A stretch of 64,000 bases of DNA, from assembly GCA_028343215.1 (NCBI GenBank), contig JAOLYB010000002.1, forward strand, positions 1 to 64,000, written 5' to 3'. The DNA is from Candidatus Nitrosopelagicus sp. (GTDB lineage Archaea; Thermoproteota; Nitrososphaeria; Nitrososphaerales; Nitrosopumilaceae). Position numbers and translations under genes: made by a program. Under the pieces are notes generated by a model. That model had not been told where the DNA came from, ran no database searches, and saw only the letters and a program-made list of their open reading frames with translations. Numbering within the stretch: position 1 is the stretch's first letter; each line of letters begins with the position of its first letter. Below, piece by piece: positions 1 through 64,000 of the stretch.

Positions 1-1
1 G

Positions 2-340
2 CAAATAGAACGTGACGAGGCTGAAGAAAGAGCAGCAGAAGCCAAAGCAGCAGCAGAAGCAGAACAACTTCAAAAAGAACTAGCAGAAGCTAAAGCAGAA
101 AAAGAACAGCTAGAACGTGAAGAAGAATCCCAAAATGAAGATGTTGATCTTGCAACTGAACTTAAAAATGAATTAGAAAATTTGCGTAAAGAACTTGAAT
201 CGGTAGATGATGATTCTGATTCTTTAGATTCTGTTAATCCTGAAGATGCTAAAGATGCATATGCTGCAGAGATGAAAAAGAAAGGTGCAACCTTACCAAA
301 AGGGTTCATTAAAGATGCAAAAGCAAATACTGGGCATTAG
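2..340 (+). CDS. C-terminal part of an Ala/Glu-rich coiled-coil protein (5' truncated)
   Basis: An open frame runs from the window edge to a TAG stop (113 codons visible), so the N-terminus lies outside. The first 65 or so residues are almost entirely A, E, K, Q, R and L with heptad-like spacing, which predicts a long coiled coil. A short acidic D/S-rich stretch follows, then a basic tail (KKKGATLPKGFIKDAKANTGH). No catalytic motif is visible. Long Ala/Glu coiled coils occur in many unrelated scaffold or envelope proteins, so function cannot be assigned. The reading frame is convincing because of its amino-acid bias and clean stop. Confidence 0.7.
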   Translation, partial: QIERDEAEERAAEAKAAAEAEQLQKELAEAKAEKEQLEREEESQNEDVDLATELKNELENLRKELESVDDDSDSLDSVNPEDAKDAYAAEMKKKGATLPKGFIKDAKANTGH

Positions 341-395
341 CCATTATCTCAAAAACCTATCAATAATTATATACTCTTTTTAAAATTCTAGAACT

Positions 396-707
396 ATGGG
401 TAAATGGGCAGATTTTGTTGTTAGTGGAATAACTAAGGGTCCTGGCCTTGCAAACATAACTCATGTACAGATTCATGAAGATTATGGAACTGAATTTGGA
501 AAACCACAAATTGTCGACAAAAAAACTATTGCATCACAAATCAAAAAAGGGAAAAAATATCTTACAATATACAAAAAAAATGAAACAGACTGGGAACCTG
601 GTGAAATTATTCATACATATGTCCTAAATGGTGAAACACACATTCGAACTGATAACAACAAGGTAGATGGCGATAGCTTGGGAACCTTGCCTGAAATCGA
701 ATCTTAA
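396..707 (+). CDS. Small DUF3892-like protein
   Basis: A 103-residue soluble protein. Its pattern is ITHVQIHED near residues 24-32, then a basic segment with K/T/Y residues, and a C-terminal HIRTDNNK-x7-LGTLPE. This resembles the DUF3892 family, in which a short beta-rich domain ends in an RT-D-NL-LP-type motif. The family has no established biochemical role. It is preceded by an AT-rich stretch (tatactctttttaaaa), and the ATG at 396 gives a short leader. No signal peptide or membrane helix is present. The family call is by eye only. Confidence 0.6.
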   Translation: MGKWADFVVSGITKGPGLANITHVQIHEDYGTEFGKPQIVDKKTIASQIKKGKKYLTIYKKNETDWEPGEIIHTYVLNGETHIRTDNNKVDGDSLGTLPEIES

Positions 708-740
708 TCTTTAGATAAGCCATTTTTTTCAAGTAACGTA

Positions 741-3236
741 ATGGGAATATCTGAAATAAATTATGACATCCAATTTGAGCCTATTTTCTCTAATTTCACA
801 TTCAAAGGGATAGAAATTTTATCATTTAACACAACTTCTTCAAATAAATTCGCACTACATTGTGCTGAAATTAAAATACAAAAATGCTACATACTTTCTA
901 AAAGTAAGACAATTGAAGTAAAATTCAAACTTGATGCAAAAAATGAATCTCTTTCTATTACTTCAGGAAAAAAGATCTCAGGAAAAATTAAACTTTGTAT
1001 CGAATATACGGGAATCTTAAATGATCGTCTTTTAGGATTTTATCGAAGTAAGTACACTGATCCTGCTGGTAAAACCAAATACATGGCTACTACTCAATTT
1101 GAGGCTGCAGATGCAAGACGTGCATTTCCATGTTGGGACGAACCCGCAACTAAGGCAACTTTCGATGTATCTCTTCTAGTGGAGAAAAATTACATGGCAA
1201 TATCAAATATGCCTGTTAGGAAAAAACAAAACTTTGGTTCAAAAATAATCTATGAATTTGAACGTACTCCAATCATGTCAACTTACCTTCTCTATCTTGG
1301 AGTTGGCGAATTTGAATATTTGGAAACCAAGTTGAGAAATATACAAATTCGTGTTTTAACAACAAAGGGAAACAAAAACAAAGCAAAATTATCGTTAGAA
1401 TTAACAAAAAAATTCCTCGGTGAATATGAAAAATATTTTGGAATAAAATACCCATTACCAAAACTTGACATGCTTGCAATTCCTGATTTTGCTGCAGGTG
1501 CAATGGAGAATTGGGGTGCAATTACTTTCCGTGAAACCATACTGTTGTATGATCCAAAAACATCTTCCACTAGAACCAAGCAATTCATAGCTGAGGTCAT
1601 TTCTCATGAAATAGCTCATCAATGGTTTGGTAATTTGGTCACAATGAAATGGTGGAATGACTTGTGGCTAAATGAGAGTTTTGCTACATTCATGGCAACA
1701 AAAATTGTGGACAAATTCTATCCTGAATGGGATTTGTGGGACCAATTCCTAGAAGATGCAATGAATACTGCAATGTCACTTGATGCCTTGAAAACTTCTC
1801 ATCCTATCGATGTTAAAGTAAACCATCCTTCCGAAATTAGGGAAATCTTTGATTCTATCTCTTATGATAAAGGAGGTTGTGTCTTACGAATGTTAGAACA
1901 TTTTGTAACTGACAAAAATTTTCAAAAAGGCTTGCAAAAATATCTCAAAAAACATGCATACTCTAATGCTGAAGGGCATGATTTATGGAAATCAATAGGT
2001 GAAGTTGCAAAAAAACCAATTGATAAAATGATGGACAGTTGGATCAATCAAGTTGGTTTCCCTATTGTATCTGTAAACCGAAAAGGTTCTCAAATTTCAT
2101 TAAAACAAACTCGTTATCTGCTGGAAGAAACAAAATCCCGTAAAAAAGGAATTTGGAAAATTCCTCTAATTGTCGATGAAGGAAATATCACCACATCTCA
2201 TATCATGGATAAAAAATCCCAATCACTAAAACTAAAAAATAAAGATCGAAACTTCATTATTAATTCCGGTCGAACCGGATTTTATAGAATGGATTATGAC
2301 TCTGAAACATTGGATAATCTTTCTCTTCTAATTGATGAAAAAGTTCTAAATTATGTGGATAGATGGAGTATCCAAAATGACTATTATTCACAATGTGTGA
2401 TTGGAAAGAAAAAGTTACAGGATTACCTTGACTTCACAAATGCATATTTTGATGAAGATAATTATATTTCATCTCTAAACTTGGCTCAACATCTATACTC
2501 GTTATACTCTTTGACACATAAGGAAAAATTCTCAGATGAAATTAAACAATATGCCTTTAATTTCCTTAGAACCATTTATGACCGACTAGGCTGGGATGCA
2601 AAAAAGAATGAACCACATACTAATGCTCTCTTGAGAAGCTTTGCAATTTCTGGATTAGGTAAACTAGGAGATGAAGAAATATTGAAAGAATCAAAGAAAC
2701 GATTTGATAAATTTTTGAAGAATCAAAATAGTTTATCTGCTGATTTACAAGAAACAGTTTTTGTTCTGGTTGCATGGAATGGCAATGAATCCACTTACAA
2801 AAAATTCATGTCGTTATACAAAAAGGCAAAATCTCAAGAACAAAAACTTCGATTCTTAGGTGCACTGTGTAGTTTCCAACAGAAGAATCTCTTACTAAAA
2901 ACCTTGGAGTTTACATTAGGTCCTAATGTTCGTTCACAAAATATTCAAATGCCAATTATGAGAATTGCTGCAAATCTATATGGTAAAGAATTCTTATGGG
3001 GTTGGCTCAAAAAGAACTGGAAAAAAATTGTCAAAAAGGCTGGAATTGGTAATCCGTTATTGAATAGAGTTGTTGCAAGTATTGGTCAAGTTGTTGATGC
3101 AAAACAAGAAAAAGAAATACGTAAATTCTTTAAAGAGAATCCTTTAAGGGGTACTGAAATGACTTTGGAACAAACCATGGAGCGCGTCCGTGTTTCATCA
3201 AAATTTCTAAATTCAATTAAAAAAGAGTTTTCATAA
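741..3236 (+). CDS. M1-family zinc aminopeptidase (tricorn-interacting-factor type)
   Basis: An 831-residue gluzincin that removes N-terminal amino acids from peptides in the cytosol. The exopeptidase motif GAMEN is at residues 253-257. The zinc site HEIAHQW begins at 289, so the ligands are H289, H293 and E312 (HExxH-x18-E) and E290 is the general base. The N-terminal beta domain (residues 1-200) and long helical C-terminal domain match aminopeptidase N and the archaeal tricorn-interacting factors F2/F3, which finish peptide degradation after proteasome or tricorn. There is no signal peptide. Length is normal for the family, and a proteasome alpha gene is in the same window. The next gene starts immediately at its stop codon. 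Confidence 0.95.
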   Translation: MGISEINYDIQFEPIFSNFTFKGIEILSFNTTSSNKFALHCAEIKIQKCYILSKSKTIEVKFKLDAKNESLSITSGKKISGKIKLCIEYTGILNDRLLGFYRSKYTDPAGKTKYMATTQFEAADARRAFPCWDEPATKATFDVSLLVEKNYMAISNMPVRKKQNFGSKIIYEFERTPIMSTYLLYLGVGEFEYLETKLRNIQIRVLTTKGNKNKAKLSLELTKKFLGEYEKYFGIKYPLPKLDMLAIPDFAAGAMENWGAITFRETILLYDPKTSSTRTKQFIAEVISHEIAHQWFGNLVTMKWWNDLWLNESFATFMATKIVDKFYPEWDLWDQFLEDAMNTAMSLDALKTSHPIDVKVNHPSEIREIFDSISYDKGGCVLRMLEHFVTDKNFQKGLQKYLKKHAYSNAEGHDLWKSIGEVAKKPIDKMMDSWINQVGFPIVSVNRKGSQISLKQTRYLLEETKSRKKGIWKIPLIVDEGNITTSHIMDKKSQSLKLKNKDRNFIINSGRTGFYRMDYDSETLDNLSLLIDEKVLNYVDRWSIQNDYYSQCVIGKKKLQDYLDFTNAYFDEDNYISSLNLAQHLYSLYSLTHKEKFSDEIKQYAFNFLRTIYDRLGWDAKKNEPHTNALLRSFAISGLGKLGDEEILKESKKRFDKFLKNQNSLSADLQETVFVLVAWNGNESTYKKFMSLYKKAKSQEQKLRFLGALCSFQQKNLLLKTLEFTLGPNVRSQNIQMPIMRIAANLYGKEFLWGWLKKNWKKIVKKAGIGNPLLNRVVASIGQVVDAKQEKEIRKFFKENPLRGTEMTLEQTMERVRVSSKFLNSIKKEFS

Positions 3237-3647
3237 TTGATTGCACCAAAAAATTTTATAATTATTTTAATCACAATTATTTCAGTCAGTACTATAATAA
3301 TCTTAAACCCTTTTTCTGAAAATGCCGATTTCAGTAATTTTACATTTGATGCTGTATATGAAAAAGATAGTAATTCTGTATCAATTACCTTCATTGACAC
3401 AAATGGTAAATCATCATTTGCTGTATTAGAAATTTTAGGTATGGATAGTACTTTTCATGAAGAATTTGAGATTTATGATTCAAACTTTACTAAATTAGTG
3501 CCACTTGATAAAGTTCCAAAATATGGATGGAAAACTACTCCTGTTACATTGGAAATAACTTATGGTGAATCTATCGTATACATGAAAACTGAAATTCATG
3601 ACACGGATCAAATTTCTCCTGTTGTGATTTTTGGCAAGAGTGATTAG
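3237..3647 (+). CDS. Membrane-anchored small exported protein, unknown function
   Basis: A 136-residue protein starting at a TTG that directly follows the aminopeptidase stop, which suggests co-transcription and termination-reinitiation. Residues 5-23 form one strongly hydrophobic helix (FIIILITIISVSTIIIL), then a beta-rich domain of about 110 residues with alternating hydrophobic and polar residues. The likely topology is a single N-terminal anchor with an outside beta-sandwich-like domain. No catalytic or metal motif is visible and I do not recognise the family. The TTG start is the only one that leaves the whole hydrophobic segment in frame. Confidence 0.7.
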   Translation: MIAPKNFIIILITIISVSTIIILNPFSENADFSNFTFDAVYEKDSNSVSITFIDTNGKSSFAVLEILGMDSTFHEEFEIYDSNFTKLVPLDKVPKYGWKTTPVTLEITYGESIVYMKTEIHDTDQISPVVIFGKSD

Positions 3648-3707
3648 TTTTTACCACCAGTTATCCAAATTAGCATTAGTTTTATACTCAGTTGTGGTCA
3701 AAACATT

Positions 3708-4649
3708 ATGCAAAATTTAGGACTTGGATTGATGATTCTTTCTATATCTCTCGCATTTACCGCAATTGGTACTGAAAGCGCATTTGCAGAAGAAATTAAA
3801 ATTGAAAACGCCCGTGGTTCATTTGAACAAGGTTGTGAAATCACAAATCTTTGTTTTGTTCCTTCTTATGCAACAGCCCGCGTAGGTGATACAATAATTT
3901 TCCTTAATGGTGATAGTGCAGCACACACTTCCACTAGTGGTACTCCTATGACCGGTCCTGATGGAGTTTGGGATAGTGGATTACAACAACCCGGAGTTGA
4001 TTTTGAATTAACACTTGATACCACTGGAACTTTTGATTATTTCTGTATGGTTCATCCATGGATGGCTGGCCAATTACAAATATTGCCTGAAGGTGCAAAT
4101 ATTGTTGACGATACCACATCTAACTACGGAACAACAGTTGATGAATTAGAATCAATAATTTATGGTGAAAATACTCCTGAAGTATCCGATAAAGATCCTG
4201 GAGTTATCAGCGAAGTATTTGCAAATATCGTTACAAATGATGGAACAAAAGATTCTCCATTGATAGTTGAGGTTGAATTTATGGAATCCGACGGATTCGT
4301 AATTAATCATGTAAACTATGATATCAAGATATCCCAAAACGGAGAAGTAATATTTGCTGAAGAAGATGCACATCGTCATTTGTTCAAATATCCTGTTCAC
4401 ACTACTGCACCATTGGAATATGATCCTAAAAATTATCCTGTAGATATTGATGTAACCTTTCAAGGAATTGGACACTTTATCGGTTCTTTGAATGAAGATG
4501 CAATACTTGGGGTTCATGGCCCTGTAGGCCAAACATCTACTTTCCAAGTAGTTCCTGAATTCGGCGTGGTTGCATCATTAGTACTTGTAATATCTATTGT
4601 AGCAGTAATTGGATTTTCTGCAAAAACAAGATTAATTCAAAAATTCTAA
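3708..4649 (+). CDS. Blue-copper (plastocyanin-like) protein with PEFG C-terminal sorting tail
   Basis: A 313-residue secreted cupredoxin. Signal peptide is about 1-27 (ending AFA-EE). The plastocyanin-type fold spans roughly 28-127, with type-1 copper ligands H73, C113, H116 and M119 in the pattern FCMVHPWM. A second beta domain (about 160-275) has a His-containing DAHRHLFKYP segment. The tail PEFG (283-286), a hydrophobic helix and a short basic end form a PEFG-CTERM sorting signal, known in Thaumarchaeota as an archaeosortase-type target. Such copper proteins replace cytochromes as electron carriers in ammonia oxidisers. The partner for this one is unknown. A TATA-like tttatactc lies about 25 bases before the ATG. 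Confidence 0.92.
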   Translation: MQNLGLGLMILSISLAFTAIGTESAFAEEIKIENARGSFEQGCEITNLCFVPSYATARVGDTIIFLNGDSAAHTSTSGTPMTGPDGVWDSGLQQPGVDFELTLDTTGTFDYFCMVHPWMAGQLQILPEGANIVDDTTSNYGTTVDELESIIYGENTPEVSDKDPGVISEVFANIVTNDGTKDSPLIVEVEFMESDGFVINHVNYDIKISQNGEVIFAEEDAHRHLFKYPVHTTAPLEYDPKNYPVDIDVTFQGIGHFIGSLNEDAILGVHGPVGQTSTFQVVPEFGVVASLVLVISIVAVIGFSAKTRLIQKF

Positions 4650-5071
4650 AATTCTTTTTTCAGATTTTTCAAAGATTGAGAATAGAAAGTAGACAAAAAT
4701 TCTTTAAAATCTTCAAATTCATTCTTTGTTGATTTTGACGCAAAGTAAGATTCCCATGTAATTTTTACTGATTTTGGTTTATTTTTTTCAATGGATATTG
4801 TAGCATGATATGCCTCTAACGGCAATCCTGAAACTGCAATATATGAAAAATATTCTTTTGGTCTCCATCCCACAATGTGTTCTTCTACCTCTGACCCATC
4901 CTTAAATGAGATTAACCGTTTAGCCCCCACTCCGCTTTTTTTCTCTCCTAGAACTTTTGTTGATTTCTGACCTTCCAACCAATCTAATTTTATAATTTTA
5001 CTAATTTTTAACCAAACTTTTTCTAAATCTGAATCAATTATTACTGATTTCTTCACTGAGCCTGAATTCAT
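4646..5071 (-). CDS. SRPBCC/START-like ligand-binding protein
   Basis: A 141-residue protein with the SRPBCC pattern. An N-terminal strand (KKSVIIDSDLEKVW) leads into helices, then antiparallel strands (GAKRLISFKDGSEVEEHI, YHATISI), and a long C-terminal amphipathic helix (FKEFLSTFYSQSLKNLKKEF) closes the pocket. The family binds hydrophobic ligands and includes cyclases and lipid carriers; this ligand is unknown. A start four codons earlier is possible, but the ATG at 5071 sits 27 bases from the centre of a TATA box and fits leaderless transcription. Its stop overlaps the convergent cupredoxin gene by 4 bases. Confidence 0.8.
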   Translation of the reverse strand: MNSGSVKKSVIIDSDLEKVWLKISKIIKLDWLEGQKSTKVLGEKKSGVGAKRLISFKDGSEVEEHIVGWRPKEYFSYIAVSGLPLEAYHATISIEKNKPKSVKITWESYFASKSTKNEFEDFKEFLSTFYSQSLKNLKKEF

Positions 5072-5090
5072 ATTGTAACACAATGCTTCT

Positions 5091-5104
5091 CAAATTTATA
5101 TAAT
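5091..5104. promoter_or_regulatory. Shared TATA element of a bidirectional promoter
   Basis: The sequence caaatttatataat is close to self-complementary at its core. Its centre is about 27 bases from the minus-strand ATG at 5071 and about 28 bases from the plus-strand ATG at 5126. Both spacings are those of leaderless archaeal genes, so one TATA box may serve both directions. This geometry decided both start codons here. Confidence 0.6.
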
Positions 5105-5125
5105 TCAACTATTGATCTTTTGATT

Positions 5126-6424
5126 ATGGTTTTTGGTTGGGGTAAAAAAAAGAAAGTTGAATATGATGAACCTGTGGAAAATTTCACCTCATCATACCAA
5201 ACTATCACATTAGATGAAATCCCGAAAATACTGGAGGATATAGTAGTTCTTAGAAAAGGAACTCTTGCAGCAGAAATAAAATCACATAGAAATAGAATTG
5301 ATCCTCAAAGAGAGATATTATTAAAAATTGCAAATGAATTATCTGAAGACGAACTTGACCCTGATAAGCTTGATCCCCATTTTCAAATAATGGTGAATCG
5401 TGGAAAAAAAGAGGTTATCGCATCCATAAAAAAAGAATTTGCTAATCCCTTTCCTGATATTAATTCTCCAGATGATGTAATGCGATTCAAAAAAACATCT
5501 ACTGCAGGAATAAACAAAGTAGGTGATATGTTAGGAAAACATTCTAGAGTAATTCACATCTTTGCAGCAAAATATGCTAAAAAACTTACAAATGATCTTA
5601 AAGAATTAACTGAGAATCTAAAACAGGTAGATGAATTAATTGATAATTTCGCTGTCACCGAAAATTCTGTTAAACTCATTAATGACTTATTGGCATCTCG
5701 GGATAAAACACTAGAAAAACTATCTAAACAAAATTCACGTATAAACGAACTAAAATCTACAATAAATGAAAAGAAAGAAAAAATCAAAAAATTTGAAAAT
5801 GAAATAACTGAAATTAAAACTTCTTCTGACTACAAGTCCTACATTGACATGAAATCTCAATTATCTGATTATGATCATGAGGAAATTAAAATTCGTCATG
5901 ATGTTGATGATGAATTTACCAAAATTTCTAGACCGCTTGGAAAGTTTGTTCATATATCTTCACACGATAAGGAATTGAAAGATTTGACAGCGAAATTAGC
6001 ATCTACCCCTTATGATGTATTGAATGAAAATAATATCTCTGGAATTAAAAATATACTTGATTCCATTGTTACCGGAATTGACTCTGGTTCTGTATCTGTA
6101 AAAGATATCTCAAAATCAAAAGATAGTATTACGGAAATAAAAAATCTCATTCCTTCATTAATTTCTACCAAAGAAAAATTTGAAACTAAAAAACATGGTT
6201 TACTTGAAAAACTTGAGAATTTTGATTCTAAATCTCTCCAAACTGTTGAAAATAACCTAAAACATGATGAATCTGATGTTTTCGATGCTTTATCCAAATT
6301 GAAAGTATTTGAAGAAGAAAACCTCGATCTCACTAATTCGTTACCTACAATACTACATCAAATAGAAACAAACCTCAAAGATGTTACCTCTACATCTTAT
6401 ACAATTTCCACAGATAATCAATGA
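5126..6424 (+). CDS. Cytosolic coiled-coil protein paired with a JAMM protease
   Basis: A 432-residue soluble protein, mostly helical. After a short basic N-terminus (MVFGWGKKKK) there is a helical domain of about 150 residues. Long coiled-coil segments follow (roughly 165-240 and 330-420), rich in K, E, L and N. No nucleotide-binding or catalytic motif is visible. It is translationally coupled to the next gene through an ATGA overlap at 6421-6424, which implies a shared process with that JAMM-domain protein. An in-frame TTG two codons upstream was rejected because the ATG fits the shared TATA box. Family unknown; architecture resembles scaffold proteins, but that is inference. Confidence 0.75.
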   Translation: MVFGWGKKKKVEYDEPVENFTSSYQTITLDEIPKILEDIVVLRKGTLAAEIKSHRNRIDPQREILLKIANELSEDELDPDKLDPHFQIMVNRGKKEVIASIKKEFANPFPDINSPDDVMRFKKTSTAGINKVGDMLGKHSRVIHIFAAKYAKKLTNDLKELTENLKQVDELIDNFAVTENSVKLINDLLASRDKTLEKLSKQNSRINELKSTINEKKEKIKKFENEITEIKTSSDYKSYIDMKSQLSDYDHEEIKIRHDVDDEFTKISRPLGKFVHISSHDKELKDLTAKLASTPYDVLNENNISGIKNILDSIVTGIDSGSVSVKDISKSKDSITEIKNLIPSLISTKEKFETKKHGLLEKLENFDSKSLQTVENNLKHDESDVFDALSKLKVFEEENLDLTNSLPTILHQIETNLKDVTSTSYTISTDNQ

Positions 6425-6819
6425 TTTTTAAAACAAAAAAACTAGAACGTAGTCTTGTGTTTCTTAACGAAACTCGTGATGGAATTATTTCATATTGTAA
6501 AATAACTCATCCCGATGAAATGATTTTGATTCTAAAAGGTCATTCAAAAAAGGGTAAAATGCTTGTTGAAAGCTTAGTAGTTCCACCATTTCATGAAACT
6601 GGTCCAACTTTTGCAGGATTCCCTGCTAATCAACTTCCATTTGATTCTGATTATATTGGAATGGTTCATTCACATCCTACAGGAACTGCTGAACCTTCTT
6701 CAGAGGATTTACATAATTTTTTTGGGTTAGTTTCTGTAATTGTAAAATCTCCCTATGAGGATGAAGATATCTTTGCATGGGATAGTTCTGGGAATCCAAT
6801 TCCCATACTTGATGAATAA
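6421..6819 (+). CDS. JAMM/MPN-domain metalloprotease (deubiquitinase-like)
   Basis: A 132-residue stand-alone JAB1/MPN domain. The zinc signature is complete: E33 in the early helix, then H83-S-H85, seven residues, S93 and D96 (HSHPTGTAEPSSED). In archaea, JAMM proteins cleave isopeptide bonds to ubiquitin-like modifiers or process their precursors. Whether this one acts on a ubiquitin-like protein or a sulphur carrier cannot be told from sequence alone. It overlaps the coiled-coil gene by 4 bases, so the two are likely made in fixed ratio. Length is that of a minimal catalytic domain without accessory regions. Confidence 0.88.
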   Translation: MIFKTKKLERSLVFLNETRDGIISYCKITHPDEMILILKGHSKKGKMLVESLVVPPFHETGPTFAGFPANQLPFDSDYIGMVHSHPTGTAEPSSEDLHNFFGLVSVIVKSPYEDEDIFAWDSSGNPIPILDE

Positions 6820-6875
6820 TTTATTGTTAATTACTCAATAAGCCTTATATTTGAAATTAGGATAATTTTCTTATC

Positions 6876-7214
6876 ATGATTAACTACAAATCATATTTAA
6901 TTTTTCTATTTGCATCTCTTGCTGTAAGTATTGGTTTACAAATGATTCTTCCATTTCCATATGGACTGGGCGCTGCATTAGCTCTCTTCATTGCATTCCC
7001 GTTAATCTTAAGACGAAGAATGATGAGTCGAATGCGAGGTGGATTTGGCGGTGGTGGTTCTAGTTCGGGTGGCTCTGGTGGATTTGGCGGTGGATTATTT
7101 GGTCAAAACACCGATAAACCTGGAATAAAATATGAATGTCTTGTATGTCACAAGGTCTACAATGCGAGAGAATGTCCACGATGTGGCTCTAGCATGAAAC
7201 GTGCAATGTTTTAG
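6876..7214 (+). CDS. Two-helix membrane protein with cytosolic zinc ribbon
   Basis: A 112-residue protein. Two membrane helices (about 6-24 and 30-45) lead to a basic RRRMMSRMR stop-transfer segment, a Gly/Ser linker (55-76) and a C-terminal zinc ribbon with C88, C91, C100 and C103. A TATA-like cttatatttg lies about 28 bases before the ATG, consistent with leaderless transcription. The zinc ribbon should face the cytosol by the positive-inside rule and may bind nucleic acid or protein. No known family is recognised. Confidence 0.8.
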   Translation: MINYKSYLIFLFASLAVSIGLQMILPFPYGLGAALALFIAFPLILRRRMMSRMRGGFGGGGSSSGGSGGFGGGLFGQNTDKPGIKYECLVCHKVYNARECPRCGSSMKRAMF

Positions 7215-7224
7215 GATTAAAAAT

Positions 7225-7560
7225 ATGTCTCAAACAGATTTAGCATTAGATATAATTAGAAAGAAAGTTTTCTTCCATAATTCTGTCGATGTCTGGATAT
7301 CTGCATGTGATGAAAAAAATACCGACTGGAATAGTACTGAAAACTATAAGAAATTTATATCATATTTATTAAAAAATAATCTTCAACTCAAAGCATTCAA
7401 TTTATGTGCTCATGAGGCAGGTGCAGTTGAAGAAGAAAAAACAAAATTTACTGAATTATTGGCCGAAGAAAAAAATACAAATCCAAATGCTGCAACATAT
7501 ACAATAAAGTTAAACGACTCATCAATTGATCTAATACGTAAATTTACTCTTACTGAATAG
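7225..7560 (+). CDS. Hypothetical helical protein
   Basis: A 111-residue, mostly helical soluble protein beginning MSQTDLALDIIRKK. An upstream in-frame GTG at 7201 would overlap the previous gene by 14 bases. The ATG at 7225 is preferred because an AGGAT element lies 9 bases before it. It has a single Trp-rich patch (DVWISACDEKNTDW) and no recognisable catalytic motif. It probably belongs with the zinc-ribbon membrane protein just upstream. Family unknown. Confidence 0.65.
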   Translation: MSQTDLALDIIRKKVFFHNSVDVWISACDEKNTDWNSTENYKKFISYLLKNNLQLKAFNLCAHEAGAVEEEKTKFTELLAEEKNTNPNAATYTIKLNDSSIDLIRKFTLTE

Positions 7561-7561
7561 A

Positions 7562-8923
7562 CTATCTTTTTAATTTTGGATTAACTATTGCATCTAGCGC
7601 ATTTCCAATAAAAACAAATGCCAATCCTGTAATTGCAATTAAAATTCCCGGCGGAACAATCCACCACCAAAATCCTTGTGCGGCTGCACCATATGTGTTA
7701 GCATCATGTAAAATTTGTCCCCAAGTTGGAAATGATGGATCACCTAATCCAAGAAAACTTAATCCTGCTTCAGTAGTAATTGCAGCTGGTACTGAAATTG
7801 CAATACTTGCAAATGCATATGGCAGCAATTGGGGTAAGATATGTCTAAAAATTATTTTTGAATCTTTTTGTCCCATAATCCTCGCAGCTTCAATATATTG
7901 TCTAGTTTTGATTTGAAGTGACATACTTCGTGAAACTTTTGCAATTCCTACCCAGCTAAAAATCATAAGAAAACCTATCATTAGAAAAATACTGTTACTG
8001 ATAGTAACGGCTAGAATTATCAAAAATGGCAACGCTGGCAATGCATAGATGACGTCATTAAATCGCATCATCACCTCATCTGTTTTCTTTCCTTTATAGC
8101 CTGAATAAACTCCGTAGATTAATCCCACCACAACTGATCCAATTGACACTGAAATTCCAATGAAAAGTGCTAGAGGTGTGCCCCAAAGTAATCCTATTGC
8201 TAAGTCTCTTCGAAGTTCATCTGTTCCCATCAATCCATATGCTTTTCCTCCTAAAATCATCTTTGATTCTAAAACTTCAACATATTTTTCAATTCCATAT
8301 ATGTCTACAATGAAAATGTAATTGCCTTTTTGTATTTGATTTGTATATAATTCTGAGAATATTATTTCAGTTGTACCTACTTGAAAATCAAAATCAAAAT
8401 TATTTTTGTATGTGTTAAGATTTTTCTTTATCATGCTGTCTGTTGAGAAATATCTCTGATTATGTATTGTCTCGTTATCTGAATGTGGTAATGACGTAGA
8501 TAAAAATTCTAGAGTAATTCCGTCGGGACGTATGACTTTGATCTGAACTAGGTGTGAATCTGTATATTTTGTTTTCATTTCAAAAATAAAATCACTTGGG
8601 AAATCATCATACTCGAAGGATACTCCAAACTGCTGTGATGTAAGGAAAATTCCATTTTCTTGTGACTGAAAAACCTCTGGATTGATAATTTTATGTTCTG
8701 GAATCTTATCTGAGGACAAAAAATTCACCCAACTTGGTACCGACGTCTTTGGATATGAAATCCATTTTTCAGGATTATTCCATTCTTGAAATGTTGATGT
8801 TGGAATTACTGAAATTGTTATAATTGAAACTAAAATTAATATTGAAAGAATAAAAATTCCCGTCAATCCTAATTTACTTTTCAGAAATTCTTTTTTAATT
8901 TCCTGCGTTGATACACTACTCAA
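7562..8923 (-). CDS. Peptide/nickel-type ABC transporter permease, DppC/OppC family
   Basis: A 453-residue inner permease of a peptide-type ABC importer. A first membrane helix (about 20-40) is followed by an unusually long outside domain (about 45-225). The five-helix core comes next, with the EAA loop EAARIMGQKDSKIIFRHILP near residues 345-364 that contacts the ATPase. The family is typically near 280-300 residues, so the outside domain is an extension of about 150. It starts at TTG in a TTGA overlap with the DppB-like gene. No ATPase or binding protein is adjacent, so substrate (peptide, nickel or other) is open. Confidence 0.9.
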   Translation of the reverse strand: MSSVSTQEIKKEFLKSKLGLTGIFILSILILVSIITISVIPTSTFQEWNNPEKWISYPKTSVPSWVNFLSSDKIPEHKIINPEVFQSQENGIFLTSQQFGVSFEYDDFPSDFIFEMKTKYTDSHLVQIKVIRPDGITLEFLSTSLPHSDNETIHNQRYFSTDSMIKKNLNTYKNNFDFDFQVGTTEIIFSELYTNQIQKGNYIFIVDIYGIEKYVEVLESKMILGGKAYGLMGTDELRRDLAIGLLWGTPLALFIGISVSIGSVVVGLIYGVYSGYKGKKTDEVMMRFNDVIYALPALPFLIILAVTISNSIFLMIGFLMIFSWVGIAKVSRSMSLQIKTRQYIEAARIMGQKDSKIIFRHILPQLLPYAFASIAISVPAAITTEAGLSFLGLGDPSFPTWGQILHDANTYGAAAQGFWWWIVPPGILIAITGLAFVFIGNALDAIVNPKLKR

Positions 8924-9975
8924 CTTGATGTCCTCACTCTTGGATCAAAATAACCATACAATAAATCTGCAATAAAAATACTCACCAAAAATAATACTGT
9001 CAAAATATATGTCGAACCAATTATTACCGGTAAATCCATGACACTAATAGCTTCAAAATACAATCTTCCCATTCCTGGCCAATCAAAGACTGCTTCTGTA
9101 ATTATTGCCCCACCTAATGAGCCTGACAAACTTAATGCGAGTATGGTTACAATTGGCGGTGCTGCATTTCTAAGTGCATGACTGTACACTATTTTCTTTT
9201 TACTAATTCCAATAGTTTTTTTTGCAGTTATGAAATCTTCTTGCATTATTCCCACCATAAAATTTCTAACAAGATATGCCCATGCTCCAAATCCAATCAA
9301 AACGATTGTTATTACCGGTAGTGCCATGTGGTACAATAAAGCCAAAATATATCCTGGATCATCTGGCTCTATACTTGGTGTCGCTCTTGCAGGAAAAATC
9401 TGATATACAAACGCAAATACAAATATCATCAACATACCAATCCACCAAACTGGAAAACTACTACTAATTACTGCAAATGTTGATGTCATTCTATCTGTTT
9501 TTGAACCAATTTTATTACTTGAAGCCGCCCCTAACAAAATTCCAATAATTGATATGATTATTGTGGCTGTGGTAAACAACAAAATTGTTTTTGGCATTTT
9601 TTCAAAAATAATTTCGCCTACATTTGATGAACCTGAATCACTTGTCAAAAATGTAGCATTACCGAAATCTAAAATTAAAATTTTATACATTGTATACCCC
9701 AGTCTTTGTGGTGAATACCATGGTGTATCAAGCCCTAACGTTTTCACTCTTTCATCAATTTTCTGTTGAACAAATTTTTCAAATTCTTCTGGATTGTTAA
9801 ATCCCTGTGCTATCGTGGTATTTTCTGTAATCTCGGCTCTAACTTGATAAATTATTCCTTGTTTTAGAATTGTGTCCATATTTGAACCAACAAGGGAAAT
9901 CGTTAGTAATAATGTAATCATTAGAACTCCAAACATTGTTAGACCTCTTGTTACCAAGTATCGCTTCAGTCCCAT
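8920..9975 (-). CDS. Peptide/nickel-type ABC transporter permease, DppB/OppB family
   Basis: A 351-residue membrane protein with six predicted helices. It has the DppB core and the EAA-like loop near ITAKKTIGISKKKIVYSHAL. An insertion of about 70 residues sits between helices 1 and 2. It is the first gene of a two-permease unit with the downstream DppC-like gene. A TATA box (ttataat on the minus strand, 9998-10005) lies about 26 bases before the ATG at 9975, supporting that start over a TTG two codons earlier. The two permeases should form the heterodimeric channel. ATPases and solute-binding protein must be encoded elsewhere. Confidence 0.9.
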   Translation of the reverse strand: MGLKRYLVTRGLTMFGVLMITLLLTISLVGSNMDTILKQGIIYQVRAEITENTTIAQGFNNPEEFEKFVQQKIDERVKTLGLDTPWYSPQRLGYTMYKILILDFGNATFLTSDSGSSNVGEIIFEKMPKTILLFTTATIIISIIGILLGAASSNKIGSKTDRMTSTFAVISSSFPVWWIGMLMIFVFAFVYQIFPARATPSIEPDDPGYILALLYHMALPVITIVLIGFGAWAYLVRNFMVGIMQEDFITAKKTIGISKKKIVYSHALRNAAPPIVTILALSLSGSLGGAIITEAVFDWPGMGRLYFEAISVMDLPVIIGSTYILTVLFLVSIFIADLLYGYFDPRVRTSS

Positions 9976-10065
9976 ACTCAAAATATCATTATTTACTTTA
10001 TAATAGATCTGGATTTTTCACACATCTAGCAAATAACTTAAAAACCCAATTCATTCGTTTAACAC

Positions 10066-11382
10066 ATGCAGGAATTTGCAAATTCCCCATCATTAAGAAA
10101 TGGAATATTTGATTTACTTTCTTCTGTAAAACTTGCTACTGATGCAAATGTAAAATTATTAGATTATACAATACAATTATTCAAAAATAATGGACTATTC
10201 AGCGATTATTATGGATATCATAATGTTGATCATGAACTTGAAGTAACTTATGTCACTTTACTTTCTGGTATACATGCACTTGAAGATAATTACATATCTC
10301 GAAATGATTTGAATTATCTTTATGCATCTGCACTTTTACATGATTTTGATCCTGCCAAATCAATTGATAAACCTCATGAAAAAAATGTAATACAATTTAT
10401 CTCAAAAGATAAAACTATTCAAAAACTTCTTGCCGATGCCAAATTGGATCAAAATCTAATTTGTTCTATTATATCTAGAACTGTATATCCATGGACTGGA
10501 GATGTGATTACGAAAACTGAGAAATTCATCCAAAACTATTTCTTAAATTCTGAGATTAAAGATAACAAGGAACGACAAAAACACTTTAGAGATCTAGGTC
10601 ATTTCCTGTCCATTTCTGACCGTATTGGAGGCTATGCACTAGGTGATTTTCAAAAAGCAATGGAAATGGCAAAAATGAATGCTCATTCATCTAGTTGGCA
10701 TCCTGCATTTATTGTTAGACGTTCGGTTGTTTTCTTTGAAGATATGCTAAATAATGAACCTGATATGTGTCAACGAGTTCTAAACGGACTTCCAAAACAT
10801 ATGAGAAAAAACTTTCTAGATAATATAGTGGGGTTTATGAAACTCCGCCAAGAAGAAATTCAAATTTATAATCAATTTGTATATGATGGCTTACCTTTGG
10901 TTCCTTGCATACAGAAAAGTGCACTTTCAGATGATTCACTTGATGAACTTTTATCCATATATCGAGAATTACCAAAACCATTACAATTCACGAGAGATGA
11001 TTTTATTGAATCCGTCCGTGATCCTGACACGATTCTTAATATGCTTCGCATTGGAACTTCAACTGGTCAAATTATTGGATTTGCAAAAGGTGGGCCATTG
11101 GAAAAATATAATTTTGATGTAGAGTTTGAAGACCGAAATCGTGGTAAAAACAATACTGTTTTTCTTGAACCTGTTGCAATTAAAAATGGATATTGGGGAT
11201 TCCATGGAGGTAGGGAGCTTAGACAATTATTCATGATGCAGGTTCAGTCAAAAGGTTACAAATTCATGACTAGTTTTGCAATGCGTGATGTAATTGATGA
11301 AAGAAAAGAAAATGACAAAAATATTGTTTTTGTCAAAAAGTTTGATCCTGAACGATGGGATTATTTCAGAGTAACTCTATAG
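10066..11382 (+). CDS. HD-domain phosphohydrolase fused to a GNAT-like C-terminal domain
   Basis: A 438-residue soluble protein. The N-terminal half (1-270) is an HD domain: H52 and H56 in YHNVDHE, the H92-D93 pair in LLHDFDP, and a later D in FLSISDRIGGY. HD enzymes hydrolyse phosphate esters, often cyclic nucleotides, using one or two metals. Residues of about 295-438 look like an acetyltransferase fold, with a beta strand pair (IGFAKGGPLE, TVFLEPVAI), a loop GFHGGRELRQLF and a C-terminal strand. The GNAT assignment is tentative, because the acetyl-CoA loop is not classical. A weak TATA-like aacttaaaaa lies about 30 bases upstream. Confidence 0.75.
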   Translation: MQEFANSPSLRNGIFDLLSSVKLATDANVKLLDYTIQLFKNNGLFSDYYGYHNVDHELEVTYVTLLSGIHALEDNYISRNDLNYLYASALLHDFDPAKSIDKPHEKNVIQFISKDKTIQKLLADAKLDQNLICSIISRTVYPWTGDVITKTEKFIQNYFLNSEIKDNKERQKHFRDLGHFLSISDRIGGYALGDFQKAMEMAKMNAHSSSWHPAFIVRRSVVFFEDMLNNEPDMCQRVLNGLPKHMRKNFLDNIVGFMKLRQEEIQIYNQFVYDGLPLVPCIQKSALSDDSLDELLSIYRELPKPLQFTRDDFIESVRDPDTILNMLRIGTSTGQIIGFAKGGPLEKYNFDVEFEDRNRGKNNTVFLEPVAIKNGYWGFHGGRELRQLFMMQVQSKGYKFMTSFAMRDVIDERKENDKNIVFVKKFDPERWDYFRVTL

Positions 11383-11389
11383 ATATTTA

Positions 11390-11617
11390 GTGACTGAACT
11401 AGAATCGTTAATCCAAAAGGGCATTACAAATCTGAACGATGGTAATTTTGAAGATGCATTAAGCTATTTTGAGCAGGCGTTACTCCTAAAACCTGATGAT
11501 CCTGACTTGTGGAATCATAAAGGTGTGGTGTTAAGAAGTCTTGGAAGATATGATGAGGCATCTGTATGTTATAACAAATCACTTCAATTGGATCCTAGGG
11601 ATCGTGCTTCTTCTTAA
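11390..11617 (+). CDS. Short TPR protein
   Basis: A 75-residue protein made almost entirely of two tetratricopeptide repeats, with the A/G/Y/P pattern (GNFEDALSYFEQALLLKP and GRYDEASVCYNKSLQLDP). TPR units bind proteins or peptides. It starts at GTG only 7 bases after the HD-GNAT gene, so the two are probably one operon and may interact. The gene ends in a 4-base convergent overlap with a minus-strand membrane protein. The short length suggests an adaptor. Confidence 0.82.
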   Translation: MTELESLIQKGITNLNDGNFEDALSYFEQALLLKPDDPDLWNHKGVVLRSLGRYDEASVCYNKSLQLDPRDRASS

Positions 11618-11844
11618 ATTTGATTTTGCTTTTTCTTACCATAAATTATCATCATGAATCCAATTCCAATTACTACTAGAGATAGTTTTTCTGCAGTTAT
11701 GTCTGATGATGTGAAATATCTCACAACAAATTCTGGTCCCCAAATTATTAAATTTTGTAATGGAATTATTGCCCCGCTGATGAAAAATAAAATACCAAAT
11801 GCTCCAAAGACATTTTTAGGAAAAAAAGAAGATTTTTCAGTCAA
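11614..11844 (-). CDS. Small two-helix membrane protein in the sensory island
   Basis: A 76-residue protein with two membrane helices (about 10-32 and 50-68) and a basic tail (GKKKQNQI). It begins 6 bases after the stop of the DICT-like gene on the same strand, so it is likely co-transcribed and may be that protein's membrane partner. An open frame on the other strand over the same bases has no such hydrophobic pattern or upstream context and was treated as a shadow. No family is recognised. Confidence 0.65.
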   Translation of the reverse strand: MTEKSSFFPKNVFGAFGILFFISGAIIPLQNLIIWGPEFVVRYFTSSDITAEKLSLVVIGIGFMMIIYGKKKQNQI

Positions 11845-11850
11845 TTTACA

Positions 11851-12450
11851 CTAGTATCCGCCTTTAGCAAACTCATATTCTTTTTTGTTAAAGTCGAATT
11901 GTGTTACTAGTATTTCGCCCATCACATCAACAGCTGCTTGTACTACGTCTGGCTGAATTGAGAAGAACCCTTTGAATTTTCCAACTCCGTATTCTTCTGC
12001 TATCAATCCAATTGGACCGTCTGGTCCTTTTGTTACTACTGCCCAAACTGTTGCAAGTGGTGTTCCTATACAACTAAGTACTTGACAACTGTCTGGTACT
12101 TCTTGAGCTAGATGTGGATTGTTAAAATTCCCAATAACCCATGTTCTTGGGAGCTTTTTCATCAATTTGAGATATCTATCTTTAACAAATTCGTATCTTT
12201 TGTCTGTCTCAAATGATGCAAGTAGTGGGGCTGTATGTTTTGATGCATAGTTTTCAATCATTATGCTTAGTGCAAAAAGATCTGAACGGTCTGCTTTGAA
12301 GTTTAGATATCCACCATCTTGAAAGTCCTGGAAATTCCAGTTTACAAAAATCTCGTCACCTTGATCTTTGATTTCCTTTTTTTCAGGGAATCTTTCAAAG
12401 ACTGTGTCAATCAAACTATCGTTTGTTAAACCCATAAATCTGCTAGACAT
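11851..12450 (-). CDS. DICT-like sensory domain protein
   Basis: A 199-residue cytosolic protein. Residues 58-115 contain a pattern like the DICT sensory domain: LFALSIMIENYASKHTAPLL, SFETDKRYEFVKDRYLKLMK and PRTWVIGNF. DICT was named from diguanylate cyclases and two-component proteins and is thought to sense small ligands or light. A C-terminal alpha/beta part follows (GPIGLIAEEYGVGKFKGFFS). No output domain is fused, so signalling would need a partner. It lies 43 bases downstream of the B12-binding gene on the same strand. The intervening DNA holds two copies of the TAGTGG motif seen at other island promoters. Domain call is by eye. Confidence 0.6.
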   Translation of the reverse strand: MSSRFMGLTNDSLIDTVFERFPEKKEIKDQGDEIFVNWNFQDFQDGGYLNFKADRSDLFALSIMIENYASKHTAPLLASFETDKRYEFVKDRYLKLMKKLPRTWVIGNFNNPHLAQEVPDSCQVLSCIGTPLATVWAVVTKGPDGPIGLIAEEYGVGKFKGFFSIQPDVVQAAVDVMGEILVTQFDFNKKEYEFAKGGY

Positions 12451-12464
12451 ATAGAATATTTAAG

Positions 12465-12497
12465 CTAGTGGAAATTAGGTAAAATAGTGGTAATTAC
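12465..12497. promoter_or_regulatory. Two TAGTGG motif copies between B12 and DICT genes
   Basis: The copies ctagtggaaattagg (12465-12479) and atagtggtaattac (12484-12497) lie 19-20 bases apart, so on the same face of the helix. They match the motif repeated in front of the B12 gene and in the 16.7-kb intergenic region. The second copy runs into the 3' end of the B12-binding gene. A role as binding sites is inferred. Confidence 0.4.
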
Positions 12498-13345
12498 TTC
12501 TTTTTTATAATTCGGGGAATTTGTTCTAGTGCGTGAGCATCTGTAATCAGTTTTCCATCAAATTTGAAATTTGTTTTTTCTGAAAAGGCTAAACCTCCAA
12601 TGAATATTGGCAGTTTTTTGTACGCCTCGTGGATTTTCTTAACCATTCTTTGACCCGATCTAATATTATCTTCTAATGTGATGGATACGATTAATGCATC
12701 TGGTTTTGCAGTTTTAATGAATTCGATTAATGATTCTGCGGGAGTTGATGGCGAAAGGTTGAATGTTGTAAAACCTTTTGAAACTAAAAATGAATCTAAT
12801 ACATTACATCCTAAATTATGATCTTCGCCTACTGGTGTGGTCAACACAATTTTTCCTTTATCTTTTTTAGATTTTCTATTTTCATCAGCAATAACTTTGA
12901 CTAGGCTATGTGCGATGTTGCTTGCAACATGTTCTGTTGCAATTGATAGTTTACCTTCTGACCACAAGTATCCGATTTCAGCCATAACTGGTGTCATAAT
13001 TCTTTCGTAAAATTGGTCTAGTGTATTACCTGATACAAATGCTGTGTAAATGTCCATTGTGTCTTTTAGACTTCCTTCGGTAAGTGATGAAAATAATTTA
13101 GTTCTCAGTTGATCAATTAATTTTTCACGCTTTTCTCTATCTTTTGGCGTGTTTTGTAGTAAAAACGAATTGATTTTTGCATCTTCTCTAAATTCTACTG
13201 GAATGTCATCTCTTGTAACTGATGATGATTCTCCTAGGTATTTGATGGTCTCTTGTCTAGATGTCTTTCTTTCTTTATCCCATGTACTTTTTACTAAATA
13301 CAGATAATCTACTCCTTTTACCTTCTTTTTTCGAAGATATACCAT
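12494..13345 (-). CDS. Cobalamin-binding protein with CarH-type photoreceptor signature
   Basis: A 283-residue cytosolic protein. Residues 1-45 are a basic domain (YLYLVKSTWDKERKTSRQ, then TIKYLG) resembling N-termini of some transposases and other archaeal B12 proteins. Residues 70-155 are a four-helix cap with W128, nine residues, then E138-H139. This W-x9-EH pattern supplies the upper-face ligand for adenosylcobalamin in CarH/LitR light sensors. Residues 165-283 are the Rossmann B12 domain with E174-x-H176-x2-G179 (lower ligand H176) and G250-G251. CarH also has the ExHxxG form. A MerR DNA-binding head is absent. A light or B12 sensor role is therefore inferred, probably acting through a partner such as the adjacent winged-helix protein. 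Confidence 0.85.
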   Translation of the reverse strand: MVYLRKKKVKGVDYLYLVKSTWDKERKTSRQETIKYLGESSSVTRDDIPVEFREDAKINSFLLQNTPKDREKREKLIDQLRTKLFSSLTEGSLKDTMDIYTAFVSGNTLDQFYERIMTPVMAEIGYLWSEGKLSIATEHVASNIAHSLVKVIADENRKSKKDKGKIVLTTPVGEDHNLGCNVLDSFLVSKGFTTFNLSPSTPAESLIEFIKTAKPDALIVSITLEDNIRSGQRMVKKIHEAYKKLPIFIGGLAFSEKTNFKFDGKLITDAHALEQIPRIIKKK

Positions 13346-13360
13346 GCCCTATTTTAGGAA

Positions 13361-13390
13361 TAGTGCCTAATAAGTATAACTAGTGCTAAC
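13361..13390. promoter_or_regulatory. Promoter-overlapping tandem TAGTGC boxes of the B12-sensor gene
   Basis: TAGTGCCTAA (13361-13370) and TAGTGCTAAC (13381-13390) are direct repeats exactly 20 bases apart, two helical turns. They lie 16-45 bases before the B12-sensor ATG, around its probable TATA element (ttatact on the minus strand). A dimer bound here would block or recruit transcription factors, so autoregulation is plausible. Confidence 0.5.
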
Positions 13391-13434
13391 ATTAATGATT
13401 GAGCGAAAGTTTGAATGATTTTCTAACTTCGAAT

Positions 13435-13710
13435 CTAATTTTGTATGCTTAATTCTTGTATAAGCTCATTAATTTTTGAATAATCTTTATGGAATTGTTT
13501 ACCTTTTTCGGTAACTTTGATCTGTTCATCACTATCGATAATTTCTTTATTTTTCATCTCTTGGAGATATTTTGTCAATTTATCATAGGATGTATTACAT
13601 TTGAATTGAATACGTGTAGGAGAAATACTGTCATTATCCATCTCTTCTTCAAAAATTGCAGAAATTATGTCGAAATATAGTTGAATACGTGTTCTTCTCT
13701 CCTTTGCCAT
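13435..13710 (-). CDS. Archaeal winged-helix transcription regulator (HTH_45 type)
   Basis: A 91-residue protein with the archaeal HTH_45-type layout. It has RTRIQLYFDIISAIFE, then a polar loop, a recognition-helix region (TRIQFKCNTSYDKLTKYLQE), a turn to a wing (GKQ in IKVTEKGKQF), and a C-terminal dimerisation helix. Such proteins bind promoter DNA as dimers. A TATA box (tttattaaag on the minus strand) lies about 26 bases before the ATG. It sits directly upstream of the B12-sensor gene on the same strand and is a natural candidate for the DNA-binding partner, though this is inference. Confidence 0.82.
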   Translation of the reverse strand: MAKERRTRIQLYFDIISAIFEEEMDNDSISPTRIQFKCNTSYDKLTKYLQEMKNKEIIDSDEQIKVTEKGKQFHKDYSKINELIQELSIQN

Positions 13711-13792
13711 AATTCATGCTTTCTTTTTGACTTTAATAAATCGAGATACGTACTGGTACAACTGCAAAAATTGAGAATTTGGTATATGCTGA

Positions 13793-14344
13793 CTAAGGAG
13801 TGGTAAATACTTCGGTACCTTTCTCTTCTGTCTGAAATATTATTGCTTTATGTGATTCTAACAGTTGATTTAGGAATCTATCCCTTAGATTTTGATTTAT
13901 TTGACTAACTTCGAATGAGCAGAGGAAATTACCATTAATTTTCTCAAAACCGTCATCTACACATTGTTCAATTTCAGCCATTCTGTCGGTTTTTTCTTCA
14001 GTGTTGAAGTCAAAATAATGGGTGGATATCACTCTAATTTTGGCCTCTTCAGGAAGTCCTTCAACCTTATCTAATATCATTTTAGAATAGTCTTCAAATG
14101 CCTCTGGTATTTCGACAATATGGAGGAGTTCGTTATTTTCTGTATTAATTCCAAATTCTTTCATCTCATCTAAAATTTTTTGAGGTTTTTGAGTCGTGTA
14201 AAAGCAATGTTGTTCGTTTTCTAGTCCTTTTTTGATAAAATTATACTCTGTTTGTTTTGTTTCATTATTGCCATCGTGAAATAGAACTATGTGAGTATGT
14301 TCTAATTCTTCTAAAAACTTATTTGCATTGATAGCCTCAGACAT
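13793..14344 (-). CDS. MEDS-like sensory domain protein
   Basis: A 183-residue cytosolic alpha/beta protein resembling the MEDS domain (first described in methanogen, methylotroph and DcmR sensors). Its landmarks are HIVLFHDGNNE near residue 13, FIKKGLENEQHCFYTT, IRVISTHYFDF and FLCSFEVSQI. MEDS proteins resemble the RecA/KaiC-like fold without a classical P-loop and usually sense hydrocarbon or chlorinated derivatives; the ligand here is unknown. A TATA element at 14367-14374 lies about 26 bases before the ATG at 14344, so that start is preferred over one seven codons upstream. A perfect palindrome at 14379-14394 adjoins the promoter. Confidence 0.72.
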   Translation of the reverse strand: MSEAINANKFLEELEHTHIVLFHDGNNETKQTEYNFIKKGLENEQHCFYTTQKPQKILDEMKEFGINTENNELLHIVEIPEAFEDYSKMILDKVEGLPEEAKIRVISTHYFDFNTEEKTDRMAEIEQCVDDGFEKINGNFLCSFEVSQINQNLRDRFLNQLLESHKAIIFQTEEKGTEVFTTP

Positions 14345-14378
14345 GAGGACATTTACCTCCCACATCTAATAAACCAAC

Positions 14379-14394
14379 ACTCACCATGGTGAGT
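14379..14394. promoter_or_regulatory. Perfect 16-bp palindrome upstream of the MEDS gene
   Basis: ACTCACCATGGTGAGT is fully self-complementary. It lies just upstream of the MEDS TATA element and 58-73 bases before the divergent small zinc-finger gene, a typical position for a dimeric operator. One half, ATGGTGAGT, recurs at 16735-16743 in another island promoter region. Confidence 0.55.
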
Positions 14395-14451
14395 TTTTTA
14401 GTACTTATCACAATTCATCAGCCTTTATAATGAAAATTCGGTTAATTGAAC

Positions 14452-14607
14452 ATGTTAAATGACCCTGAAGTTGATTGCGTCTTTTGTGACAAATCCGTAT
14501 TTGATCACTCTAATTTTGAAACAAGAGAATGTCTCTCAAAACATCTTCAAGTCCAAAAAATTCTACAAAGTGCATTAGAAGAAAATCCACATCTTAAATT
14601 TCCTTAA
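14452..14607 (+). CDS. 51-residue zinc-finger-like protein
   Basis: A short gene with C9-x2-C12, then C27-x3-H31, a CCCH arrangement compatible with one zinc, followed by an amphipathic helix (LQVQKILQSALEENP). A TATA box (tttataa, 14424-14430) lies 25 bases before the ATG, giving a leaderless transcript. A T-rich stretch follows the stop. It is divergent from the MEDS gene and could be a small DNA- or protein-binding factor. Family unknown. Confidence 0.7.
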   Translation: MLNDPEVDCVFCDKSVFDHSNFETRECLSKHLQVQKILQSALEENPHLKFP

Positions 14608-14619
14608 TTCTAATACATA

Positions 14620-14633
14620 TTTTCTTTATTTTT
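14620..14633 (+). terminator. T-rich terminator after the small zinc-finger gene
   Basis: The run ttttctttattttt begins 13 bases after the stop codon. Archaeal polymerase terminates in such T-rich tracts without needing a hairpin. The convergent gene on the minus strand ends just beyond it. Confidence 0.4.
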
Positions 14634-14654
14634 GATAAAAAACTAATTTTTAAT

Positions 14655-16124
14655 TTATGTGAAATCTGTATTATAGACTGGTCTTGCTCCACTTGGAACT
14701 TCTGCTCCTGCAGATTCTTTGACCGATTCACCCCTTGCCTGGTAAACTCTGACTTTATGAAACACGTTGTGAGATGAAAATATTGCCAATCCTGCAAATG
14801 CAGCTCCTATGAAATTCCTTAATGTCACGTCGATACTTGGTTCTGCACCTATTACTGACATTTGGAATACAACGTAAAAGTTATCAAATAACCAAAACGC
14901 CAAAGTTACCCATGATAATAAACCTCCAATGAGATATCCTAGTCGTGCTTTTTGCCTTACAAATAAAATTGCAAAAATAATTGCAACATACCATATAGCT
15001 GAACCAAATAGCCATGAAATTTCCCAAACATCTGTTCTATCATCCATCCAGTAGTATGTGGAACCAATAATTGCCATGGCGCAAAGTGAAATCAAAAGTA
15101 ATTTCTGATTAACTTTGTATGATGTCTTTTCTTCAGGTAATTTTCCAATAGGTTTGAATGCTACTGCCTCATCTCTGGCTTCTTTGATTGCTTCGGTCAT
15201 ATGCTTGAGGTTTATTGGAACTAATTCATCAATGCTGTTGTCTTTAACATATGAATCATGTACCAAGCTATCTACTAATGGTCTTGCTAATGATGCTTTT
15301 ACCGGAGTCACTAAATCAATCCAGTATGATGAAAGTCTTGGAGTCAAAAATGGTATCTGTATGATGTTAAGATTTCTATTAATTATTGAGGAGTACAATC
15401 TCATCATCTGTTCGTATGTCATTTTATCTGGTCCTCCTATCTCCAATGTTTTTCCTGCAGTCATTGGATTTTTCATTACACCAACCAAATAATCTACAAC
15501 ATTATCTACTGCGATTGGTTGTGTTGTTGATTTAACCCATTTTGGACATACCATTAGTGGCAATCTTTCGACAAGATATCTAAGCATTGCATATGAGCCA
15601 CCTTCTGCTCCTACTATCACTGATGCTCTTAATTCTGTCACAGGAATATTGCCTGATGCTAAAATTTTACCAACTTCGTGCCTGCTTCTCATATGCTTTG
15701 ATAATTCTAAACTCTCGTTAACTAAACCACCTAGGTAAATTATTCTTTTCACCCCTGCATTTTCAGCTGCTTTAAGAAAATTCTGGGCCTGTAATTTTTC
15801 TCTATCTGCAAATTTCTCCCATTCTTTTTTTGAACCCTCCATTGAATGTAGGAGATAAAATGCTGTTTCAATTCCCTTTAGTGCTTTATTTAATGAATTC
15901 ATTTCAAATGCATCGGCTGCAACAAATCTGATATTTTCTTCATCAGGGTATTTTGATCTAGACATTGCAGTAACTTTGTAACCTGTTTTGGCTAATCTCT
16001 CGAGTAATTTTTTTCCGATGAAACCCGTTGCACCTGTTACTAGAATTGAATAATCTTTTGTGTCTGCATTTTCTTTTAATGCTGCCATTTTCTCTAATCT
16101 GCTTGAACTAGCCAGTTGACTCAT
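14655..16124 (-). CDS. NAD(P)-binding SDR-type protein with a C-terminal membrane domain
   Basis: A 489-residue protein. The atypical short-chain dehydrogenase/epimerase domain (about 25-310) opens with VTGATGFIGKKLLERL, the GxxGxxG dinucleotide motif, and ends in the substrate region DSYVKDNSIDELVP. The YxxxK catalytic pair is not obvious, as in redox-sensing NmrA or NDUFA9-like relatives. Residues 340-465 contain four membrane helices. The combination suggests membrane-bound NAD(P)H-dependent chemistry or sensing, possibly on a lipid or quinone. It is the last gene of a three-gene minus-strand operon starting at 16693, with 5 bases to the gene above, and so shares its motif-bearing promoter. 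Confidence 0.85.
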   Translation of the reverse strand: MSQLASSSRLEKMAALKENADTKDYSILVTGATGFIGKKLLERLAKTGYKVTAMSRSKYPDEENIRFVAADAFEMNSLNKALKGIETAFYLLHSMEGSKKEWEKFADREKLQAQNFLKAAENAGVKRIIYLGGLVNESLELSKHMRSRHEVGKILASGNIPVTELRASVIVGAEGGSYAMLRYLVERLPLMVCPKWVKSTTQPIAVDNVVDYLVGVMKNPMTAGKTLEIGGPDKMTYEQMMRLYSSIINRNLNIIQIPFLTPRLSSYWIDLVTPVKASLARPLVDSLVHDSYVKDNSIDELVPINLKHMTEAIKEARDEAVAFKPIGKLPEEKTSYKVNQKLLLISLCAMAIIGSTYYWMDDRTDVWEISWLFGSAIWYVAIIFAILFVRQKARLGYLIGGLLSWVTLAFWLFDNFYVVFQMSVIGAEPSIDVTLRNFIGAAFAGLAIFSSHNVFHKVRVYQARGESVKESAGAEVPSGARPVYNTDFT

Positions 16125-16128
16125 TTTA

Positions 16129-16488
16129 TCACTCCTTGTCTAATTTACGAAGTTCTTTGAGGTCTACAATCTCTATGTCTTTACTCAATGTAACTAAAGA
16201 TGATAATTTTGGTTTAGCATTTTTGCCCATTTTAAGGACTAGTTTATTTTTATGTAATATCTCAAGTGTAACATTTTCCTTTTTTAGGATTTTACCAATA
16301 TGCTTAGCCTCGGTAAGTTGTTTTAGAAGGCTCATTTTTCCAGGAATTTTTGTAGGAAGATGTGCGATGTTTATTCTTCTTATATCTCCTTTTGAGGAAA
16401 ATTCGATGGCTGTGCCATCTTTATCACTGATGGATAAATCTCCGCTACGGAGGTAAAGTAAAAAATTGGCAGGAAGGTCGCTTTTCAT
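16129..16488 (-). CDS. Hypothetical protein in the NAD(P)-binding operon
   Basis: A 119-residue soluble alpha/beta protein. The first 45 residues form beta hairpins (FLLYLRSGDLSISDKDG, IRRINIAHLP). A basic helical middle part follows (LLKQLTEAKHIGKILKK), then a hydrophobic strand region (NVTLEILHKNKLVLKMG). It lies 17 bases below a 62-residue gene and 5 bases above the SDR-membrane gene, so it is almost certainly co-translated with them. The family is not recognised. A lipid- or membrane-associated accessory role is only a guess from context. Confidence 0.72.
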   Translation of the reverse strand: MKSDLPANFLLYLRSGDLSISDKDGTAIEFSSKGDIRRINIAHLPTKIPGKMSLLKQLTEAKHIGKILKKENVTLEILHKNKLVLKMGKNAKPKLSSLVTLSKDIEIVDLKELRKLDKE

Positions 16489-16504
16489 TTCGTATCAATC
16501 CTGA

Positions 16505-16693
16505 TTAGGTTTTTGTTGTGATAGTCAATCCGCCTGTTAGCACAACTGTTCCGGTTGAAACTTTTTTACCATTTCTGTCTACCATTCCGCTAAGTTCTAA
16601 CTTATCGAATTTGTATGAAATGGCTGCGTGCTTTGCAGTTAGTTTATCAAAAACTTCTGCCAGGAGACTTGCCCATTCTTGTTCTTCTGTCAT
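16505..16693 (-). CDS. Small hypothetical protein, first gene of the NAD(P)-binding operon
   Basis: A 62-residue protein: an amphipathic helix (EQEWASLLAEVFDKLTAK) followed by a beta-rich part ending GTVVLTGGLTITTKT. A TATA-like tttaatatca on the minus strand (16713-16721) is about 26 bases before the ATG, so it starts the operon. The box TAGTGCCCTA is immediately upstream. The Thr/Val-rich plus-strand frame opposite is a shadow. No known family. Confidence 0.7.
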   Translation of the reverse strand: MTEEQEWASLLAEVFDKLTAKHAAISYKFDKLELSGMVDRNGKKVSTGTVVLTGGLTITTKT

Positions 16694-16725
16694 AATGGAC
16701 TTAGAAATGTAATGATATTAAAGCC

Positions 16726-16815
16726 TAGTGCCCTATGGTGAGTCTAGTGCCTAATATTTACCACTAGAAATGAAATAATGATAATACTTACCACTATACA
16801 TACCCTAGTGCATAA
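16726..16815. promoter_or_regulatory. Array of five TAGTG(C/G) boxes in a divergent promoter region
   Basis: Between the divergent operons at 16693 and 16849 there are three forward boxes: TAGTGCCCTA 16726-16735, TAGTGCCTAA 16745-16754 and TAGTGCATAA 16806-16815. Two reverse boxes read TTACCACTAG (16758-16767) and TTACCACTAT (16788-16797). The outer two boxes abut the two TATA elements on their upstream sides, the place where archaeal regulators help or block TFB. This is the densest copy of the island motif. Confidence 0.6.
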
Positions 16816-16848
16816 CCCATAAATACAATAAATTCAAAAATCTGTTTA

Positions 16849-17430
16849 ATGAGCACTACACAATCACTTCCAAGTAAGATCGCATTGATGAAGGGCGGAA
16901 TCGGAGCAGGCCTAATGGGTGGCTTTGCATTATTCTCATCATTCTTTGCAATCGATCAAATGTTAGATATCCCACCAGGAACATTCTACAAAACTATCGG
17001 TATTACAATGGGCGTAGATGAAGGATTAGCAATCGCAATGGGCTTTATGGCTCACATGGGCGTTGCAGCATTGATTGGGGCTATGTACTTTTTGGCTTCA
17101 AACATTTGGAGATTCTTCAGATTGGTAACCGTCCCAAAAGCAATAATTACTGGTGTTTGGACTGGGCTAATTGTTTTCACAATAGCATTCTTGCCAATTC
17201 ACATGTTCGTAATGACTCCAATGATGGAGGTAGAATTGATAATTACTGACGTATCTCAATTTGACTTGGATCAACAACAAGCATTAGCAACTTTGTTGTA
17301 TGAAAGCGACAAAATTTACATAAATGCATTGATTCTTCATGTAATATATGGAGGAATCGCAGGATTCATCGGAGGTTGCATAATGCATGACGACTACAAA
17401 GGAGTGAAAAGGATTGCCGGATTCTGGTAA
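16849..17430 (+). CDS. Four-helix membrane protein, unknown, probably highly expressed
   Basis: A 193-residue integral membrane protein with about four helices (residues 13-38, 58-85, 95-125, 160-185). Small residues are abundant (GGIGAGLMGGFALFSSFF, GGIAGFIGGCIMH), and His residues are found in loops (AHMGV, PIHMF, LHVIYG). A TATA element (cataaatac) about 27 bases upstream gives a leaderless start. Codon choice is richer in GC-ending codons than in neighbours, a sign of strong expression. The family is not recognised. Placement next to the five-box regulatory region suggests that it responds to the same signal as the divergent operon. Confidence 0.8.
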   Translation: MSTTQSLPSKIALMKGGIGAGLMGGFALFSSFFAIDQMLDIPPGTFYKTIGITMGVDEGLAIAMGFMAHMGVAALIGAMYFLASNIWRFFRLVTVPKAIITGVWTGLIVFTIAFLPIHMFVMTPMMEVELIITDVSQFDLDQQQALATLLYESDKIYINALILHVIYGGIAGFIGGCIMHDDYKGVKRIAGFW

Positions 17431-17785
17431 CGATAACGAGAGAAGTCAAAAACTCGAAGGCATGTATAATGCTTTCATGGTAGACGTCTCAAAGTTATTT
17501 CCAAAGACCGATTCAAACCTACTACTCAGTGTAATGGCTTTGGAAAGAAAATTCCCCGATATGATGCCACATGTGCATCTAGAGGTAATCTTCCCAAAGG
17601 GTACAAACGTCGATTTGCCAAAATACGAGATTACTGAAAAGTATCACGTTCAAGCAGCAACTCACCGTTGGGACAAGAATATACTTGTTGTAACTGGAAT
17701 GATGAATGTAAATACTATTGCAGAGATTGCAGACCATAAAACTGTGGAAAAGATAACCGGCACAGCCAACGCAGCCTTTTACTAA
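17414..17785 (+). CDS. Hypothetical soluble protein coupled to the membrane protein
   Basis: A frame of 123 codons with a TTG start overlapping the upstream stop by 17 bases. The ATG at 17462 (MYNAFMVDVSKLF) is an alternative giving 107 residues. The protein is alpha/beta with a conserved-looking core HVHLEVIFPKGTN, YEITEKYHVQAATHRW and ENI-type strand NILVVTGMMNV. Like the preceding gene it has GC-ending codon bias suggesting good expression. No family is recognised. The overlap implies translational coupling and perhaps a complex with the membrane protein. Confidence 0.75.
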   Translation: MPDSGNDNERSQKLEGMYNAFMVDVSKLFPKTDSNLLLSVMALERKFPDMMPHVHLEVIFPKGTNVDLPKYEITEKYHVQAATHRWDKNILVVTGMMNVNTIAEIADHKTVEKITGTANAAFY

Positions 17786-17790
17786 AATCC

Positions 17791-17813
17791 CTTTTTTCTA
17801 TTTATTTTTATTC
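17791..17813 (+). terminator. T-rich terminator of the membrane-protein operon
   Basis: Six bases after the stop there is a 23-base run containing three T tracts (cttttttctatttatttttat). This is a plausible intrinsic archaeal terminator before the promoter of the next gene at 17852. Confidence 0.45.
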
Positions 17814-17851
17814 TCAATTACCATTATATTTGATCATTTTTGGCAAACTTC

Positions 17852-18229
17852 ATGGTTCAAAAAAATGAATTGGATTCTCTAATTAAAAAAATTGGTAAAC
17901 TACACAAAAAGATTCGTTTTGTTGCAATTATTCATAAAAATGGAAAAATATTAAAAACTGAAATGAGAGATGAAGTCCCATCATTACTTAAGACAAAAAA
18001 TGAAGAAAAATTCTGTCAGGATGTAACTGTACGTAGAAAGATGAGAGAAGAATTTGATAAATCTCTGGGTAAAGTAAGATTTGTCAATGTGGAACGTGAA
18101 AATATATCTCAAATAGTTATGTATGCAAAAACAAAATCTTTGTTTGTTACTGTAGAACCTGAAATTTCCATCACTGATAAAACCAAAATTATATCCCAAA
18201 TCAAGAAACTTACTGCCAATTTGAAATGA
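17852..18229 (+). CDS. Roadblock-like small protein (DUF6659-like)
   Basis: A 125-residue alpha/beta protein. A helix (NELDSLIKKIGKLHKKI) is followed by strands RFVAIIHKNGKILKTEMR, a helical middle part with VTVRRKMREEFDKSLGKV, and strands VRFVNVERENISQIVMYAKTK and SLFVTVEP. This order resembles the roadblock/longin-like fold of small regulatory proteins that partner GTPases; DUF6659 in Thaumarchaeota has this look. Function unknown. The ATG at 17852 is chosen over a TTG at 17840 because a TATA element (ttatattt) lies 25 bases before it. An ATGA overlap couples it to the next gene. Confidence 0.68.
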   Translation: MVQKNELDSLIKKIGKLHKKIRFVAIIHKNGKILKTEMRDEVPSLLKTKNEEKFCQDVTVRRKMREEFDKSLGKVRFVNVERENISQIVMYAKTKSLFVTVEPEISITDKTKIISQIKKLTANLK

Positions 18230-18498
18230 AAATTTTAATTGATGAAATGGATGATGGTATGGATGAACGTCTAATTCAGCTTGGATATGATGCGTATAGT
18301 GTAAAAAAACTCCGAGTTGAGGGTAAGAAGCTTCATACTGATTATTCAGTTATTAATTATGCAAAAGAAAATGGAATGATTTTGATTACTCGAGATACTG
18401 AAAGTGGTCAAGCATGTGAAGAAAATGGCTTGCCTTGTATACTGTTGGACAATAATGAAATTTTTAAAATTGTTACTGAAAAACTGAAAAATTTCTAA
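18226..18498 (+). CDS. DUF5615/Mut7-C-like PIN-fold protein
   Basis: A 90-residue protein with the minimal DUF5615 pattern. It has ILIDEM near the N-terminus, VINYAKENGMILITRD at about 41-56 and a C-terminal ILLDN strand, which give acidic residues D6, E7, D56 and D72 that could bind metal. PIN-like domains of this family are suspected RNases and often pair with antitoxins. Here it overlaps the roadblock-like gene by ATGA and no antitoxin is evident, so a toxin role is unsupported. Nuclease function is inference. Confidence 0.7.
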   Translation: MKILIDEMDDGMDERLIQLGYDAYSVKKLRVEGKKLHTDYSVINYAKENGMILITRDTESGQACEENGLPCILLDNNEIFKIVTEKLKNF

Positions 18499-18532
18499 CT
18501 AAACTATTATTCGACCTCTTTGGACTGAATAT

Positions 18533-18787
18533 ATGAAAACTTGTGACAGTCGTGGCACCTCCTACATGAATGGAAATTCATATGAAGATTGTAAAAAAAT
18601 AGCCGAAGATATTAACACAAAATTAAAGCCGGTCATAACTGATAATGACTCTATGTCTTGGACACAATTATCTGAGGAAGTGGATCATGATGAACTTGTA
18701 TACAAATTAGTTCTGAAATATTTACGTCGAGATGGATTTGATATTGGAAATAGTGATAATCCTCAAATCACTGTAAAGTCTAACTAA
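18533..18787 (+). CDS. Hypothetical small acidic protein
   Basis: An 84-residue protein of alpha/beta character. A polar N-terminus with two Cys (MKTCDSRGTSY, YEDCKK) leads to a helix (IAEDINTKLKPVI) and DHDELVYKLVLKYLRRDGFDI, which could be a small helical bundle. It starts 34 bases after the PIN-like gene and ends in an 8-base convergent overlap with the membrane-protein gene on the minus strand. No family is recognised. Confidence 0.65.
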   Translation: MKTCDSRGTSYMNGNSYEDCKKIAEDINTKLKPVITDNDSMSWTQLSEEVDHDELVYKLVLKYLRRDGFDIGNSDNPQITVKSN

Positions 18788-19592
18788 TATTATTTTGAGA
18801 TTTCAGTATTCTTCTAGATATGATAAATGGCGTCAAAATTAATACTGGCACTGTGATTACAATGAATAGAGTTTGTAGTTCTGTAATTGCAATTGTAAAT
18901 GTAACGGCACTTGTTGCGCCGATAAATAATGATAAAAATGATCCAACGCATGTGGGACATGCTATGAATAATCCGGTTGCTGCACCTATGCTTCCCAGAC
19001 CTCCTGTCTTTTTTGCAATTGAAATTGCATTAACTGCTAATGCGGTATTTACTGCAACAAGATATGATACTATAATCTGTAATAATAGATTAATTGGAAC
19101 GATGTTTATGCCAACATGTTCTGTTAGATATGCGACAAATTTTGGCATATATCCTGGAGGTCCACAACATGGTGTTACATGTGCTGAAGGGACATCTGCT
19201 CCATAATGATATGAAAATACAACTTCTGGTTGATATACCAAAATTCCTGAAGTCATTGAAAAAAACACCCCGTAAATGATGAATGTCACGATGAATGTTT
19301 TTTTGGCTTTACTTCCAAGTGTATTATTACAAATCATGGATAATGCTGTTGTATTTCCTGTTGCTGCAATTCTTTTTTGAAATTTGCGAAGCCCTACTCC
19401 AATCATTCCAACCGAAATTGCAAATAGTACATAAAATGCTACTCCTAATCTTTGAATTGATTGAACTGCATCTGGTGTAATTTCTTGATATTCAAATCTA
19501 ACATAGATCAAAAATAAAATTCCAATCGAGATGAATCCTAAAATGATTAATTTTTTATCATTTTGACCACCTTTGGTAGTCTCTGTTTTCAT
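18780..19592 (-). CDS. Seven-helix membrane protein with conserved Cys motifs, unknown
   Basis: A 270-residue polytopic membrane protein with six to seven helices. Two Cys motifs stand out: HVTPCCGPPGY near residues 137-147, probably outside, and ACPTCVGSF near 208-216, inside a helix end. Paired Cys and His like these suggest thiol redox chemistry or copper/heme handling, but no family is certain. A TATA region at 19613-19622 lies about 26-30 bases before the ATG and is shared with the divergent nuclease-like gene. Confidence 0.8.
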   Translation of the reverse strand: MKTETTKGGQNDKKLIILGFISIGILFLIYVRFEYQEITPDAVQSIQRLGVAFYVLFAISVGMIGVGLRKFQKRIAATGNTTALSMICNNTLGSKAKKTFIVTFIIYGVFFSMTSGILVYQPEVVFSYHYGADVPSAHVTPCCGPPGYMPKFVAYLTEHVGINIVPINLLLQIIVSYLVAVNTALAVNAISIAKKTGGLGSIGAATGLFIACPTCVGSFLSLFIGATSAVTFTIAITELQTLFIVITVPVLILTPFIISRRILKSQNNIS

Positions 19593-19612
19593 GTGGGATC
19601 TCTTACAAATTC

Positions 19613-19628
19613 AAATATATTTTTAACA
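19613..19628. promoter_or_regulatory. Shared AT-rich core of a divergent promoter
   Basis: aaatatatttttaaca lies midway between the minus ATG at 19592 and the plus ATG at 19653. The midpoint 19622 is about 30 bases from both. Two partly overlapping TATA elements or one shared element could serve both leaderless genes. Confidence 0.5.
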
Positions 19629-19652
19629 TATGTTCTGCAAGTAAATCTGAGA

Positions 19653-20084
19653 ATGGAAATTAATGAAGTTCAAGATCCAGATTATGAAGTAGTCACAATC
19701 AGTAATTTAGGTTTTGTAGATCCCTACGGTAACGAAGGTCTAGTGATCTTACATTCTGACGATAAACGAGAGTTTCACATGCGTGCATTTTCTGGTGAGG
19801 TATCTAGACATATCGCAAGCTTTCTTGACGGTGATCACGATACTGTTCCAACAATTTACAAAATGCTTGAAGACATTTGTGAAGCGAATGAGCTATTATT
19901 AGTTAAAGTCAAAATTTATGAAAGCGGGGATGCCTTACGTGCGAATCTCTATTTGACTGGAAAAAAGGACCTTGTTCTACGAAATTACCGTGCATCTGAT
20001 GCTGTTGCACTGGCAGTATATTATCAAATTCCTATTCTAGTAAGAACTAATATGCTCAAAAGTCCAATCGAAGAGACTACGTAA
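19653..20084 (+). CDS. Bifunctional nuclease family protein (DUF151)
   Basis: A 143-residue protein of the DUF151 fold. The signature RASDAVALAVYYQIPILV near 116-133 is the family's RPSDAIALA-type helix, preceded by strands (RANLYLTGKKDLVLRNY). Bacterial and plant members have DNase and RNase activity in vitro, but the cellular role is unclear. The start used is the ATG at 19653; 30 extra upstream codons in frame would include the divergent gene's promoter and lack conservation. The 3' end overlaps purP by 8 bases in a convergent arrangement. Confidence 0.85.
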   Translation: MEINEVQDPDYEVVTISNLGFVDPYGNEGLVILHSDDKREFHMRAFSGEVSRHIASFLDGDHDTVPTIYKMLEDICEANELLLVKVKIYESGDALRANLYLTGKKDLVLRNYRASDAVALAVYYQIPILVRTNMLKSPIEETT

Positions 20085-21168
20085 CAATTTCTTTAATTTT
20101 ATCTTCTTCTATTGCTCGTTTAATTTCCATTGCTATACGTCGACCAATTCCAAATGTTGTTCCATATTGATATTTAGTATATGGACTAGTTGTTGCAACA
20201 ATTGGGTTACCTGGTACTCGAAGTGATACATCGTATACAATCATCTCCAAATCTTTTGTGATAACACTTTGAAGTGAAAATGGACCAATAATCCCTGGGG
20301 CATATTCTTTCTTCACTGCTCTGACAAATTTATCTCCCATTTTGAAGACTTTTTCTAACAATGATTCTCTAATGCTTGCCGGTGTATGTCCAACTTCGAT
20401 GTTTTGTAATGGTATGTCCATTTCCAATTGTTGTTTTGCAGGAAGTGCATTGTAATCATGGATATTGGTTTGCAATCTTCTTTCTATGCCTATGAAGTCT
20501 ACTTGATCAGAAATTGGTGTATGAAAGAAATTAAAGTTCAGATACGTCCCAATGGCCAATTCCTCGATACTTGCTTTTTCTAAATCCTTTCTAGCAATCA
20601 ATCCCTTCTTGATTTTTTCTTCAGATTTTTCTTTATAGTCTGCATATGATGTAACTGTGAAAAAAGCACGTTCCAATTTCCTATCTTTCTCCATGACTTT
20701 AACAATTGCAGGTTTATTGATGGACTTTGGATTCTCAAAAATCTTTGGATATTTGACACCTGCTTTTTTTAATAAATAATATTGATTTCGTTTATTTTCT
20801 CTTTCTTCCGCTTGGAAGAGCTTTCTATTTCCAAAGATTGGAACTTTTAATTTATTTTCTAATATATCATATCCAAGATATGCTGTAAGTGAACGATGTG
20901 GAACAATAATTGTGTTATTTTCTCTCATTATTTTTTGATTTGCTGGACTTGCCATGTCTTTGAATTTTTTAACAATTTTTATTTCATCTGCAATTCGATT
21001 AAATCTTTGATAAGGTACCTCTCTTCCTTTTTGACAATAAACCACTGTTTCAAAGTCTTCATCTTTTGCACCATCCATTATTTCTAATGCTGAATGACTT
21101 CCTAAAACTCCAATTTTTGGATCTGTGTACTCTGATGCAATCTTTTGCATCTCAGATCTTTTAATCAT
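20077..21168 (-). CDS. purP: PurP: formate-dependent AICAR formyl ligase (FAICAR synthetase)
   Basis: A 363-residue ATP-grasp enzyme. Archaeal PurP makes FAICAR from AICAR, formate and ATP, replacing the folate-dependent step of PurH. Landmarks: VLGSHSALEIMDGAKDE near 19-35, PHRSLTAYLGYD, FGNRKLFQAEEREN, the ATP-grasp strand INKPAIVKVMEK, and C-terminal VYDVSLRVPGNPI. The gene stands about 15 kb from the main pur cluster. A TATA element (tttaatttta on the minus strand) sits about 27 bases upstream of the ATG. Use of PurP fits an archaeon of this type. Confidence 0.93.
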   Translation of the reverse strand: MIKRSEMQKIASEYTDPKIGVLGSHSALEIMDGAKDEDFETVVYCQKGREVPYQRFNRIADEIKIVKKFKDMASPANQKIMRENNTIIVPHRSLTAYLGYDILENKLKVPIFGNRKLFQAEERENKRNQYYLLKKAGVKYPKIFENPKSINKPAIVKVMEKDRKLERAFFTVTSYADYKEKSEEKIKKGLIARKDLEKASIEELAIGTYLNFNFFHTPISDQVDFIGIERRLQTNIHDYNALPAKQQLEMDIPLQNIEVGHTPASIRESLLEKVFKMGDKFVRAVKKEYAPGIIGPFSLQSVITKDLEMIVYDVSLRVPGNPIVATTSPYTKYQYGTTFGIGRRIAMEIKRAIEEDKIKEIVT

Positions 21169-21242
21169 AATGCACTGAATAATATTGTAAAATTAAATGC
21201 TTCCTCTAGAAGAGTTTTCTACTTGTATTTTTTAATTATTTT

Positions 21243-21362
21243 ATGAGCGTTGAAATGGTTCTAGTCGGAATGATTCTCTTTGGTGGAATGATTGCAGCTG
21301 GTGTCAAAGTCTGGTTAAACAGACGAAAAGAATCTGAGCAATTAGATGAACCTCAAGCGTAA
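21243..21362 (+). CDS. 39-residue single-helix membrane protein
   Basis: A short frame encoding MSVEMVLVGMILFGGMIAAG, then VKVWLNRRKESEQLDEPQA. It is one membrane helix with a basic then acidic cytosolic tail. A T/A-rich element (ttttttaattattt) is just upstream. It sits between divergent purP and ubiX. Such one-helix proteins often stabilise larger membrane complexes. Partner unknown. Confidence 0.6.
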   Translation: MSVEMVLVGMILFGGMIAAGVKVWLNRRKESEQLDEPQA

Positions 21363-21408
21363 ATTCTCATATTCAGTTATATTTTGTAAAATCTGATTCA
21401 ACAAGTAC

Positions 21409-21966
21409 ATGAAACTTGTAATTGGAATCACTGGAAGTACCGGAGTAATCTATGGTATTCGTTTACTAGAGGTTCTAAAAGAAAAAGGAATTGAAACAAA
21501 TCTTGTAATGTCTGAATGGGCAAAAAAATGTGTTCCAATGGAGACGAAACATGACATCGCATATGTCGAATCTCTTGCTACTGAGGTTACTGATGAAAAA
21601 AATATGGCTGCAAATGTTTCAAGTGGAACTCACAAAACTGATGGAATGGTTGTTATTCCTTGCACCATGAAAACATTATCAAGTGTTGCAAATGGTTATG
21701 ATGAAACTCTAGTTGCACGTGCAGCCGGGGTGACCATGAAAGAAGCTAGAAAATTAATTCTAGTTGCAAGAGAAACTCCTCTAACTGCTATAAACCTTGA
21801 AAATATGTTAAAACTAGCTAGACTTGGAGTTGTAATTTTACCTCCTGTTACTGAATTTTATACAAATCCTACATCAATTGATGCAATGATTGACCACATT
21901 GTTGGAAAATGTCTTGATCAATTTGACATTGACCATGATTTGTTTACCCGTTGGGGTAGTAAATAG
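21409..21966 (+). CDS. ubiX: UbiX-type flavin prenyltransferase
   Basis: A 185-residue flavoprotein of the UbiX/Pad1 family. It joins dimethylallyl phosphate to FMN to make the prenylated flavin cofactor of UbiD-type decarboxylases. Landmarks: the N-terminal phosphate loop GITGSTGVIYGIRLLEVL, VIPCTMKTLSSVANG near 83-97, and VARETPLTAINLENMLKL, followed by a C-terminal hydrophobic strand with TP-type binding residues. Length is typical. A TATA-like ttatatttt lies about 26 bases before the ATG. The partner ubiD gene is not in this window; it could serve quinone or aromatic metabolism. Confidence 0.95.
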   Translation: MKLVIGITGSTGVIYGIRLLEVLKEKGIETNLVMSEWAKKCVPMETKHDIAYVESLATEVTDEKNMAANVSSGTHKTDGMVVIPCTMKTLSSVANGYDETLVARAAGVTMKEARKLILVARETPLTAINLENMLKLARLGVVILPPVTEFYTNPTSIDAMIDHIVGKCLDQFDIDHDLFTRWGSK

Positions 21967-22003
21967 CCCAAAAAAATTTACACTAGTTTTATTTTGAGAA
22001 TTC

Positions 22004-22423
22004 ATGTTAAAGATATATTTTGAACAAGAAATTAACGCGGATATTGAAAAGGCGTTTGATATAATTACAAATTTTGAGAATTTCCAAAAATTATTTCCCG
22101 AATTCTATCCTTCAATTTTAATAAAATCTGTACGAGATGAAAGCTCACTTGTAGCCGAACATCTTAAACTTCATGATACTGAATTTATCATAATGTCTAA
22201 ACATTTCACATCAAAACCCCATTCACACGAAATGCGCGTTATTGGGGGGGACATCAAAGGAAGTAATATTAATGAAATTTTTAGTTTTGATAATGGTAAA
22301 ACCGTACTCAAAGTCAATGCTGAATTGGATGTGAAATCATCTAGATTCTCTAAGAAAAATCCGTATGAAGAATCTTTGAAAAGTTTGTATGATGTGATGA
22401 TAAAGGAAATTGAAAAGTCTTAG
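22004..22423 (+). CDS. SRPBCC-family protein (COQ10/START-like)
   Basis: A 139-residue protein with the Coq10/START pattern. FEQEINADIEKAFDIITNFE leads into helix and strands, and a final long helix PYEESLKSLYDVMIKEIEK closes the cavity. Such proteins bind isoprenoid quinones or other lipids. Being next to ubiX raises the possibility of a quinone link, but this is inference. A run of seven G at 22245 is intact in frame. The TATA element (gttttattttg) is about 22 bases upstream. The 3' end overlaps tatA convergently by 4 bases. Confidence 0.78.
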   Translation: MLKIYFEQEINADIEKAFDIITNFENFQKLFPEFYPSILIKSVRDESSLVAEHLKLHDTEFIIMSKHFTSKPHSHEMRVIGGDIKGSNINEIFSFDNGKTVLKVNAELDVKSSRFSKKNPYEESLKSLYDVMIKEIEKS

Positions 22424-22617
22424 TCTTTACTTTCTTTGATGTCTTTTAGTTCTTTGTCTGCTTCAATTTCTCCTTTCTTATATTCCCCTTTTGCTTTACC
22501 AAATGTTTTTGCTAGTTCTGGAATTTTCTTTGCTCCAAATAGTAAAACACCTGCAGCGACAATTACAATTATCCATTCACTTCCTCCGGGTATGAAATTG
22601 AATAGGCTCTCAATCAT
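22420..22617 (-). CDS. tatA: TatA/TatE twin-arginine translocase subunit
   Basis: A 65-residue protein. A membrane helix (about 13-29) is followed by the hinge motif FGAKKIPELAKTFGKAKGEY, the amphipathic helix that defines TatA, then an acidic tail. TatA polymerises to form the pore through which folded Tat substrates cross the membrane. The tatC gene lies about 1.3 kb away on the same strand, with a nuclease-like gene between. No TatB is evident, as expected in archaea. Confidence 0.93.
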   Translation of the reverse strand: MIESLFNFIPGGSEWIIVIVAAGVLLFGAKKIPELAKTFGKAKGEYKKGEIEADKELKDIKESKD

Positions 22618-22723
22618 ATTTCTTCTAGTGATAAATTCTCATTTAAGTCTAATGGGTCAGCTACAAAAGCACCGATTAACCAAAAAAAGTCTACAAAACA
22701 AAATCATGCCTAAAAATGAGTAG

Positions 22724-23800
22724 TTAAGAAATTCTTTGACCTTCAAAAGTTATTTCATCAAACATAGACTTGGATTTTTTTTCATATCTTATTCCATAAG
22801 TATTTTGTAGAACTGATTCTAGTCTATTTCTATATTCTCTACAAGTTATATGAAATTCATCTCGTCTTTTGATTTTATCAGTAAATTTTTTGTGTTTTTT
22901 TGCAAATGATTCTATTTCTGCCATATTCATAAGTAAACTAAAATCTAATGTTAGCTTCCATGCAAATACTTGATTTTTATCACTAATCTGTTCAAATTTC
23001 TTATTGATAATTCGGACTTCTGATGAAGCCAATCTTGAATTAATATCTTCAATAAAATTAGTGACATCAAAAGATTTTCCTACATAACTATCTGGTGGAA
23101 TTGTATAGCATGAAAATTTGAGCATAAAATCATAATCTCCTTCATGTTTTTCTTTTGGTCCTTCAAATATTTCGAGATGTTGTAGAATATAGCTACGAAA
23201 ATCATCCGTATTACCTAGCTCTGTCATTTTATTTTGTAAATGTTCAATAAATGACCCATCCCACAGGAATGAGTTTTGTTTTTGTAACGATTCATGTATT
23301 CCTCTATTTCTACCATCATCTTTTGCAGTCATCGCTAATATGCCAATAACATTTTTTGATGTACGTTTACGATAATCTTCTAACTGTCCTTTTAGCGTAT
23401 ACATTATTTTCTCTGACATTTTCAGAGTTTGCAAATCTTTACACTCTACAAAAATCTCATTATTTGGATCAGTTGCTAATACATCAATCTCAAAATGGTC
23501 TCCTGTGCTATCATTAAATACAAATCGTTCTTCACGTTTTGTTGTAAATCCTGCATATTTCATAATATGTGCAACTGTTGCTTCTAACCATTCGCCACTT
23601 TTTTGTTGATCACCTATATGTGAACCGCCGGATTGGGCTATTTCATTTTTCGACACTGATGATAATCTATATTCTTCTTTTACGATTTCTGCATTTTCTT
23701 GAATTACTGAAACTGTTTGCTGTACGATTTTTTCTCCACACCCTCTACAAAAATTATCTTTATCATCTGATTTTTTTCCACATCCGCCACAAAATGCCAT
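22724..23800 (-). CDS. Zinc-ribbon protein with PD-(D/E)xK nuclease-like domain
   Basis: A 358-residue protein. The N-terminal zinc ribbon has C4, C7, C18 and C21. Residues 65-175 carry a PD-(D/E)xK core: E70/E73 in GEWLEATVAHI, then D106 and E119-x-K121 (EIDVLATD then IFVECKD). This is the restriction-endonuclease fold used by Mrr-like and repair nucleases. The C-terminal 180 residues (to 358) form an unknown alpha/beta region. No methylase or helicase is adjacent, so classic restriction is unlikely. It lies between tatA and tatC on the same strand. Confidence 0.78.
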   Translation of the reverse strand: MAFCGGCGKKSDDKDNFCRGCGEKIVQQTVSVIQENAEIVKEEYRLSSVSKNEIAQSGGSHIGDQQKSGEWLEATVAHIMKYAGFTTKREERFVFNDSTGDHFEIDVLATDPNNEIFVECKDLQTLKMSEKIMYTLKGQLEDYRKRTSKNVIGILAMTAKDDGRNRGIHESLQKQNSFLWDGSFIEHLQNKMTELGNTDDFRSYILQHLEIFEGPKEKHEGDYDFMLKFSCYTIPPDSYVGKSFDVTNFIEDINSRLASSEVRIINKKFEQISDKNQVFAWKLTLDFSLLMNMAEIESFAKKHKKFTDKIKRRDEFHITCREYRNRLESVLQNTYGIRYEKKSKSMFDEITFEGQRIS

Positions 23801-23905
23801 AGATCCAAAATTATACTATGTGATTTAAGAATGATCTTGTGAGCCTGAATAGATTCTTGTAGAAATCTTCAAAATAACGAAATTAACAAATGGTTAAGTA
23901 TGCTA

Positions 23906-24697
23906 CTAAGTCTTGAGGGTGTTTCTTTCTCGTCTCTCAGCTACTATCATGCCTGCAAAATACAATGCAATCATTGGTAATGACACAAACCACATTGTTA
24001 CTCCACTTCCATCTGGTGTGATTACAGCACCGAATACAATGATGGCAATTATAGCGTATCTCAAATTCCTTCTCCAAAATTTAACATCTACTAATCCTGA
24101 TAGACTAATTGCATACATTATGAGCGGTAGTTGAAATGATATTCCAAATGCTAACAAGAACTGTAAAACAAATGTTACAAAGTCCATGATATTCAAAAAT
24201 GTAACTAATCCTGCAGATTCTCCATATCTATAAAGAAAATCCAGAATAAATGGAATAACTGCTGCGTATGAAAATGCACAACCTGTAATGAATAATCCCA
24301 CGGCAGGCAGTGTGATAGAACGACCTACGTTAATTTCTCTTTCTTTTAATGCTGGTCTCAAAAATGATATGAATTCTCTGACAATGATTGGTATACTTAC
24401 AACAATTCCAATTAATGCTGCAATGTATACTTGAGAGAAAAATGCCTGTCCTGGTGCAGTTTGAATTAACTGAACTCCTTCTGGCACCAATTCTCCTTTC
24501 ATTACATTTGTGAATTGTGCTGCAATGTTGTTTAGCGGTTCTGGGTATGGATAATACAATGTAACTCCCATGACCTCAAAAGGTGTAGCATGAAATGTTA
24601 GAATGAATACTGTAATTACTAAAATTGAAATTATAGAACGAATTACTCTTTTTCTTAATTCTTCAATGTGTACGTTTATCCCGCTAATCTCTGACAT
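23906..24697 (-). CDS. tatC: TatC twin-arginine translocase subunit
   Basis: A 263-residue membrane protein with six helices. The N-terminal ISGINVHIEELRKRVIRSI matches the TatC cytosolic start that binds the RR signal peptide, and the conserved loop SFLRPALKEREIN is present near 113-125. TatC receives folded precursors and recruits TatA. Expected Tat clients include metal-bearing exported proteins; none is obvious in this window. Family length is normal. Confidence 0.95.
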   Translation of the reverse strand: MSEISGINVHIEELRKRVIRSIISILVITVFILTFHATPFEVMGVTLYYPYPEPLNNIAAQFTNVMKGELVPEGVQLIQTAPGQAFFSQVYIAALIGIVVSIPIIVREFISFLRPALKEREINVGRSITLPAVGLFITGCAFSYAAVIPFILDFLYRYGESAGLVTFLNIMDFVTFVLQFLLAFGISFQLPLIMYAISLSGLVDVKFWRRNLRYAIIAIIVFGAVITPDGSGVTMWFVSLPMIALYFAGMIVAERRERNTLKT

Positions 24698-24743
24698 TCA
24701 AATTTCCTAATGTCACATCTTCAACAAAAATGTTTCAAATTTT

Positions 24744-25205
24744 CTAGGTAGGGATTGGGAGAAGTTTTGCTTCTGGATAACCCCATTCTTTCAATTTCTC
24801 TTGTGTTGTATCATGTAGCTCAATTGTTATTATCGGATTAATTGTAAATTCTTCTTTCAATTCTTTTGCTAATTTGGCAATATCTTTTGCAGCATAGATC
24901 TCTTTTGAATCGACCAAGAAAATTCTTTCACCTTTTTCATATTCATTACCGCCAAACTTTTTCTTAAGTGATTTTGTAATAGGAGGTAAATCACTTCTTT
25001 CGATATTATTGTAATAGTATGTTATACCTTGTTTTGATTCATAATCGTGTGGTGTTCCTGCTTTGTAAAGGAATACTCCGAAAAATATGGCATCTTCTTC
25101 TGGTTCTTTAGAACATTTAATATCCCAATTGAGAACCTTGTCCTCATCGTGGTCTACTTTTTCCATCTCTTCTGGAGTTAATTTCCAATAACGAAATTTT
25201 GCCAT
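24744..25205 (-). CDS. Hypothetical soluble protein
   Basis: A 153-residue alpha/beta protein beginning MAKFRYWKLTPEEMEKV. The strands ERIFLVDSK and PIITIELHD and the helix IYAAKDIAKLAKELKEEF suggest a mixed fold. No motif is recognised. The ATG at 25205 is used because a TATA element (ttttataat on the minus strand) centred near 25229 lies about 24 bases upstream; a Met seven codons earlier would overlap that box. Confidence 0.7.
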   Translation of the reverse strand: MAKFRYWKLTPEEMEKVDHDEDKVLNWDIKCSKEPEEDAIFFGVFLYKAGTPHDYESKQGITYYYNNIERSDLPPITKSLKKKFGGNEYEKGERIFLVDSKEIYAAKDIAKLAKELKEEFTINPIITIELHDTTQEKLKEWGYPEAKLLPIPT

Positions 25206-25313
25206 ATGACGCAATAATTTTGCCATTATAAAATCAATTGCATAGATCCTAGATCATTTTTTAGTAATCTGAGTTTAAATTGTATATTTTGAAGTATGGC
25301 TTGGTAATTTTTA

Positions 25314-25784
25314 TCATAAATTATATTTCATAAAATACGCAGTCCACAATTTTTTATTTGAAATTTTATATCCTATATCATTAGTGAGTTTTGAATTTTT
25401 ATTCATTATCACTCTCTCAACAATATTATTTTTTTGTAAAATTTTTAAACTGACAGAAATAGTAGAACCTGATTTTTTAACTTTTTTCGAAATCTGGTTT
25501 GCGTTAACATCCTCATTTAACTCTGAACTTTTCATAATATGTCTAAAAACATCATTATTTGTTTTATTTCTCAATAATGAAATTATCACTCTATCTCTTT
25601 TTGGAATATTTCTCATAAAGTATTTCCCACGTTTCTCTCCCTCTTTTTCTATTTCTTCACTTTCCATTAATTTTATTATATAATGTGAAATTACTCCATT
25701 GCTAAAACCTGTTTCACGTACAATTTCATTATACGATATCCCTGGTATCTTTTCAATTACTTTTGAAATAACTTCTTTTCTCAT
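25314..25784 (-). CDS. Winged-helix transcription regulator with duplicated HTH domains
   Basis: A 156-residue protein with two winged-helix modules. The first (residues 1-60) contains ISYNEIVRETGFSNGVISHY; the second (about 75-145) has NANQISKKVKKSGSTISVSL, both helix-turn-helix patterns, with KRGKYFMRN as a possible wing. Archaeal members with this layout repress or activate exported-protein genes. Its promoter carries a perfect inverted repeat (25791-25816), implying self-regulation, and it is divergent from the large exported-protein gene at 25901. A TATA element lies within the inverted repeat. Confidence 0.82.
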   Translation of the reverse strand: MRKEVISKVIEKIPGISYNEIVRETGFSNGVISHYIIKLMESEEIEKEGEKRGKYFMRNIPKRDRVIISLLRNKTNNDVFRHIMKSSELNEDVNANQISKKVKKSGSTISVSLKILQKNNIVERVIMNKNSKLTNDIGYKISNKKLWTAYFMKYNL

Positions 25785-25790
25785 ATAATC

Positions 25791-25816
25791 TCGATTATTT
25801 TTCTGTTAATAATCGA
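25791..25816. promoter_or_regulatory. Inverted repeat overlapping the HTH promoter (probable operator)
   Basis: TCGATTATT, eight bases, AATAATCGA form a perfect 9-bp inverted repeat with centre-to-centre spacing of 17 bases. The gene's TATA-like attattaac (25806-25814 region) falls inside it, so a bound dimer would block TBP. It lies 7 bases from the HTH start codon. Confidence 0.6.
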
Positions 25817-25900
25817 CAATAGTTCATTTGAAAACTGTACTAGTTTGAATTCTAAATTTCCTATTTAGTATATATTCAAAAAATCTCAAAAATTTTTCAT

Positions 25901-28087
25901 ATGAAATCATTATTAGTAATATTCACATTTCTATTAGTCTTCACTGTTAGTTTAACTCCTGCTGCAATGGGTGTCGATTATCCACCTACTCCATCAGACT
26001 CTGAAAATACTAATCCTGGAAAAAACCCAGTTGATGAAATCAAAAAAGCTACAAAAGATTCCAGCTATTATGGAACTTCTAAAGATAGTAATGCTCGAAC
26101 TCCATACGATAATTATAACGGTGGCTTTGACGGTGCTGCAGAAGCAGAATCTATAAAAATGTGGTTTTGTGGAAATAATCCTTTTGGTAACACCTCTCAA
26201 GGTGCAGGAGCTTACAGCTATATCTTTGATGGACGAAACTCTTTCAATGCAACAGCTCCTGGTTTAATTGATCAAAATGAACTACGTCAATCTGTAATTC
26301 AGAAATGTATGAAAGCTGAGAAATACATAGATTGGCATACTACTGATACTGTTTACGTTGTAATTTTTGCTCCTGGCTTTAATGAAGATCCACTAAAGAC
26401 GGATTATATTGGAAATAAACAATATAATGAGATTTTTTGTACCTCTGATGCAAGTCCAACTGTTGGTATGTGGAGTAATGAAGGTGGTAGAACAGGAGCT
26501 GCATGGGGGTATCAATCATGGATTGCAGATAACGGAGGTACTACCGAACATAAAAAATTATACAACATGTACAAAAAATTTGGTTCTCATTCAAATGATG
26601 GAACATTCAAAACTGACCGTTCTGAGTGGTCAAGTGATTTCTATCCTGGCTATATGCAATGGTGGTCTAATGATGACAATGCAGGTCTTGCAGCTGTAAA
26701 AGGAATTAAAGAAATTGGAACTGACACTGGTGTATTTGCAGGTTCTGTATCTTTATCTGGAATAAAACGTTTCATAGCTCTTCCAGACAAATACTCTTTT
26801 GGTGCACTTAATGGTGATTATAATAAACAATTTACTTCTGGTAGTGATCGTGGATTCACACAAGCTATTGGTAGTAAAATTTGCAGTATTCAAACTGACA
26901 GAACAGGTGCATTTACAATTGCATGGGAATACTCTGAAGACAAATTTGTTAGTAAAACTGCATATTACACAATGAAAGAAGGTGAAGTAAAATTCGGTGA
27001 TGATTATGTTACTATGGATCAGCAAGTATCTGTTGTTCTATCTGATAGAGATGTATCCAGTCGGCCATGGGATTCAACGCCTATAGAAGTTCATGTTTGG
27101 TCTGATTCTGATGAAGGTGGAATTCAATTACAACTTAGACATGAACGTGATTGGTGGGTTATGCAAGCTGATGATCAAACATTTTATGGAACTCTCTTTT
27201 TAACATCTGATCAAGAATCTCTAGATCAAGAAACTTCTGGAAAGGGTGGAATTCGCTGTTACAAAGGGGAATGTTATGAACGCGGCAGTGCTCGTCTTCA
27301 TACTCAACCTGGTGATCATATCTATGTACATTACAAAGACTACACCTTACCAAAACCATATGGAATAGATGGCTGTACCATGACTTCATCTGACTGGACT
27401 ATTGATACTGAACCCTTCAGTTGTGATCATTTGGACATCTATAACTTTGCAAAAGTAAAAGAAGCTACTCCATTATCTGAGGTTGCTTTAACTAATGTTA
27501 GCATACTCCCATATGAAAAACCTGAAGTAAATGAACTCAATGAGATAAATTCTGATATTGCAATGTATGAAAGACTTGTAATAACTGAAGAAAGACGTAT
27601 TGAAAAAATGGGGTATGATATAACTAAAGAAAATATGAGTCAACATTCTTTCAAATATGATGGCTTGATTACAAAAATCGCTGAACTAAAAGATGAAGTC
27701 CTAGAATTAAAAACTAAACTTGCTGATCATAGAATGCCAAACAGTTCAAGAACTTTCGTAGAAGATGAGGATGTATACATCGCTGGAACCTTTAGAAGTA
27801 ATTCATATGCCCCAAATCAATTTGTATTTGCTGCACAAGCTGAACATGTAGAAACCGGTCAAATTGAATATGTCGATATGTCTCAAAAAATAAACATCAC
27901 AAAGAAAAAATCTGTAGATGTTGAATTACTTTGGACTCCAATGCAACCGGGTGAATATATATTAAAATTATATGTAATGGATGCCACTACAATGGGTGCT
28001 GTGTTAAAGGATCCGATAATCAATAATATCTATGTTGAACCTACAAACACTAACCTTGCCTCCGGTCCAGATTCCACAAAAAATTAA
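25901..28087 (+). CDS. Large exported protein with coiled coil and C-terminal Ig-like domain
   Basis: A 728-residue secreted protein. Signal peptide about 1-24. The N-terminal two thirds (35-525) is Gly/Asp/Tyr/Trp-rich and beta-like, with several Cys, and does not match a family I know. A coiled coil spans about 541-605. The last 100 residues (YIAGTFRSN, then VELLWTPMQPGEYILKLYVM) look like an immunoglobulin-type sandwich common in archaeal surface proteins. No enzyme motif is visible, so a structural or binding role at the cell surface is likely. It is the first of a run of exported proteins and is divergent from the winged-helix gene. Confidence 0.75.
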   Translation: MKSLLVIFTFLLVFTVSLTPAAMGVDYPPTPSDSENTNPGKNPVDEIKKATKDSSYYGTSKDSNARTPYDNYNGGFDGAAEAESIKMWFCGNNPFGNTSQGAGAYSYIFDGRNSFNATAPGLIDQNELRQSVIQKCMKAEKYIDWHTTDTVYVVIFAPGFNEDPLKTDYIGNKQYNEIFCTSDASPTVGMWSNEGGRTGAAWGYQSWIADNGGTTEHKKLYNMYKKFGSHSNDGTFKTDRSEWSSDFYPGYMQWWSNDDNAGLAAVKGIKEIGTDTGVFAGSVSLSGIKRFIALPDKYSFGALNGDYNKQFTSGSDRGFTQAIGSKICSIQTDRTGAFTIAWEYSEDKFVSKTAYYTMKEGEVKFGDDYVTMDQQVSVVLSDRDVSSRPWDSTPIEVHVWSDSDEGGIQLQLRHERDWWVMQADDQTFYGTLFLTSDQESLDQETSGKGGIRCYKGECYERGSARLHTQPGDHIYVHYKDYTLPKPYGIDGCTMTSSDWTIDTEPFSCDHLDIYNFAKVKEATPLSEVALTNVSILPYEKPEVNELNEINSDIAMYERLVITEERRIEKMGYDITKENMSQHSFKYDGLITKIAELKDEVLELKTKLADHRMPNSSRTFVEDEDVYIAGTFRSNSYAPNQFVFAAQAEHVETGQIEYVDMSQKINITKKKSVDVELLWTPMQPGEYILKLYVMDATTMGAVLKDPIINNIYVEPTNTNLASGPDSTKN

Positions 28088-28099
28088 AAATGAGTTAAT

Positions 28100-29533
28100 T
28101 TGAGATTTTTCAAGTTGTTTTCAAAACTGTCTCTCATACCTTTGGCAATGATTCTCATATTGGGATTTGCTCCTGAATCTTTTTCTGAGACGGATCTAAA
28201 AACTGTTGAAATTTTTGTTCAACCTCCAACCGGTCTAACAGTAGATGATGATATGAAACATAATGATGAAAAACCAAAGCCTCAAAATTCTCCAAATTCG
28301 CCAATTGAAATGCCTACTTCATTTGTAACTGGTAATGAATATGCGCTAAACAGTAATGCAATCTACATTAACACTAATGAAGGATTATCTCTAAATAATC
28401 TCTTAATTGAGCAGATTGAAACTGAGCGGAAAAATATTGAACACATGGATAGTTTCTGGTCCCGAACTGATCAATTGATCATGGGAAATTTTGGGGTAAT
28501 CAATGCATTACAAAATCCCTTCACTGAAAACAACTATCATATTGAAGGCCAAAAGCATTCTGAAAATACAAACTCAAATCTTGAATATTTTATTCAAGAA
28601 CGCGGATATGGTCTTGATAATTTAAAAGATATTCCAAATCATATGGTAACTCCAAAAAAATATGATCTATCAAGAGCTGTAAGTAAAGAGATTAGTAATC
28701 CTCTTTCTTCGGATTTGACTGTACAACATGTCCGTGATCTTAGAGATATATCTCCAAATGCATTTGACTTTACACCTCAACAAGAAATGCAAATGTTTAG
28801 AGAATCTGTAAAGAATACGTCATTTGATGTTGTTGGGGCATTAATGCCTACCTTGATGGTTGATGAATCTTGGTTTGAACCTGAATCTACTGCTCAAACA
28901 GATCCTAATGTAAAAAATGATGGAAAACAAAATACTTCTCAAAACATGATTGAATCTCAAAAACAAGAATCTCAGAAAAAACAAGTTGAAGAAGAAAAAC
29001 TCTTCCAAGAAACTTCTCACATAAAGGATCTAATATCTAATTCAAGATATGAACCAAATTATGATCGTCAAGAAAATTTCCAATTACCTCTATTTGAAAT
29101 CATTATATCATTTGGTATGTTTGTGAGCTCTTTCATTACATGTCAATTGATATTACGTCATTATACAAATCAACAAAAAATTACTTTATCTCCAATTATT
29201 ATTGAATCTAAAAATAATTATCTAGATGAGGTTGAATCTCTTTTAAAAGATGCTACATCACTATATCGTCAAAATTTGATAAAAGATGCATATGAAAAAC
29301 TTAGTCAGTCCATGAGATTATTTTATTCTAATAAGCTTGAATTAGAAAAAGAAATCATAACTTCTGATCTTCTACCATTAATGAAACAATTTGGAAAACA
29401 TGAACAATCACTAGTTGAAGAAAGTCTTCATTTGTCTGATATGATTGAATTTGCAAAACATACTGAAAAAGATAATAGATTTGCACAAATTATGACTGAA
29501 TTCTCAAAAATTATTAGAAAAGAAAAAATCTAG
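28100..29533 (+). CDS. Exported protein with membrane anchor and cytosolic helical tail
   Basis: A 477-residue protein starting at TTG 12 bases after the upstream stop. N-terminal signal (about 1-29) precedes a polar outside domain of about 300 residues. A membrane helix (about 330-350, EIIISFGMFVSSFITCQLIL) is followed by a helical cytosolic domain of about 115 residues rich in K and E (EVESLLKDATSLYRQNLIKD). The topology could pass a signal across the membrane or anchor surface protein to a cytosolic partner. No domain is recognised. Confidence 0.72.
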   Translation: MRFFKLFSKLSLIPLAMILILGFAPESFSETDLKTVEIFVQPPTGLTVDDDMKHNDEKPKPQNSPNSPIEMPTSFVTGNEYALNSNAIYINTNEGLSLNNLLIEQIETERKNIEHMDSFWSRTDQLIMGNFGVINALQNPFTENNYHIEGQKHSENTNSNLEYFIQERGYGLDNLKDIPNHMVTPKKYDLSRAVSKEISNPLSSDLTVQHVRDLRDISPNAFDFTPQQEMQMFRESVKNTSFDVVGALMPTLMVDESWFEPESTAQTDPNVKNDGKQNTSQNMIESQKQESQKKQVEEEKLFQETSHIKDLISNSRYEPNYDRQENFQLPLFEIIISFGMFVSSFITCQLILRHYTNQQKITLSPIIIESKNNYLDEVESLLKDATSLYRQNLIKDAYEKLSQSMRLFYSNKLELEKEIITSDLLPLMKQFGKHEQSLVEESLHLSDMIEFAKHTEKDNRFAQIMTEFSKIIRKEKI

Positions 29534-29551
29534 ATATTTTTGATATGATTT

Positions 29552-32014
29552 ATGAATAAAATTACGATATCTTCTGTTTGCATTTTATTCTTCTCAATAT
29601 CTTATGTAAATCTGGGATATGCTGTCGATGAAACATCATCTGAAGATGAAGTTGCGATTCCTGATTTCGTACTTGATTTCAGTGATGATAAAAAATGGTA
29701 TGGTCTGAAATCGGGTGAAACACCGTATTGGAAAATTGAAAATGGTGTTGGAAAATTTAACCTTCAACCCGGAACTCTGGAACCTGGAAACAGACAATTG
29801 GAATCTGCATCAATTGATTTTGAAAATATTTTAGGTGAAAAAATTGGTGAAGATTGGGTCTTGAGGTATAAGCTAACTATTGATGAGTTTAAGATTGGCA
29901 GTGATTCTTCATGGTCTCAATTATTGATTGGATTATTTTCAAAACCTTCCTCTGCAAATGCACCGGACATTACGCATGGCGATGCAAAACAATGGGGATT
30001 AGGTACTGCGTTCATGACGGGTGTAGATATGAAACGTACGATGCTCATGTATGACTTGGGATTTTACTTAGAATGGCATTCTCAACCAGAAAAAGGAACA
30101 TTTGAAAATGAAAAATCACTTCCTGGTGAAGATAAAATATACTGGGTTGAATATAGGAAAATGAAAAATTTTCTCACAGTAAGTATTTTTGATGATAGTT
30201 CATTTGAACGAGAATCATTAGTTGAAAAACAACATACTGAAGGATGGGCCAATGTAGATGATCTAAAATATTTTAGATTATTCCCATTAATTGAAACAAA
30301 TACCTCTGACGGAACAATTACAGGCACAATTGATGATATTGAGTTTTATAATAATAAACGATATGTAACAAAAAACTTTGACGAAAAAGAACTAGAAGAA
30401 ATAAAATCATTCGAAGAGAGACTAAACGAATTATTTGATAAACAAAACCAATCAAATATTGATAAAGAAAATAAAATACTTGAAAAATTAAAAAGAGAAT
30501 CTATACCTGAATGGTTAAAATTCCCTGCAGGCCTGTGGTCTGATTCTGAGTTGTCTGATAAACAATTCTTTCAGATAATTGAATATATGATTCGACAGGA
30601 TATTCTTGCAATCCCTCTCTCAAATTATGAATTATTCGATGACACCTACAAACCTCAGACAATAAGAATCCCTTCTGATCCTGAATGCGCTAATTGTATT
30701 GAAACTAAATTGATAAATCTTCGATGGGTTTTACCTGAAGAACTTGCAAAAAAGGGTTCAAACCCTCAGATATTCATTCAAAATCCTTCTAATGGGATAA
30801 CTAGTCTTAGTGCAACCAGCGCTAATTCAATATCATATGAGATAACAAATGAATTTGTTCCCGGAATTTACAATGTAGATATAATTTTTGCAAATGAAAA
30901 ATTTGCTGCACCTTCATTCATGTTAATGGAAAATGAGATTCCTAAATTACCATTCTGGATAAAAAATGATGCAAAAAAATGGTCCATCGACGAAAAATCA
31001 ACTGAAGATTTTAAAGACGTATTAGATTTTTTAATTCATGAAAAATTTATTGATATTGAGCCATCAGAATTTATAATTCCTGAATTTGTTCCTCCATTAA
31101 CTCAAAAGCAAGTACTTTTGTCATACTTCCCTACAGATGATGAAAAAAATACGTTTGAGCCTTTTACATGGAAATATTTTGAAGATTATTCACGTGGTAT
31201 TTTTCAGTATCGAGCACAGGAATCTATGTCTATACAAACTTCTGTAGGAAAAATACTGTATGATATATCCCGACCTTATGATCCAATCTATAATGAGAAC
31301 CAAGTTCCATACATCCTCATGGAATTATACCAGTATGAATCCAATGAAGATGCAAAATCATTTGTTGATAAATACCCGCGTGTATACAATGCATTTTTTG
31401 ATCAATCTGATATGAGTGGAACGTCAGATTTAACAGGAGATTGCATGTACAATAACCAAAAAAATGTTGTTGAAGCAAGTATGGATGAAATACATATGAT
31501 AATCTGTGTCTATGATGATCTTGTATTACTAATTACAGCTTACGAAGATTACCCAAATATTAATTCGTCCTTGGTGTTTAACATTGCAGATATCATGTTT
31601 GAAAAAATTCACAATGGAACTGAAAATCCAAAATTACATAAAATTCTAAAACAAAATAGTTTTGAAGTTCAACCTGAATCAAAATCTAACTCTTCTCAAG
31701 AATCAAATAATCCTTCGCCTCAAAATGATTCTGAATTATCTGGTGCTAAATTAGGAATTCAAAATTTCACATGTATAAAAGATGATTTTGGAATGATTGA
31801 GATTACCGGTGAATTTGTAAATTCTGAAAAATTCTTTAAAAAAATAGTCTTCAGTATAATCCTCAAATCATATGAAGGAACAAAATTGGCACAAGGTAAT
31901 TCTGAAATTCTAGATGTTGAACCCTTTGAAATACGAAATTTTGATGGATATGTGGAATTAACTGAACCGTTCTACGAATGTAGTGCGGTTATAGATTGGG
32001 ATGAATCTCAGTAA
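29552..32014 (+). CDS. Exported LamG-like protein with two W-x-W-type repeats
   Basis: An 820-residue secreted protein. Signal peptide about 1-25. Residues 35-265 read like a concanavalin/LamG sandwich (WKIENGVGKFNL, LRYKLTIDEF). Two copies of the archaeal surface repeat follow: IPEWLKFPAGLWSDSE near 324 and LPFWIKNDAKKWSIDE near 470, with partners IIEYMIRQDILAIP and VLDFLIHEKFIDI. A later domain and a C-terminal beta sandwich complete it. The repeats recur in the next gene. Surface binding is likely, but the ligand is unknown. Nearly 20 bases separate it from the gene upstream. Confidence 0.78.
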   Translation: MNKITISSVCILFFSISYVNLGYAVDETSSEDEVAIPDFVLDFSDDKKWYGLKSGETPYWKIENGVGKFNLQPGTLEPGNRQLESASIDFENILGEKIGEDWVLRYKLTIDEFKIGSDSSWSQLLIGLFSKPSSANAPDITHGDAKQWGLGTAFMTGVDMKRTMLMYDLGFYLEWHSQPEKGTFENEKSLPGEDKIYWVEYRKMKNFLTVSIFDDSSFERESLVEKQHTEGWANVDDLKYFRLFPLIETNTSDGTITGTIDDIEFYNNKRYVTKNFDEKELEEIKSFEERLNELFDKQNQSNIDKENKILEKLKRESIPEWLKFPAGLWSDSELSDKQFFQIIEYMIRQDILAIPLSNYELFDDTYKPQTIRIPSDPECANCIETKLINLRWVLPEELAKKGSNPQIFIQNPSNGITSLSATSANSISYEITNEFVPGIYNVDIIFANEKFAAPSFMLMENEIPKLPFWIKNDAKKWSIDEKSTEDFKDVLDFLIHEKFIDIEPSEFIIPEFVPPLTQKQVLLSYFPTDDEKNTFEPFTWKYFEDYSRGIFQYRAQESMSIQTSVGKILYDISRPYDPIYNENQVPYILMELYQYESNEDAKSFVDKYPRVYNAFFDQSDMSGTSDLTGDCMYNNQKNVVEASMDEIHMIICVYDDLVLLITAYEDYPNINSSLVFNIADIMFEKIHNGTENPKLHKILKQNSFEVQPESKSNSSQESNNPSPQNDSELSGAKLGIQNFTCIKDDFGMIEITGEFVNSEKFFKKIVFSIILKSYEGTKLAQGNSEILDVEPFEIRNFDGYVELTEPFYECSAVIDWDESQ

Positions 32015-32089
32015 TCTGTTCTAAATTTGTACTAATTCGCTAACCAAATCATGTATTTCTTTTTAATAACAGATTTCTTGAGAATTTTC

Positions 32090-33856
32090 ATGCAAATACG
32101 AAAGTATGCAATACTAGGTTTATTCGCAGCAATACTCCTATCTGTCCCAAGCTCAGGTCTTGCAAACGCAGAATCTGTCCCAAACTGGGTTAAAACTAAC
32201 GCAGGTTGGTGGGCAAGTGGGGATATTGATCAACAATCGTTTATTCAAGGAATTGAATATTTGGTTAACCAAGGAATTATCTCAGTTCCTGTCCAAAAAG
32301 TTTCTGGTGAAAAATCTGAAACTGTACCTGACTGGATTAAAAATACCGCAGGTTGGTGGGCAGACGATGCAATCTCTGATGCTGAATTTGTTAGAGCAGT
32401 AGAGTTTCTAGTTTCTGAGAATATTATTTCCGTACAAGTTGATGCACTAAATGAAATTAAAATGCCAACCTCAATTGGTAAAACCATAACTCTTGCAAAG
32501 TCTCCTGAAGGAACAAACTTTGATGAAAAAGAAATGGATTTTTACGATGAAGATGATTATCAGTTTGCAAAAAAACATGGTGATGGAATGGCATACCCTG
32601 GTGTCGTAATTGACGGTGAAAGAAGTGCAGTACATGTTACTTATGCTGATACTGTCAACGGAGATACCAACATTTTGTTTACATCAACATATGATGGTGG
32701 AAACACTTGGAGCGCCCCAACAATTGTTAACAAACCTGGTGAAGCAAGCCGACCTCACATGGCCGGTGGTGCAATGTTGCAAGTAGGACCAAATGGTGAA
32801 ATTTATGCACTATATGGTCACTCTATCAAAGACAAAAAAGTCATGGATGAAGGATTTGGACATGGTTATTCATATTCAATCCTTGCACGTTCTGATGATG
32901 GTGGAAAAACATGGCCAATGCACACATTGATTGGTGATCCAAATACTCACTATCATGATGCTGCAAATGGAATGATGCATTCAAAAACATTTGAAAGCTT
33001 TTCTATTCGTGACGACGGACGTGTTTATGTCGCTTGGCTAGACTCTAGAGGTCAACAGAACGGTGGTTATACAACCGGACAAGTACGTATGCAACACTCT
33101 GACACTAACGGAGAATCATTTTCAAAATCTGTTATAGTCAAAAATAAAGTTTGTCCATGTTGTGCAACTGATATTTGCTCAAAAACTACAGGTGAAACAT
33201 TTGTCCAATACAGAAATGTAGTTGGAAATTATGGTGAACCAAACTATCGTGATATTGTTGTCTCAAAATCTGATGACCACGGTGCAATTTGGAATCCACC
33301 TGAACTCGTAGGTGATGACGGATATGAGACTAATGGTTGTGCTCACACAGTCTCCTCTATGGCGCTTGATAGTAATGGTTACTTGCATGCCGCATGGTAT
33401 ACCGGTGGTCGTTCTAATGCAGAAGGACCTGGTCTTTATTATGCAGTAAGCAAAGATGATGCTGAAACATGGTCTTATCCACTAAAAGTTTGGGGTGAAA
33501 CATTCTTCCCTCCTGCTCACATCAAAATCACTGTTGGAACCGATGATGTCCCAAGAATGGCATGGTCTGATAGAACCGTTGATGGAGGCGCAGTCTATAC
33601 TGCTGCAGTTAATCCAGATACTGGAAAACTCACTGAAGCACAAGAAGTTGGTGTTGGTGATAATGCTTGGATTAGTTCTGTAGGCGGTGTTACCGCAATG
33701 ACTTGGAATAGTTCAAGCGTTTGGGTAGATGTAGACAAACTAGATGAAGATGGCGTTTTTGAAGACTGGAAGGATGGTCAATACTCTGGTGGAAATGTCA
33801 AGGATAAACAGACTAAAGGTGAAATCTTTGTTAGAATCTGGGATGACCGACTATAG
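32090..33856 (+). CDS. Exported sialidase-like (BNR) beta-propeller protein with two WIK repeats
   Basis: A 588-residue secreted protein. Signal peptide about 1-25, then two copies of the repeat: VPNWVKTNAGWWASG and VPDWIKNTAGWWADDA, each followed by a helix ending YLVNQGIISVP-like. From about 145 a six-bladed propeller carries Asp-box motifs: TYDGGNTWSAP, SDDGGKTWPMH, SKDDAETWSYP, SDDHGAIWNPP. The Cys-rich CPCCATDICS loop is unusual. Sialidase catalytic residues (Arg triad, Tyr/Glu) were not verified, so enzyme activity is not claimed. Start 32090 fits a TATA element about 25 bases before; an upstream ATG at 32051 would put that box inside the gene. Confidence 0.85.
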   Translation: MQIRKYAILGLFAAILLSVPSSGLANAESVPNWVKTNAGWWASGDIDQQSFIQGIEYLVNQGIISVPVQKVSGEKSETVPDWIKNTAGWWADDAISDAEFVRAVEFLVSENIISVQVDALNEIKMPTSIGKTITLAKSPEGTNFDEKEMDFYDEDDYQFAKKHGDGMAYPGVVIDGERSAVHVTYADTVNGDTNILFTSTYDGGNTWSAPTIVNKPGEASRPHMAGGAMLQVGPNGEIYALYGHSIKDKKVMDEGFGHGYSYSILARSDDGGKTWPMHTLIGDPNTHYHDAANGMMHSKTFESFSIRDDGRVYVAWLDSRGQQNGGYTTGQVRMQHSDTNGESFSKSVIVKNKVCPCCATDICSKTTGETFVQYRNVVGNYGEPNYRDIVVSKSDDHGAIWNPPELVGDDGYETNGCAHTVSSMALDSNGYLHAAWYTGGRSNAEGPGLYYAVSKDDAETWSYPLKVWGETFFPPAHIKITVGTDDVPRMAWSDRTVDGGAVYTAAVNPDTGKLTEAQEVGVGDNAWISSVGGVTAMTWNSSSVWVDVDKLDEDGVFEDWKDGQYSGGNVKDKQTKGEIFVRIWDDRL

Positions 33857-35246
33857 GAAAATCCTATTTCTCACTTTTTCTATTCTCTTATTCACGTCTA
33901 GCGTAAGCGTTGCATATGCACAAGATGAACCAAAAACATACCCAAATTATCGTGCATATGATTATGACGGAAATACTGTAAGACTTACTGATCTTGAAGG
34001 TCAAGTTGTACTGCTAAATGTGTGGGCAACCTGGTGTATAGAATGTTTAGAAGAAATGCCGTACCTTAACGAACTTAACAAAGAATATTCTCCATCTGGT
34101 CTTAAAACATTAAGTGTAAGTATTGACACATTATCTCCTGATATCGTAAAAGAATTTGCTGACGATATGGATATGACCACTGACATCTGGTACGACCCTC
34201 GAAACAATGCAACTCGTGAATTTAGAATGATGGGTCCTCCTATCACACTTCTGATCAACGGAAACGGTGAACTGATTCATGAATGGAAGGGTCCAATTTT
34301 TGAAGGAACTGATGTTGAAATGCGAATTGAAAGTGCATTAGGACTAACAGGAATTGCAGAATCCCAAGAACAAATACAGAATTTTGAATTATCTCAAATG
34401 GATCAACTTAGTATCGGTGTGGCATTTGCTGCAGGTTTGTTGAGTTTCTTATCTCCTTGCGTTTTACCATTAATTCCTGCATATGCGTCATTTATCACCG
34501 GAATGAGTCTGAAAGAATTGTCTACTGCGCAAAGTTCCGATAAAATTGGAAAATTCAGTCAAGATGAAATAACAGAATCTACCAATGGACGAGAGGAAGT
34601 CGTTGGACAGTCTACCTCAAAATTTAGAATACAAACAATGGTACTAACAAAAGGACTTTTGTTTGTTTTAGGATTTTCAATAATTTTTGTCATATTGGGT
34701 TCTGCTGTTTCTTATGCAGGAACAATGTTTGATGAAGCGACATTATGGATTGAAAGAATTGGTGGAATCGTACTTATTGCATTTGGACTCCATTTGATTG
34801 GAATTCTAAAATTAAGTAAATTGAACATGCAAAAATCTATGAATTTTCAAAATCGCTCAACAAAAAATATCGGTTCATTATTTGTAGGAATGGCATTTGG
34901 TGCAGGATGGACTCCATGTATTGGACCAATTCTTGCAGGAATTCTGACTATGGCAGCTACCAGTTCAAGCTGGATTGCAGGAACATCGCTTCTAATTGCA
35001 TATTCTGCAGGATTGGCAATTCCATTCATCATATCTGCATTAGCAATTGATCGTTTCATGACATTCTTTAACAGAATAAAGCGTTGGATTGGTTGGATTG
35101 AACGTGGCAGTGGAATGTTACTCATAGGAATTGGAGGTTTGTTACTTACTGGTTCGTTATCTGTTCTTGCAACATATTTTCCAAATACTGAGATTAATCT
35201 TGATTCACTTTTACATCCAATGTCTACTCTAAAACATACTAGTTAG
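33843..35246 (+). CDS. Fused TlpA-type thioredoxin and CcdA-type membrane domain
   Basis: A 467-residue protein. After a signal-anchor (1-27) the thioredoxin domain (30-170) has C65-I-E-C68 in ATWCIECLEEMP. The CcdA/DsbD-type membrane domain (about 195-450) has the transport cysteines in SFLSPCVLPLIPAY and GAGWTPCIGPIL. CcdA moves electrons from cytosolic thioredoxin to the outside; the fused TlpA domain then reduces disulphides, for instance in cytochrome or copper protein assembly. Start ATG at 33843 overlaps the propeller gene by 14 bases. A split equivalent occurs at 58326-60145. Confidence 0.93.
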   Translation: MTDYRKILFLTFSILLFTSSVSVAYAQDEPKTYPNYRAYDYDGNTVRLTDLEGQVVLLNVWATWCIECLEEMPYLNELNKEYSPSGLKTLSVSIDTLSPDIVKEFADDMDMTTDIWYDPRNNATREFRMMGPPITLLINGNGELIHEWKGPIFEGTDVEMRIESALGLTGIAESQEQIQNFELSQMDQLSIGVAFAAGLLSFLSPCVLPLIPAYASFITGMSLKELSTAQSSDKIGKFSQDEITESTNGREEVVGQSTSKFRIQTMVLTKGLLFVLGFSIIFVILGSAVSYAGTMFDEATLWIERIGGIVLIAFGLHLIGILKLSKLNMQKSMNFQNRSTKNIGSLFVGMAFGAGWTPCIGPILAGILTMAATSSSWIAGTSLLIAYSAGLAIPFIISALAIDRFMTFFNRIKRWIGWIERGSGMLLIGIGGLLLTGSLSVLATYFPNTEINLDSLLHPMSTLKHTS

Positions 35247-35865
35247 AACAGAAACTTTGTGAATTAATTGAATTTGATTCTTTTATTCTTTCAAGCTGTA
35301 ATCTCTTGATGTCATCTATTCCTAGATATTTTTTCATTATCTCATATTCTTGTCTTTCAAATTCATCACTACTCATTCCTATGTAAAATTCAGCCTTTGC
35401 AGTAAGCATCGAGTTCTGCATACTTTCTTTTGGTATTCCATAAAAGATGTATGCTACAAATTTTCCTTCTTTTAATTTATTTTCTGGAATTGTAAATACA
35501 AATGAATCATCTTCCAAAATGTGAACTCCATCTGACATGACCATCCTATAATCTGTTGGAAATGGATTAATTTGATAAACCCACAGGATTGCCGGATATC
35601 CTTTTTGTATTCCCAAATTTACAGCCTTTCCTTCTTCAAAATTCACTTTACCGGAAATCACAATATTTTTTGATTCTTCCACTTGATTATTTTTGTGAAC
35701 GATTTTATCAAGTGAGATTGTTTTATCACATGCAAAAAGATGTTTTAGTGACTCTGGAATCTCACGCTCTTCAGCAACACTTGAAGCCGACAAAGCGGGT
35801 ATTACTCCTATAGATACTATCAAAGTAAACACTATTGATCTGTAAATATTGGATTTAATTTTCAA
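35239..35865 (-). CDS. Exported protein of unknown function
   Basis: A 208-residue secreted protein starting at TTG. Signal peptide about 1-31 (SIGVIPALSASSVAEE). A beta-rich domain of about 110 residues (KNIVISGKVNFEEGKAVNLG, YPAILWVYQINPFP) and a helical tail (DEFERQEYEIMKKYLG) follow. It resembles thaumarchaeal exported sandwich proteins, with two late Cys. It overlaps the TlpA-CcdA gene convergently by 8 bases. A 13-bp inverted repeat spans its TATA element and start codon (35858-35890). Confidence 0.72.
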   Translation of the reverse strand: MKIKSNIYRSIVFTLIVSIGVIPALSASSVAEEREIPESLKHLFACDKTISLDKIVHKNNQVEESKNIVISGKVNFEEGKAVNLGIQKGYPAILWVYQINPFPTDYRMVMSDGVHILEDDSFVFTIPENKLKEGKFVAYIFYGIPKESMQNSMLTAKAEFYIGMSSDEFERQEYEIMKKYLGIDDIKRLQLERIKESNSINSQSFCSN

Positions 35866-35890
35866 TAATTAAAAGTAAATTATTGAAAAT
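35858..35890. promoter_or_regulatory. 13-bp perfect inverted repeat over a promoter and start codon
   Basis: ATTTTCAATAATT, seven bases, then AATTATTGAAAAT. The downstream arm contains the TTG start codon of the minus-strand exported protein; the upstream arm overlaps its TATA element (ttatatttt, 35886-35895). The position supports an operator or an mRNA hairpin hiding the start. Confidence 0.55.
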
Positions 35891-35987
35891 ATAAGCGTCC
35901 AAACTACTAGTCACTAGTGCCAAGTCAATATTTTTAATTTTTGACTTTAGATAGAGCACTTAAATTATTTAACACAGACAAAACATC

Positions 35988-36248
35988 ATGCCTAATTTTC
36001 AAGTTAGTGTTGTGATTGAAAACAAACCTGGAATCAGTGATCCTGAGGGTGACACTATACTTAATGATCTTGTATTAAAAGATAAAAACACAAACATCAC
36101 CAAAATTCGTTCCGGCACTATTTTGAAATTTTCTATAACTGAAAAAAATGAACAAGATGCCAAAGATGCAATTGTCAAAACTTGTGATGAACTTAGAATT
36201 TACAATCCTTTGGTTAGTAAAGTCACTGCTACTGTAGAAGAAACTTAA
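35988..36248 (+). CDS. purS: PurS subunit of FGAM synthetase
   Basis: An 86-residue protein of the PurS family, ferredoxin-like in fold. It starts MPNFQVSVVIENKPGISDPEGDT and holds the conserved region TKIRSGTILKFSI. PurS bridges PurL and PurQ in the small-type FGAM synthetase and helps pass ammonia. It is separated from purQ by a convergent CBS gene and shares its 3' end with it by 4 bases. The TATA region ttaaattatttaa is about 22 bases upstream. Confidence 0.93.
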   Translation: MPNFQVSVVIENKPGISDPEGDTILNDLVLKDKNTNITKIRSGTILKFSITEKNEQDAKDAIVKTCDELRIYNPLVSKVTATVEET

Positions 36249-36661
36249 TTTCCACCAATGCTCTTTATTGTTCCGTCAACTAAAATTTGGTCTCTTAAAT
36301 AACTTGCAAGATCTGTTTGAGTTATGACCCCTACTAGTTTCTCACTATCTAAAATTAACAATCGACGAATGTTATTATTCAGCATTTTTTGAATAGCATC
36401 TTCTATCGTAGTAGTTGGTCCTACTGAACGAAATTTGTATGACATGATTTCTGAAATTTTAATCTCACTTGCTTTCTTATCTTCTGCTGCAATTTTACGA
36501 ACAAAATCACTTTCGCTTAGTACTCCTTGAGGTTTTCCTTCATTCATTATTACTAGAAAGCTAATGTCCTTTTCAGCAATAATCTTGGCTGCATCTTGTG
36601 CAGTCTTATCATTCTCTATTGTTATGACATCTTTCTCCATAATGTCTCTAATTTGTCCCAT
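36245..36661 (-). CDS. CBS-domain pair protein
   Basis: A 138-residue protein made of two CBS domains. Each begins with an IM-V-type pattern (IRDIMEKDVITIEND and ISEIMSYKFRSVGPT) and has an L-GVI/GVL strand (KPQGVLSESDFVRKI, KLVGVITQTDLASYL). CBS pairs bind adenosine nucleotides such as AMP, ATP or SAM and usually sense energy state. It lies inside the purine cluster on the opposite strand, between purS and purQ, which makes a role in purine or energy sensing plausible. The ATG at 36661 is used; an upstream one at 36694 overlaps its TATA element. Confidence 0.9.
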   Translation of the reverse strand: MGQIRDIMEKDVITIENDKTAQDAAKIIAEKDISFLVIMNEGKPQGVLSESDFVRKIAAEDKKASEIKISEIMSYKFRSVGPTTTIEDAIQKMLNNNIRRLLILDSEKLVGVITQTDLASYLRDQILVDGTIKSIGGN

Positions 36662-36738
36662 AATGGAAATGTAAATTTCTTGAAATAAAAACATGTCATC
36701 ACGAAATCAAATTTATACCACGAATTCAATCATAAATT

Positions 36739-37419
36739 GTGAAAGTCGGGGTTATTGTTTTTCCTGGCAGTAATTGTGATCGTGACATGCATCACGTATT
36801 GACGGATGTTTTTAAGTTAAATGCTGAATTTTTCTGGCATGAAAAAAATCTCCCACAAGATATTGATGCCGTTGTTCTTCCTGGAGGCTTCTCATATGGT
36901 GATAGATTACGTGCCGGAGTTATAGCTGCACATAGTCCAATAATTTCTGATGTAAAAAAATTAGCTGAAAAAGGAATTCCAATTTTAGGAGTCTGTAATG
37001 GATTCCAAATTCTTGTAGAATCTGGATTACTTCCAGGAGTTTTGTTGAAAAATGAATCTTTGAATTTTATGTGCGAATGGACAAATCTAATTGTAAATAA
37101 TAACCAGACTCCTTTCACAAATAAACTAGAATTGAACCAAAAAATTCCAATTCCTATTGCAAACGGAGAAGGAAGATATTTTGTAGATGATGAATCTTTG
37201 AATGAACTAAAAAAGAATAACCAAATTGTTTTCTCGTATGAAAATAAGGTTAATGGTTCTGTTTCTCAAATTGCAGGTGTTTGTAATTCTGATGGAAATG
37301 TGGTTGGTATGATGCCTCATCCAGAACGTGCTGCTGAAAAAGCAATTAATCAAATTGATCATAAACCCTCTTCATTAATTTTTGAATCCTTGATTGAAAC
37401 TGTGGGTATGAAAAATTGA
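36739..37419 (+). CDS. purQ: PurQ glutaminase subunit of FGAM synthetase
   Basis: A 226-residue class-I glutamine amidotransferase. The nucleophile C86 is in PILGVCNGFQILVESG. The His-Glu pair lies in MMPHPERAAE near 191-200, and the N-terminal strand is VGVIVFPGSNCDRD. It supplies ammonia to PurL. It starts at GTG; a TATA-like atttatacc lies about 26 bases upstream and supports leaderless transcription. The TTG start of purL overlaps its TGA stop. Confidence 0.95.
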   Translation: MKVGVIVFPGSNCDRDMHHVLTDVFKLNAEFFWHEKNLPQDIDAVVLPGGFSYGDRLRAGVIAAHSPIISDVKKLAEKGIPILGVCNGFQILVESGLLPGVLLKNESLNFMCEWTNLIVNNNQTPFTNKLELNQKIPIPIANGEGRYFVDDESLNELKKNNQIVFSYENKVNGSVSQIAGVCNSDGNVVGMMPHPERAAEKAINQIDHKPSSLIFESLIETVGMKN

Positions 37420-39569
37420 GTTTTCAAGAACATGAAAAGCAGCATATTGAAAAAAATGTAAAACGAAAACTAACTGATACTGAATTACAAATACTTGCTG
37501 CAGAATGGTCTGAACATTGTTCTTACAAATCATCAAAAAAACATTTACGAATGTTACCCACTACTGGGCCTAACGTGATCGTTGAGAAAGGATATGATTC
37601 TGGTGTTTTAGATGTAGGTGATGGTTTTGTCGTGACGGTACATATTGAGAGTCACAATCATCCATCAGCTGTTGAACCATTCGGTGGTGCTGCAACCGGT
37701 GTAGGCGGTGTTATTCGTGATATATTGTCTGCAGGAACACGGCCAATTGCTTTGTTTGATGGATTAAGATTTGGAAATATTGAAAATGATGCACATGCAC
37801 GATGGTTATTCAAAAATGCGGTATCTGGAATTGCAGATTATGGAAACTGTCTTGGTATTCCTACTATTGGTGGTGAAGTTGAATTTGACGACTGTTACAA
37901 AAATTACGCATTAGTTGATGTTGCTGCAGTTGGCTTTGGTAAAAAATCAAAATTAATTAAAAATCATGCTAATGTTGATGATTTAGTTTTATTGATTGGT
38001 GGTTCAACCGGCCGCGACGGCGTTGGTGGTTCTCAATTTGCATCTGATGCGTTAGAAGGAGAAGATCGTTCCGCAGTTCAAATCCCAGATCCATTTATTG
38101 AAAAATTAATCATTGAAGCAATTTTAGAATGTCGTGATGCAAACTGTATTAACGCAATGAAAGATTTGGGGGGTGGTGGTCTTTCTTGTGCAATATCTGA
38201 AACTGCAGAAAGTTTGGGAATAGGTATTGAACTTGATGTAAAAAATGTTCATTTACGTGAATCTGATTTATCTCCTGATGAAATAATGATATCTGAATCT
38301 CAAGAAAGAATGCTTATCATATCAGATCCAAATAATCTTTCAAAAATTAAAGAAATATGTGATAAATTTAGAATTCAATGTTCTGTAATTGGTACTGTAA
38401 AAGAAGATAAAATGATGCATGTAAAAAACGGTGATGAGACTATAGCATTGCTTCCCGCAGATTTTGTTGCACGTGGTCCTTTGGTGGATAGAAAAAAATC
38501 AAAACCAGAATATCTCTTAAAACTACCTTCTTTCCCATCATCTAAAAATGAAATGCCATTTTCTGATATTCTATTAAAATTACTTTCATCCCCTAATATT
38601 GCAAGTAAACATTGGGTCTTCCGTCAATATGATCATGAAGTTGGAATTAGGACTGTCATAAAACCTGGATTCAATGGCTCTGTTTTACGCTTAGATAATG
38701 GAAAATTCCTATCTGTAAAAATTGATGGTAATCCAAAACATTGCTATATTGATCCAAGGCAAGGTGCAATTGGATGCTTTGAAGAGGCATGTAGAAATGT
38801 TGTCTGTACCGGCGCAACTCCAATTGGAATGGTTGATCATTTACAATTTGGAAATCCTGAAGATCCTGAAATATTCTGGACATTTATGGAATCAATTGAA
38901 GGTATAACTGATTTTGCAAAATTTCTTAATGTTCCATGCGTGGGCGGTAAAGTTAGTTTCTACAATGAAACATCTGAGGGTCCCATCAAGCCAACTCCAT
39001 TAATCGGAGTACTTGGACTAATTGAAAAATCACCTTTACTTCCAACTCCTCCCTCAAACGACGATGTAATTTTACTGGTAGGTGAAACAAAAGATGAACT
39101 TGGAGGTTCTGAATATTATGAATATATTCATAATTTCATTGGAGGTATTGCTCCAAAAGTAAATTTTTCAGAATCAAAAAAGAATATGAAATCTGTTTTA
39201 TCATTAATATCAAAAAATCTTCTAAAATCTGTTCATGATTGTTCTAAAGGTGGTCTTGCTATTGCAATTTCTGAATTATGCATCTTCGGTAAAATTGGAT
39301 GCAAAATTGATTTATCATCATCTCTTTCATTCGAAAAAATGTTATTTTCTGAAAGTCACTCACGTTACATCTTAGTTGTAAATAAAAATAATTTAGATGC
39401 TATCAAATCTATTTTATCTGATGATCAATGTTCATTCTCGGAGATTGGAATCTTTTCTGGCGATCAGATTATCTTTCAATCTGATTCTGACTCAATTTTG
39501 GAACTAAGAGTTGATAAAGCAGAAAATAATTATCTAAATTCATTGGGGAAAATAATTCAAAATGGTTAA
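37416..39569 (+). CDS. purL: PurL, FGAM synthetase catalytic subunit
   Basis: A 717-residue small-type PurL. With PurQ and PurS it converts FGAR, glutamine and ATP to FGAM. Landmarks: AAEWSEHCSYKSSKKHL near residues 29-45, HIESHNHPSAVEPFGGAATG near 77-96 (ATP and Mg loop), KDLGGGGLSCAISE near 251-264 and SVHDCSKGGLAIAISE. Start is TTG in a TTGA overlap with purQ, so translation is coupled. Length is that of the single-subunit type. The 3' end overlaps purF by 8 bases. Confidence 0.96.
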   Translation: MSFQEHEKQHIEKNVKRKLTDTELQILAAEWSEHCSYKSSKKHLRMLPTTGPNVIVEKGYDSGVLDVGDGFVVTVHIESHNHPSAVEPFGGAATGVGGVIRDILSAGTRPIALFDGLRFGNIENDAHARWLFKNAVSGIADYGNCLGIPTIGGEVEFDDCYKNYALVDVAAVGFGKKSKLIKNHANVDDLVLLIGGSTGRDGVGGSQFASDALEGEDRSAVQIPDPFIEKLIIEAILECRDANCINAMKDLGGGGLSCAISETAESLGIGIELDVKNVHLRESDLSPDEIMISESQERMLIISDPNNLSKIKEICDKFRIQCSVIGTVKEDKMMHVKNGDETIALLPADFVARGPLVDRKKSKPEYLLKLPSFPSSKNEMPFSDILLKLLSSPNIASKHWVFRQYDHEVGIRTVIKPGFNGSVLRLDNGKFLSVKIDGNPKHCYIDPRQGAIGCFEEACRNVVCTGATPIGMVDHLQFGNPEDPEIFWTFMESIEGITDFAKFLNVPCVGGKVSFYNETSEGPIKPTPLIGVLGLIEKSPLLPTPPSNDDVILLVGETKDELGGSEYYEYIHNFIGGIAPKVNFSESKKNMKSVLSLISKNLLKSVHDCSKGGLAIAISELCIFGKIGCKIDLSSSLSFEKMLFSESHSRYILVVNKNNLDAIKSILSDDQCSFSEIGIFSGDQIIFQSDSDSILELRVDKAENNYLNSLGKIIQNG

Positions 39570-40998
39570 AGAAAACTGTGGTGTAGTTGGAATTTACAGT
39601 GAAGGCGACGTAAATGTAATTCCTATGGTAATTGATGCATTGCGTGCATTACAACATAGGGGTCAAGAAGCATGGGGATTGGCAATACCAAACAAGGCTC
39701 CGTTAAAACGACTTGGACTTGTTTCTGGTTCATCTGGAGAATTTAAAAAAATTACCGAAGAATATGCATCACATTCTGCCATTGGACATGTTAGATATTC
39801 TACTGTTGGAAAAAGTGATCTTGAGAGTGCACAACCACTAAAAGTTAAGGATCTATGTGTTGCGCATAATGGAACAATCTCAAACGTTGAAGAACTTTCC
39901 AATCTTGTCGGCGGTTGTACTTTCACTCCACAAAATGCTAGTGACACACTTGTTGCAGCACAAAGATTAGTTTCATTAATTACTGAAAATGGAAAACTTG
40001 GAAATGCATTATCTATACTGAAAAATGAAATGGTTGGCTCCTTTTGTTTCACCTTTCTTTCTGATGACGATGCTGTGTTTGCTGCAAGAGATCCAAAAGG
40101 ATTTCGTCCTATGGTTTTAGGTCACAAAGAAGATGGTAATGTACACATTGTGACTTCTGAATCCTCGGCAATTTCTGCAATTGGAGCAAAATTAGTTCGT
40201 GATGTTGTACCTGGCGAATTAATTAAAATTAGTAAAGAAGGTGGTTTTGAAACTGAAATGTTTTCTGATGATAAGAATCGTGCACATTGTTCATTTGAGT
40301 TTACATATTTCGCTCAACCCTCAAGCAAAATGGAGGGAACAAACATCTATCTTGCAAGAAAAAGAATTGGTCAATTCCTTGCAAAAAAATATCCAATTCA
40401 TGATGCTGATGTTGTAATTCCTGTACCTGATTCTGCAAGACCTGCTGCACTTGGTTTTGCACAAGAGCTTGGAATACAATTTGATGAAGGTTTACTAAAG
40501 GATCGTTATAGTAAGAAAGGTCCGTTAAGAAGTTTCATCGAACCACATCAAAGTGATAGAGTAGAAATTAACAGATGGATTATTCCAATTCGTGAAGTTA
40601 TTGAGGATAAACATATCATTGTGATAGATGATAGTTTAGTTCGTGGTACTAGTTCTAAAGCAATTATCAAAGCATTACGTCGGTCAGGAGCTAAAAAAAT
40701 TAGCATGATGGTTACTTACCCTCCAATTAAATTCCCATGTTATGCTGGAATAGATTTCCCATCACAAGAAGAATTGGCAACATTTGATGGCGGTAAAGAT
40801 CTTACAGAAAAAGAAATGATTGAGAAAGTTCGTAATGATATTGGTGCAGACTTTTTAGGATACAATGATGCAGAGAATCTTGCAAATGCCGTTGGCATTC
40901 CAAAAGATTCAATGTGTTTCACATGTGCAACTGGTGATTATGCACCATTAGGAATAACCCCAAATTTTAATAAGATGAAACAGATGAAAAGTGTCTAA
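39562..40998 (+). CDS. purF: PurF amidophosphoribosyltransferase
   Basis: A 478-residue enzyme that starts purine synthesis by making phosphoribosylamine from PRPP and glutamine. C6 (KENCGVVGIYS) is the glutaminase nucleophile, exposed after propeptide removal. The Ntn domain runs to about 230; the PRTase domain carries the PRPP loop VIDDSLVRGTSSK near 354-366. Cys near the C-terminus (SMCFTCATG) recall the iron-sulphur type. Coupled with purL and followed by a 1-base TAATG overlap with the RAM-domain gene. Confidence 0.96.
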   Translation: MVKENCGVVGIYSEGDVNVIPMVIDALRALQHRGQEAWGLAIPNKAPLKRLGLVSGSSGEFKKITEEYASHSAIGHVRYSTVGKSDLESAQPLKVKDLCVAHNGTISNVEELSNLVGGCTFTPQNASDTLVAAQRLVSLITENGKLGNALSILKNEMVGSFCFTFLSDDDAVFAARDPKGFRPMVLGHKEDGNVHIVTSESSAISAIGAKLVRDVVPGELIKISKEGGFETEMFSDDKNRAHCSFEFTYFAQPSSKMEGTNIYLARKRIGQFLAKKYPIHDADVVIPVPDSARPAALGFAQELGIQFDEGLLKDRYSKKGPLRSFIEPHQSDRVEINRWIIPIREVIEDKHIIVIDDSLVRGTSSKAIIKALRRSGAKKISMMVTYPPIKFPCYAGIDFPSQEELATFDGGKDLTEKEMIEKVRNDIGADFLGYNDAENLANAVGIPKDSMCFTCATGDYAPLGITPNFNKMKQMKSV

Positions 40999-41246
40999 TG
41001 GAAACTGCATACGTTTTAGTTCAATGTAAAATGGCACATGAAATGGAAGTACTAAAGGCATTGTTAGATATTGATTTGGTGAAAGAAGCAAAAGGTACAT
41101 TTGGTTATTATGATATATTTACAAAAATTCAGGGTGAGAGTTCTTCTGAAATTGAAGATATAATTACAAAACAAATACGTAATATCGAACATGTCACTGC
41201 AACAACTACGTTATCTATAATTCCCGAACAGGATTTTGAAAAATGA
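40998..41246 (+). CDS. Stand-alone RAM (Lrp/AsnC ligand-binding) protein
   Basis: An 82-residue protein that is only the AsnC/Lrp effector domain: YVLVQCKMAHEMEVLKALL, FGYYDIFTKIQG and VTATTTLSIIP, a beta-alpha-beta-beta-alpha-beta layout. Without a DNA-binding head it could bind an amino acid or purine precursor and assemble as rings, or modulate a partner. It follows purF with a one-base overlap and is coupled to the next gene, so a purine-related role is inferred. Confidence 0.88.
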   Translation: METAYVLVQCKMAHEMEVLKALLDIDLVKEAKGTFGYYDIFTKIQGESSSEIEDIITKQIRNIEHVTATTTLSIIPEQDFEK

Positions 41247-41383
41247 GCAAAGAAACACGTTCTATTGATAAGAAAGGATTTTCAAATAAATTTTTTGAAG
41301 AATTAGACAAAGAACATGATAATGCAAAAGATTTTGCAAAACGACAAAAGGAATTAAAAGAAAAAAAGAAACAACAAATCTGA
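41243..41383 (+). CDS. 46-residue charged protein coupled to the RAM gene
   Basis: An ATGA overlap with the RAM-domain stop starts a 46-residue frame rich in K, E, D and Q (RSIDKKGFSNKFFEELDKEH, KRQKELKEKKKQQI), predicted as one long charged helix. It has no homologue I recognise. The tight coupling and a T-rich tract after the stop favour a real gene, possibly an adaptor for the RAM protein or for the purine enzymes. Confidence 0.65.
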   Translation: MSKETRSIDKKGFSNKFFEELDKEHDNAKDFAKRQKELKEKKKQQI

Positions 41384-41398
41384 TTTTTGTTCTTTTAT
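41384..41398 (+). terminator. T-rich tract ending the purQLF operon
   Basis: The run tttttgttcttttat begins immediately after the stop of the 46-residue gene and is a plausible archaeal terminator for the purQ-purL-purF-RAM transcript. Confidence 0.4.
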
Positions 41399-41428
41399 AC
41401 TGATTTTGCAAGTAGTTTACAACCAGAT

Positions 41429-41475
41429 TGAGAGTGATTCTCATCCTTCCTGCAAGTTAGGCTGAATCACTCTCA
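41429..41475. other. 12-bp perfect hairpin, unknown role
   Basis: TGAGAGTGATTC and GAATCACTCTCA form a perfect 12-bp stem with a 23-base C/T-rich loop. It lies 46 bases after the purine operon's last stop and 39 before the next ATG. No T tract follows directly, so a simple terminator is not convincing. It could be a small RNA, processed 3' end or binding site. Confidence 0.45.
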
Positions 41476-41513
41476 TCTCGGGGTGTTAAATAGTAATTTT
41501 GTAATGATATGCC

Positions 41514-41720
41514 ATGAAATTACGATGTACTTCTTGTGCAAAGTTTTGCTGTGATGGAAAAAAGTGCAGTTGTACCTGTCACAAAAAATCATTCAGCCGC
41601 ACAAATTCTTATCTTTCAAACGTAATGGACGTACTGGCAAAACAAAAAATCAAGAACGTACAAAAAATTGATCTAAGTTGGCAAAATAACATTCTTGGCT
41701 CTATGATGAGACTTGAATAA
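41514..41720 (+). CDS. Cys-rich small protein
   Basis: A 68-residue protein whose first 23 residues contain seven Cys and a final His (CTSCAKFCCDGKKCSCTCH), probably one or two zinc or other metal sites. A helical tail with basic residues follows. A TATA-like ttaaatag lies about 27 bases upstream of the ATG. Candidates are a metal-binding or nucleic-acid-binding protein; no family is recognised. Confidence 0.72.
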   Translation: MKLRCTSCAKFCCDGKKCSCTCHKKSFSRTNSYLSNVMDVLAKQKIKNVQKIDLSWQNNILGSMMRLE

Positions 41721-41808
41721 GAAAAATCTATTATTCTACAAATGATATAATGTGTTGGTTTAGACTTATTTCAGATTAACATCCTGTATTATTCTTCAAA
41801 ATTCAAGG

Positions 41809-42090
41809 TCATGGCGAACGTGCTATGATCTTCATGTTATCATACTTACGTTCATTATGTGTCAGTTCATCAAATTCATTGAAGCATTTTTGTTCTTCAG
41901 CTTCTTGTCTTTTCTCACATTGATCATTGTCAACACAAGGATTATCCAAATGCTCACTAATGATTGCCCTACATTCTACAATTTTATCAAGTCTGTTTTG
42001 TTCGTCAATATCCATGTTTACAAGAATTGCAACTATTATCAAAATGCTAACAATTCCCACTATGATTTGGTTTCTTCGTATTTTTTCCAA
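41809..42090 (-). CDS. Single-pass membrane protein with Cys-containing outside domain
   Basis: A 93-residue protein. A basic N-terminus (MEKIRRNQ) leads into one hydrophobic helix (about 8-25), and an acidic domain follows with four Cys (VECRAI, NPCVDNDQCEKR, QKCFNEF) that could form two disulphides outside the cell. A frame on the opposite strand over the same bases lacks any credible start context. No known family. The Cys pattern is compatible with an exported redox-active protein. Confidence 0.62.
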   Translation of the reverse strand: MEKIRRNQIIVGIVSILIIVAILVNMDIDEQNRLDKIVECRAIISEHLDNPCVDNDQCEKRQEAEEQKCFNEFDELTHNERKYDNMKIIARSP

Positions 42091-42181
42091 TTTCTAAAGT
42101 ATACTTGATACATGTTATTCTTATCCATTTGGATATAGACGTCAATGTTTTTCTTAAATTATTGTAATAGTTAGACAGTAC

Positions 42182-42382
42182 GTGAATCAAATTGTATTTG
42201 CAGGTATGATTGCCTGTTTTGCAATTGGGTTTTTGGTATTAGTTGCTGGTGTATTTTTGCATACGACAACATTATTCGATTACAGTCTTCACATATCTGT
42301 TGGAATACTCTTGATTTTGATTGGACTTGTATTAAAATTTGTAAAAACTTGGGATTGGAAACAAAGATTTTCAGATCAATAG
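42182..42382 (+). CDS. Two-helix membrane protein
   Basis: A 66-residue protein starting at GTG. Helices span about 4-27 and 33-55, with a basic tail (VKTWDWKQRFSDQ). No motif or family is recognised. It precedes another membrane-anchored protein and purC, so it may share their transcript. The start codon is weakly supported, because no clear TATA or Shine-Dalgarno element is visible. Confidence 0.55.
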   Translation: MNQIVFAGMIACFAIGFLVLVAGVFLHTTTLFDYSLHISVGILLILIGLVLKFVKTWDWKQRFSDQ

Positions 42383-42483
42383 ATTAGACGTTAATGTTCT
42401 AAGTCCTAGTTTGTATTGATTTTTTGCTGTATAATCCGACAAATACTTACAAAACTATTATTCTAGTTTTTTGTTGTTTTTTA

Positions 42484-42864
42484 ATGGTAAATAAAATTCC
42501 TATAATTGGAGGAATTATAGCTGCTGTTACAGGCGTTGTATTTGTCATATTTTTCACGCCTAATGGTCTTACACAAGAAGAATATTCCCTGTCTGTTGAT
42601 CCAACAAAAGAAAAACAGAGCTTGTTTATCATGGCACGAGTTTCTTTAGAAAATACTGGAACAAAACCACTAACAAATGTTGAACTTAATTTTGGAGATG
42701 GTGATAAAATATATCTTGGAACGTTAAAACCTGGACAATACGAAATCATTCCTCCACCTCAAGGAAATTCATTACAATTTGTTATTGTAACTTCCAATGA
42801 AGGTGTTTATGTGAGTAAAGTTTATCGTGAACCAATTGCAATGCCTGGAATGATGGGGTCTTAG
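42484..42864 (+). CDS. Membrane-anchored protein with exported beta domain
   Basis: A 126-residue protein. The N-terminal anchor (about 5-25, [18 protein letters not shown]) is followed by a beta-sandwich-like domain ([40 protein letters not shown]). It resembles Ig/CARDB-type exported domains. An in-frame TTG at 42424 would add 20 residues and another hydrophobic stretch, but the ATG at 42484 has a TATA-like aaaactatta about 27 bases upstream. It ends 5 bases before purC, so probably co-transcribed. Confidence 0.65.
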
Positions 42865-42869
42865 ATGAT

Positions 42870-43694
42870 ATGAAATTTCTTAACTCTGGTAAAGTAAAAG
42901 ATGTTTATGATATGGGTGATGATACTTTATTATTCAATTTTAGTAATCGTGTATCTGCATATGATGTTAAATTTAATGATGAAATTCCTAAAAAAGGCAA
43001 AGTATTATGCAAATTTGCAAAATTTTGGTTCGAACAACTAGATGTTGATAATCATTTTGTAAAATCACATTCAGATACCGAAATAATTGTCAAGAAAATG
43101 GAAATGTTGCCGATAGAATGTGTTGTACGTGGCTATTTCTATGGTAGTTTAGTTAGTAGATGGAAGTCTGGAGAGATTACTTTGCCAGATAACACTGACA
43201 CAACTCTTGCTGCAAAACTTCCTTCTCCGTTATTTGATCCTACGACAAAGTCTGAACATGATATTCCTATAACAAAGGATGATGCAATAAGACAAAACCT
43301 TGTAACATTAGACGATTATGAGTGGTTATCTGAAAAAACCATTCAAATTTATAATAAAATGTCATTAATTGCAGATGCTGCGGGATTCATTTTGGCAGAT
43401 CTAAAGTTAGAATTTGGAAGACTGAATGGTAAAATCACACTTGGTGACTCTATAGGTCCTGATGAGTACCGTTTATGGCCCAAATCTTCTTACAGTCCTG
43501 GAAAAATCCAGGAAGCATTTGATAAACAACTCCTTCGTGACTGGTTAACTGAACACGGGTATCAAAAACAATTTGAAAATTCGAGAGCGATGGGACAAGA
43601 ACCTGTTGCTCCTGCAATCCCTAGCGAAATTATTCAAAAGATGACTGATAGGTATACTGCAGCATACGAACGCACTACTGGTCACTCTCTTTAA
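42870..43694 (+). CDS. purC: PurC, SAICAR synthetase
   Basis: A 274-residue enzyme that joins aspartate to CAIR with ATP to make SAICAR. Landmarks: [20 protein letters not shown] near 7-26, [19 protein letters not shown] near 85-95, [15 protein letters not shown] near 170-184 and [11 protein letters not shown]. It stands 1.5 kb after the purQLF operon on the same strand. The ATG follows a small exported-protein gene by 5 bases. With PurP and the FGAM synthetase genes it covers much of the purine route; purD, purM, purE, purB and the last cyclohydrolase are outside. Confidence 0.96.
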
Positions 43695-43814
43695 CTCGAT
43701 TTCTAAATACTATATTTTCCCTACATCCCACCTATTTTGGCTGCATTGCCCTATTTTTGTGGATTTTTTCCCAAAAACCCTGATTTTTTAACCTCTACTG
43801 ATTTTTTTGTAACT

Positions 43815-43833
43815 GTATCAATGTTATTGATAC
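43815..43833. promoter_or_regulatory. 19-bp palindrome in the intergenic region before the ArsR gene
   Basis: GTATCAAT-GTT-ATTGATAC is a perfect palindrome with a 3-base centre. It lies about 159 bases before the ArsR-type gene. The rest of the 297-base gap is AT-rich with many T tracts. Confidence 0.45.
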
Positions 43834-43843
43834 CACTACGAAT

Positions 43844-43886
43844 ATTATAGTATGTGTTACAATAATAATGATAATCCTACTATAAT
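43844..43886. repeat. 9-bp inverted repeat near the ArsR gene
   Basis: ATTATAGTA (43844-43852) and TACTATAAT (43878-43886) are perfect inverted copies separated by 25 bases. AT-rich, so a chance match is possible, but it adjoins the 19-bp palindrome and may be a second site for the same regulator. Confidence 0.3.
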
Positions 43887-43991
43887 TATACAGTCTGCTA
43901 CTAGATTTTTAATTGCATAAAAAAAATAACGGATTTGGACAAAAAATACTGATACAGATAACTTTTAGCTAAGATCTATAGAAAAAACAAC

Positions 43992-44492
43992 ATGTCAACA
44001 ATACTCGAAAAACCAATATCGGTGAATCGTACACTTGCAACAAGTCTGGAGCATGCAAAAGCTATCGAGGACCCCGCACGAGCAAAAATTCTGCAAATGC
44101 TATATCGAAAACATCTTAATGCAGAACAAATCACGGCTCAATTAAAAAAGAATGGATTCAAAAAAGCCCTTACGACAACTAGACATCATCTAGAAATCTT
44201 GAAAGGCGCTGAATTAATTGAAGTGGTGAAAATCGAAGAAAAGCGTGGTGCTATGATAAAATTCTACGGTACATCGACCAAGTTTCTTGACTATGAAACC
44301 CCAAAAGACTTTGAGAAGAAATACTCTACAGTCATAAAGTCAACGTCAAAGCATATTGAACAACTTCTAGACGGACTTTCAAAAAAGACTGGTAAGGCGA
44401 AAAACTCTCAAAATAAGCAGGAGTATAGTCAATACTTGATGATGGAGATTGTAAATCGTGCAGTTACAACGGTCTTTGAAAAAAGACACTGA
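43992..44492 (+). CDS. ArsR-type winged-helix regulator
   Basis: A 166-residue protein. The DNA-binding module (about 20-100) reads LEHAKAIEDPARAKILQMLY, NAEQITAQLKKNGFKKALTT and TRHHLEILKGAELIEVVKI, the ArsR-like pattern with recognition helix and wing. No metal-sensing Cys cluster (CxCxxC) is seen, so it probably does not sense heavy metals. A C-terminal helical part (EKKYSTVIKSTSKHIEQLL) would dimerise. A TATA-like aacttttag lies about 27 bases upstream. Codons and GC content are somewhat richer than those of neighbours. Confidence 0.85.
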   Translation: MSTILEKPISVNRTLATSLEHAKAIEDPARAKILQMLYRKHLNAEQITAQLKKNGFKKALTTTRHHLEILKGAELIEVVKIEEKRGAMIKFYGTSTKFLDYETPKDFEKKYSTVIKSTSKHIEQLLDGLSKKTGKAKNSQNKQEYSQYLMMEIVNRAVTTVFEKRH

Positions 44493-44909
44493 TTACAATA
44501 CCTCTATGATCATCTTGCCCTTGGTTTGCGGGTTTTGAAGGAGACTGACCAAGTCTCTAGGTATGTCACTGGATGCCTTGTCGCAATTGATAGCGATAGT
44601 ACGTGAGCATGTGAATGCGCTCTTACGTAGTACTATGTCGCTTACATGCTTTAGCGTTAGCTTTTCAGAACCCTGACCTTGAATTTTGAAGCTAAATTTT
44701 CCTACTTTAAGCGTGAATGATATTTTTGATTTTGGGTTTTGTATTTTTTCTTTCATTTTTTCAGGTAAATCTATACATGATATGCCTGAATTTACGCCAA
44801 CAATACAATCTCCTTGAGGTGTAAGGCTGTCATCTTTAGTAATTTCCAAAGTTTTCTCGTGTAGTGATAAAACTTGTTCATGTCCTGTGAATGGTATCGT
44901 CAACTTCAT
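44493..44909 (-). CDS. DUF371 family protein
   Basis: A 138-residue protein with the DUF371 pattern: strand MKLTIPFTGHEQVLSLHEKT, then LEITKDDSLTPQGDCIVGV near 22-40, and SDIPRDLVSLLQNPQTKG near the end. DUF371 is an archaeal beta-rich family without known function. The ATG at 44909 fits the family start and lies about 27 bases from the shared TATA element; an earlier ATG at 44933 is inside that element. Its last base adjoins the convergent ArsR-type gene. Confidence 0.82.
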   Translation of the reverse strand: MKLTIPFTGHEQVLSLHEKTLEITKDDSLTPQGDCIVGVNSGISCIDLPEKMKEKIQNPKSKISFTLKVGKFSFKIQGQGSEKLTLKHVSDIVLRKSAFTCSRTIAINCDKASSDIPRDLVSLLQNPQTKGKMIIEVL

Positions 44910-44932
44910 GCTATTTTGAAATTTTTGAGACA

Positions 44933-44942
44933 TAAATATTCA
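44933..44942. promoter_or_regulatory. Shared TATA-like element of a divergent promoter
   Basis: taaatattca is centred near 44937. It lies about 24 bases before the plus ATG at 44960 and about 27 bases before the minus ATG at 44909. The symmetric spacing matches the other shared promoters in the window. Confidence 0.45.
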
Positions 44943-44959
44943 ATTTGTGTTATTTTAGT

Positions 44960-45367
44960 ATGGATTCAAAGGCTGAAGTTCTTCTAAATGGTAAAAATCT
45001 GGTTTTTTTGGCCACAACCATGCCTGATGGTTCACCTCAAGTCACTCCTGTGTGGGGTGATTTTGAAGATTCTCACATACGAATCAATACTGCTGAAGGT
45101 AGATTAAAGCACAAAAACATACTACGTGATCCTCGTGTTGCAATATCTGTAGTTGATTCTAAGAATCCGCTTGATATGACCTCGATTAGAGGGAAAGTGG
45201 TCGAAATAATCCCTGATTATGAATACAAACACGCTGATTTTCTAACAAAACAGTACATGGGAAAAGAAAAATATCCTTTCAAGCGTCCTGGTGAAAAAAG
45301 AATCATTCTCAAAATTGAACCTGAAAAAATATTCGTTCTTCCTCATCTTCCTATGAACGAGGAGTAG
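44960..45367 (+). CDS. PPOX-class (pyridoxamine-oxidase-like) flavin/F420 protein
   Basis: A 135-residue split-barrel protein: LVFLATTMPDGSPQVTPVW near the start, IRINTAEGRLKHKNILRDP near 48-66 (flavin phosphate binding), then VAISVVDSKNPLDMTSIRGKV. This pattern is typical of F420- or FMN-dependent reductases of the PPOX class. AOA carry F420, so F420 is likely, but the exact substrate is unknown. The ATG at 44960 is preferred over a TTG at 44945 because of the shared TATA element. The gene ends 8 bases before a 31-bp repeat. Confidence 0.85.
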   Translation: MDSKAEVLLNGKNLVFLATTMPDGSPQVTPVWGDFEDSHIRINTAEGRLKHKNILRDPRVAISVVDSKNPLDMTSIRGKVVEIIPDYEYKHADFLTKQYMGKEKYPFKRPGEKRIILKIEPEKIFVLPHLPMNEE

Positions 45368-45375
45368 CAATAAAC

Positions 45376-45406
45376 AATATTTCTTAATTCGAATTTAGAA
45401 ACATTA
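45376..45406. repeat. Copy 1 of a 31-bp palindrome-bearing repeat
   Basis: This copy matches one at 46295-46325 in 28 of 31 positions. It contains a 22-bp near-palindrome (45380-45401, TTTCTTAATTCGAATTTAGAAA) pairing in 10 of 11 positions. It sits just after a stop codon. Confidence 0.6.
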
Positions 45407-45464
45407 CTTATCTTACACGGTAAGTTTTGCCATCCCTTAAAGCAACTTTTGACATAATGTATGC

Positions 45465-45593
45465 GTGAAACCAAACAATAATGAGCACGGAATATTTTCA
45501 AATTCAAAACCACAAAGTATTCCAAAGTTTTGGTATCCTTTGACTGCCGGAATTATCAGTGTTTGGATAATTTTTTCATATTTTTTGATGTAA
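45465..45593 (+). CDS. 42-residue single-helix membrane protein (GTG start)
   Basis: A small frame starting at GTG and ending in a membrane helix (WYPLTAGIISVWIIFSYFLM) after a polar N-terminus (KPNNEHGIFSNSKP). Similar to tiny subunits of membrane complexes. The start codon has no clear promoter, so confidence is modest. Confidence 0.45.
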   Translation: MKPNNNEHGIFSNSKPQSIPKFWYPLTAGIISVWIIFSYFLM

Positions 45594-45596
45594 TTT

Positions 45597-45787
45597 AGGG
45601 GGTTTAGCTTTCGTGACTAACTCAAACTAACATGGTATGTTGTAATGGGTAATGGTGGTGTTTTGACCGTTGGTTAGCATATTTACGAACAAATGTTCAA
45701 CCCCCCATGTTTTTCAACGTTTTTGAAAATATGGTCTATTCGTAATTTGATAATGATATGGAGGGGGTTTAGCTTTTACGAACAAAT
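45597..45787. repeat. Non-coding segment built from repeated G-rich and AACAAAT blocks
   Basis: The 15-base AGGGGGTTTAGCTTT occurs at 45597-45611 and 45762-45776, 165 bases apart. The 13-base TTTACGAACAAAT occurs at 45682-45694 and 45775-45787. A run of six C (45701-45706) is a partial inverse of the G run. No credible gene is found in about 200 bases, so this may be a small RNA or a regulatory or element-end sequence. Confidence 0.45.
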
Positions 45788-45800
45788 TAGATTTTTTGCA

Positions 45801-46244
45801 TCAAAATGTCTTGATCAAAAATCGATTTGTTTTTTCACTCATTTCAATAATTTCTTCTAGTGCTTTGAAGAATGATGGTTGATTTAGCTGTTCTTGCTTA
45901 TCTAAAATGATGTAAACCCCAACCTTTTTCTTTCCATCTTCCTCTAAAAATTTACCAACTGCCTTAATTGAATAACAAAAATCGTCAATTTTTTTCTTAA
46001 AATTATCTTGTTCTGTTTCATTTAATTCTCTAAATCTGATTAATTGTTTTGTTTTCATTTCAATTTTAATTCCTATAACTAGAATGTTTTCCTGGGCCTT
46101 TGGTTCAAAAACTTCTGTATCGTTTCCCAATCCGTCTGAATTATTTATTGTAATTTTGAATGCAGCATCATCTGCTTTTGATTGGTTAAAATCATAGTTT
46201 TCATGTATCAACCATCTTTCTACATTATCTCTTAGACGTGACAT
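45801..46244 (-). CDS. DUF2299-like archaeal protein
   Basis: A 147-residue protein. The N-terminal helix (LRDNVERWLIHENYDF) is followed by strands (AAFKITINNSDGLG, NILVIGIKIEMKTK) and a long helix (DNFKKKIDDFCYSIKAVGKFL). This resembles archaeal DUF2299 proteins of unknown function. It is the main gene inside the segment bounded by the 31-bp repeats. No nuclease or transposase motif is visible, which argues against a simple insertion sequence. Confidence 0.65.
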   Translation of the reverse strand: MSRLRDNVERWLIHENYDFNQSKADDAAFKITINNSDGLGNDTEVFEPKAQENILVIGIKIEMKTKQLIRFRELNETEQDNFKKKIDDFCYSIKAVGKFLEEDGKKKVGVYIILDKQEQLNQPSFFKALEEIIEMSEKTNRFLIKTF

Positions 46245-46294
46245 GAGATGACAAAGAATTCATAATATAACTAGTTTAAGACGTTAAAATTAAG

Positions 46295-46325
46295 AATATT
46301 TCTAAATTCGAGTTTAGAAACATTT
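46295..46325. repeat. Copy 2 of the 31-bp palindrome-bearing repeat
   Basis: Matches copy 1 at 45376-45406 in 28 of 31 positions, same orientation. Contains the near-palindrome TTTCTAAATTCGAGTTTAGAAA (46299-46320). It lies at the 3' end of the two-helix membrane protein gene on the minus strand. Confidence 0.6.
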
Positions 46326-46545
46326 AGACATTTACGCTATAATCTTGTTCAAAGGTTCCAGTTGAAAATAACGAAATATTCACGATGACATTAATAGCTG
46401 TTAGAATGATTCCAACCCATAAACATTTTTTTGCTTTTTGAGGATCATCTCTTCTAATTGCAAAGTATGCAATCACTCCGCCTATCAGTCCAAAGAAAAT
46501 TGGAACTAGATACCATGCACGTGAACGAATTTTTTCTGGATACAT
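46324..46545 (-). CDS. Two-helix membrane protein (conserved archaeal type)
   Basis: A 73-residue protein: RSRAWYLVPIFFGLIGGVIAYF near 7-28, then the loop AIRRDDPQKAKKCL and a second helix (WVGIILTAINVIVNISLF). The loop (DDPQKAK-type) and helix pattern recur in small archaeal membrane proteins of unknown function. It starts 22 bases below the zinc-ribbon gene on the same strand and may share its transcript. Confidence 0.72.
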   Translation of the reverse strand: MYPEKIRSRAWYLVPIFFGLIGGVIAYFAIRRDDPQKAKKCLWVGIILTAINVIVNISLFSTGTFEQDYSVNV

Positions 46546-46567
46546 TGATTTTCAGAATTTTTTTCCT

Positions 46568-46816
46568 CTATTTACTTTTTGCAAGCTTTTTTTGTACTTG
46601 TGTAATCTCTATTTCTACTGTTTCTAATGGGTCTTCTGTAACATTTCTTTTAATTGAAAACATTTTTGGTTTTTCAAAGTCTTCCGTACAATCTGGACAT
46701 GCATAAACTAAAACTCTGTGTTCATTTGGTGCTTTTGGATTTGATAATCGTGGATAATAAACCAGTCTTGCACCACAATCGACACAATATCTGTTAGCCC
46801 TTCTAGTTCTGGCCAA
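46568..46816 (-). CDS. Zinc-ribbon protein
   Basis: An 82-residue protein. The zinc ribbon has two CxxC knuckles (YCVDCGARL near 10-18 and YACPDCTEDF near 38-47), with basic flanks (MARTRRANR, LAKSK). The tail (ETVEIEITQVQKKLAKSK) is helical. Such proteins bind nucleic acid or the translation or transcription machinery. A TATA-like attatagaaag on the minus strand lies about 26 bases before the ATG. Confidence 0.8.
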   Translation of the reverse strand: MARTRRANRYCVDCGARLVYYPRLSNPKAPNEHRVLVYACPDCTEDFEKPKMFSIKRNVTEDPLETVEIEITQVQKKLAKSK

Positions 46817-46854
46817 TGTAACACTCCTGCATACTTTCTATAATGGATCCAATA

Positions 46855-46913
46855 TTAGATCGCTCCTGTCTAACGATCTAAACTAACAACGTGCAAAAAA
46901 TCATCTAAACTAA
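46855..46913. repeat. Inverted and direct repeats downstream of tRNA-Asn
   Basis: TTAGATCG (46855-46862) and CGATCTAA (46874-46881) are perfect inverted copies with an 11-base loop. ATCTAAACTAA occurs twice (46876-46886 and 46903-46913). The area lies between the tRNA 3' end and the zinc-ribbon promoter, and could be a tRNA 3' trailer, small RNA or regulator site. Confidence 0.4.
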
Positions 46914-46930
46914 TTTCAAAGATTAGAAGG

Positions 46931-47004
46931 CGCCGTGTATCAGATTTGAACTGATGACCAATCGATTAACAGTCGAACGCTCTACCAGGCTGAGCTAACG
47001 CGGC
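46931..47004 (-). tRNA. tRNA-Asn (anticodon GTT)
   Basis: The minus strand folds as acceptor GCCGCGT/ACACGGC (one C-A mismatch), D arm GCTC...GAGC, anticodon loop CTGTTAA with GTT (46968-46970 complement), variable loop TGGTC, and T arm ATCAG-TTCAAAT-CTGAT. The discriminator base is G, usual for Asn. One outer anticodon-stem pair is T-T. No intron or encoded CCA. A promoter-like ttaaatcg lies about 26 bases upstream at 47026-47033. Confidence 0.93.
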
Positions 47005-47047
47005 CTAATTTTTTTCAAGTAAAAAGCGATTTAATCCTTCCGACGAA

Positions 47048-47341
47048 TTAATTTGGATTGAATTTTGTGAAAAAAGCTGCAATCCTATCTGAATATTTTT
47101 CTACAATTCCAACAATTTCCATATGTTCTTCAGCACTTGGTTCTCTTTTATGATATACCTGAAATGCACTTAGTGCGGACCCTACCATTTCTCCTACAAA
47201 AAATCCACACAAAAAATCTCCTGTATTTTCACATTTCCAAACATCTCCAATTCTAGGTGATGCACCTGCATTTTGGTATAAATCCAATGTCTCAGAAACT
47301 AATTTTTCAGTTTGTTCTTTGAACTCGTTATCTAGGGCCAA
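47048..47341 (-). CDS. Hypothetical protein at the 3' end of the ribosomal block
   Basis: A 97-residue protein: a helix (EFKEQTEKLVSETLDLYQ), then GDVWKCENTGDFLCGFFVGEMVGSALSAF near 32-60 and a helical end (EEHMEIVGIVEKYSDRIAAFF). Two Cys are close together. It starts 11 bases after uL6 on the same strand and is probably the last gene of the transcript. No family is recognised. Confidence 0.68.
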   Translation of the reverse strand: MALDNEFKEQTEKLVSETLDLYQNAGASPRIGDVWKCENTGDFLCGFFVGEMVGSALSAFQVYHKREPSAEEHMEIVGIVEKYSDRIAAFFTKFNPN

Positions 47342-47352
47342 TTATTTTAAAA

Positions 47353-47910
47353 TTAGTTCTCGATACCTTTTTTCTTTTCAAATTTATAGACGCCGTCTAA
47401 AAACACACGATGATCTTTATTTTTTACTCTTGAACCATTTTCAATTTCTGCGGCTGTTTGTGAAACATCTGTCAAAACATGGCCTGTAATTATTACATCG
47501 TCACCTTTTGGAACGACTTTGGTCTCTCCCCAAATTTTTGTTTTTCTAGGTGCACGCTCACCTTGGAAATTTTCAATCAATACTGTTTTACCTTCAACTT
47601 TTACTGTAATAGGAAAATGTGAGAATACAATTTTCATTTTAATTGTATATCCTTCAACAACTCCTTCACAAAGATTTCTGATAAGTGATCTTGATGTATT
47701 CATGATTGCACGACTTTTGTCTCTTGTACCTTGTGCTTTGAAATTTACTTTTCCATCTGTAACATCAATTGTTACTGGGATTTTTTTGAAACTTTTCCAT
47801 GTTTTTCCTAATGGTCCTTGAACTGTTATCATTGGTTTATCATATGAAACTGTAACTCCATCTGGAATTTCTAATTCAGCTGCTAGTTTATCGACTTGAC
47901 TAGTAGACAT
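47353..47910 (-). CDS. rpl6: Ribosomal protein uL6
   Basis: A 185-residue large-subunit protein with two alpha/beta repeats. Landmarks: PDGVTVSYDKPMITVQGPLG near 17-36, the internal repeat FPITVKVEGKTVLIENFQGE, and KDHRVFLDGVYKFEKKKG near the end. It lies near the sarcin-ricin loop and factor-binding site. Archaeal length is usual. The N-terminus overlaps uS8 by 11 bases. The usual archaeal next genes (eL32, eL19, uL18, uS5) are absent here. Confidence 0.95.
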   Translation of the reverse strand: MSTSQVDKLAAELEIPDGVTVSYDKPMITVQGPLGKTWKSFKKIPVTIDVTDGKVNFKAQGTRDKSRAIMNTSRSLIRNLCEGVVEGYTIKMKIVFSHFPITVKVEGKTVLIENFQGERAPRKTKIWGETKVVPKGDDVIITGHVLTDVSQTAAEIENGSRVKNKDHRVFLDGVYKFEKKKGIEN

Positions 47911-48292
47911 AACCTATCAAAAATCCTCCTAACCCTTTGTTAGATGCTTCATGATGTGACATTACACCTTGATTTGTTGTAACTATCAACATACCTCTGT
48001 TAAATGATGGGAGATATTGTTTTTCCCATTCCAGATATTCATCTTTTTTAACTTTAAATCTTGGGCTAATTGCACCACATTTTGTAATCTTTGCCATTAA
48101 ATCAATTTTATATTTCCCACCTCGGTTATCCTCTGTTCTTGCATAATCCTTGATGTATCCATCTTTTTTCAGTGTACTTAGAACATTTGTTCCAATTTTT
48201 GATGTTGGTAGTACAACGCATTCTGACTTTCTTCGAGCTTCAGTATTGTAAATTGTTACAAATAGATTTGCTAGTACATTCATTGCCGGCAT
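47900..48292 (-). CDS. rps8: Ribosomal protein uS8
   Basis: A 130-residue small-subunit protein that binds 16S rRNA helices in the central domain. Landmarks: VLANLFVTIYNTEARRKSEC near 6-25, DGYIKDYARTED, and the C-terminal SHHEASNKGLGGFLIGYVY with the family's S-x-A-x5-GG-type RNA-binding end. It starts 6 bases after uS14 and overlaps uL6, so the genes are coupled. Confidence 0.95.
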   Translation of the reverse strand: MPAMNVLANLFVTIYNTEARRKSECVVLPTSKIGTNVLSTLKKDGYIKDYARTEDNRGGKYKIDLMAKITKCGAISPRFKVKKDEYLEWEKQYLPSFNRGMLIVTTNQGVMSHHEASNKGLGGFLIGYVY

Positions 48293-48298
48293 ATCATA

Positions 48299-48529
48299 TC
48301 ACCTTAATTTTTTGAATCCTAGGGAAGTTGCAACTTCTCTGAAACATTGTCTGCATAAATGTAAGTCATATTTTTGAATTGATACATAACATCCGCATCT
48401 TTTACACCATCTTGCACCTCTACCATATCGTTTTTCATTTGTAGTTCCTGGGATACTTTGTTTTCTAGGTGTATATCCTGTTCCTCTATCCCCATATGAT
48501 CTATCTTTTCCCCAAGTTGTTTTTCCCAT
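48299..48529 (-). CDS. rps14: Ribosomal protein uS14, N-terminally extended
   Basis: A 76-residue protein. The last 45 residues are the zinc-type uS14: [12 protein letters not shown] and [18 protein letters not shown], with Cys at 42, 45, 60 and 63. Residues 1-34 are an extra polar region ([17 protein letters not shown]) not seen in the usual 50-56-residue archaeal form. No internal Met is available, so the extension is probably real. Its start overlaps the last base of uL5. Confidence 0.92.
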
Positions 48530-49050
48530 TATTCTACACTAGCTCCGAATTCTTTTGTTAGATATGCTTTTGCTTCCTCAGGTGTAATTCTATGATGTTT
48601 TCCAACACTTGCTTTATGTTTACTTCTTGTAGATATTGAAAATCCAGGTCTTACTAATCTCACTGTTACATTTAATCCTAAAATTCCAATTTTTGGATCA
48701 TATTTTATTCCTGGGATATCGATATGTTCTAAAATTCCGAATGAAAGGTTACCCATGTTATCAAAGGAACGACCATTAACTCGGTTTCCTTTTGCTTCTA
48801 ACAATCTTTTTAGTAATTCTTTACCGTCATTACCTCTTACTGTAACTGCAGCTCCGATTGGTTCTCCTTTTCTAACTCCCCAATCTCTAATTGCTTTTTT
48901 TGCAGGTCTATCATTCACTTTTTTATTGGAAATCTGACCTAATGCTTTTTTAGCAATCTCTACTGCATCGCCAGATTTACCTAGTCCCATGTTTAGGACA
49001 ACTTTTTCTAATCTTATTTCTTTCATTACGTTTTGTACTTCTTGTGCCAT
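48529..49050 (-). CDS. rpl5: Ribosomal protein uL5
   Basis: A 173-residue large-subunit protein that contacts 5S rRNA and P-site tRNA. Landmarks: [20 protein letters not shown] near 9-28, [21 protein letters not shown], and [13 protein letters not shown] near 125-137. An AGGTGA element 4 bases before the ATG overlaps the end of eS4 and supports this start. Confidence 0.95.
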
Positions 49051-49054
49051 AAAA

Positions 49055-49771
49055 TCACCTAATCTTTATCTCCGGTTTATCTTTTCCAATTGGCATTGCC
49101 AATCTGGCTGGAATTTCAATTTGTCTATCGTCAAATGTAATGTCTAAACTTTTTGGAATACTAAATGTTCCTTCTTTTATTTCATCTACTTTACCAATTT
49201 TTCCTGCATTTACACCTTTTGTAATTAAACAGTTCATTCCTTTTTCTAGTTTAATTACAGATAGAATTTTTATATCTGGTATTTGTAATACGCATGTATC
49301 TCCAACTGATACTGCAGTTTCATCTATCAATGTTTTTCCATCATGGAAACCAAGTTGTGTTTTTCCATTCTTAATTGTAGTTTTTGATTTTACTTGTACA
49401 AATTTTCTTGTTTTTTCAGCATCATCAATTTCAATTGGTTTTAGTAATGTTCCTTCTTGTGGTACCAATCTGTATATTTTGTTAGCTCCTTCTAGTTCTA
49501 CTACATCCATCAAACCTGCTCCGTGATGTAGTGATTTTCTAATCACGCCGTCTACTTTTATTTTTCCTGAATAAATTACTGATTTTGCTTCTCTTAAACT
49601 AGTAACAATTTTTAATGTATCTCTTAGAAATACTGAGATTGGTATTGATGCATGTTTTGATTGAGCTCCGGGTTTTACCGTAACTACAAATCTTTTATTC
49701 TTTCTGGTAATTCCCCAGAAAAGTGGTGCCATCTGTCTTTTGAGTTTTTTACTGCCTGCGATGTGTACCAT
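49055..49771 (-). CDS. rps4e: Ribosomal protein eS4
   Basis: A 238-residue archaeal/eukaryotic-type small-subunit protein. Landmarks: N-terminal KLKRQMAPLFWGITRKNKRF near 9-28, an S4-like RNA-binding region (IPISVFLRDTLKIVTSLREA) and a KOW-like part (VDEIKEGTFSIP). It follows uL24 with a one-base overlap, the normal archaeal order. Confidence 0.95.
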   Translation of the reverse strand: MVHIAGSKKLKRQMAPLFWGITRKNKRFVVTVKPGAQSKHASIPISVFLRDTLKIVTSLREAKSVIYSGKIKVDGVIRKSLHHGAGLMDVVELEGANKIYRLVPQEGTLLKPIEIDDAEKTRKFVQVKSKTTIKNGKTQLGFHDGKTLIDETAVSVGDTCVLQIPDIKILSVIKLEKGMNCLITKGVNAGKIGKVDEIKEGTFSIPKSLDITFDDRQIEIPARLAMPIGKDKPEIKIR

Positions 49772-50250
49772 TATTCTTCATTATCTCCTTTCTTTGTTTT
49801 GGTCTTTGTTGCTTTTTTTGTATCTTTCTTTACTTCTTTCACTTTTGGTGTTTCTGTCTTTGGTTTGTCTTCTGCTCTTGCAGCTGTTGCCTTCTTTCCT
49901 TCTAATTTATTAATTCTCCATTTATCTCCTGAATCTAATCCTGTCAAAATGATGTTTGTTGTGTGAACATACACGTCAAATTTCTCTCCTTTCAATTTTT
50001 CTTTTTTCACTCCTTCTATGTTTACTCCTCTGTCTGGAATTGATATTTTGGTAACTTTTCCATCAACTCCTGCAAATTCCCCTCTCACAATACTTGCAGT
50101 ATCTCCTTCTATAATTCGTGCACTGCGTTTTCCATACTTTTTTCTTAAATCTTTTGAAAGTGCACACGATAATTGTTTACTTGCTGTTTGCATGGCTGCA
50201 TAGTAAATTTGCTGATTTCTTGTTTTTCTTGGAAGTGATGATCTACTCAT
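49771..50250 (-). CDS. rpl24: Ribosomal protein uL24 with a charged C-terminal extension
   Basis: A 159-residue protein. The KOW core is near 40-75 (ARIIEGDTASIVRGEFAGVD), with a following strand (DVYVHTTNIILTGLDSG). After about residue 118 there is a tail of K, T, E and D residues (KKATKTKTKKGDNEE at the end) longer than in most archaeal uL24. It places rRNA during large-subunit assembly. Coupled to uL14 with a 1-base gap. Confidence 0.94.
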   Translation of the reverse strand: MSRSSLPRKTRNQQIYYAAMQTASKQLSCALSKDLRKKYGKRSARIIEGDTASIVRGEFAGVDGKVTKISIPDRGVNIEGVKKEKLKGEKFDVYVHTTNIILTGLDSGDKWRINKLEGKKATAARAEDKPKTETPKVKEVKKDTKKATKTKTKKGDNEE

Positions 50251-50251
50251 A

Positions 50252-50683
50252 TTATACCACCATCTTTGCCAAATTTGCTATTCTTGGCCATTTTTCAGTA
50301 ACTTCTGATGCAACTGGACCTTTGATGTCGGTTCCTTTCATTTCACCTTCAGGAGTAATTAATACGCCTGCGTTATCTTCGAATTGAACTCTAACTCCAT
50401 TTGGTCTATGAACTACATATTTTTGTCTAATAATTACTGCACCGTGAATTTGTTTTCTTAATTCCGCTGGTCCTTTTTTTACTACGACATTGCAAAAGTC
50501 TCCTACAGAAGCTGCAGGAAGTCTTGATGTTCTTGTTTTATGCTGATGTACGTTAACTACTTCGATAATTTTTGCACCTGAATTGTCTGCACAAGTAATA
50601 CGTGCACCTACTGGAATTGATCTTGTGATGTATGGCTTGAAGTCTTCTACTCCTTTACTACCTTTACTACGTGCTCCGCCCAT
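50252..50683 (-). CDS. rpl14: Ribosomal protein uL14
   Basis: A 143-residue beta-barrel large-subunit protein at the subunit interface. Landmarks: TCADNSGAKIIEVVNVHQHK near 29-48, LPAASVGDFCNVVVKKGPAE and VRFEDN-type VQFEDNAGVLITPEGEMKGT. The N-terminal 20 residues are polar (GGARSKGSKGVEDFKP), as in archaeal forms. One-base overlap with uS17. Confidence 0.96.
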   Translation of the reverse strand: MGGARSKGSKGVEDFKPYITRSIPVGARITCADNSGAKIIEVVNVHQHKTRTSRLPAASVGDFCNVVVKKGPAELRKQIHGAVIIRQKYVVHRPNGVRVQFEDNAGVLITPEGEMKGTDIKGPVASEVTEKWPRIANLAKMVV

Positions 50684-51012
50684 TATTCTTTAACCTCCAC
50701 TACTACGAATGATACGGATTTTGCTATTGGTCTGCATTCTGCGGCAACAACTGTATCTCCTTCATTCACTTGTAAGTTTGATGGTACATGTGCATGAATT
50801 CTACTAGTACTTCTTCCATACCTTTTGAATTTACTAAAGTAAACTGGAGCCTCTTTTTGAAGTACAACTGTATCTTTTCCTTTTGATTTGACTACTTTGC
50901 CCTCAAATAATTTGCCGCGAACAGGAAGTGTTCCGTTGAATGGATTTTTTTTATCTCCTTCATGTGGTTCTTCTTTAGGGGCTTTTACATTAATTCCAAT
51001 ATTTCGTGTCAT
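50683..51012 (-). CDS. rps17: Ribosomal protein uS17
   Basis: A 109-residue OB-fold small-subunit protein. Landmarks: KKNPFNGTLPVRGKLFEGKV near 21-40, VVLQKEAPVYFSKFKRYGRS and HAHVPSNLQVNEGDTVVAAE. It binds 16S rRNA early in assembly. Archaeal length with an N-terminal extension. It overlaps the RNase P subunit gene by 4 bases. Confidence 0.95.
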   Translation of the reverse strand: MTRNIGINVKAPKEEPHEGDKKNPFNGTLPVRGKLFEGKVVKSKGKDTVVLQKEAPVYFSKFKRYGRSTSRIHAHVPSNLQVNEGDTVVAAECRPIAKSVSFVVVEVKE

Positions 51013-51266
51013 GCTAACATCTCCAGTCTTTCATGTGGTCTTTTGTTCAATTTAGTTGAATCTGTTTGAATTACTTCTCCGTTATTGCTTAATTGACATA
51101 TGTTTTTTGGAATACTTCTTTTCCCATTCTTGGTGTTTATTATAATCATATTTTTTGTTTCCATTATGATTTTACCATTAATTCCAATAATTTCATTATT
51201 TTTTGAATCTGAAATTGTTACCTCTTGTCCAATCAAATCAAATTCGCATTGTGTAGTTAGATTCAT
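51009..51266 (-). CDS. rnp1: RNase P protein component 1 (Rpp29/Pop4)
   Basis: An 85-residue Sm-like beta-barrel protein. Landmarks: FDLIGQEVTISDSKNNEIIG near 9-28, NGKIIMETKNMIIINTKNGK near 30-48, then an IPK strand. Rpp29 pairs with Rpp21 and helps RNase P recognise and cleave pre-tRNA leaders. Its place between uL29 and uS17 is the standard archaeal arrangement. It overlaps both neighbours by 4 bases. Confidence 0.92.
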   Translation of the reverse strand: MNLTTQCEFDLIGQEVTISDSKNNEIIGINGKIIMETKNMIIINTKNGKRSIPKNICQLSNNGEVIQTDSTKLNKRPHERLEMLA

Positions 51267-51466
51267 TCTTTCTTAACCTCATTTAGTCTTGTTAAAAGCC
51301 TTGCAACTTCTTTTCTTACTTTTCTGATTTTTCCCGTCTCTTTTCGGAGTGTTCCTTTGGCGTTTTCAGTTTGTAATTTTGATAATTCTGATCTCATTTG
51401 CTCTACTCTATCTCTCAGATCCTTTTCACTTAATTCTCTGATTGATTTCATTTTCAACATAGCCAT
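51263..51466 (-). CDS. rpl29: Ribosomal protein uL29
   Basis: A 67-residue two-helix protein near the peptide exit tunnel. Landmarks: MKSIRELSEKDLRDRVEQMR near 6-25 and KIRKVRKEVARLLTRLNEV near 47-65. In archaea it helps dock exit-site factors. Length and order are normal, with one-base overlap to uS3. Confidence 0.95.
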   Translation of the reverse strand: MAMLKMKSIRELSEKDLRDRVEQMRSELSKLQTENAKGTLRKETGKIRKVRKEVARLLTRLNEVKKE

Positions 51467-52212
51467 TATTTCATCTTCTCCTCTTCGTCTTCCATTGTAT
51501 CTCCCATTTCTTTCATCTTCTCCTCTTCAATTTTAATTATTTCTGACTCTGATTCTGCCTTTGCAAGTGCATCGTCTGCTTCTTTCTTGATTCTAACTTC
51601 TTCATCTTTTTGTTCCTGTGTTTTTCCTTTCATTTCGAATTCTGGAATTAATTTCTCTTTTTTAGCAATTCTTATTCTTACGCCAATTAGTCCCATGGCT
51701 GTTTCAACATGTGCAATATCTTCTGACACTATAACGTCTGCATGATGTCCTGCTCTTGGTAAAATTCCCTGTCTGTGTTTTTCAAATGCAGATCTATCTC
51801 CTCTTAATTTACCTGAAATCGTAATCTCTACTCCCATTGCACCTCCTTCCATAATTTGTTGAATTGTCCACATAGTTGCACGTCTGAATGCTGTACCTCT
51901 TTCAAGATGTGACGCCATTCTATTACACATTACTTCTGGAGATAATTCTGGTTTTGTAATTTCTTCAACTGCAATTTGTGGATTTTTTAATCCAAAGTCT
52001 GATTCTAATTTTTCAGTTAACTCTTTAATTCCTGTTCCTTTTCTACCAATTACGATTCCTGGTCTAGTTACATGTAGTACAACTCGTGTCCCTGTTGGTG
52101 TTTTTGAAACTTCTGCATTTTCAAATCCTGCGTCTTTAATTTTTGATCTTAAGTAATCTTTCAGCAACATCATGTTGTAATTATCTTTGATGACATTTTT
52201 TACTGCAGACAT
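51466..52212 (-). CDS. rps3: Ribosomal protein uS3 with an acidic C-terminal tail
   Basis: A 248-residue protein. The KH domain has [20 protein letters not shown] near 49-68 with the GRKG loop. The C-terminal domain includes [20 protein letters not shown] near 124-144. Residues 215-248 are an acidic E/K tail ([20 protein letters not shown]), more acidic than common. uS3 lines the mRNA entry path. It starts 2 bases after uL22. Confidence 0.95.
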
Positions 52213-52214
52213 TT

Positions 52215-52673
52215 CTAAAACTCCTGTGCCACCAATTCTACGTGTGTCAAAACATCATTTTTATCGGTTGCACGACCTTGGGCTCTTGGAATAAATCTTT
52301 TAATCACTACACCTTTGTGTGTTGTTGCATTTATGATCTTTAATCTATCCATATCCATTCCCTTGTATTCTGCATTTGATTCTAAATTATCTAATAATTT
52401 CAAAAATTCCCCTGCTGTCTTCTCTGGATATCTTCCAGACATCATTCCTGGGTCACTTCTATGTCCAACTTGATTTTTAAATCGTCTAAATGGTATTGCT
52501 CGTTCTTTTGCAACAACGCTTAGCATGTAATCTCTAGCCTTTTCAAGTGTGAGCCCTTTGATTGCTTTTGCTGTTTCTCTTGCATGTTTATGTGAAATCT
52601 TTTTTTCACGAATTGCAGCTCTAACATGCTTTGTAGCATCATAATTTTGAAATGCGTAATTGTATCTTCCCAT
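52215..52673 (-). CDS. rpl22: Ribosomal protein uL22
   Basis: A 152-residue large-subunit protein that lines the exit tunnel. Landmarks: [20 protein letters not shown] at the start, [20 protein letters not shown] near 70-89 and the tunnel hairpin [24 protein letters not shown] three codons earlier overlaps the uS19 stop; the ATG at 52673 begins the conserved region and is preferred, but the GTG is possible. Confidence 0.94.
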
Positions 52674-52678
52674 TTTAA

Positions 52679-53077
52679 TCACTTTAGTGGCACATACAAA
52701 CTAGATCTTGATGCTCCTACTCCAGGTGCTCCATGATTCACTCTCTTGTTTGTAATTGCGTATTCTCCTATGTAATGTCCGACCATCTCTGCTCCGATTC
52801 CAATTGGTTTGAATTCTTTTCCGTCAAAGACGTTGACTGTCGTTCCTATCATGTATGGTAAAATTATTAAATCTCTTTGATGTGTCTTGATTGGATTTTT
52901 GTTTTTTCCTTCTTTTGCCTCTTTTATTTCTGCAATCAATTTCTTTTTGTTGTCTGAAAGTCCTCTTTTCAATGATCTTCTTTGTCTTGCATTTAGCAAT
53001 ACAAATAATTCATCATTTGGGAGTTTTTGTAACTCTTCTGTTGTTTTCCCTTTATAGCTATTTACTACTTTGACCAT
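52679..53077 (-). CDS. rps19: Ribosomal protein uS19
   Basis: A 132-residue small-subunit head protein. Landmarks: IKTHQRDLIILPYMIGTTVN near 62-81 and GEYAITNKRVNHGAPGVGAS near 103-122 as expected. The N-terminal extension (YKGKTTEELQKLPNDE) is archaeal. It has its own upstream TATA and Shine-Dalgarno elements (53087-53123), unlike its neighbours. uL2 would normally precede it and is missing. Confidence 0.95.
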   Translation of the reverse strand: MVKVVNSYKGKTTEELQKLPNDELFVLLNARQRRSLKRGLSDNKKKLIAEIKEAKEGKNKNPIKTHQRDLIILPYMIGTTVNVFDGKEFKPIGIGAEMVGHYIGEYAITNKRVNHGAPGVGASRSSLYVPLK

Positions 53078-53086
53078 TTCTACATG

Positions 53087-53123
53087 TCTCCTTGCAAAAT
53101 TCTGATTTTATGAGTCATTTATA
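53087..53123 (-). promoter_or_regulatory. Internal promoter and Shine-Dalgarno site before uS19
   Basis: On the minus strand, TATAAA (complement of 53118-53123) lies about 43 bases before the uS19 ATG, and AAGGAGA (complement of 53087-53093) lies 9 bases before it. This gives a short leadered mRNA beginning after uL23, exactly where uL2 is absent, so the lower operon may be transcribed separately. Confidence 0.55.
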
Positions 53124-53127
53124 CTAA

Positions 53128-53394
53128 TCACATCATTCCGACTTTATTTGCCAAGTCTCTTGCTTTATCTGGAGAGTTAAATCTAACAAATGCTTTTTTC
53201 CCATAAATTGTTCTGGCTGTTTTTACGTTTATTGCATCTTCATTGTACAGTACTTTTACGGCTTCAATTATCTGTGATTTTGTTGCTTCTTTTTCAACTA
53301 AAAAGCAAATTTTTTGTTCATTTTCTACTAATGCATATGTCTTTTCTGTAATGTATGGTCTTAGAATAATTTTTGTTGCAGCCTCTACATTCAT
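53128..53394 (-). CDS. rpl23: Ribosomal protein uL23
   Basis: An 88-residue protein near the tunnel exit, a docking site for SRP and chaperones. Landmarks: ILRPYITEKTYALVENEQKI near 10-29 and VLYNEDAINVKTARTIYGKK near 48-67. Its start overlaps uL4 by 4 bases, and a promoter for uS19 follows it. Confidence 0.95.
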   Translation of the reverse strand: MNVEAATKIILRPYITEKTYALVENEQKICFLVEKEATKSQIIEAVKVLYNEDAINVKTARTIYGKKAFVRFNSPDKARDLANKVGMM

Positions 53395-54203
53395 TTCAAA
53401 GTCACCATTAATTCTAGATGTCGTGATTTAATTTCTGCAATCTCTTCAATTGCTTTCTTTGAGAATACTGTTAATCTAATCAAAGTTCCACCTGGTGCTA
53501 AATTGAGAACACTTAGGTTCTTTGCTTCACACACATCAATTCCTTTTATAGCTCCGGCTGCTTTTGAAATATTTTCTGATTTTGATACTACGAATAATGC
53601 ACTCTTTCCTACCTTTGAAACTCTACCTCTTAATGCAACTTTACCTGTTCTTCTTTTTCTATTTTTTAATCTATTAACATCTTGTGTAATTTTCAAATCT
53701 TCTAGAATTTTGATTAATTCTGATGTTTTTGTAATTTTTTCTATATCGTCTGAAACTATCACTGGGAATGCCTCAATTCCTTCTACTTTGTGACCTCTCT
53801 TTTCAACTAATTCTTTTGATGTTGTTGCAGCTAGTGCTGAACATAATGCTAGTTTATTTTCTTTTTTATTTATTTTCTTGTAAATGACTTTAGCAGCAAT
53901 TGGTGGATGTGCTTGACGTCCTCCTCGGGTTGATGCTACTTCTCCAGCTTGTCCTGCTCGACCCCCTCCGCCACCTTTGATTTTAGCAATTCTTGCAACG
54001 CCTCTACCAGTTGGCGGATCATTTGAGTCTGCAACTACTTCCATTCCTGCTGTTGGTTTTGTGGAGTGTTTTTGGAAAGAATGTGTTTGTAAGTTTATGA
54101 ATGCTCTATGAATCAGTGTACGATTAACTTCAGTTTCAAATACATTTGGAAGTTCAATGTCACTATCTTTCTTACCGTTTATTGTCAAAACAGATCTTTT
54201 CAT
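53391..54203 (-). CDS. rpl4: Ribosomal protein uL4
   Basis: A 270-residue large-subunit protein with a long tunnel loop. Landmarks: ELPNVFETEVNRTLIHRAF near 17-35, the loop GRGVARIAKIKGGGGGRAGQ near 66-85, and SALAATTSKELVEKRGHKVE near 122-141. Archaeal/eukaryotic type. One-base overlap with uL3. Confidence 0.95.
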   Translation of the reverse strand: MKRSVLTINGKKDSDIELPNVFETEVNRTLIHRAFINLQTHSFQKHSTKPTAGMEVVADSNDPPTGRGVARIAKIKGGGGGRAGQAGEVASTRGGRQAHPPIAAKVIYKKINKKENKLALCSALAATTSKELVEKRGHKVEGIEAFPVIVSDDIEKITKTSELIKILEDLKITQDVNRLKNRKRRTGKVALRGRVSKVGKSALFVVSKSENISKAAGAIKGIDVCEAKNLSVLNLAPGGTLIRLTVFSKKAIEEIAEIKSRHLELMVTLK

Positions 54204-55198
54204 TAAATTACAACCTCCAATACATTTGGTTTTACTAGCTTCTTTGGTTCGTTTCTAATCTGTTTTCTAAGTTTGATTAATCTTCTGTATGTTCCTGGAA
54301 CTGAACCTTTTACAATTATGAAATCTCCTGTAACATTTCCAAAGTGTTTGAATCCTCCATCAGGATTTATTTTAAATTCTTCTTTTTCTGTATTACTCAT
54401 TATCATTATTCTTTTATCATATTCCACTCTTTGATGGAATCCTGTTTGTCCTGCTCTTGGAACTGTATACATGACGCTCTGTGGTGAAATAGGACCCAAT
54501 GACCCAATTTCTCTGACAGTTTTTCTTGATTTATGTTGTTTTCTTTTTGCGCCCCATCTGTAAATTACTCCTTGCCATCCTTTTCCTTTTGTAATTGCTG
54601 CAGTATCTACATAGGTTCCACTTTCAAACACTTGGTCTACTTTAACGGTTTTTCCTAAGAGATCTTTTGTGAATGCAAACTGTTTTGGTATGTCTCCGCC
54701 TTCGACTTTAACTTCAAAAATGTAAGGTTTCTTCATCTCTAAATTAACATCAACTGGTGTTGTTGTAACTATTGCAAAAATCTCTTTAATTTTTCTCAAA
54801 TGTTTTGCTGCTTCATCAATTGGGGTTCCTTCTGTTTTAATTTTTAAATTATTTTGTACATTTTTCGGTAAATCTTTTGCAAATGAATCAAATTCTGCGT
54901 TTCTTGTATGATTGGTATCTACTGAATATCCTCTAATTCCTACTATTGTAATTGGTGGGGTTGCGATGACTGTTCCAAGTGTTACAAGTTGTTTTCCATG
55001 ACTTGGTGTGTGTTCTCTGTCATCTATGCTTACTAGTTGTACACATCCTGCTTTGTATCCTGCATGTGCGAGTAATCTTGGTTCGTCACTGTTTACTTTT
55101 GGCCATGCTCGAACTCGTGCTTCCATACTTTTTGCACGTATTCTAGGAGAATATGCTAAACTTCCTCTTCTTGGTTGACTGCGTTTTCTATGTCCCAT
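54203..55198 (-). CDS. rpl3: Ribosomal protein uL3
   Basis: A 331-residue large-subunit protein that reaches toward the peptidyl-transferase centre. It starts MGHRKRSQPRRGSLAYSPR, the conserved archaeal N-terminus. Further landmarks: TKGKGWQGVIYRWGAKRKQH near 203-222 and AGQTGFHQRVEYDKRIM. The ATG at 55198 is preferred over one 10 codons upstream because that one overlaps a TATA-like catatatg (about 55227-55234). First gene of the block. Confidence 0.95.
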   Translation of the reverse strand: MGHRKRSQPRRGSLAYSPRIRAKSMEARVRAWPKVNSDEPRLLAHAGYKAGCVQLVSIDDREHTPSHGKQLVTLGTVIATPPITIVGIRGYSVDTNHTRNAEFDSFAKDLPKNVQNNLKIKTEGTPIDEAAKHLRKIKEIFAIVTTTPVDVNLEMKKPYIFEVKVEGGDIPKQFAFTKDLLGKTVKVDQVFESGTYVDTAAITKGKGWQGVIYRWGAKRKQHKSRKTVREIGSLGPISPQSVMYTVPRAGQTGFHQRVEYDKRIMIMSNTEKEEFKINPDGGFKHFGNVTGDFIIVKGSVPGTYRRLIKLRKQIRNEPKKLVKPNVLEVVI

Positions 55199-55275
55199 GG
55201 ATAAATGAAAAGTCTCGTTAACCCCCATATATGCTATGAAAATCTCAATTTTCTTTACTTTTTATTGAAATATTT

Positions 55276-55386
55276 CTATGGCGAATATAATTCTGAAATC
55301 ATTGAAAAAATTGTAACGGCACCAATTCCAACTCCTGCAATTCCAACTAATACTGCCAATATCAAAAATTTTCTCTGATTGTTCAT
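55276..55386 (-). CDS. 36-residue single-helix membrane protein
   Basis: A small frame between uL3 and the SPOUT methyltransferase: MNNQRKFLILAVLVGIAGVG, then IGAVTIFSMISELYSP. One membrane helix with basic residues on the inner side. It could have its own promoter (AT-rich aaataaatgg on the minus strand, about 26 bases upstream). Unknown function; similar tiny proteins recur in the window. Confidence 0.55.
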   Translation of the reverse strand: MNNQRKFLILAVLVGIAGVGIGAVTIFSMISELYSP

Positions 55387-55411
55387 ATCGAAATTATAAT
55401 TTTTTTACCAT

Positions 55412-56230
55412 TTATTTGTTAAATATCTGGCCATTGATAATTGATAAACATCCTAGAATTGCTTCTTCAAGACGAACCGTTTCTGTTCCTTGATGTGGAA
55501 AGAAGTTCCATGCTTTGAAATTTTGAATATTACTGATCTTCTTATCTAGCATCTCATGAATTCCTTTGTCAGTTGTACCAAATACTACTAGAATCTCTTC
55601 TTTTGAAGATAGGATTTTATTCATATCTTCATTCTTGAACTTTTTTGATTTTCTACTTGTAAGTATTTTTGGTCCTTTCCATTCCGTTAACAATGTAAAT
55701 AAATTTCCACCATGTTTTACATTATAACTCCAAAAATCTGGTATTTGGTCTTTTTCCATATCATACACTGTAAAATTTGGAAATGTATCTTTAATTTTTA
55801 CAATTGTTCTTTTATCAATTTGTTTTTTACCATGATATGGAATTGAATGGTCTATACCAATATCGATAAATTTTTTTCCGTCTTTTGGAAAAATTACTCC
55901 TTCTCTAATGTCACCTTTTTTTACTTGTTTGGCATCTGACGTTCCAGTTTGATTAGGCATTTTAATTGGCGATAATGCCCCTACGAATTGTAGTAATCCT
56001 GATTTTGGATACAAACGTTTTCTAAAATGCTGTGGTGTTTCAAGATATCTAAGAATCATTGATAACAATTTTGAATCCGTTTCAAACTCTCGTCCATCTT
56101 TGTAAATTATTATATTATTAATCTGAAATATTCCTGCCGCACGTGCAATTTGGAATATTTTTCGAGTTTTATTTTCATGTTTTTTTTCATCTTTTAATGA
56201 TGAATCAGGTATTGCAATTGATAATTTCAT
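55412..56230 (-). CDS. SPOUT-type RNA methyltransferase (DUF171/SPOUT1-like)
   Basis: A 272-residue protein of the SPOUT superfamily. The N-terminal strand MKLSIAIPDSSLKDEKKHEN begins the alpha/beta fold. A beta insert (about 85-170, KGDIREGVIFPKDGKKFIDI) is OB-like, and the C-terminal trefoil-knot region has ILVVFGTTDKGIHEMLD near 210-226 and FFPHQGTETVRLEEAILGC near 240-258. This is the typical SAM-binding knot signature. Archaeal members sit next to rpl3 and may methylate rRNA, but the substrate is unproven. Stop codon at 55412. Confidence 0.85.
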   Translation of the reverse strand: MKLSIAIPDSSLKDEKKHENKTRKIFQIARAAGIFQINNIIIYKDGREFETDSKLLSMILRYLETPQHFRKRLYPKSGLLQFVGALSPIKMPNQTGTSDAKQVKKGDIREGVIFPKDGKKFIDIGIDHSIPYHGKKQIDKRTIVKIKDTFPNFTVYDMEKDQIPDFWSYNVKHGGNLFTLLTEWKGPKILTSRKSKKFKNEDMNKILSSKEEILVVFGTTDKGIHEMLDKKISNIQNFKAWNFFPHQGTETVRLEEAILGCLSIINGQIFNK

Positions 56231-56260
56231 TTTAAATTCTAAATGGTTGGTAAAAATTAT

Positions 56261-56998
56261 TTATTTTCCATCAGCTGGATATTTTGATTTTGCATTTGCG
56301 GCAAACTTTGTTATTTCTTCGTTTTTAATAAATTCAAAAACTCCCTGTTCTCCAGATACTTTTGACATCTTGATGTGTTCAATTCCTTCTTTTGTTTCAC
56401 TTGAAATGTAAATTGATGCAATAGCTAGTGATGCTGCATCATCTAATGACATATCTTCTTTGTAATTCTTTTCTAGAAATTCATTAACCACGTCAGAATT
56501 AGCACCAATTGATATTGCATTGTATGAAATGTATGAGCCACTTGGGTCTGTCATATACAAATTAGTTCCTGCAGGATCAATTCCTCCAATGATTAGTGAA
56601 ACTCCAATTGGTCTTGCTCCGCCATATTGTGTATATTGTTGACATTGATCAGCTAAATGTTTGGCTACTGTTTCAACCTCTACTGCTTCATCGTATACTA
56701 GTTTGTTACTTTGAGAAAATGTTCTTGCTGTATCAATTTGTGAACGTGCATCTGGAATGTATCCTGCTGCTGCTGCGCCAATATGATAATCAATTTGAAA
56801 TATTTTTTGGGGAGTATTAATAATCTGTAATTTTCTTGATTTTTCTTCTACTGCAATAATTACGCCATCTTTTGTTCTAATTCCTACTGCAAGTGCACCT
56901 CTTCTAACGGTCTCAATTGCATATTCTACTTGATATAATCTTCCGTCTGGTGAGAATACTGTGATTGCACGGTCATAACCTTGTTGTGATGGCATCAT
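56261..56998 (-). CDS. psmA: Proteasome alpha subunit
   Basis: A 245-residue 20S proteasome alpha subunit. The start MMPSQQGYDRAITVFSPDGR with the following LYQVEYAIETVRRGALAVGI is the alpha-type N-terminal gate and helix H0. There is no catalytic Thr, as expected. Alpha rings gate the beta chamber and bind the PAN ATPase. The M1 aminopeptidase and a JAMM protein elsewhere in the window belong to related degradation pathways. It is the first minus-strand gene before the SPOUT and ribosomal genes. Confidence 0.96.
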   Translation of the reverse strand: MMPSQQGYDRAITVFSPDGRLYQVEYAIETVRRGALAVGIRTKDGVIIAVEEKSRKLQIINTPQKIFQIDYHIGAAAAGYIPDARSQIDTARTFSQSNKLVYDEAVEVETVAKHLADQCQQYTQYGGARPIGVSLIIGGIDPAGTNLYMTDPSGSYISYNAISIGANSDVVNEFLEKNYKEDMSLDDAASLAIASIYISSETKEGIEHIKMSKVSGEQGVFEFIKNEEITKFAANAKSKYPADGK

Positions 56999-57050
56999 GA
57001 TAATCTAATTCCTTGCCATTCTTGATATAACGGTTACGCAAATTGCTACT

Positions 57051-57170
57051 ATGGGTTACAAAGAAAAAATTGTTGTGATCACATTAGGCTCATTTGCTGC
57101 TATAATCATTGGCTTTGCCATCTTTAATACTGCGTGCAGGCATTCATTTTTCAGCTTTATTGGATGTTGA
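57051..57170 (+). CDS. 39-residue single-helix membrane protein
   Basis: A small frame: MGYKEKIVVITLGSFAAIII, then GFAIFNTACRHSFFSFIGC. It has one membrane helix and two Cys near the C-terminus. A TATA-like gatataacg lies about 25 bases before the ATG. It lies between divergent psmA and a plus-strand gene. Function unknown; the Cys could bind metal. Confidence 0.6.
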   Translation: MGYKEKIVVITLGSFAAIIIGFAIFNTACRHSFFSFIGC

Positions 57171-57237
57171 AAAAAATACTATATTGTTTAATGAAATTTA
57201 GCAAATTTATGATATTCTAGTAATTATCATTAAATTC

Positions 57238-57570
57238 ATGGTAAGGGATCTTTCAATTACATCCAAAGACGATCTATCTGAAGATGACATTGTAAAAATT
57301 AAATCATATTTTTCTGATATGCCTATCTCTGAGATATTGAGCGGTTTAAAATTTGCAAAAAATCGATGGGATGCAAAAGATGCGGGTACTCTAAAAGTCG
57401 GCAGAAAAAGTATAATCGGTAATGAGGTTCATTCAATAACTCCTGAACAAGCTACTTGGAGATTAAATAATTGGAAATTAATGATTAAGAATTATAGAAA
57501 GCGTGGTTACAGTTATCCAACAATTTCTAGAATTAAAAAATTACTACAAGAAATTAAGAAAAAAAATTAA
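57238..57570 (+). CDS. Conserved-looking basic protein, unknown
   Basis: A 110-residue protein: IKSYFSDMPISEILSGLKFA near 24-43, the basic region RKSIIGNEVHSITPEQATWR near 56-75, then RLNNWKLMIKNYRKRGYSYP, and a lysine-rich end. It is mostly helical and could bind nucleic acid. It overlaps the CdvB paralogue convergently by 4 bases. No known family. Confidence 0.7.
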   Translation: MVRDLSITSKDDLSEDDIVKIKSYFSDMPISEILSGLKFAKNRWDAKDAGTLKVGRKSIIGNEVHSITPEQATWRLNNWKLMIKNYRKRGYSYPTISRIKKLLQEIKKKN

Positions 57571-58226
57571 ATTGCTTCTCTTTCTCTTAGTATGTCGTCA
57601 ACACTATTTCTGCTAACTGGTGGCTCTGGCATACTTTGTCTAGTTTGACCTTCTACCATTGCTTGTGCCTCATCTAGTATTGATTGCGCTTCTCCGTTTG
57701 ATGTTGTAAATTCTCCCATGGTTCCTTCACTTGTGATAGTTGTACCTGTTGCAATATCTCCTAACATGCTTGATAGGTCTTGCATTGATTCTGCAACTTC
57801 TGGCATCATACCACCTAGTGATGTACTTAGTCCTTTGATTAATGACATGCATGGGCTTAATGTTACTACCACATCTCCTAATTCTGAAACCGTGTTTAAT
57901 CTAATCTGAACTTGCTCCATTGATAATTTTGCATTACTGACAGTTTTGTTATTTTTTCTAATTTCTGCTAATTCTGTCGCATACATTTTTGCATATGCCT
58001 GATTGTTTGTTTTTGTTGCTTCTACTATTTTATCCATAAACATTGAATCTTTTTGTTTTAATTTTTGTTCTGTTTCTCCTAATTTTGAAATTTGCTGTTG
58101 CAGTCTTTTTTGTGCTACGTCTAATCTATTTTTTAGTGGAGCGTCTGGTTTTACGGTACCCATAAATTTTTGAGATAATGTCTCTTTACTCTTCAATACA
58201 TTCCATTTCTCTGAAAATGATACCAT
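57567..58226 (-). CDS. CdvB paralogue (ESCRT-III/Snf7-like protein)
   Basis: A 219-residue helical protein of the archaeal ESCRT-III type. The basic first helix (SEKWNVLKSKETLSQKF) is followed by the long hairpin (LKNRLDVAQKRLQQQISKLG, then NAKLSMEQVQIRLNTVSELG). The C-terminus is Ser/Thr/Glu-rich and ends in a basic-acidic helix (SVDDILREREAI). Cdv proteins form polymers that constrict membranes at division. The C-terminal winged-helix found in CdvB proper is not visible, so it is a paralogue. The start at 58226 fits a TATA element (ctataaaatg on the minus strand) about 27 bases upstream. Confidence 0.88.
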   Translation of the reverse strand: MVSFSEKWNVLKSKETLSQKFMGTVKPDAPLKNRLDVAQKRLQQQISKLGETEQKLKQKDSMFMDKIVEATKTNNQAYAKMYATELAEIRKNNKTVSNAKLSMEQVQIRLNTVSELGDVVVTLSPCMSLIKGLSTSLGGMMPEVAESMQDLSSMLGDIATGTTITSEGTMGEFTTSNGEAQSILDEAQAMVEGQTRQSMPEPPVSRNSVDDILREREAI

Positions 58227-58325
58227 GTAAAGAATTGAAAAATTTGGCATTTTATAGCGCGACTAAAAAAAATTAATCTAAATGGATCAATTTTTCTTAA
58301 GTAATCTTCAATTTCATTAATGAAA

Positions 58326-59414
58326 TTATCCAAAAGTAAATGTGAATATCTCAAAACCTGGGCTTTCTACTTGAATAATTATTTCATGGGGGCCCTCTTG
58401 TTCTGAATCTATCAAATTATACAATCTCGGCTCTGAAATTTTGACCGTACTGTCTGACGAAACATCTTGCCCTCTAACCTGTTCTGGAATTTGACCTCCG
58501 TCATATTCTATCTTTAATATTGCATTTTCGGATGCAACGATGTTTACTTGTTTTGCATTAAAATTCAAAATAATTTTTCCTGAATCTGAGATTAGTTTCA
58601 TACCATCATTATTGTTTTTCCACATTCCTTCCATGTAAAAATAATGTTGGGTGAATTTTTCAGGCAATTGATATGTCACCACTTTATTTTTTGAAAATCC
58701 TTCTTCATTACCTAATTGATTCCTACCCTCTGCAAAATTAAATCCAAAGTATAACTCTGGTGTTCTAAATGTTGCATGTGTAAATTCATTTAGATCTACT
58801 AGTTCTTTTTTCTCTAATGTATTTCCAAGTGCCTTTGATCTTTCTTCTAATAGAACTTGAATTACCTTCTCAGTTTCTTTGTACGCACCTTCTCCGATAT
58901 GATCGAATCGAATGTAACCTTCATGGTCTGCAATATATTTTCTTGGCCAGTATCTATTTTGAAAATCATTCCACACTTCTTTATCATTATCTTGGATCAC
59001 GGGATATTTTATTCCAAATTTTTCAGTTGCAAAAACAACATTATCATATTCTTTTTCAAATTCAAACTCTGGTGTATGTATTCCCACAATTACTAATCCT
59101 TCGTCTGAATATTTTTCATCCCATGCTGTAAGATGTGGTAAGGTTCGTATACAATTGATACAACTATACGTCCAAAAATCATACAACACAACTTTTCCCT
59201 CTATATCTTCACTTATTTTTTCTGAAGATGTGTTGATGTATCCTGATATTCCTTTTAATTCTGGTGATGTTCTGAGAAATGTTTTATCTAATGTTGTTGT
59301 ATCATTTGTTGTATTTCGTTTTAGATCAACTTCATCGTAAAAATATGAAATAGAAATTATTCCTATTGCAATTATTGCAAATAACATTGATGCATACGTG
59401 TATTCTTTTTTCAT
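58326..59414 (-). CDS. Membrane-anchored TlpA/DipZ-like thioredoxin with C-terminal domain
   Basis: A 362-residue protein. A signal-anchor (about 7-25) is followed by a thioredoxin domain (60-195) with DFWTYSCINCIRTLPHL near 77-93, so the active pair is C-I-N-C. This YSCINC-type is that of DipZ. The C-terminal 150 residues are a beta-rich domain (TQHYFYMEGMWKNNNDGMKL, KIEYDGGQIPEQVRGQDV), as in the extra module of the DipZ family. It works with CcdA, two bases upstream, in reducing exported disulphides. A fused relative is at 33843-35246. Confidence 0.92.
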   Translation of the reverse strand: MKKEYTYASMLFAIIAIGIISISYFYDEVDLKRNTTNDTTTLDKTFLRTSPELKGISGYINTSSEKISEDIEGKVVLYDFWTYSCINCIRTLPHLTAWDEKYSDEGLVIVGIHTPEFEFEKEYDNVVFATEKFGIKYPVIQDNDKEVWNDFQNRYWPRKYIADHEGYIRFDHIGEGAYKETEKVIQVLLEERSKALGNTLEKKELVDLNEFTHATFRTPELYFGFNFAEGRNQLGNEEGFSKNKVVTYQLPEKFTQHYFYMEGMWKNNNDGMKLISDSGKIILNFNAKQVNIVASENAILKIEYDGGQIPEQVRGQDVSSDSTVKISEPRLYNLIDSEQEGPHEIIIQVESPGFEIFTFTFG

Positions 59415-59416
59415 TT

Positions 59417-60145
59417 TTAGCTCAACAGTAATAGATCATTTAGAAGTGGAAAGTTTGCAATTAAAACTAATTGATTGAAAAACACCAGCACACCTAACAC
59501 AATAATTACTATCCCAAATAGAACTGTATAATATTTCAAATGTTTTCCTACTTTTGAAATTATCTTACTTGATTTAGAAATTAATGCTCCCATTATTACA
59601 AATGGAATTCCCATTCCTATAGAATAGGAGAGTAGTAAATTGAATGCGATGCTAGGAGATGTTGCTGCAAGAGTGATTATTGTACCTAAAATTGGTCCAA
59701 CGCACGGTGTCCATCCTGCGGCAAATGCCATTCCAAACAAAAATGATACTGGAAATCGAGCACCTACGCTTTTTGGGAATATCTTCTTTTCAACATTGAG
59801 TATGCGAATTTTATGACTTAGAAGCATGTATGTGCCAAAACCTATTATGATAATTCCGCCAATTTGGTTGAATTCTGATACAATTTGATTGGCACTTTCA
59901 TAAAAAATTGAATTGATTGCTACTCCTAGAGCAGAAAATACTACTGAGAATCCTAGTACAAAAAATATTGAATTTAAAAGTACGTTAGATTTGTTAATGG
60001 AAATGACATTATTTTTTGTTTTAATTTCGGATAGTGTTGTTCCTGAAATATATGCCAAAAATGCTGGAACCATAGGTAAAATACAAGGTGCGAAAAAAGA
60101 ACCAATTCCTGCCAAAAATGCAATTACTAGTGAAATCTCTGCCAT
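59417..60145 (-). CDS. ccdA: CcdA-type membrane electron-transfer protein
   Basis: A 242-residue membrane protein with six helices. Transport Cys lie in GSFFAPCILPMVPAFLAY near 16-33 and FAAGWTPCVGPILGTIITL near 139-157. CcdA takes electrons from cytosolic thioredoxin and hands them to outside thioredoxin-like proteins for cytochrome or copper protein assembly. The stop is 2 bases before the thioredoxin-like gene, so these two form an operon. Confidence 0.93.
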   Translation of the reverse strand: MAEISLVIAFLAGIGSFFAPCILPMVPAFLAYISGTTLSEIKTKNNVISINKSNVLLNSIFFVLGFSVVFSALGVAINSIFYESANQIVSEFNQIGGIIIIGFGTYMLLSHKIRILNVEKKIFPKSVGARFPVSFLFGMAFAAGWTPCVGPILGTIITLAATSPSIAFNLLLSYSIGMGIPFVIMGALISKSSKIISKVGKHLKYYTVLFGIVIIVLGVLVFFNQLVLIANFPLLNDLLLLS

Positions 60146-60219
60146 AGCACTGCTATGAATTGATTTTATAAAATCATTAACACAAGTGAGTTTTTATTCA
60201 AGGCGTTTCAGATTTCCAT

Positions 60220-60333
60220 ATGAATTCACGATTTTACGTCGTTATTGCAGGACTTGCAGCAATCACTATATTTGCATATCTTGTTGGTGCACCTGAATCT
60301 GGTGGAGGACTAGGTTTCGATATGATGCGCTAA
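60220..60333 (+). CDS. 37-residue single-helix membrane protein
   Basis: A small frame: MNSRFYVVIAGLAAITIFAY, then LVGAPESGGGLGFDMMR. One membrane helix with an outside Gly-rich end. It ends one base before the bioF stop on the opposite strand. A T-rich region precedes it. The family is unknown, but it resembles minor subunits of respiratory or transport complexes. Confidence 0.55.
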   Translation: MNSRFYVVIAGLAAITIFAYLVGAPESGGGLGFDMMR

Positions 60334-61470
60334 TCATTTTAGTTTAAATTTTCTTTTAGCTTTTTCTAAAATTTGTATTGAATGTTCTATTTCTTTATTT
60401 GATAACCAACCTGTAATTGAAATTCTAATTCGTGCTTGATCTTTCTTTACTGTTGGGTATCTTATTGCTTGTGCAAAGATTCCATTATCTCTTAAAAATT
60501 TTGAAAACTCCATTGCACTTTTTTCTTTACCAATAATTATTGGAATTATTTGGCTTGTTGATGTAGTTTGAAGTTGAATTTCTTCTAATCTCTGATGAAA
60601 TAAATTAATTTTCTTCCATAATTTTCTCCTATACGCTTCTCTGTTTGAATTAAATCTTTCAAGTGAGTATTGATTGATTGATGCAGGTAATGCTGATGTG
60701 TATATGAAAGTCTTTGATGTGTTTATACATAAATCCACTAAACTTTTTTTCCCACAAACATAGCCTCCAAAACTTCCTAATCCTTTACTCAGACTGCTAA
60801 TATATAGATCAATTTTTTTTTCTACATTAAAAAAATTCGCAGTACCTTTTCCATCTTTTCCTAATACAAAATCTCCATGTGCATCGTCTAGAATTGTGAT
60901 AATTCCATGTTTTTCTGTTATTTGAGATATTTTATCTAATCTTGACCAGTCACCGTCCATACTGAATATGCCTTCTGTAATCAAAAGTTTTTTCCCTGCA
61001 GTTTTCTCAATTTTTCGTTCTAAATCTTCCATATCATTATGTTTGAAAATTTTAATTTTAGATCCGGATAATTTGCATGCTTCAACGATACTTGCATGGT
61101 TCAATTCATCACTGAATATTGTATCCTGTTTGTTTGCAATTGAAGAAATTATCCCAAGGTTTGCCATATATCCTGTAGGAAAAATTATTGATCTTTCTTG
61201 TGATTTGTGTTTAGCTAATTTTTTTTCAAGTATTGAAAAACTAGTATCGTTTCCAGAAACAAGTCTTGAACTAGACTGAAATTGAGTGTGTTTTATTTTA
61301 CCTGGATTTATTCCAAGATAATCATTTGATGAAAAATTCAACAGTTTTTTTCCATTTTGCTTTATGAACTGTTTTTCAACTTGACTATCTTGAAGATTTC
61401 TTAGTAGATTATTTTTTTTAATTACACTTAATTTCTTTTCAAGTGTGCCAAATTTAGGCTTCAAGATCAA
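60334..61470 (-). CDS. bioF: BioF, 8-amino-7-oxononanoate synthase
   Basis: A 378-residue PLP enzyme of the alpha-oxoamine synthase family that joins pimeloyl thioester to alanine. Landmarks: NFSSNDYLGINPGKIKHTQF near 45-64, TFKHNDMEDLERKI-like nucleotide region, TILDDAHGDFVLGKDGKGT near 190-208 and SSLSKGLGSFGGYVCGKKSL near 228-247, where the lysine in SLSKG binds PLP. It starts at TTG and overlaps bioB by 17 bases, so it is the second gene of the bioB-bioF operon. Confidence 0.93.
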   Translation of the reverse strand: MILKPKFGTLEKKLSVIKKNNLLRNLQDSQVEKQFIKQNGKKLLNFSSNDYLGINPGKIKHTQFQSSSRLVSGNDTSFSILEKKLAKHKSQERSIIFPTGYMANLGIISSIANKQDTIFSDELNHASIVEACKLSGSKIKIFKHNDMEDLERKIEKTAGKKLLITEGIFSMDGDWSRLDKISQITEKHGIITILDDAHGDFVLGKDGKGTANFFNVEKKIDLYISSLSKGLGSFGGYVCGKKSLVDLCINTSKTFIYTSALPASINQYSLERFNSNREAYRRKLWKKINLFHQRLEEIQLQTTSTSQIIPIIIGKEKSAMEFSKFLRDNGIFAQAIRYPTVKKDQARIRISITGWLSNKEIEHSIQILEKAKRKFKLK

Positions 61471-62434
61471 TCTCTTTTATCATTTTGACATCTTTTTGCA
61501 TAGAATTTCCGTCTAATGTCAAATACCCTGCACTAATAATTCCGTTGGCACCGCTCAAAAGTAATTCTTTTCCATCATCATTCAAATTAACTTCCCTACC
61601 ACCTGAAATTTTTATAATGCTTTTTGGAAGTAAAAATCTCAAAACTGCAAACACTCTAAGTATTTCTTCTAAACTTAATGGGGTTTGTAGTTCTAAAGGT
61701 GTACCTGGGAATGCTACAAGTAAGTTCACTGTAACTTCTTCTGGATTGAGTTTAGATATTGCTTGGACCAACTCTTCTCTTTGCTTTCTTGTCTCTCCCA
61801 TCCCTATTATTCCTCCAGTACAAAGCTCTAACCCTGCTTTTCTTGCGGTATGTAGCGTATCAATTCTATCTTGATATGTATGAGTCGTACAAATTTCTGG
61901 AAATTTAGATTCAGATGTTTCTAAATTATGATTATATCTGATTACACCTAATTCTTTTAATTTTGTTGCTTGCTGAATTGTTAGAAATCCTAAACTACAT
62001 TCTATTGAAATACCTACTTTTTCATTAACTTCATTAATTATGTGACAAACTTTATCAAAATCTTTGTCTGTTGGTTCTCTCCATGCTGCAACTAAACAAT
62101 ATGAGTGTGCACCTGCTTTCTTTGCATCCATTGCTTGTCTAACTACTTCTTCTGCTGACATTAATTGATATTTGTCGATACCTGTATCAAAAAATGCAGA
62201 TTGACTACAGAATGTACAATCTTCGCTGCAATAATTTTTTTTAATATTTGCTAATTGCTCAACATCTATTTTTGATCCTTGAAATGTTCTGGTAATCTCA
62301 TTTGCTGCATCTGATAATTGGCTCAAAACTTTGTCTTCTACATTGAATAATTCATTTGTCAATTCTTCAGTCAAGCCTTGTTTCTTAAGTACTCTGTTTT
62401 TACATTCTAGGATTAACTCTGTTTGGTTTTGCAT
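61454..62434 (-). CDS. bioB: BioB, biotin synthase
   Basis: A 326-residue radical SAM enzyme that inserts sulphur into dethiobiotin. Landmarks: KKNYCSEDCTFCSQSAFFDT near 62-81, whose three Cys bind the 4Fe-4S cluster (CxxxCxxC), then AGAHSYCLVAAWREPTDKDF near 106-125 and GGIIGMGETRKQREELVQAI. The arginine in the REVN-type part near the end (SGGREVNLNDDG) is a cluster ligand. The ATG at 62434 lies about 24 bases from a TATA-like ttatttag on the minus strand; an earlier Met at 62455 was not used for that reason. Confidence 0.94.
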   Translation of the reverse strand: MQNQTELILECKNRVLKKQGLTEELTNELFNVEDKVLSQLSDAANEITRTFQGSKIDVEQLANIKKNYCSEDCTFCSQSAFFDTGIDKYQLMSAEEVVRQAMDAKKAGAHSYCLVAAWREPTDKDFDKVCHIINEVNEKVGISIECSLGFLTIQQATKLKELGVIRYNHNLETSESKFPEICTTHTYQDRIDTLHTARKAGLELCTGGIIGMGETRKQREELVQAISKLNPEEVTVNLLVAFPGTPLELQTPLSLEEILRVFAVLRFLLPKSIIKISGGREVNLNDDGKELLLSGANGIISAGYLTLDGNSMQKDVKMIKEIDLEA

Positions 62435-62464
62435 ATTCGAAATTAAAAAATTCACTAAATAAGC

Positions 62465-62492
62465 GTTAACCTGTATAAAATCTATGGTTAAC
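62465..62492. promoter_or_regulatory. BirA-like operator between divergent bio operons
   Basis: GTTAACC (62465-62471), 14 bases, GGTTAAC (62486-62492). This inverted pair with a 14-base spacer matches the known BirA operator layout (TTGTAAACC-N14-16-GGTTTACAA) in form. The spacer holds TATAAAAT, a candidate bioA TATA element, and the left half lies just upstream of the bioB TATA element, so one site could control both operons. Confidence 0.6.
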
Positions 62493-62513
62493 CATTAATT
62501 AGTCATAAAAAAT

Positions 62514-64000
<1,487 letters not shown>

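Follow-up and report, generated by a model that had tools for sequence, protein, structure and literature searches.

The closest described systems are the class I, MerR-type CarH/LitR photoreceptors of Thermus and Myxococcus. In CarH, the adenosylcobalamin (AdoCbl)-bound and apo forms differ even in the absence of light. The published light signature of cobalamin domains consists of GxxW, EH, GxxH, and GxxxP, and in the set of light-responsive domains defined by SignatureFinder some bacterial members are fused to MEDS or DICT domains; the main text of that work makes no mention of archaea (PMC11796333). In Thermus CarH (TtCarH), H132 becomes the second histidine ligand after light (the bis-His state), whereas CtMerR and the photocobilins lack this residue (PMC11796333). 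The classic B12 motif is D/ExHx2G/P (PMC9304148), and TudS-DUF1722 (RudS) genes belong to LitR/photolyase light operons (PMC11417400). A literature search that covered few subscription journals yielded no previous description of a B12 photoreceptor from ammonia-oxidizing archaea, nor was a photoreceptor-controlled regulon in these organisms found in the literature searched.

The window, the whole 64,000-nucleotide stretch analyzed here and part of the 1.06-Mb draft genome of a Nitrosopelagicus-type ammonia-oxidizing archaeon, encodes a 283 amino acid CarH-like cobalamin-domain protein (12494-13345, minus strand); the ORF is genuine and is kept at full length in relatives. A head (residues 1-66) is followed by a four-helix cap (approximately residues 70-157) containing W128, E138, and H139, and by a Rossmann B12 domain (residues 164-260) containing H176; Pfam places B12-binding_2 at 82-151 and B12-binding at 164-255, both above cut-off. 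The initial annotation had picked out W128-x9-E138-H139 and E174-x-H176-x-x-G179, and both are present exactly as claimed, the former as part of G125xxW128-x9-E138H139 and the latter as part of E174xH176xxG179-x41-S221xT223-x26-G250G251, which fits D/ExHx2G-x41-SxT-x22-27-GG. It had also taken both features as marks of CarH-type light sensors rather than of methyltransferases. This holds for W-x9-EH, which is absent from MetH and corrinoid proteins encoded alongside it in the same genomes, but ExHxxG by itself is not diagnostic, because the classic motif allows either D or E and because three orthologues with an intact W-x9-EH have D instead of E. Among NCBIfam models, CarH ranked first (8e-17), above corrinoid proteins and MetH, with a score of 61.4 bits against the 400-bit cut-off of the CarH equivalog. 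In common with the SignatureFinder set, the protein has GxxW (G125-W128), EH (E138-H139), and GxxH (G173-H176), whereas the GxxxP of that set is here S198xxxP202; among relatives, the G is found in 11/46 and the P in 44/46. The position of TtCarH H132 is occupied by S129 and is variable among the 46 relatives, and the product of a light reaction must therefore differ from the bis-His state of TtCarH.

A CarH-like gene is present in approximately 54 of the 151 genomes nearest to that of the window (from the match table, with MetH-type matches left out). In 46 aligned relatives from several families, W128, E138, and H139 are each retained in 44, H176 in 45, and E174 in 42, and an independent scan of named genomes found GxxW-x9-EH at 80/80 loci, drawn from Nitrosopelagicus, Nitrosopumilus, Nitrosarchaeum, Nitrosotenuis, and Nitrososphaeraceae. 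The conservation expected by the initial annotation is thus borne out, and a search for orthologues lacking W-x9-EH yielded none except two divergent, head-bearing paralogues (L058 4797-6045 and L063 5923-6789), both of which have lost the W, E, and H and occur in genomes that also have a normal copy. These two recall CarA or class II LitR; the L058 paralogue adjoins HTH_45, MEDS, and RudS genes, together with a gene for a 101 amino acid protein that resembles the helical cap only, and the L063 paralogue adjoins a PF04244 photolyase. In MetH and the corrinoid proteins encoded by these genomes, the motif is DxHxxG and W-x9-EH is missing, which excludes chance as the source of the signature.

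An AlphaFold2 model built from the 46 sequences has a mean pLDDT of 89.5, and its 50 best PDB matches (Foldseek) are all to light-responsive proteins, namely photocobilin, TtCarH, and CtMerR, with TM-scores to the target of at most 0.86; the comparison with CarH structures proposed in the initial annotation therefore came out in its favor. An hhalign comparison with Thermus CarH gave a probability of 98.8. The genome itself encodes both corrinoid adenosyltransferase families, and AdoCbl should therefore be available to the protein.

The head (13146-13345, minus strand) is the proposed DNA-binding part. No MerR domain is found in the window protein by Pfam, whereas Thermus CarH, used as a comparison, gives MerR_1 at 1.9e-19; in its place, as had been noted earlier, stands a basic and nearly invariant segment in which R5, K7, Y14, V18, W22, Q31, Y36, L37, G38, and P49 are invariant. 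It is modeled at pLDDT 90 as three beta strands and a helix. By sequence it matched nothing in Pfam or the PDB, and by fold it gave no PDB match below E=0.26, with only weak PC4-like matches and no significant known DNA-binding domain; an arm-type integrase fold was likewise unsupported by this comparison. No copy of the module was found in viral contigs. The same module, a homologous small head with a Y-x-Y-L-V / K-Y-L-G pattern, forms the N-terminal part of Fic proteins and of IS1634-like transposase fragments in other archaea of the phylum; there it is fused to transposase or Fic domains, whereas the window head is fused to a B12 domain. Examples, comprising Fic fusions and remnants of IS1634-like transposases, are found at L199 3227-4114, L203 2218-3129, L200, and L204.

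A candidate operator is present as a paired direct repeat, TTAGCACTAG-N9-TTAGCACTAG (also written TTAGCACTAG-N9-TTAGCATTAG), upstream of the CarH-like gene at 76/80 loci, and is kept across three families. In the window, the copy before the CarH-like gene (TTAGCACTAG..TTAGGCACTAT, 13360-13389, minus strand) scores 27.5 bits against a matrix built from the repeats of those 76 loci, and a TATA-like TTATACTTA lies between its two repeats. A second copy (TTACCACTAT-N9-TTTCCACTAG, 12465-12493, minus strand, 21.0 bits) is located just upstream of TTAAATA and before the gene for a DICT-like protein. A third (TTACCACCAG-N9-TTAGCATTAG, 3651-3679, plus strand, 26.2 bits), conserved in the genus, precedes by about 29 bp the gene for a 313 amino acid plastocyanin/azurin-type copper protein (cupredoxin; 3708-4649, plus strand), a predicted regulon member. 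A weaker copy, also conserved in the genus (TAGGCACTAG-N9-AGGGCACTAG, 16725-16753, minus strand, 18.4 bits), stands before an ORF of 62 amino acids that leads the SDR genes. Across the 886 kb of loci, 257 matrix matches of at least 18 bits were found, compared with 4 in 3 Mb of random sequence. For the SDR, secreted protein, amine oxidase, and DICT-like genes, matches are found some 30 bp upstream of the start codon, with a TATA box directly downstream of the match, and the second repeat reaches the BRE/TATA region.

Genome-wide counts come from pattern searches, which miss variants (the looser pattern fits three of the four window sites and the stricter one of four). On this basis, the whole draft genome has only three copies, all in the window (before the sensor, DICT-like, and cupredoxin genes); the same pattern read backwards gave none in this genome and one in the eight genomes of the genus taken together. 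The complete genome of another member of the genus (G025) shares these three copies and has a further doubtful one; in 12 other genomes, the island around the CarH-like gene contains most of the copies with good agreement to the matrix, and the backwards pattern has no match. Copies unlinked to the island precede the photolyase genes of G051 and G067, the gene for a Dps-like ferritin of G086, and a DICT-like gene of G090. A further unlinked operator of 36.9 bits (L215 139-167; G067:C3:39238-39265) has no clear ORF of at least 60 amino acids within 260 bp. In the related genome G059, which has no CarH-like gene, no match of at least 20 bits was found in the 1.54 of 1.78 Mb scanned, and the photolyase/DUF1722 regions of three genomes without the gene had no operator matches. 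The genome of the window also has photolyase genes of the PF04244 and PF03441 types, approximately 6 kb apart (G000:C3:15484-16149 and 21923-22486; L210). The two own-genus photolyase genes had no operator at 14 bits or above (L210 and L211, with the upstream side of PF04244 partly covered in L210).

The initial annotation had described the neighbors of the sensor gene as winged-helix, DICT-like, and MEDS-like. The MEDS-domain protein (190 amino acids; 13793-14365, minus strand) exceeds the Pfam cut-off and has a counterpart beside the L058 paralogue, and the winged-helix assignment (HTH_45/Sso10a-like, 91 amino acids; 13435-13710, minus strand) also stood, whereas the DICT similarity of the 199 amino acid protein (11851-12450, minus strand) is weak for the window protein itself (E=0.078) and better in an orthologue (E=3e-4); orthologues of this gene adjoin photolyase genes or have the operator elsewhere. 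Beyond it, on the opposite strand, a 438 amino acid protein (10066-11382) has weak HD and GNAT similarity. Further along are an NmrA/NAD(P)-binding SDR with a membrane C-terminus (14655-16124, minus strand), a 119 amino acid protein transcribed in the same direction (16129-16488, minus strand), homologues of which occur in photolyase/CarH islands of relatives, and the conserved 62 amino acid protein behind the operator (16505-16693, minus strand), whose G090 homologue likewise follows an operator. On the plus strand are genes for a 193 amino acid membrane protein (16849-17430), homologous to proteins encoded in L111 and in the RudS/photolyase island of G067, and for a protein of about 120 residues (17414-17785), whose G067 and G090 homologues directly follow an operator-like repeat.

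Over the 80 loci, the commonest neighbor of the CarH-like gene is the NmrA-type SDR (66, usually divergent), followed by a secreted repeat protein (52), DUF1722/RudS (50), an amine-oxidase-family flavoprotein (44), SRPBCC (42), a TFB paralogue (40), the DICT-like protein (22), photolyase (14), and HTH_45 (9). The secreted protein (e.g., L036 3055-3954) contains repeated WVKNNAGWWADG segments and has no Pfam match, and an operator lies close before its start in 48 loci, usually at about 31 bp. A spaced variant of the operator is found at some copies of the TFB paralogue (e.g., L079 9237-10226), and some Nitrosopumilus islands include an NreA DNA-repair gene and a BtuF/FepB-like gene (L115 2016-4194; L128 1808-3985). 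A CarH-like gene is present in 18/19 genomes with a photolyase, within 9 kb in seven of them; the co-occurrence is significant by Fisher's test (p=1.5e-8; within family, p=1.8e-5), p values that ignore shared descent. DUF1722 lies within 5 kb of the CarH-like gene in 14/14 genomes that have both. In Thermus, carH itself lies together with phr, crtI, and an SDR gene whose product is a homologue of the window SDR.

Three independent lines, namely the residues and fold, the gene neighborhood, and an operator-like sequence shared by the island promoters and unlinked photolyase genes, support the interpretation of a B12 photoreceptor domain of the CarH type that has no MerR head. We put at roughly 75% the probability that the protein is an AdoCbl-binding photoreceptor and transcription regulator of a light/oxidative-stress regulon, working like CarH/LitR. 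In the dark, AdoCbl would be held between the cap (W128, E138, and H139) and the Rossmann domain, with H176 as the lower ligand, and would drive oligomerization; through its beta-sheet heads, the oligomer would bind the TTAGCACTAG-N9-TTAGCACTAG repeats, which adjoin the TATA box or lie on both sides of it, keeping TBP/TFB off. Green or blue light would break the Co-C bond, loosen the oligomer, and release the regulon, which is predicted to comprise the sensor gene itself, the SDR operon, and the DICT-like protein and cupredoxin genes here, and, in relatives, genes such as those for photolyase, amine oxidase, and a Dps-like ferritin. Because binding predicted at the BRE/TATA should block TBP/TFB, we favor repression in the dark that light relieves, as in CarH, although an activator is possible. 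Several observations weigh against the reading as a photoreceptor and regulator: S129 at the position of H132, SxxxP in place of GxxxP, a head whose fold matches no known DNA-binding domain significantly, and photolyase genes of the genus at which no operator was detected. The wider proposal, that several families of ammonia-oxidizing archaea have a light/photo-oxidative-stress regulon governed by a B12 photoreceptor with a non-MerR head shared with transposases and a new TATA-box operator, we regard as reasonably probable.

Three other explanations of the protein were weighed. Its Pfam domains are shared with corrinoid methyl-transfer proteins of the MetH/MtaC/MtbC kind, and NCBIfam gives weak matches to MtgC, MtbC, and MetH. 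However, the motif is ExH and not DxH and is accompanied by the W-x9-EH cap, the best-ranked structures are light-responsive cobalamin domains, the tree sets the protein apart from MetH and the corrinoid proteins, which group together at 100/100 (the position of TtCarH in that tree is unsure owing to its long branch), and no methyltransferase gene is found among the neighbors at the 80 loci. A methyl-transfer function is thus very improbable and was rejected. Alternatively, AdoCbl occupancy rather than light could set DNA binding, so that the regulon answers to cobalamin supply. The dark difference between AdoCbl-bound and apo CarH is in keeping with this, as is the gene for a BtuF/FepB-type periplasmic binding protein in some Nitrosopumilus islands. 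It is nevertheless quite unlikely, as the predicted regulon consists of photolyase, RudS/DUF1722, Dps-like, amine oxidase, and SDR genes, no genes for B12 synthesis or B12-dependent enzymes were seen in it, co-occurrence with photolyase is strong, and the genome has its own adenosyltransferases.

Doubt about the head leads to a further alternative, in which another regulator of the island (HTH_45, the TFB paralogue, or an HVO_A0261-type HTH) binds the operator and the role of the CarH-like protein is limited to modulating it, much as class II LitR and CarA work together with partners. The head has no proven DNA-binding fold, and TFB and HTH_45 genes are present at 40/80 and 9/80 loci, respectively; yet the repeat precedes the CarH-like gene at 76/80 loci and in three families where the other regulators are mostly absent, and the nearly invariant head has relatives at the N-termini of transposases. 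This alternative we consider unlikely, and direct operator binding by the CarH-like protein remains our preferred reading.

Ammonia-oxidizing archaea are abundant nitrifiers, and their sensitivity to sunlight is a long-standing question of the nitrogen cycle. Those of both sea and soil appear to carry a B12-based light sensor controlling DNA-repair and stress genes; given a candidate sensor together with a set of target genes and a precisely defined DNA sequence, their response to sunlight becomes testable. The head would be a new output for B12 photoreceptors, of a kind not seen in known B12 light sensors, and is relevant to gene regulation in archaea as well as to green-light optogenetics.

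In sequence profile and fold, the nearest known proteins are the cobalamin domain of CtMerR and the photocobilins (8JBS/8JBT, 8J2W/8J2X), which, like the window protein, lack an equivalent of H132; their output, unlike that of the window protein, is a MerR or bilin-binding globin domain. The MEDS and DICT domains, fused to the cobalamin domain in the SignatureFinder set, are encoded here by separate adjoining genes. No carotenoid synthesis cluster was identified near the CarH-like gene, apart from the amine-oxidase/CrtI-like flavoprotein. The likeness to CarH/LitR extends from the W-x9-EH cap, the B12 motif with its lower histidine, and the fold to a locus with photolyase, a CrtI-type oxidoreductase, and an SDR, and to predicted autoregulation. 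The window protein differs in having no MerR head, a different operator, no histidine after the tryptophan, and an archaeal promoter context. Because the MerR head is absent, it is not by definition a member of CarH/LitR, though it would be CarH-like in its action.
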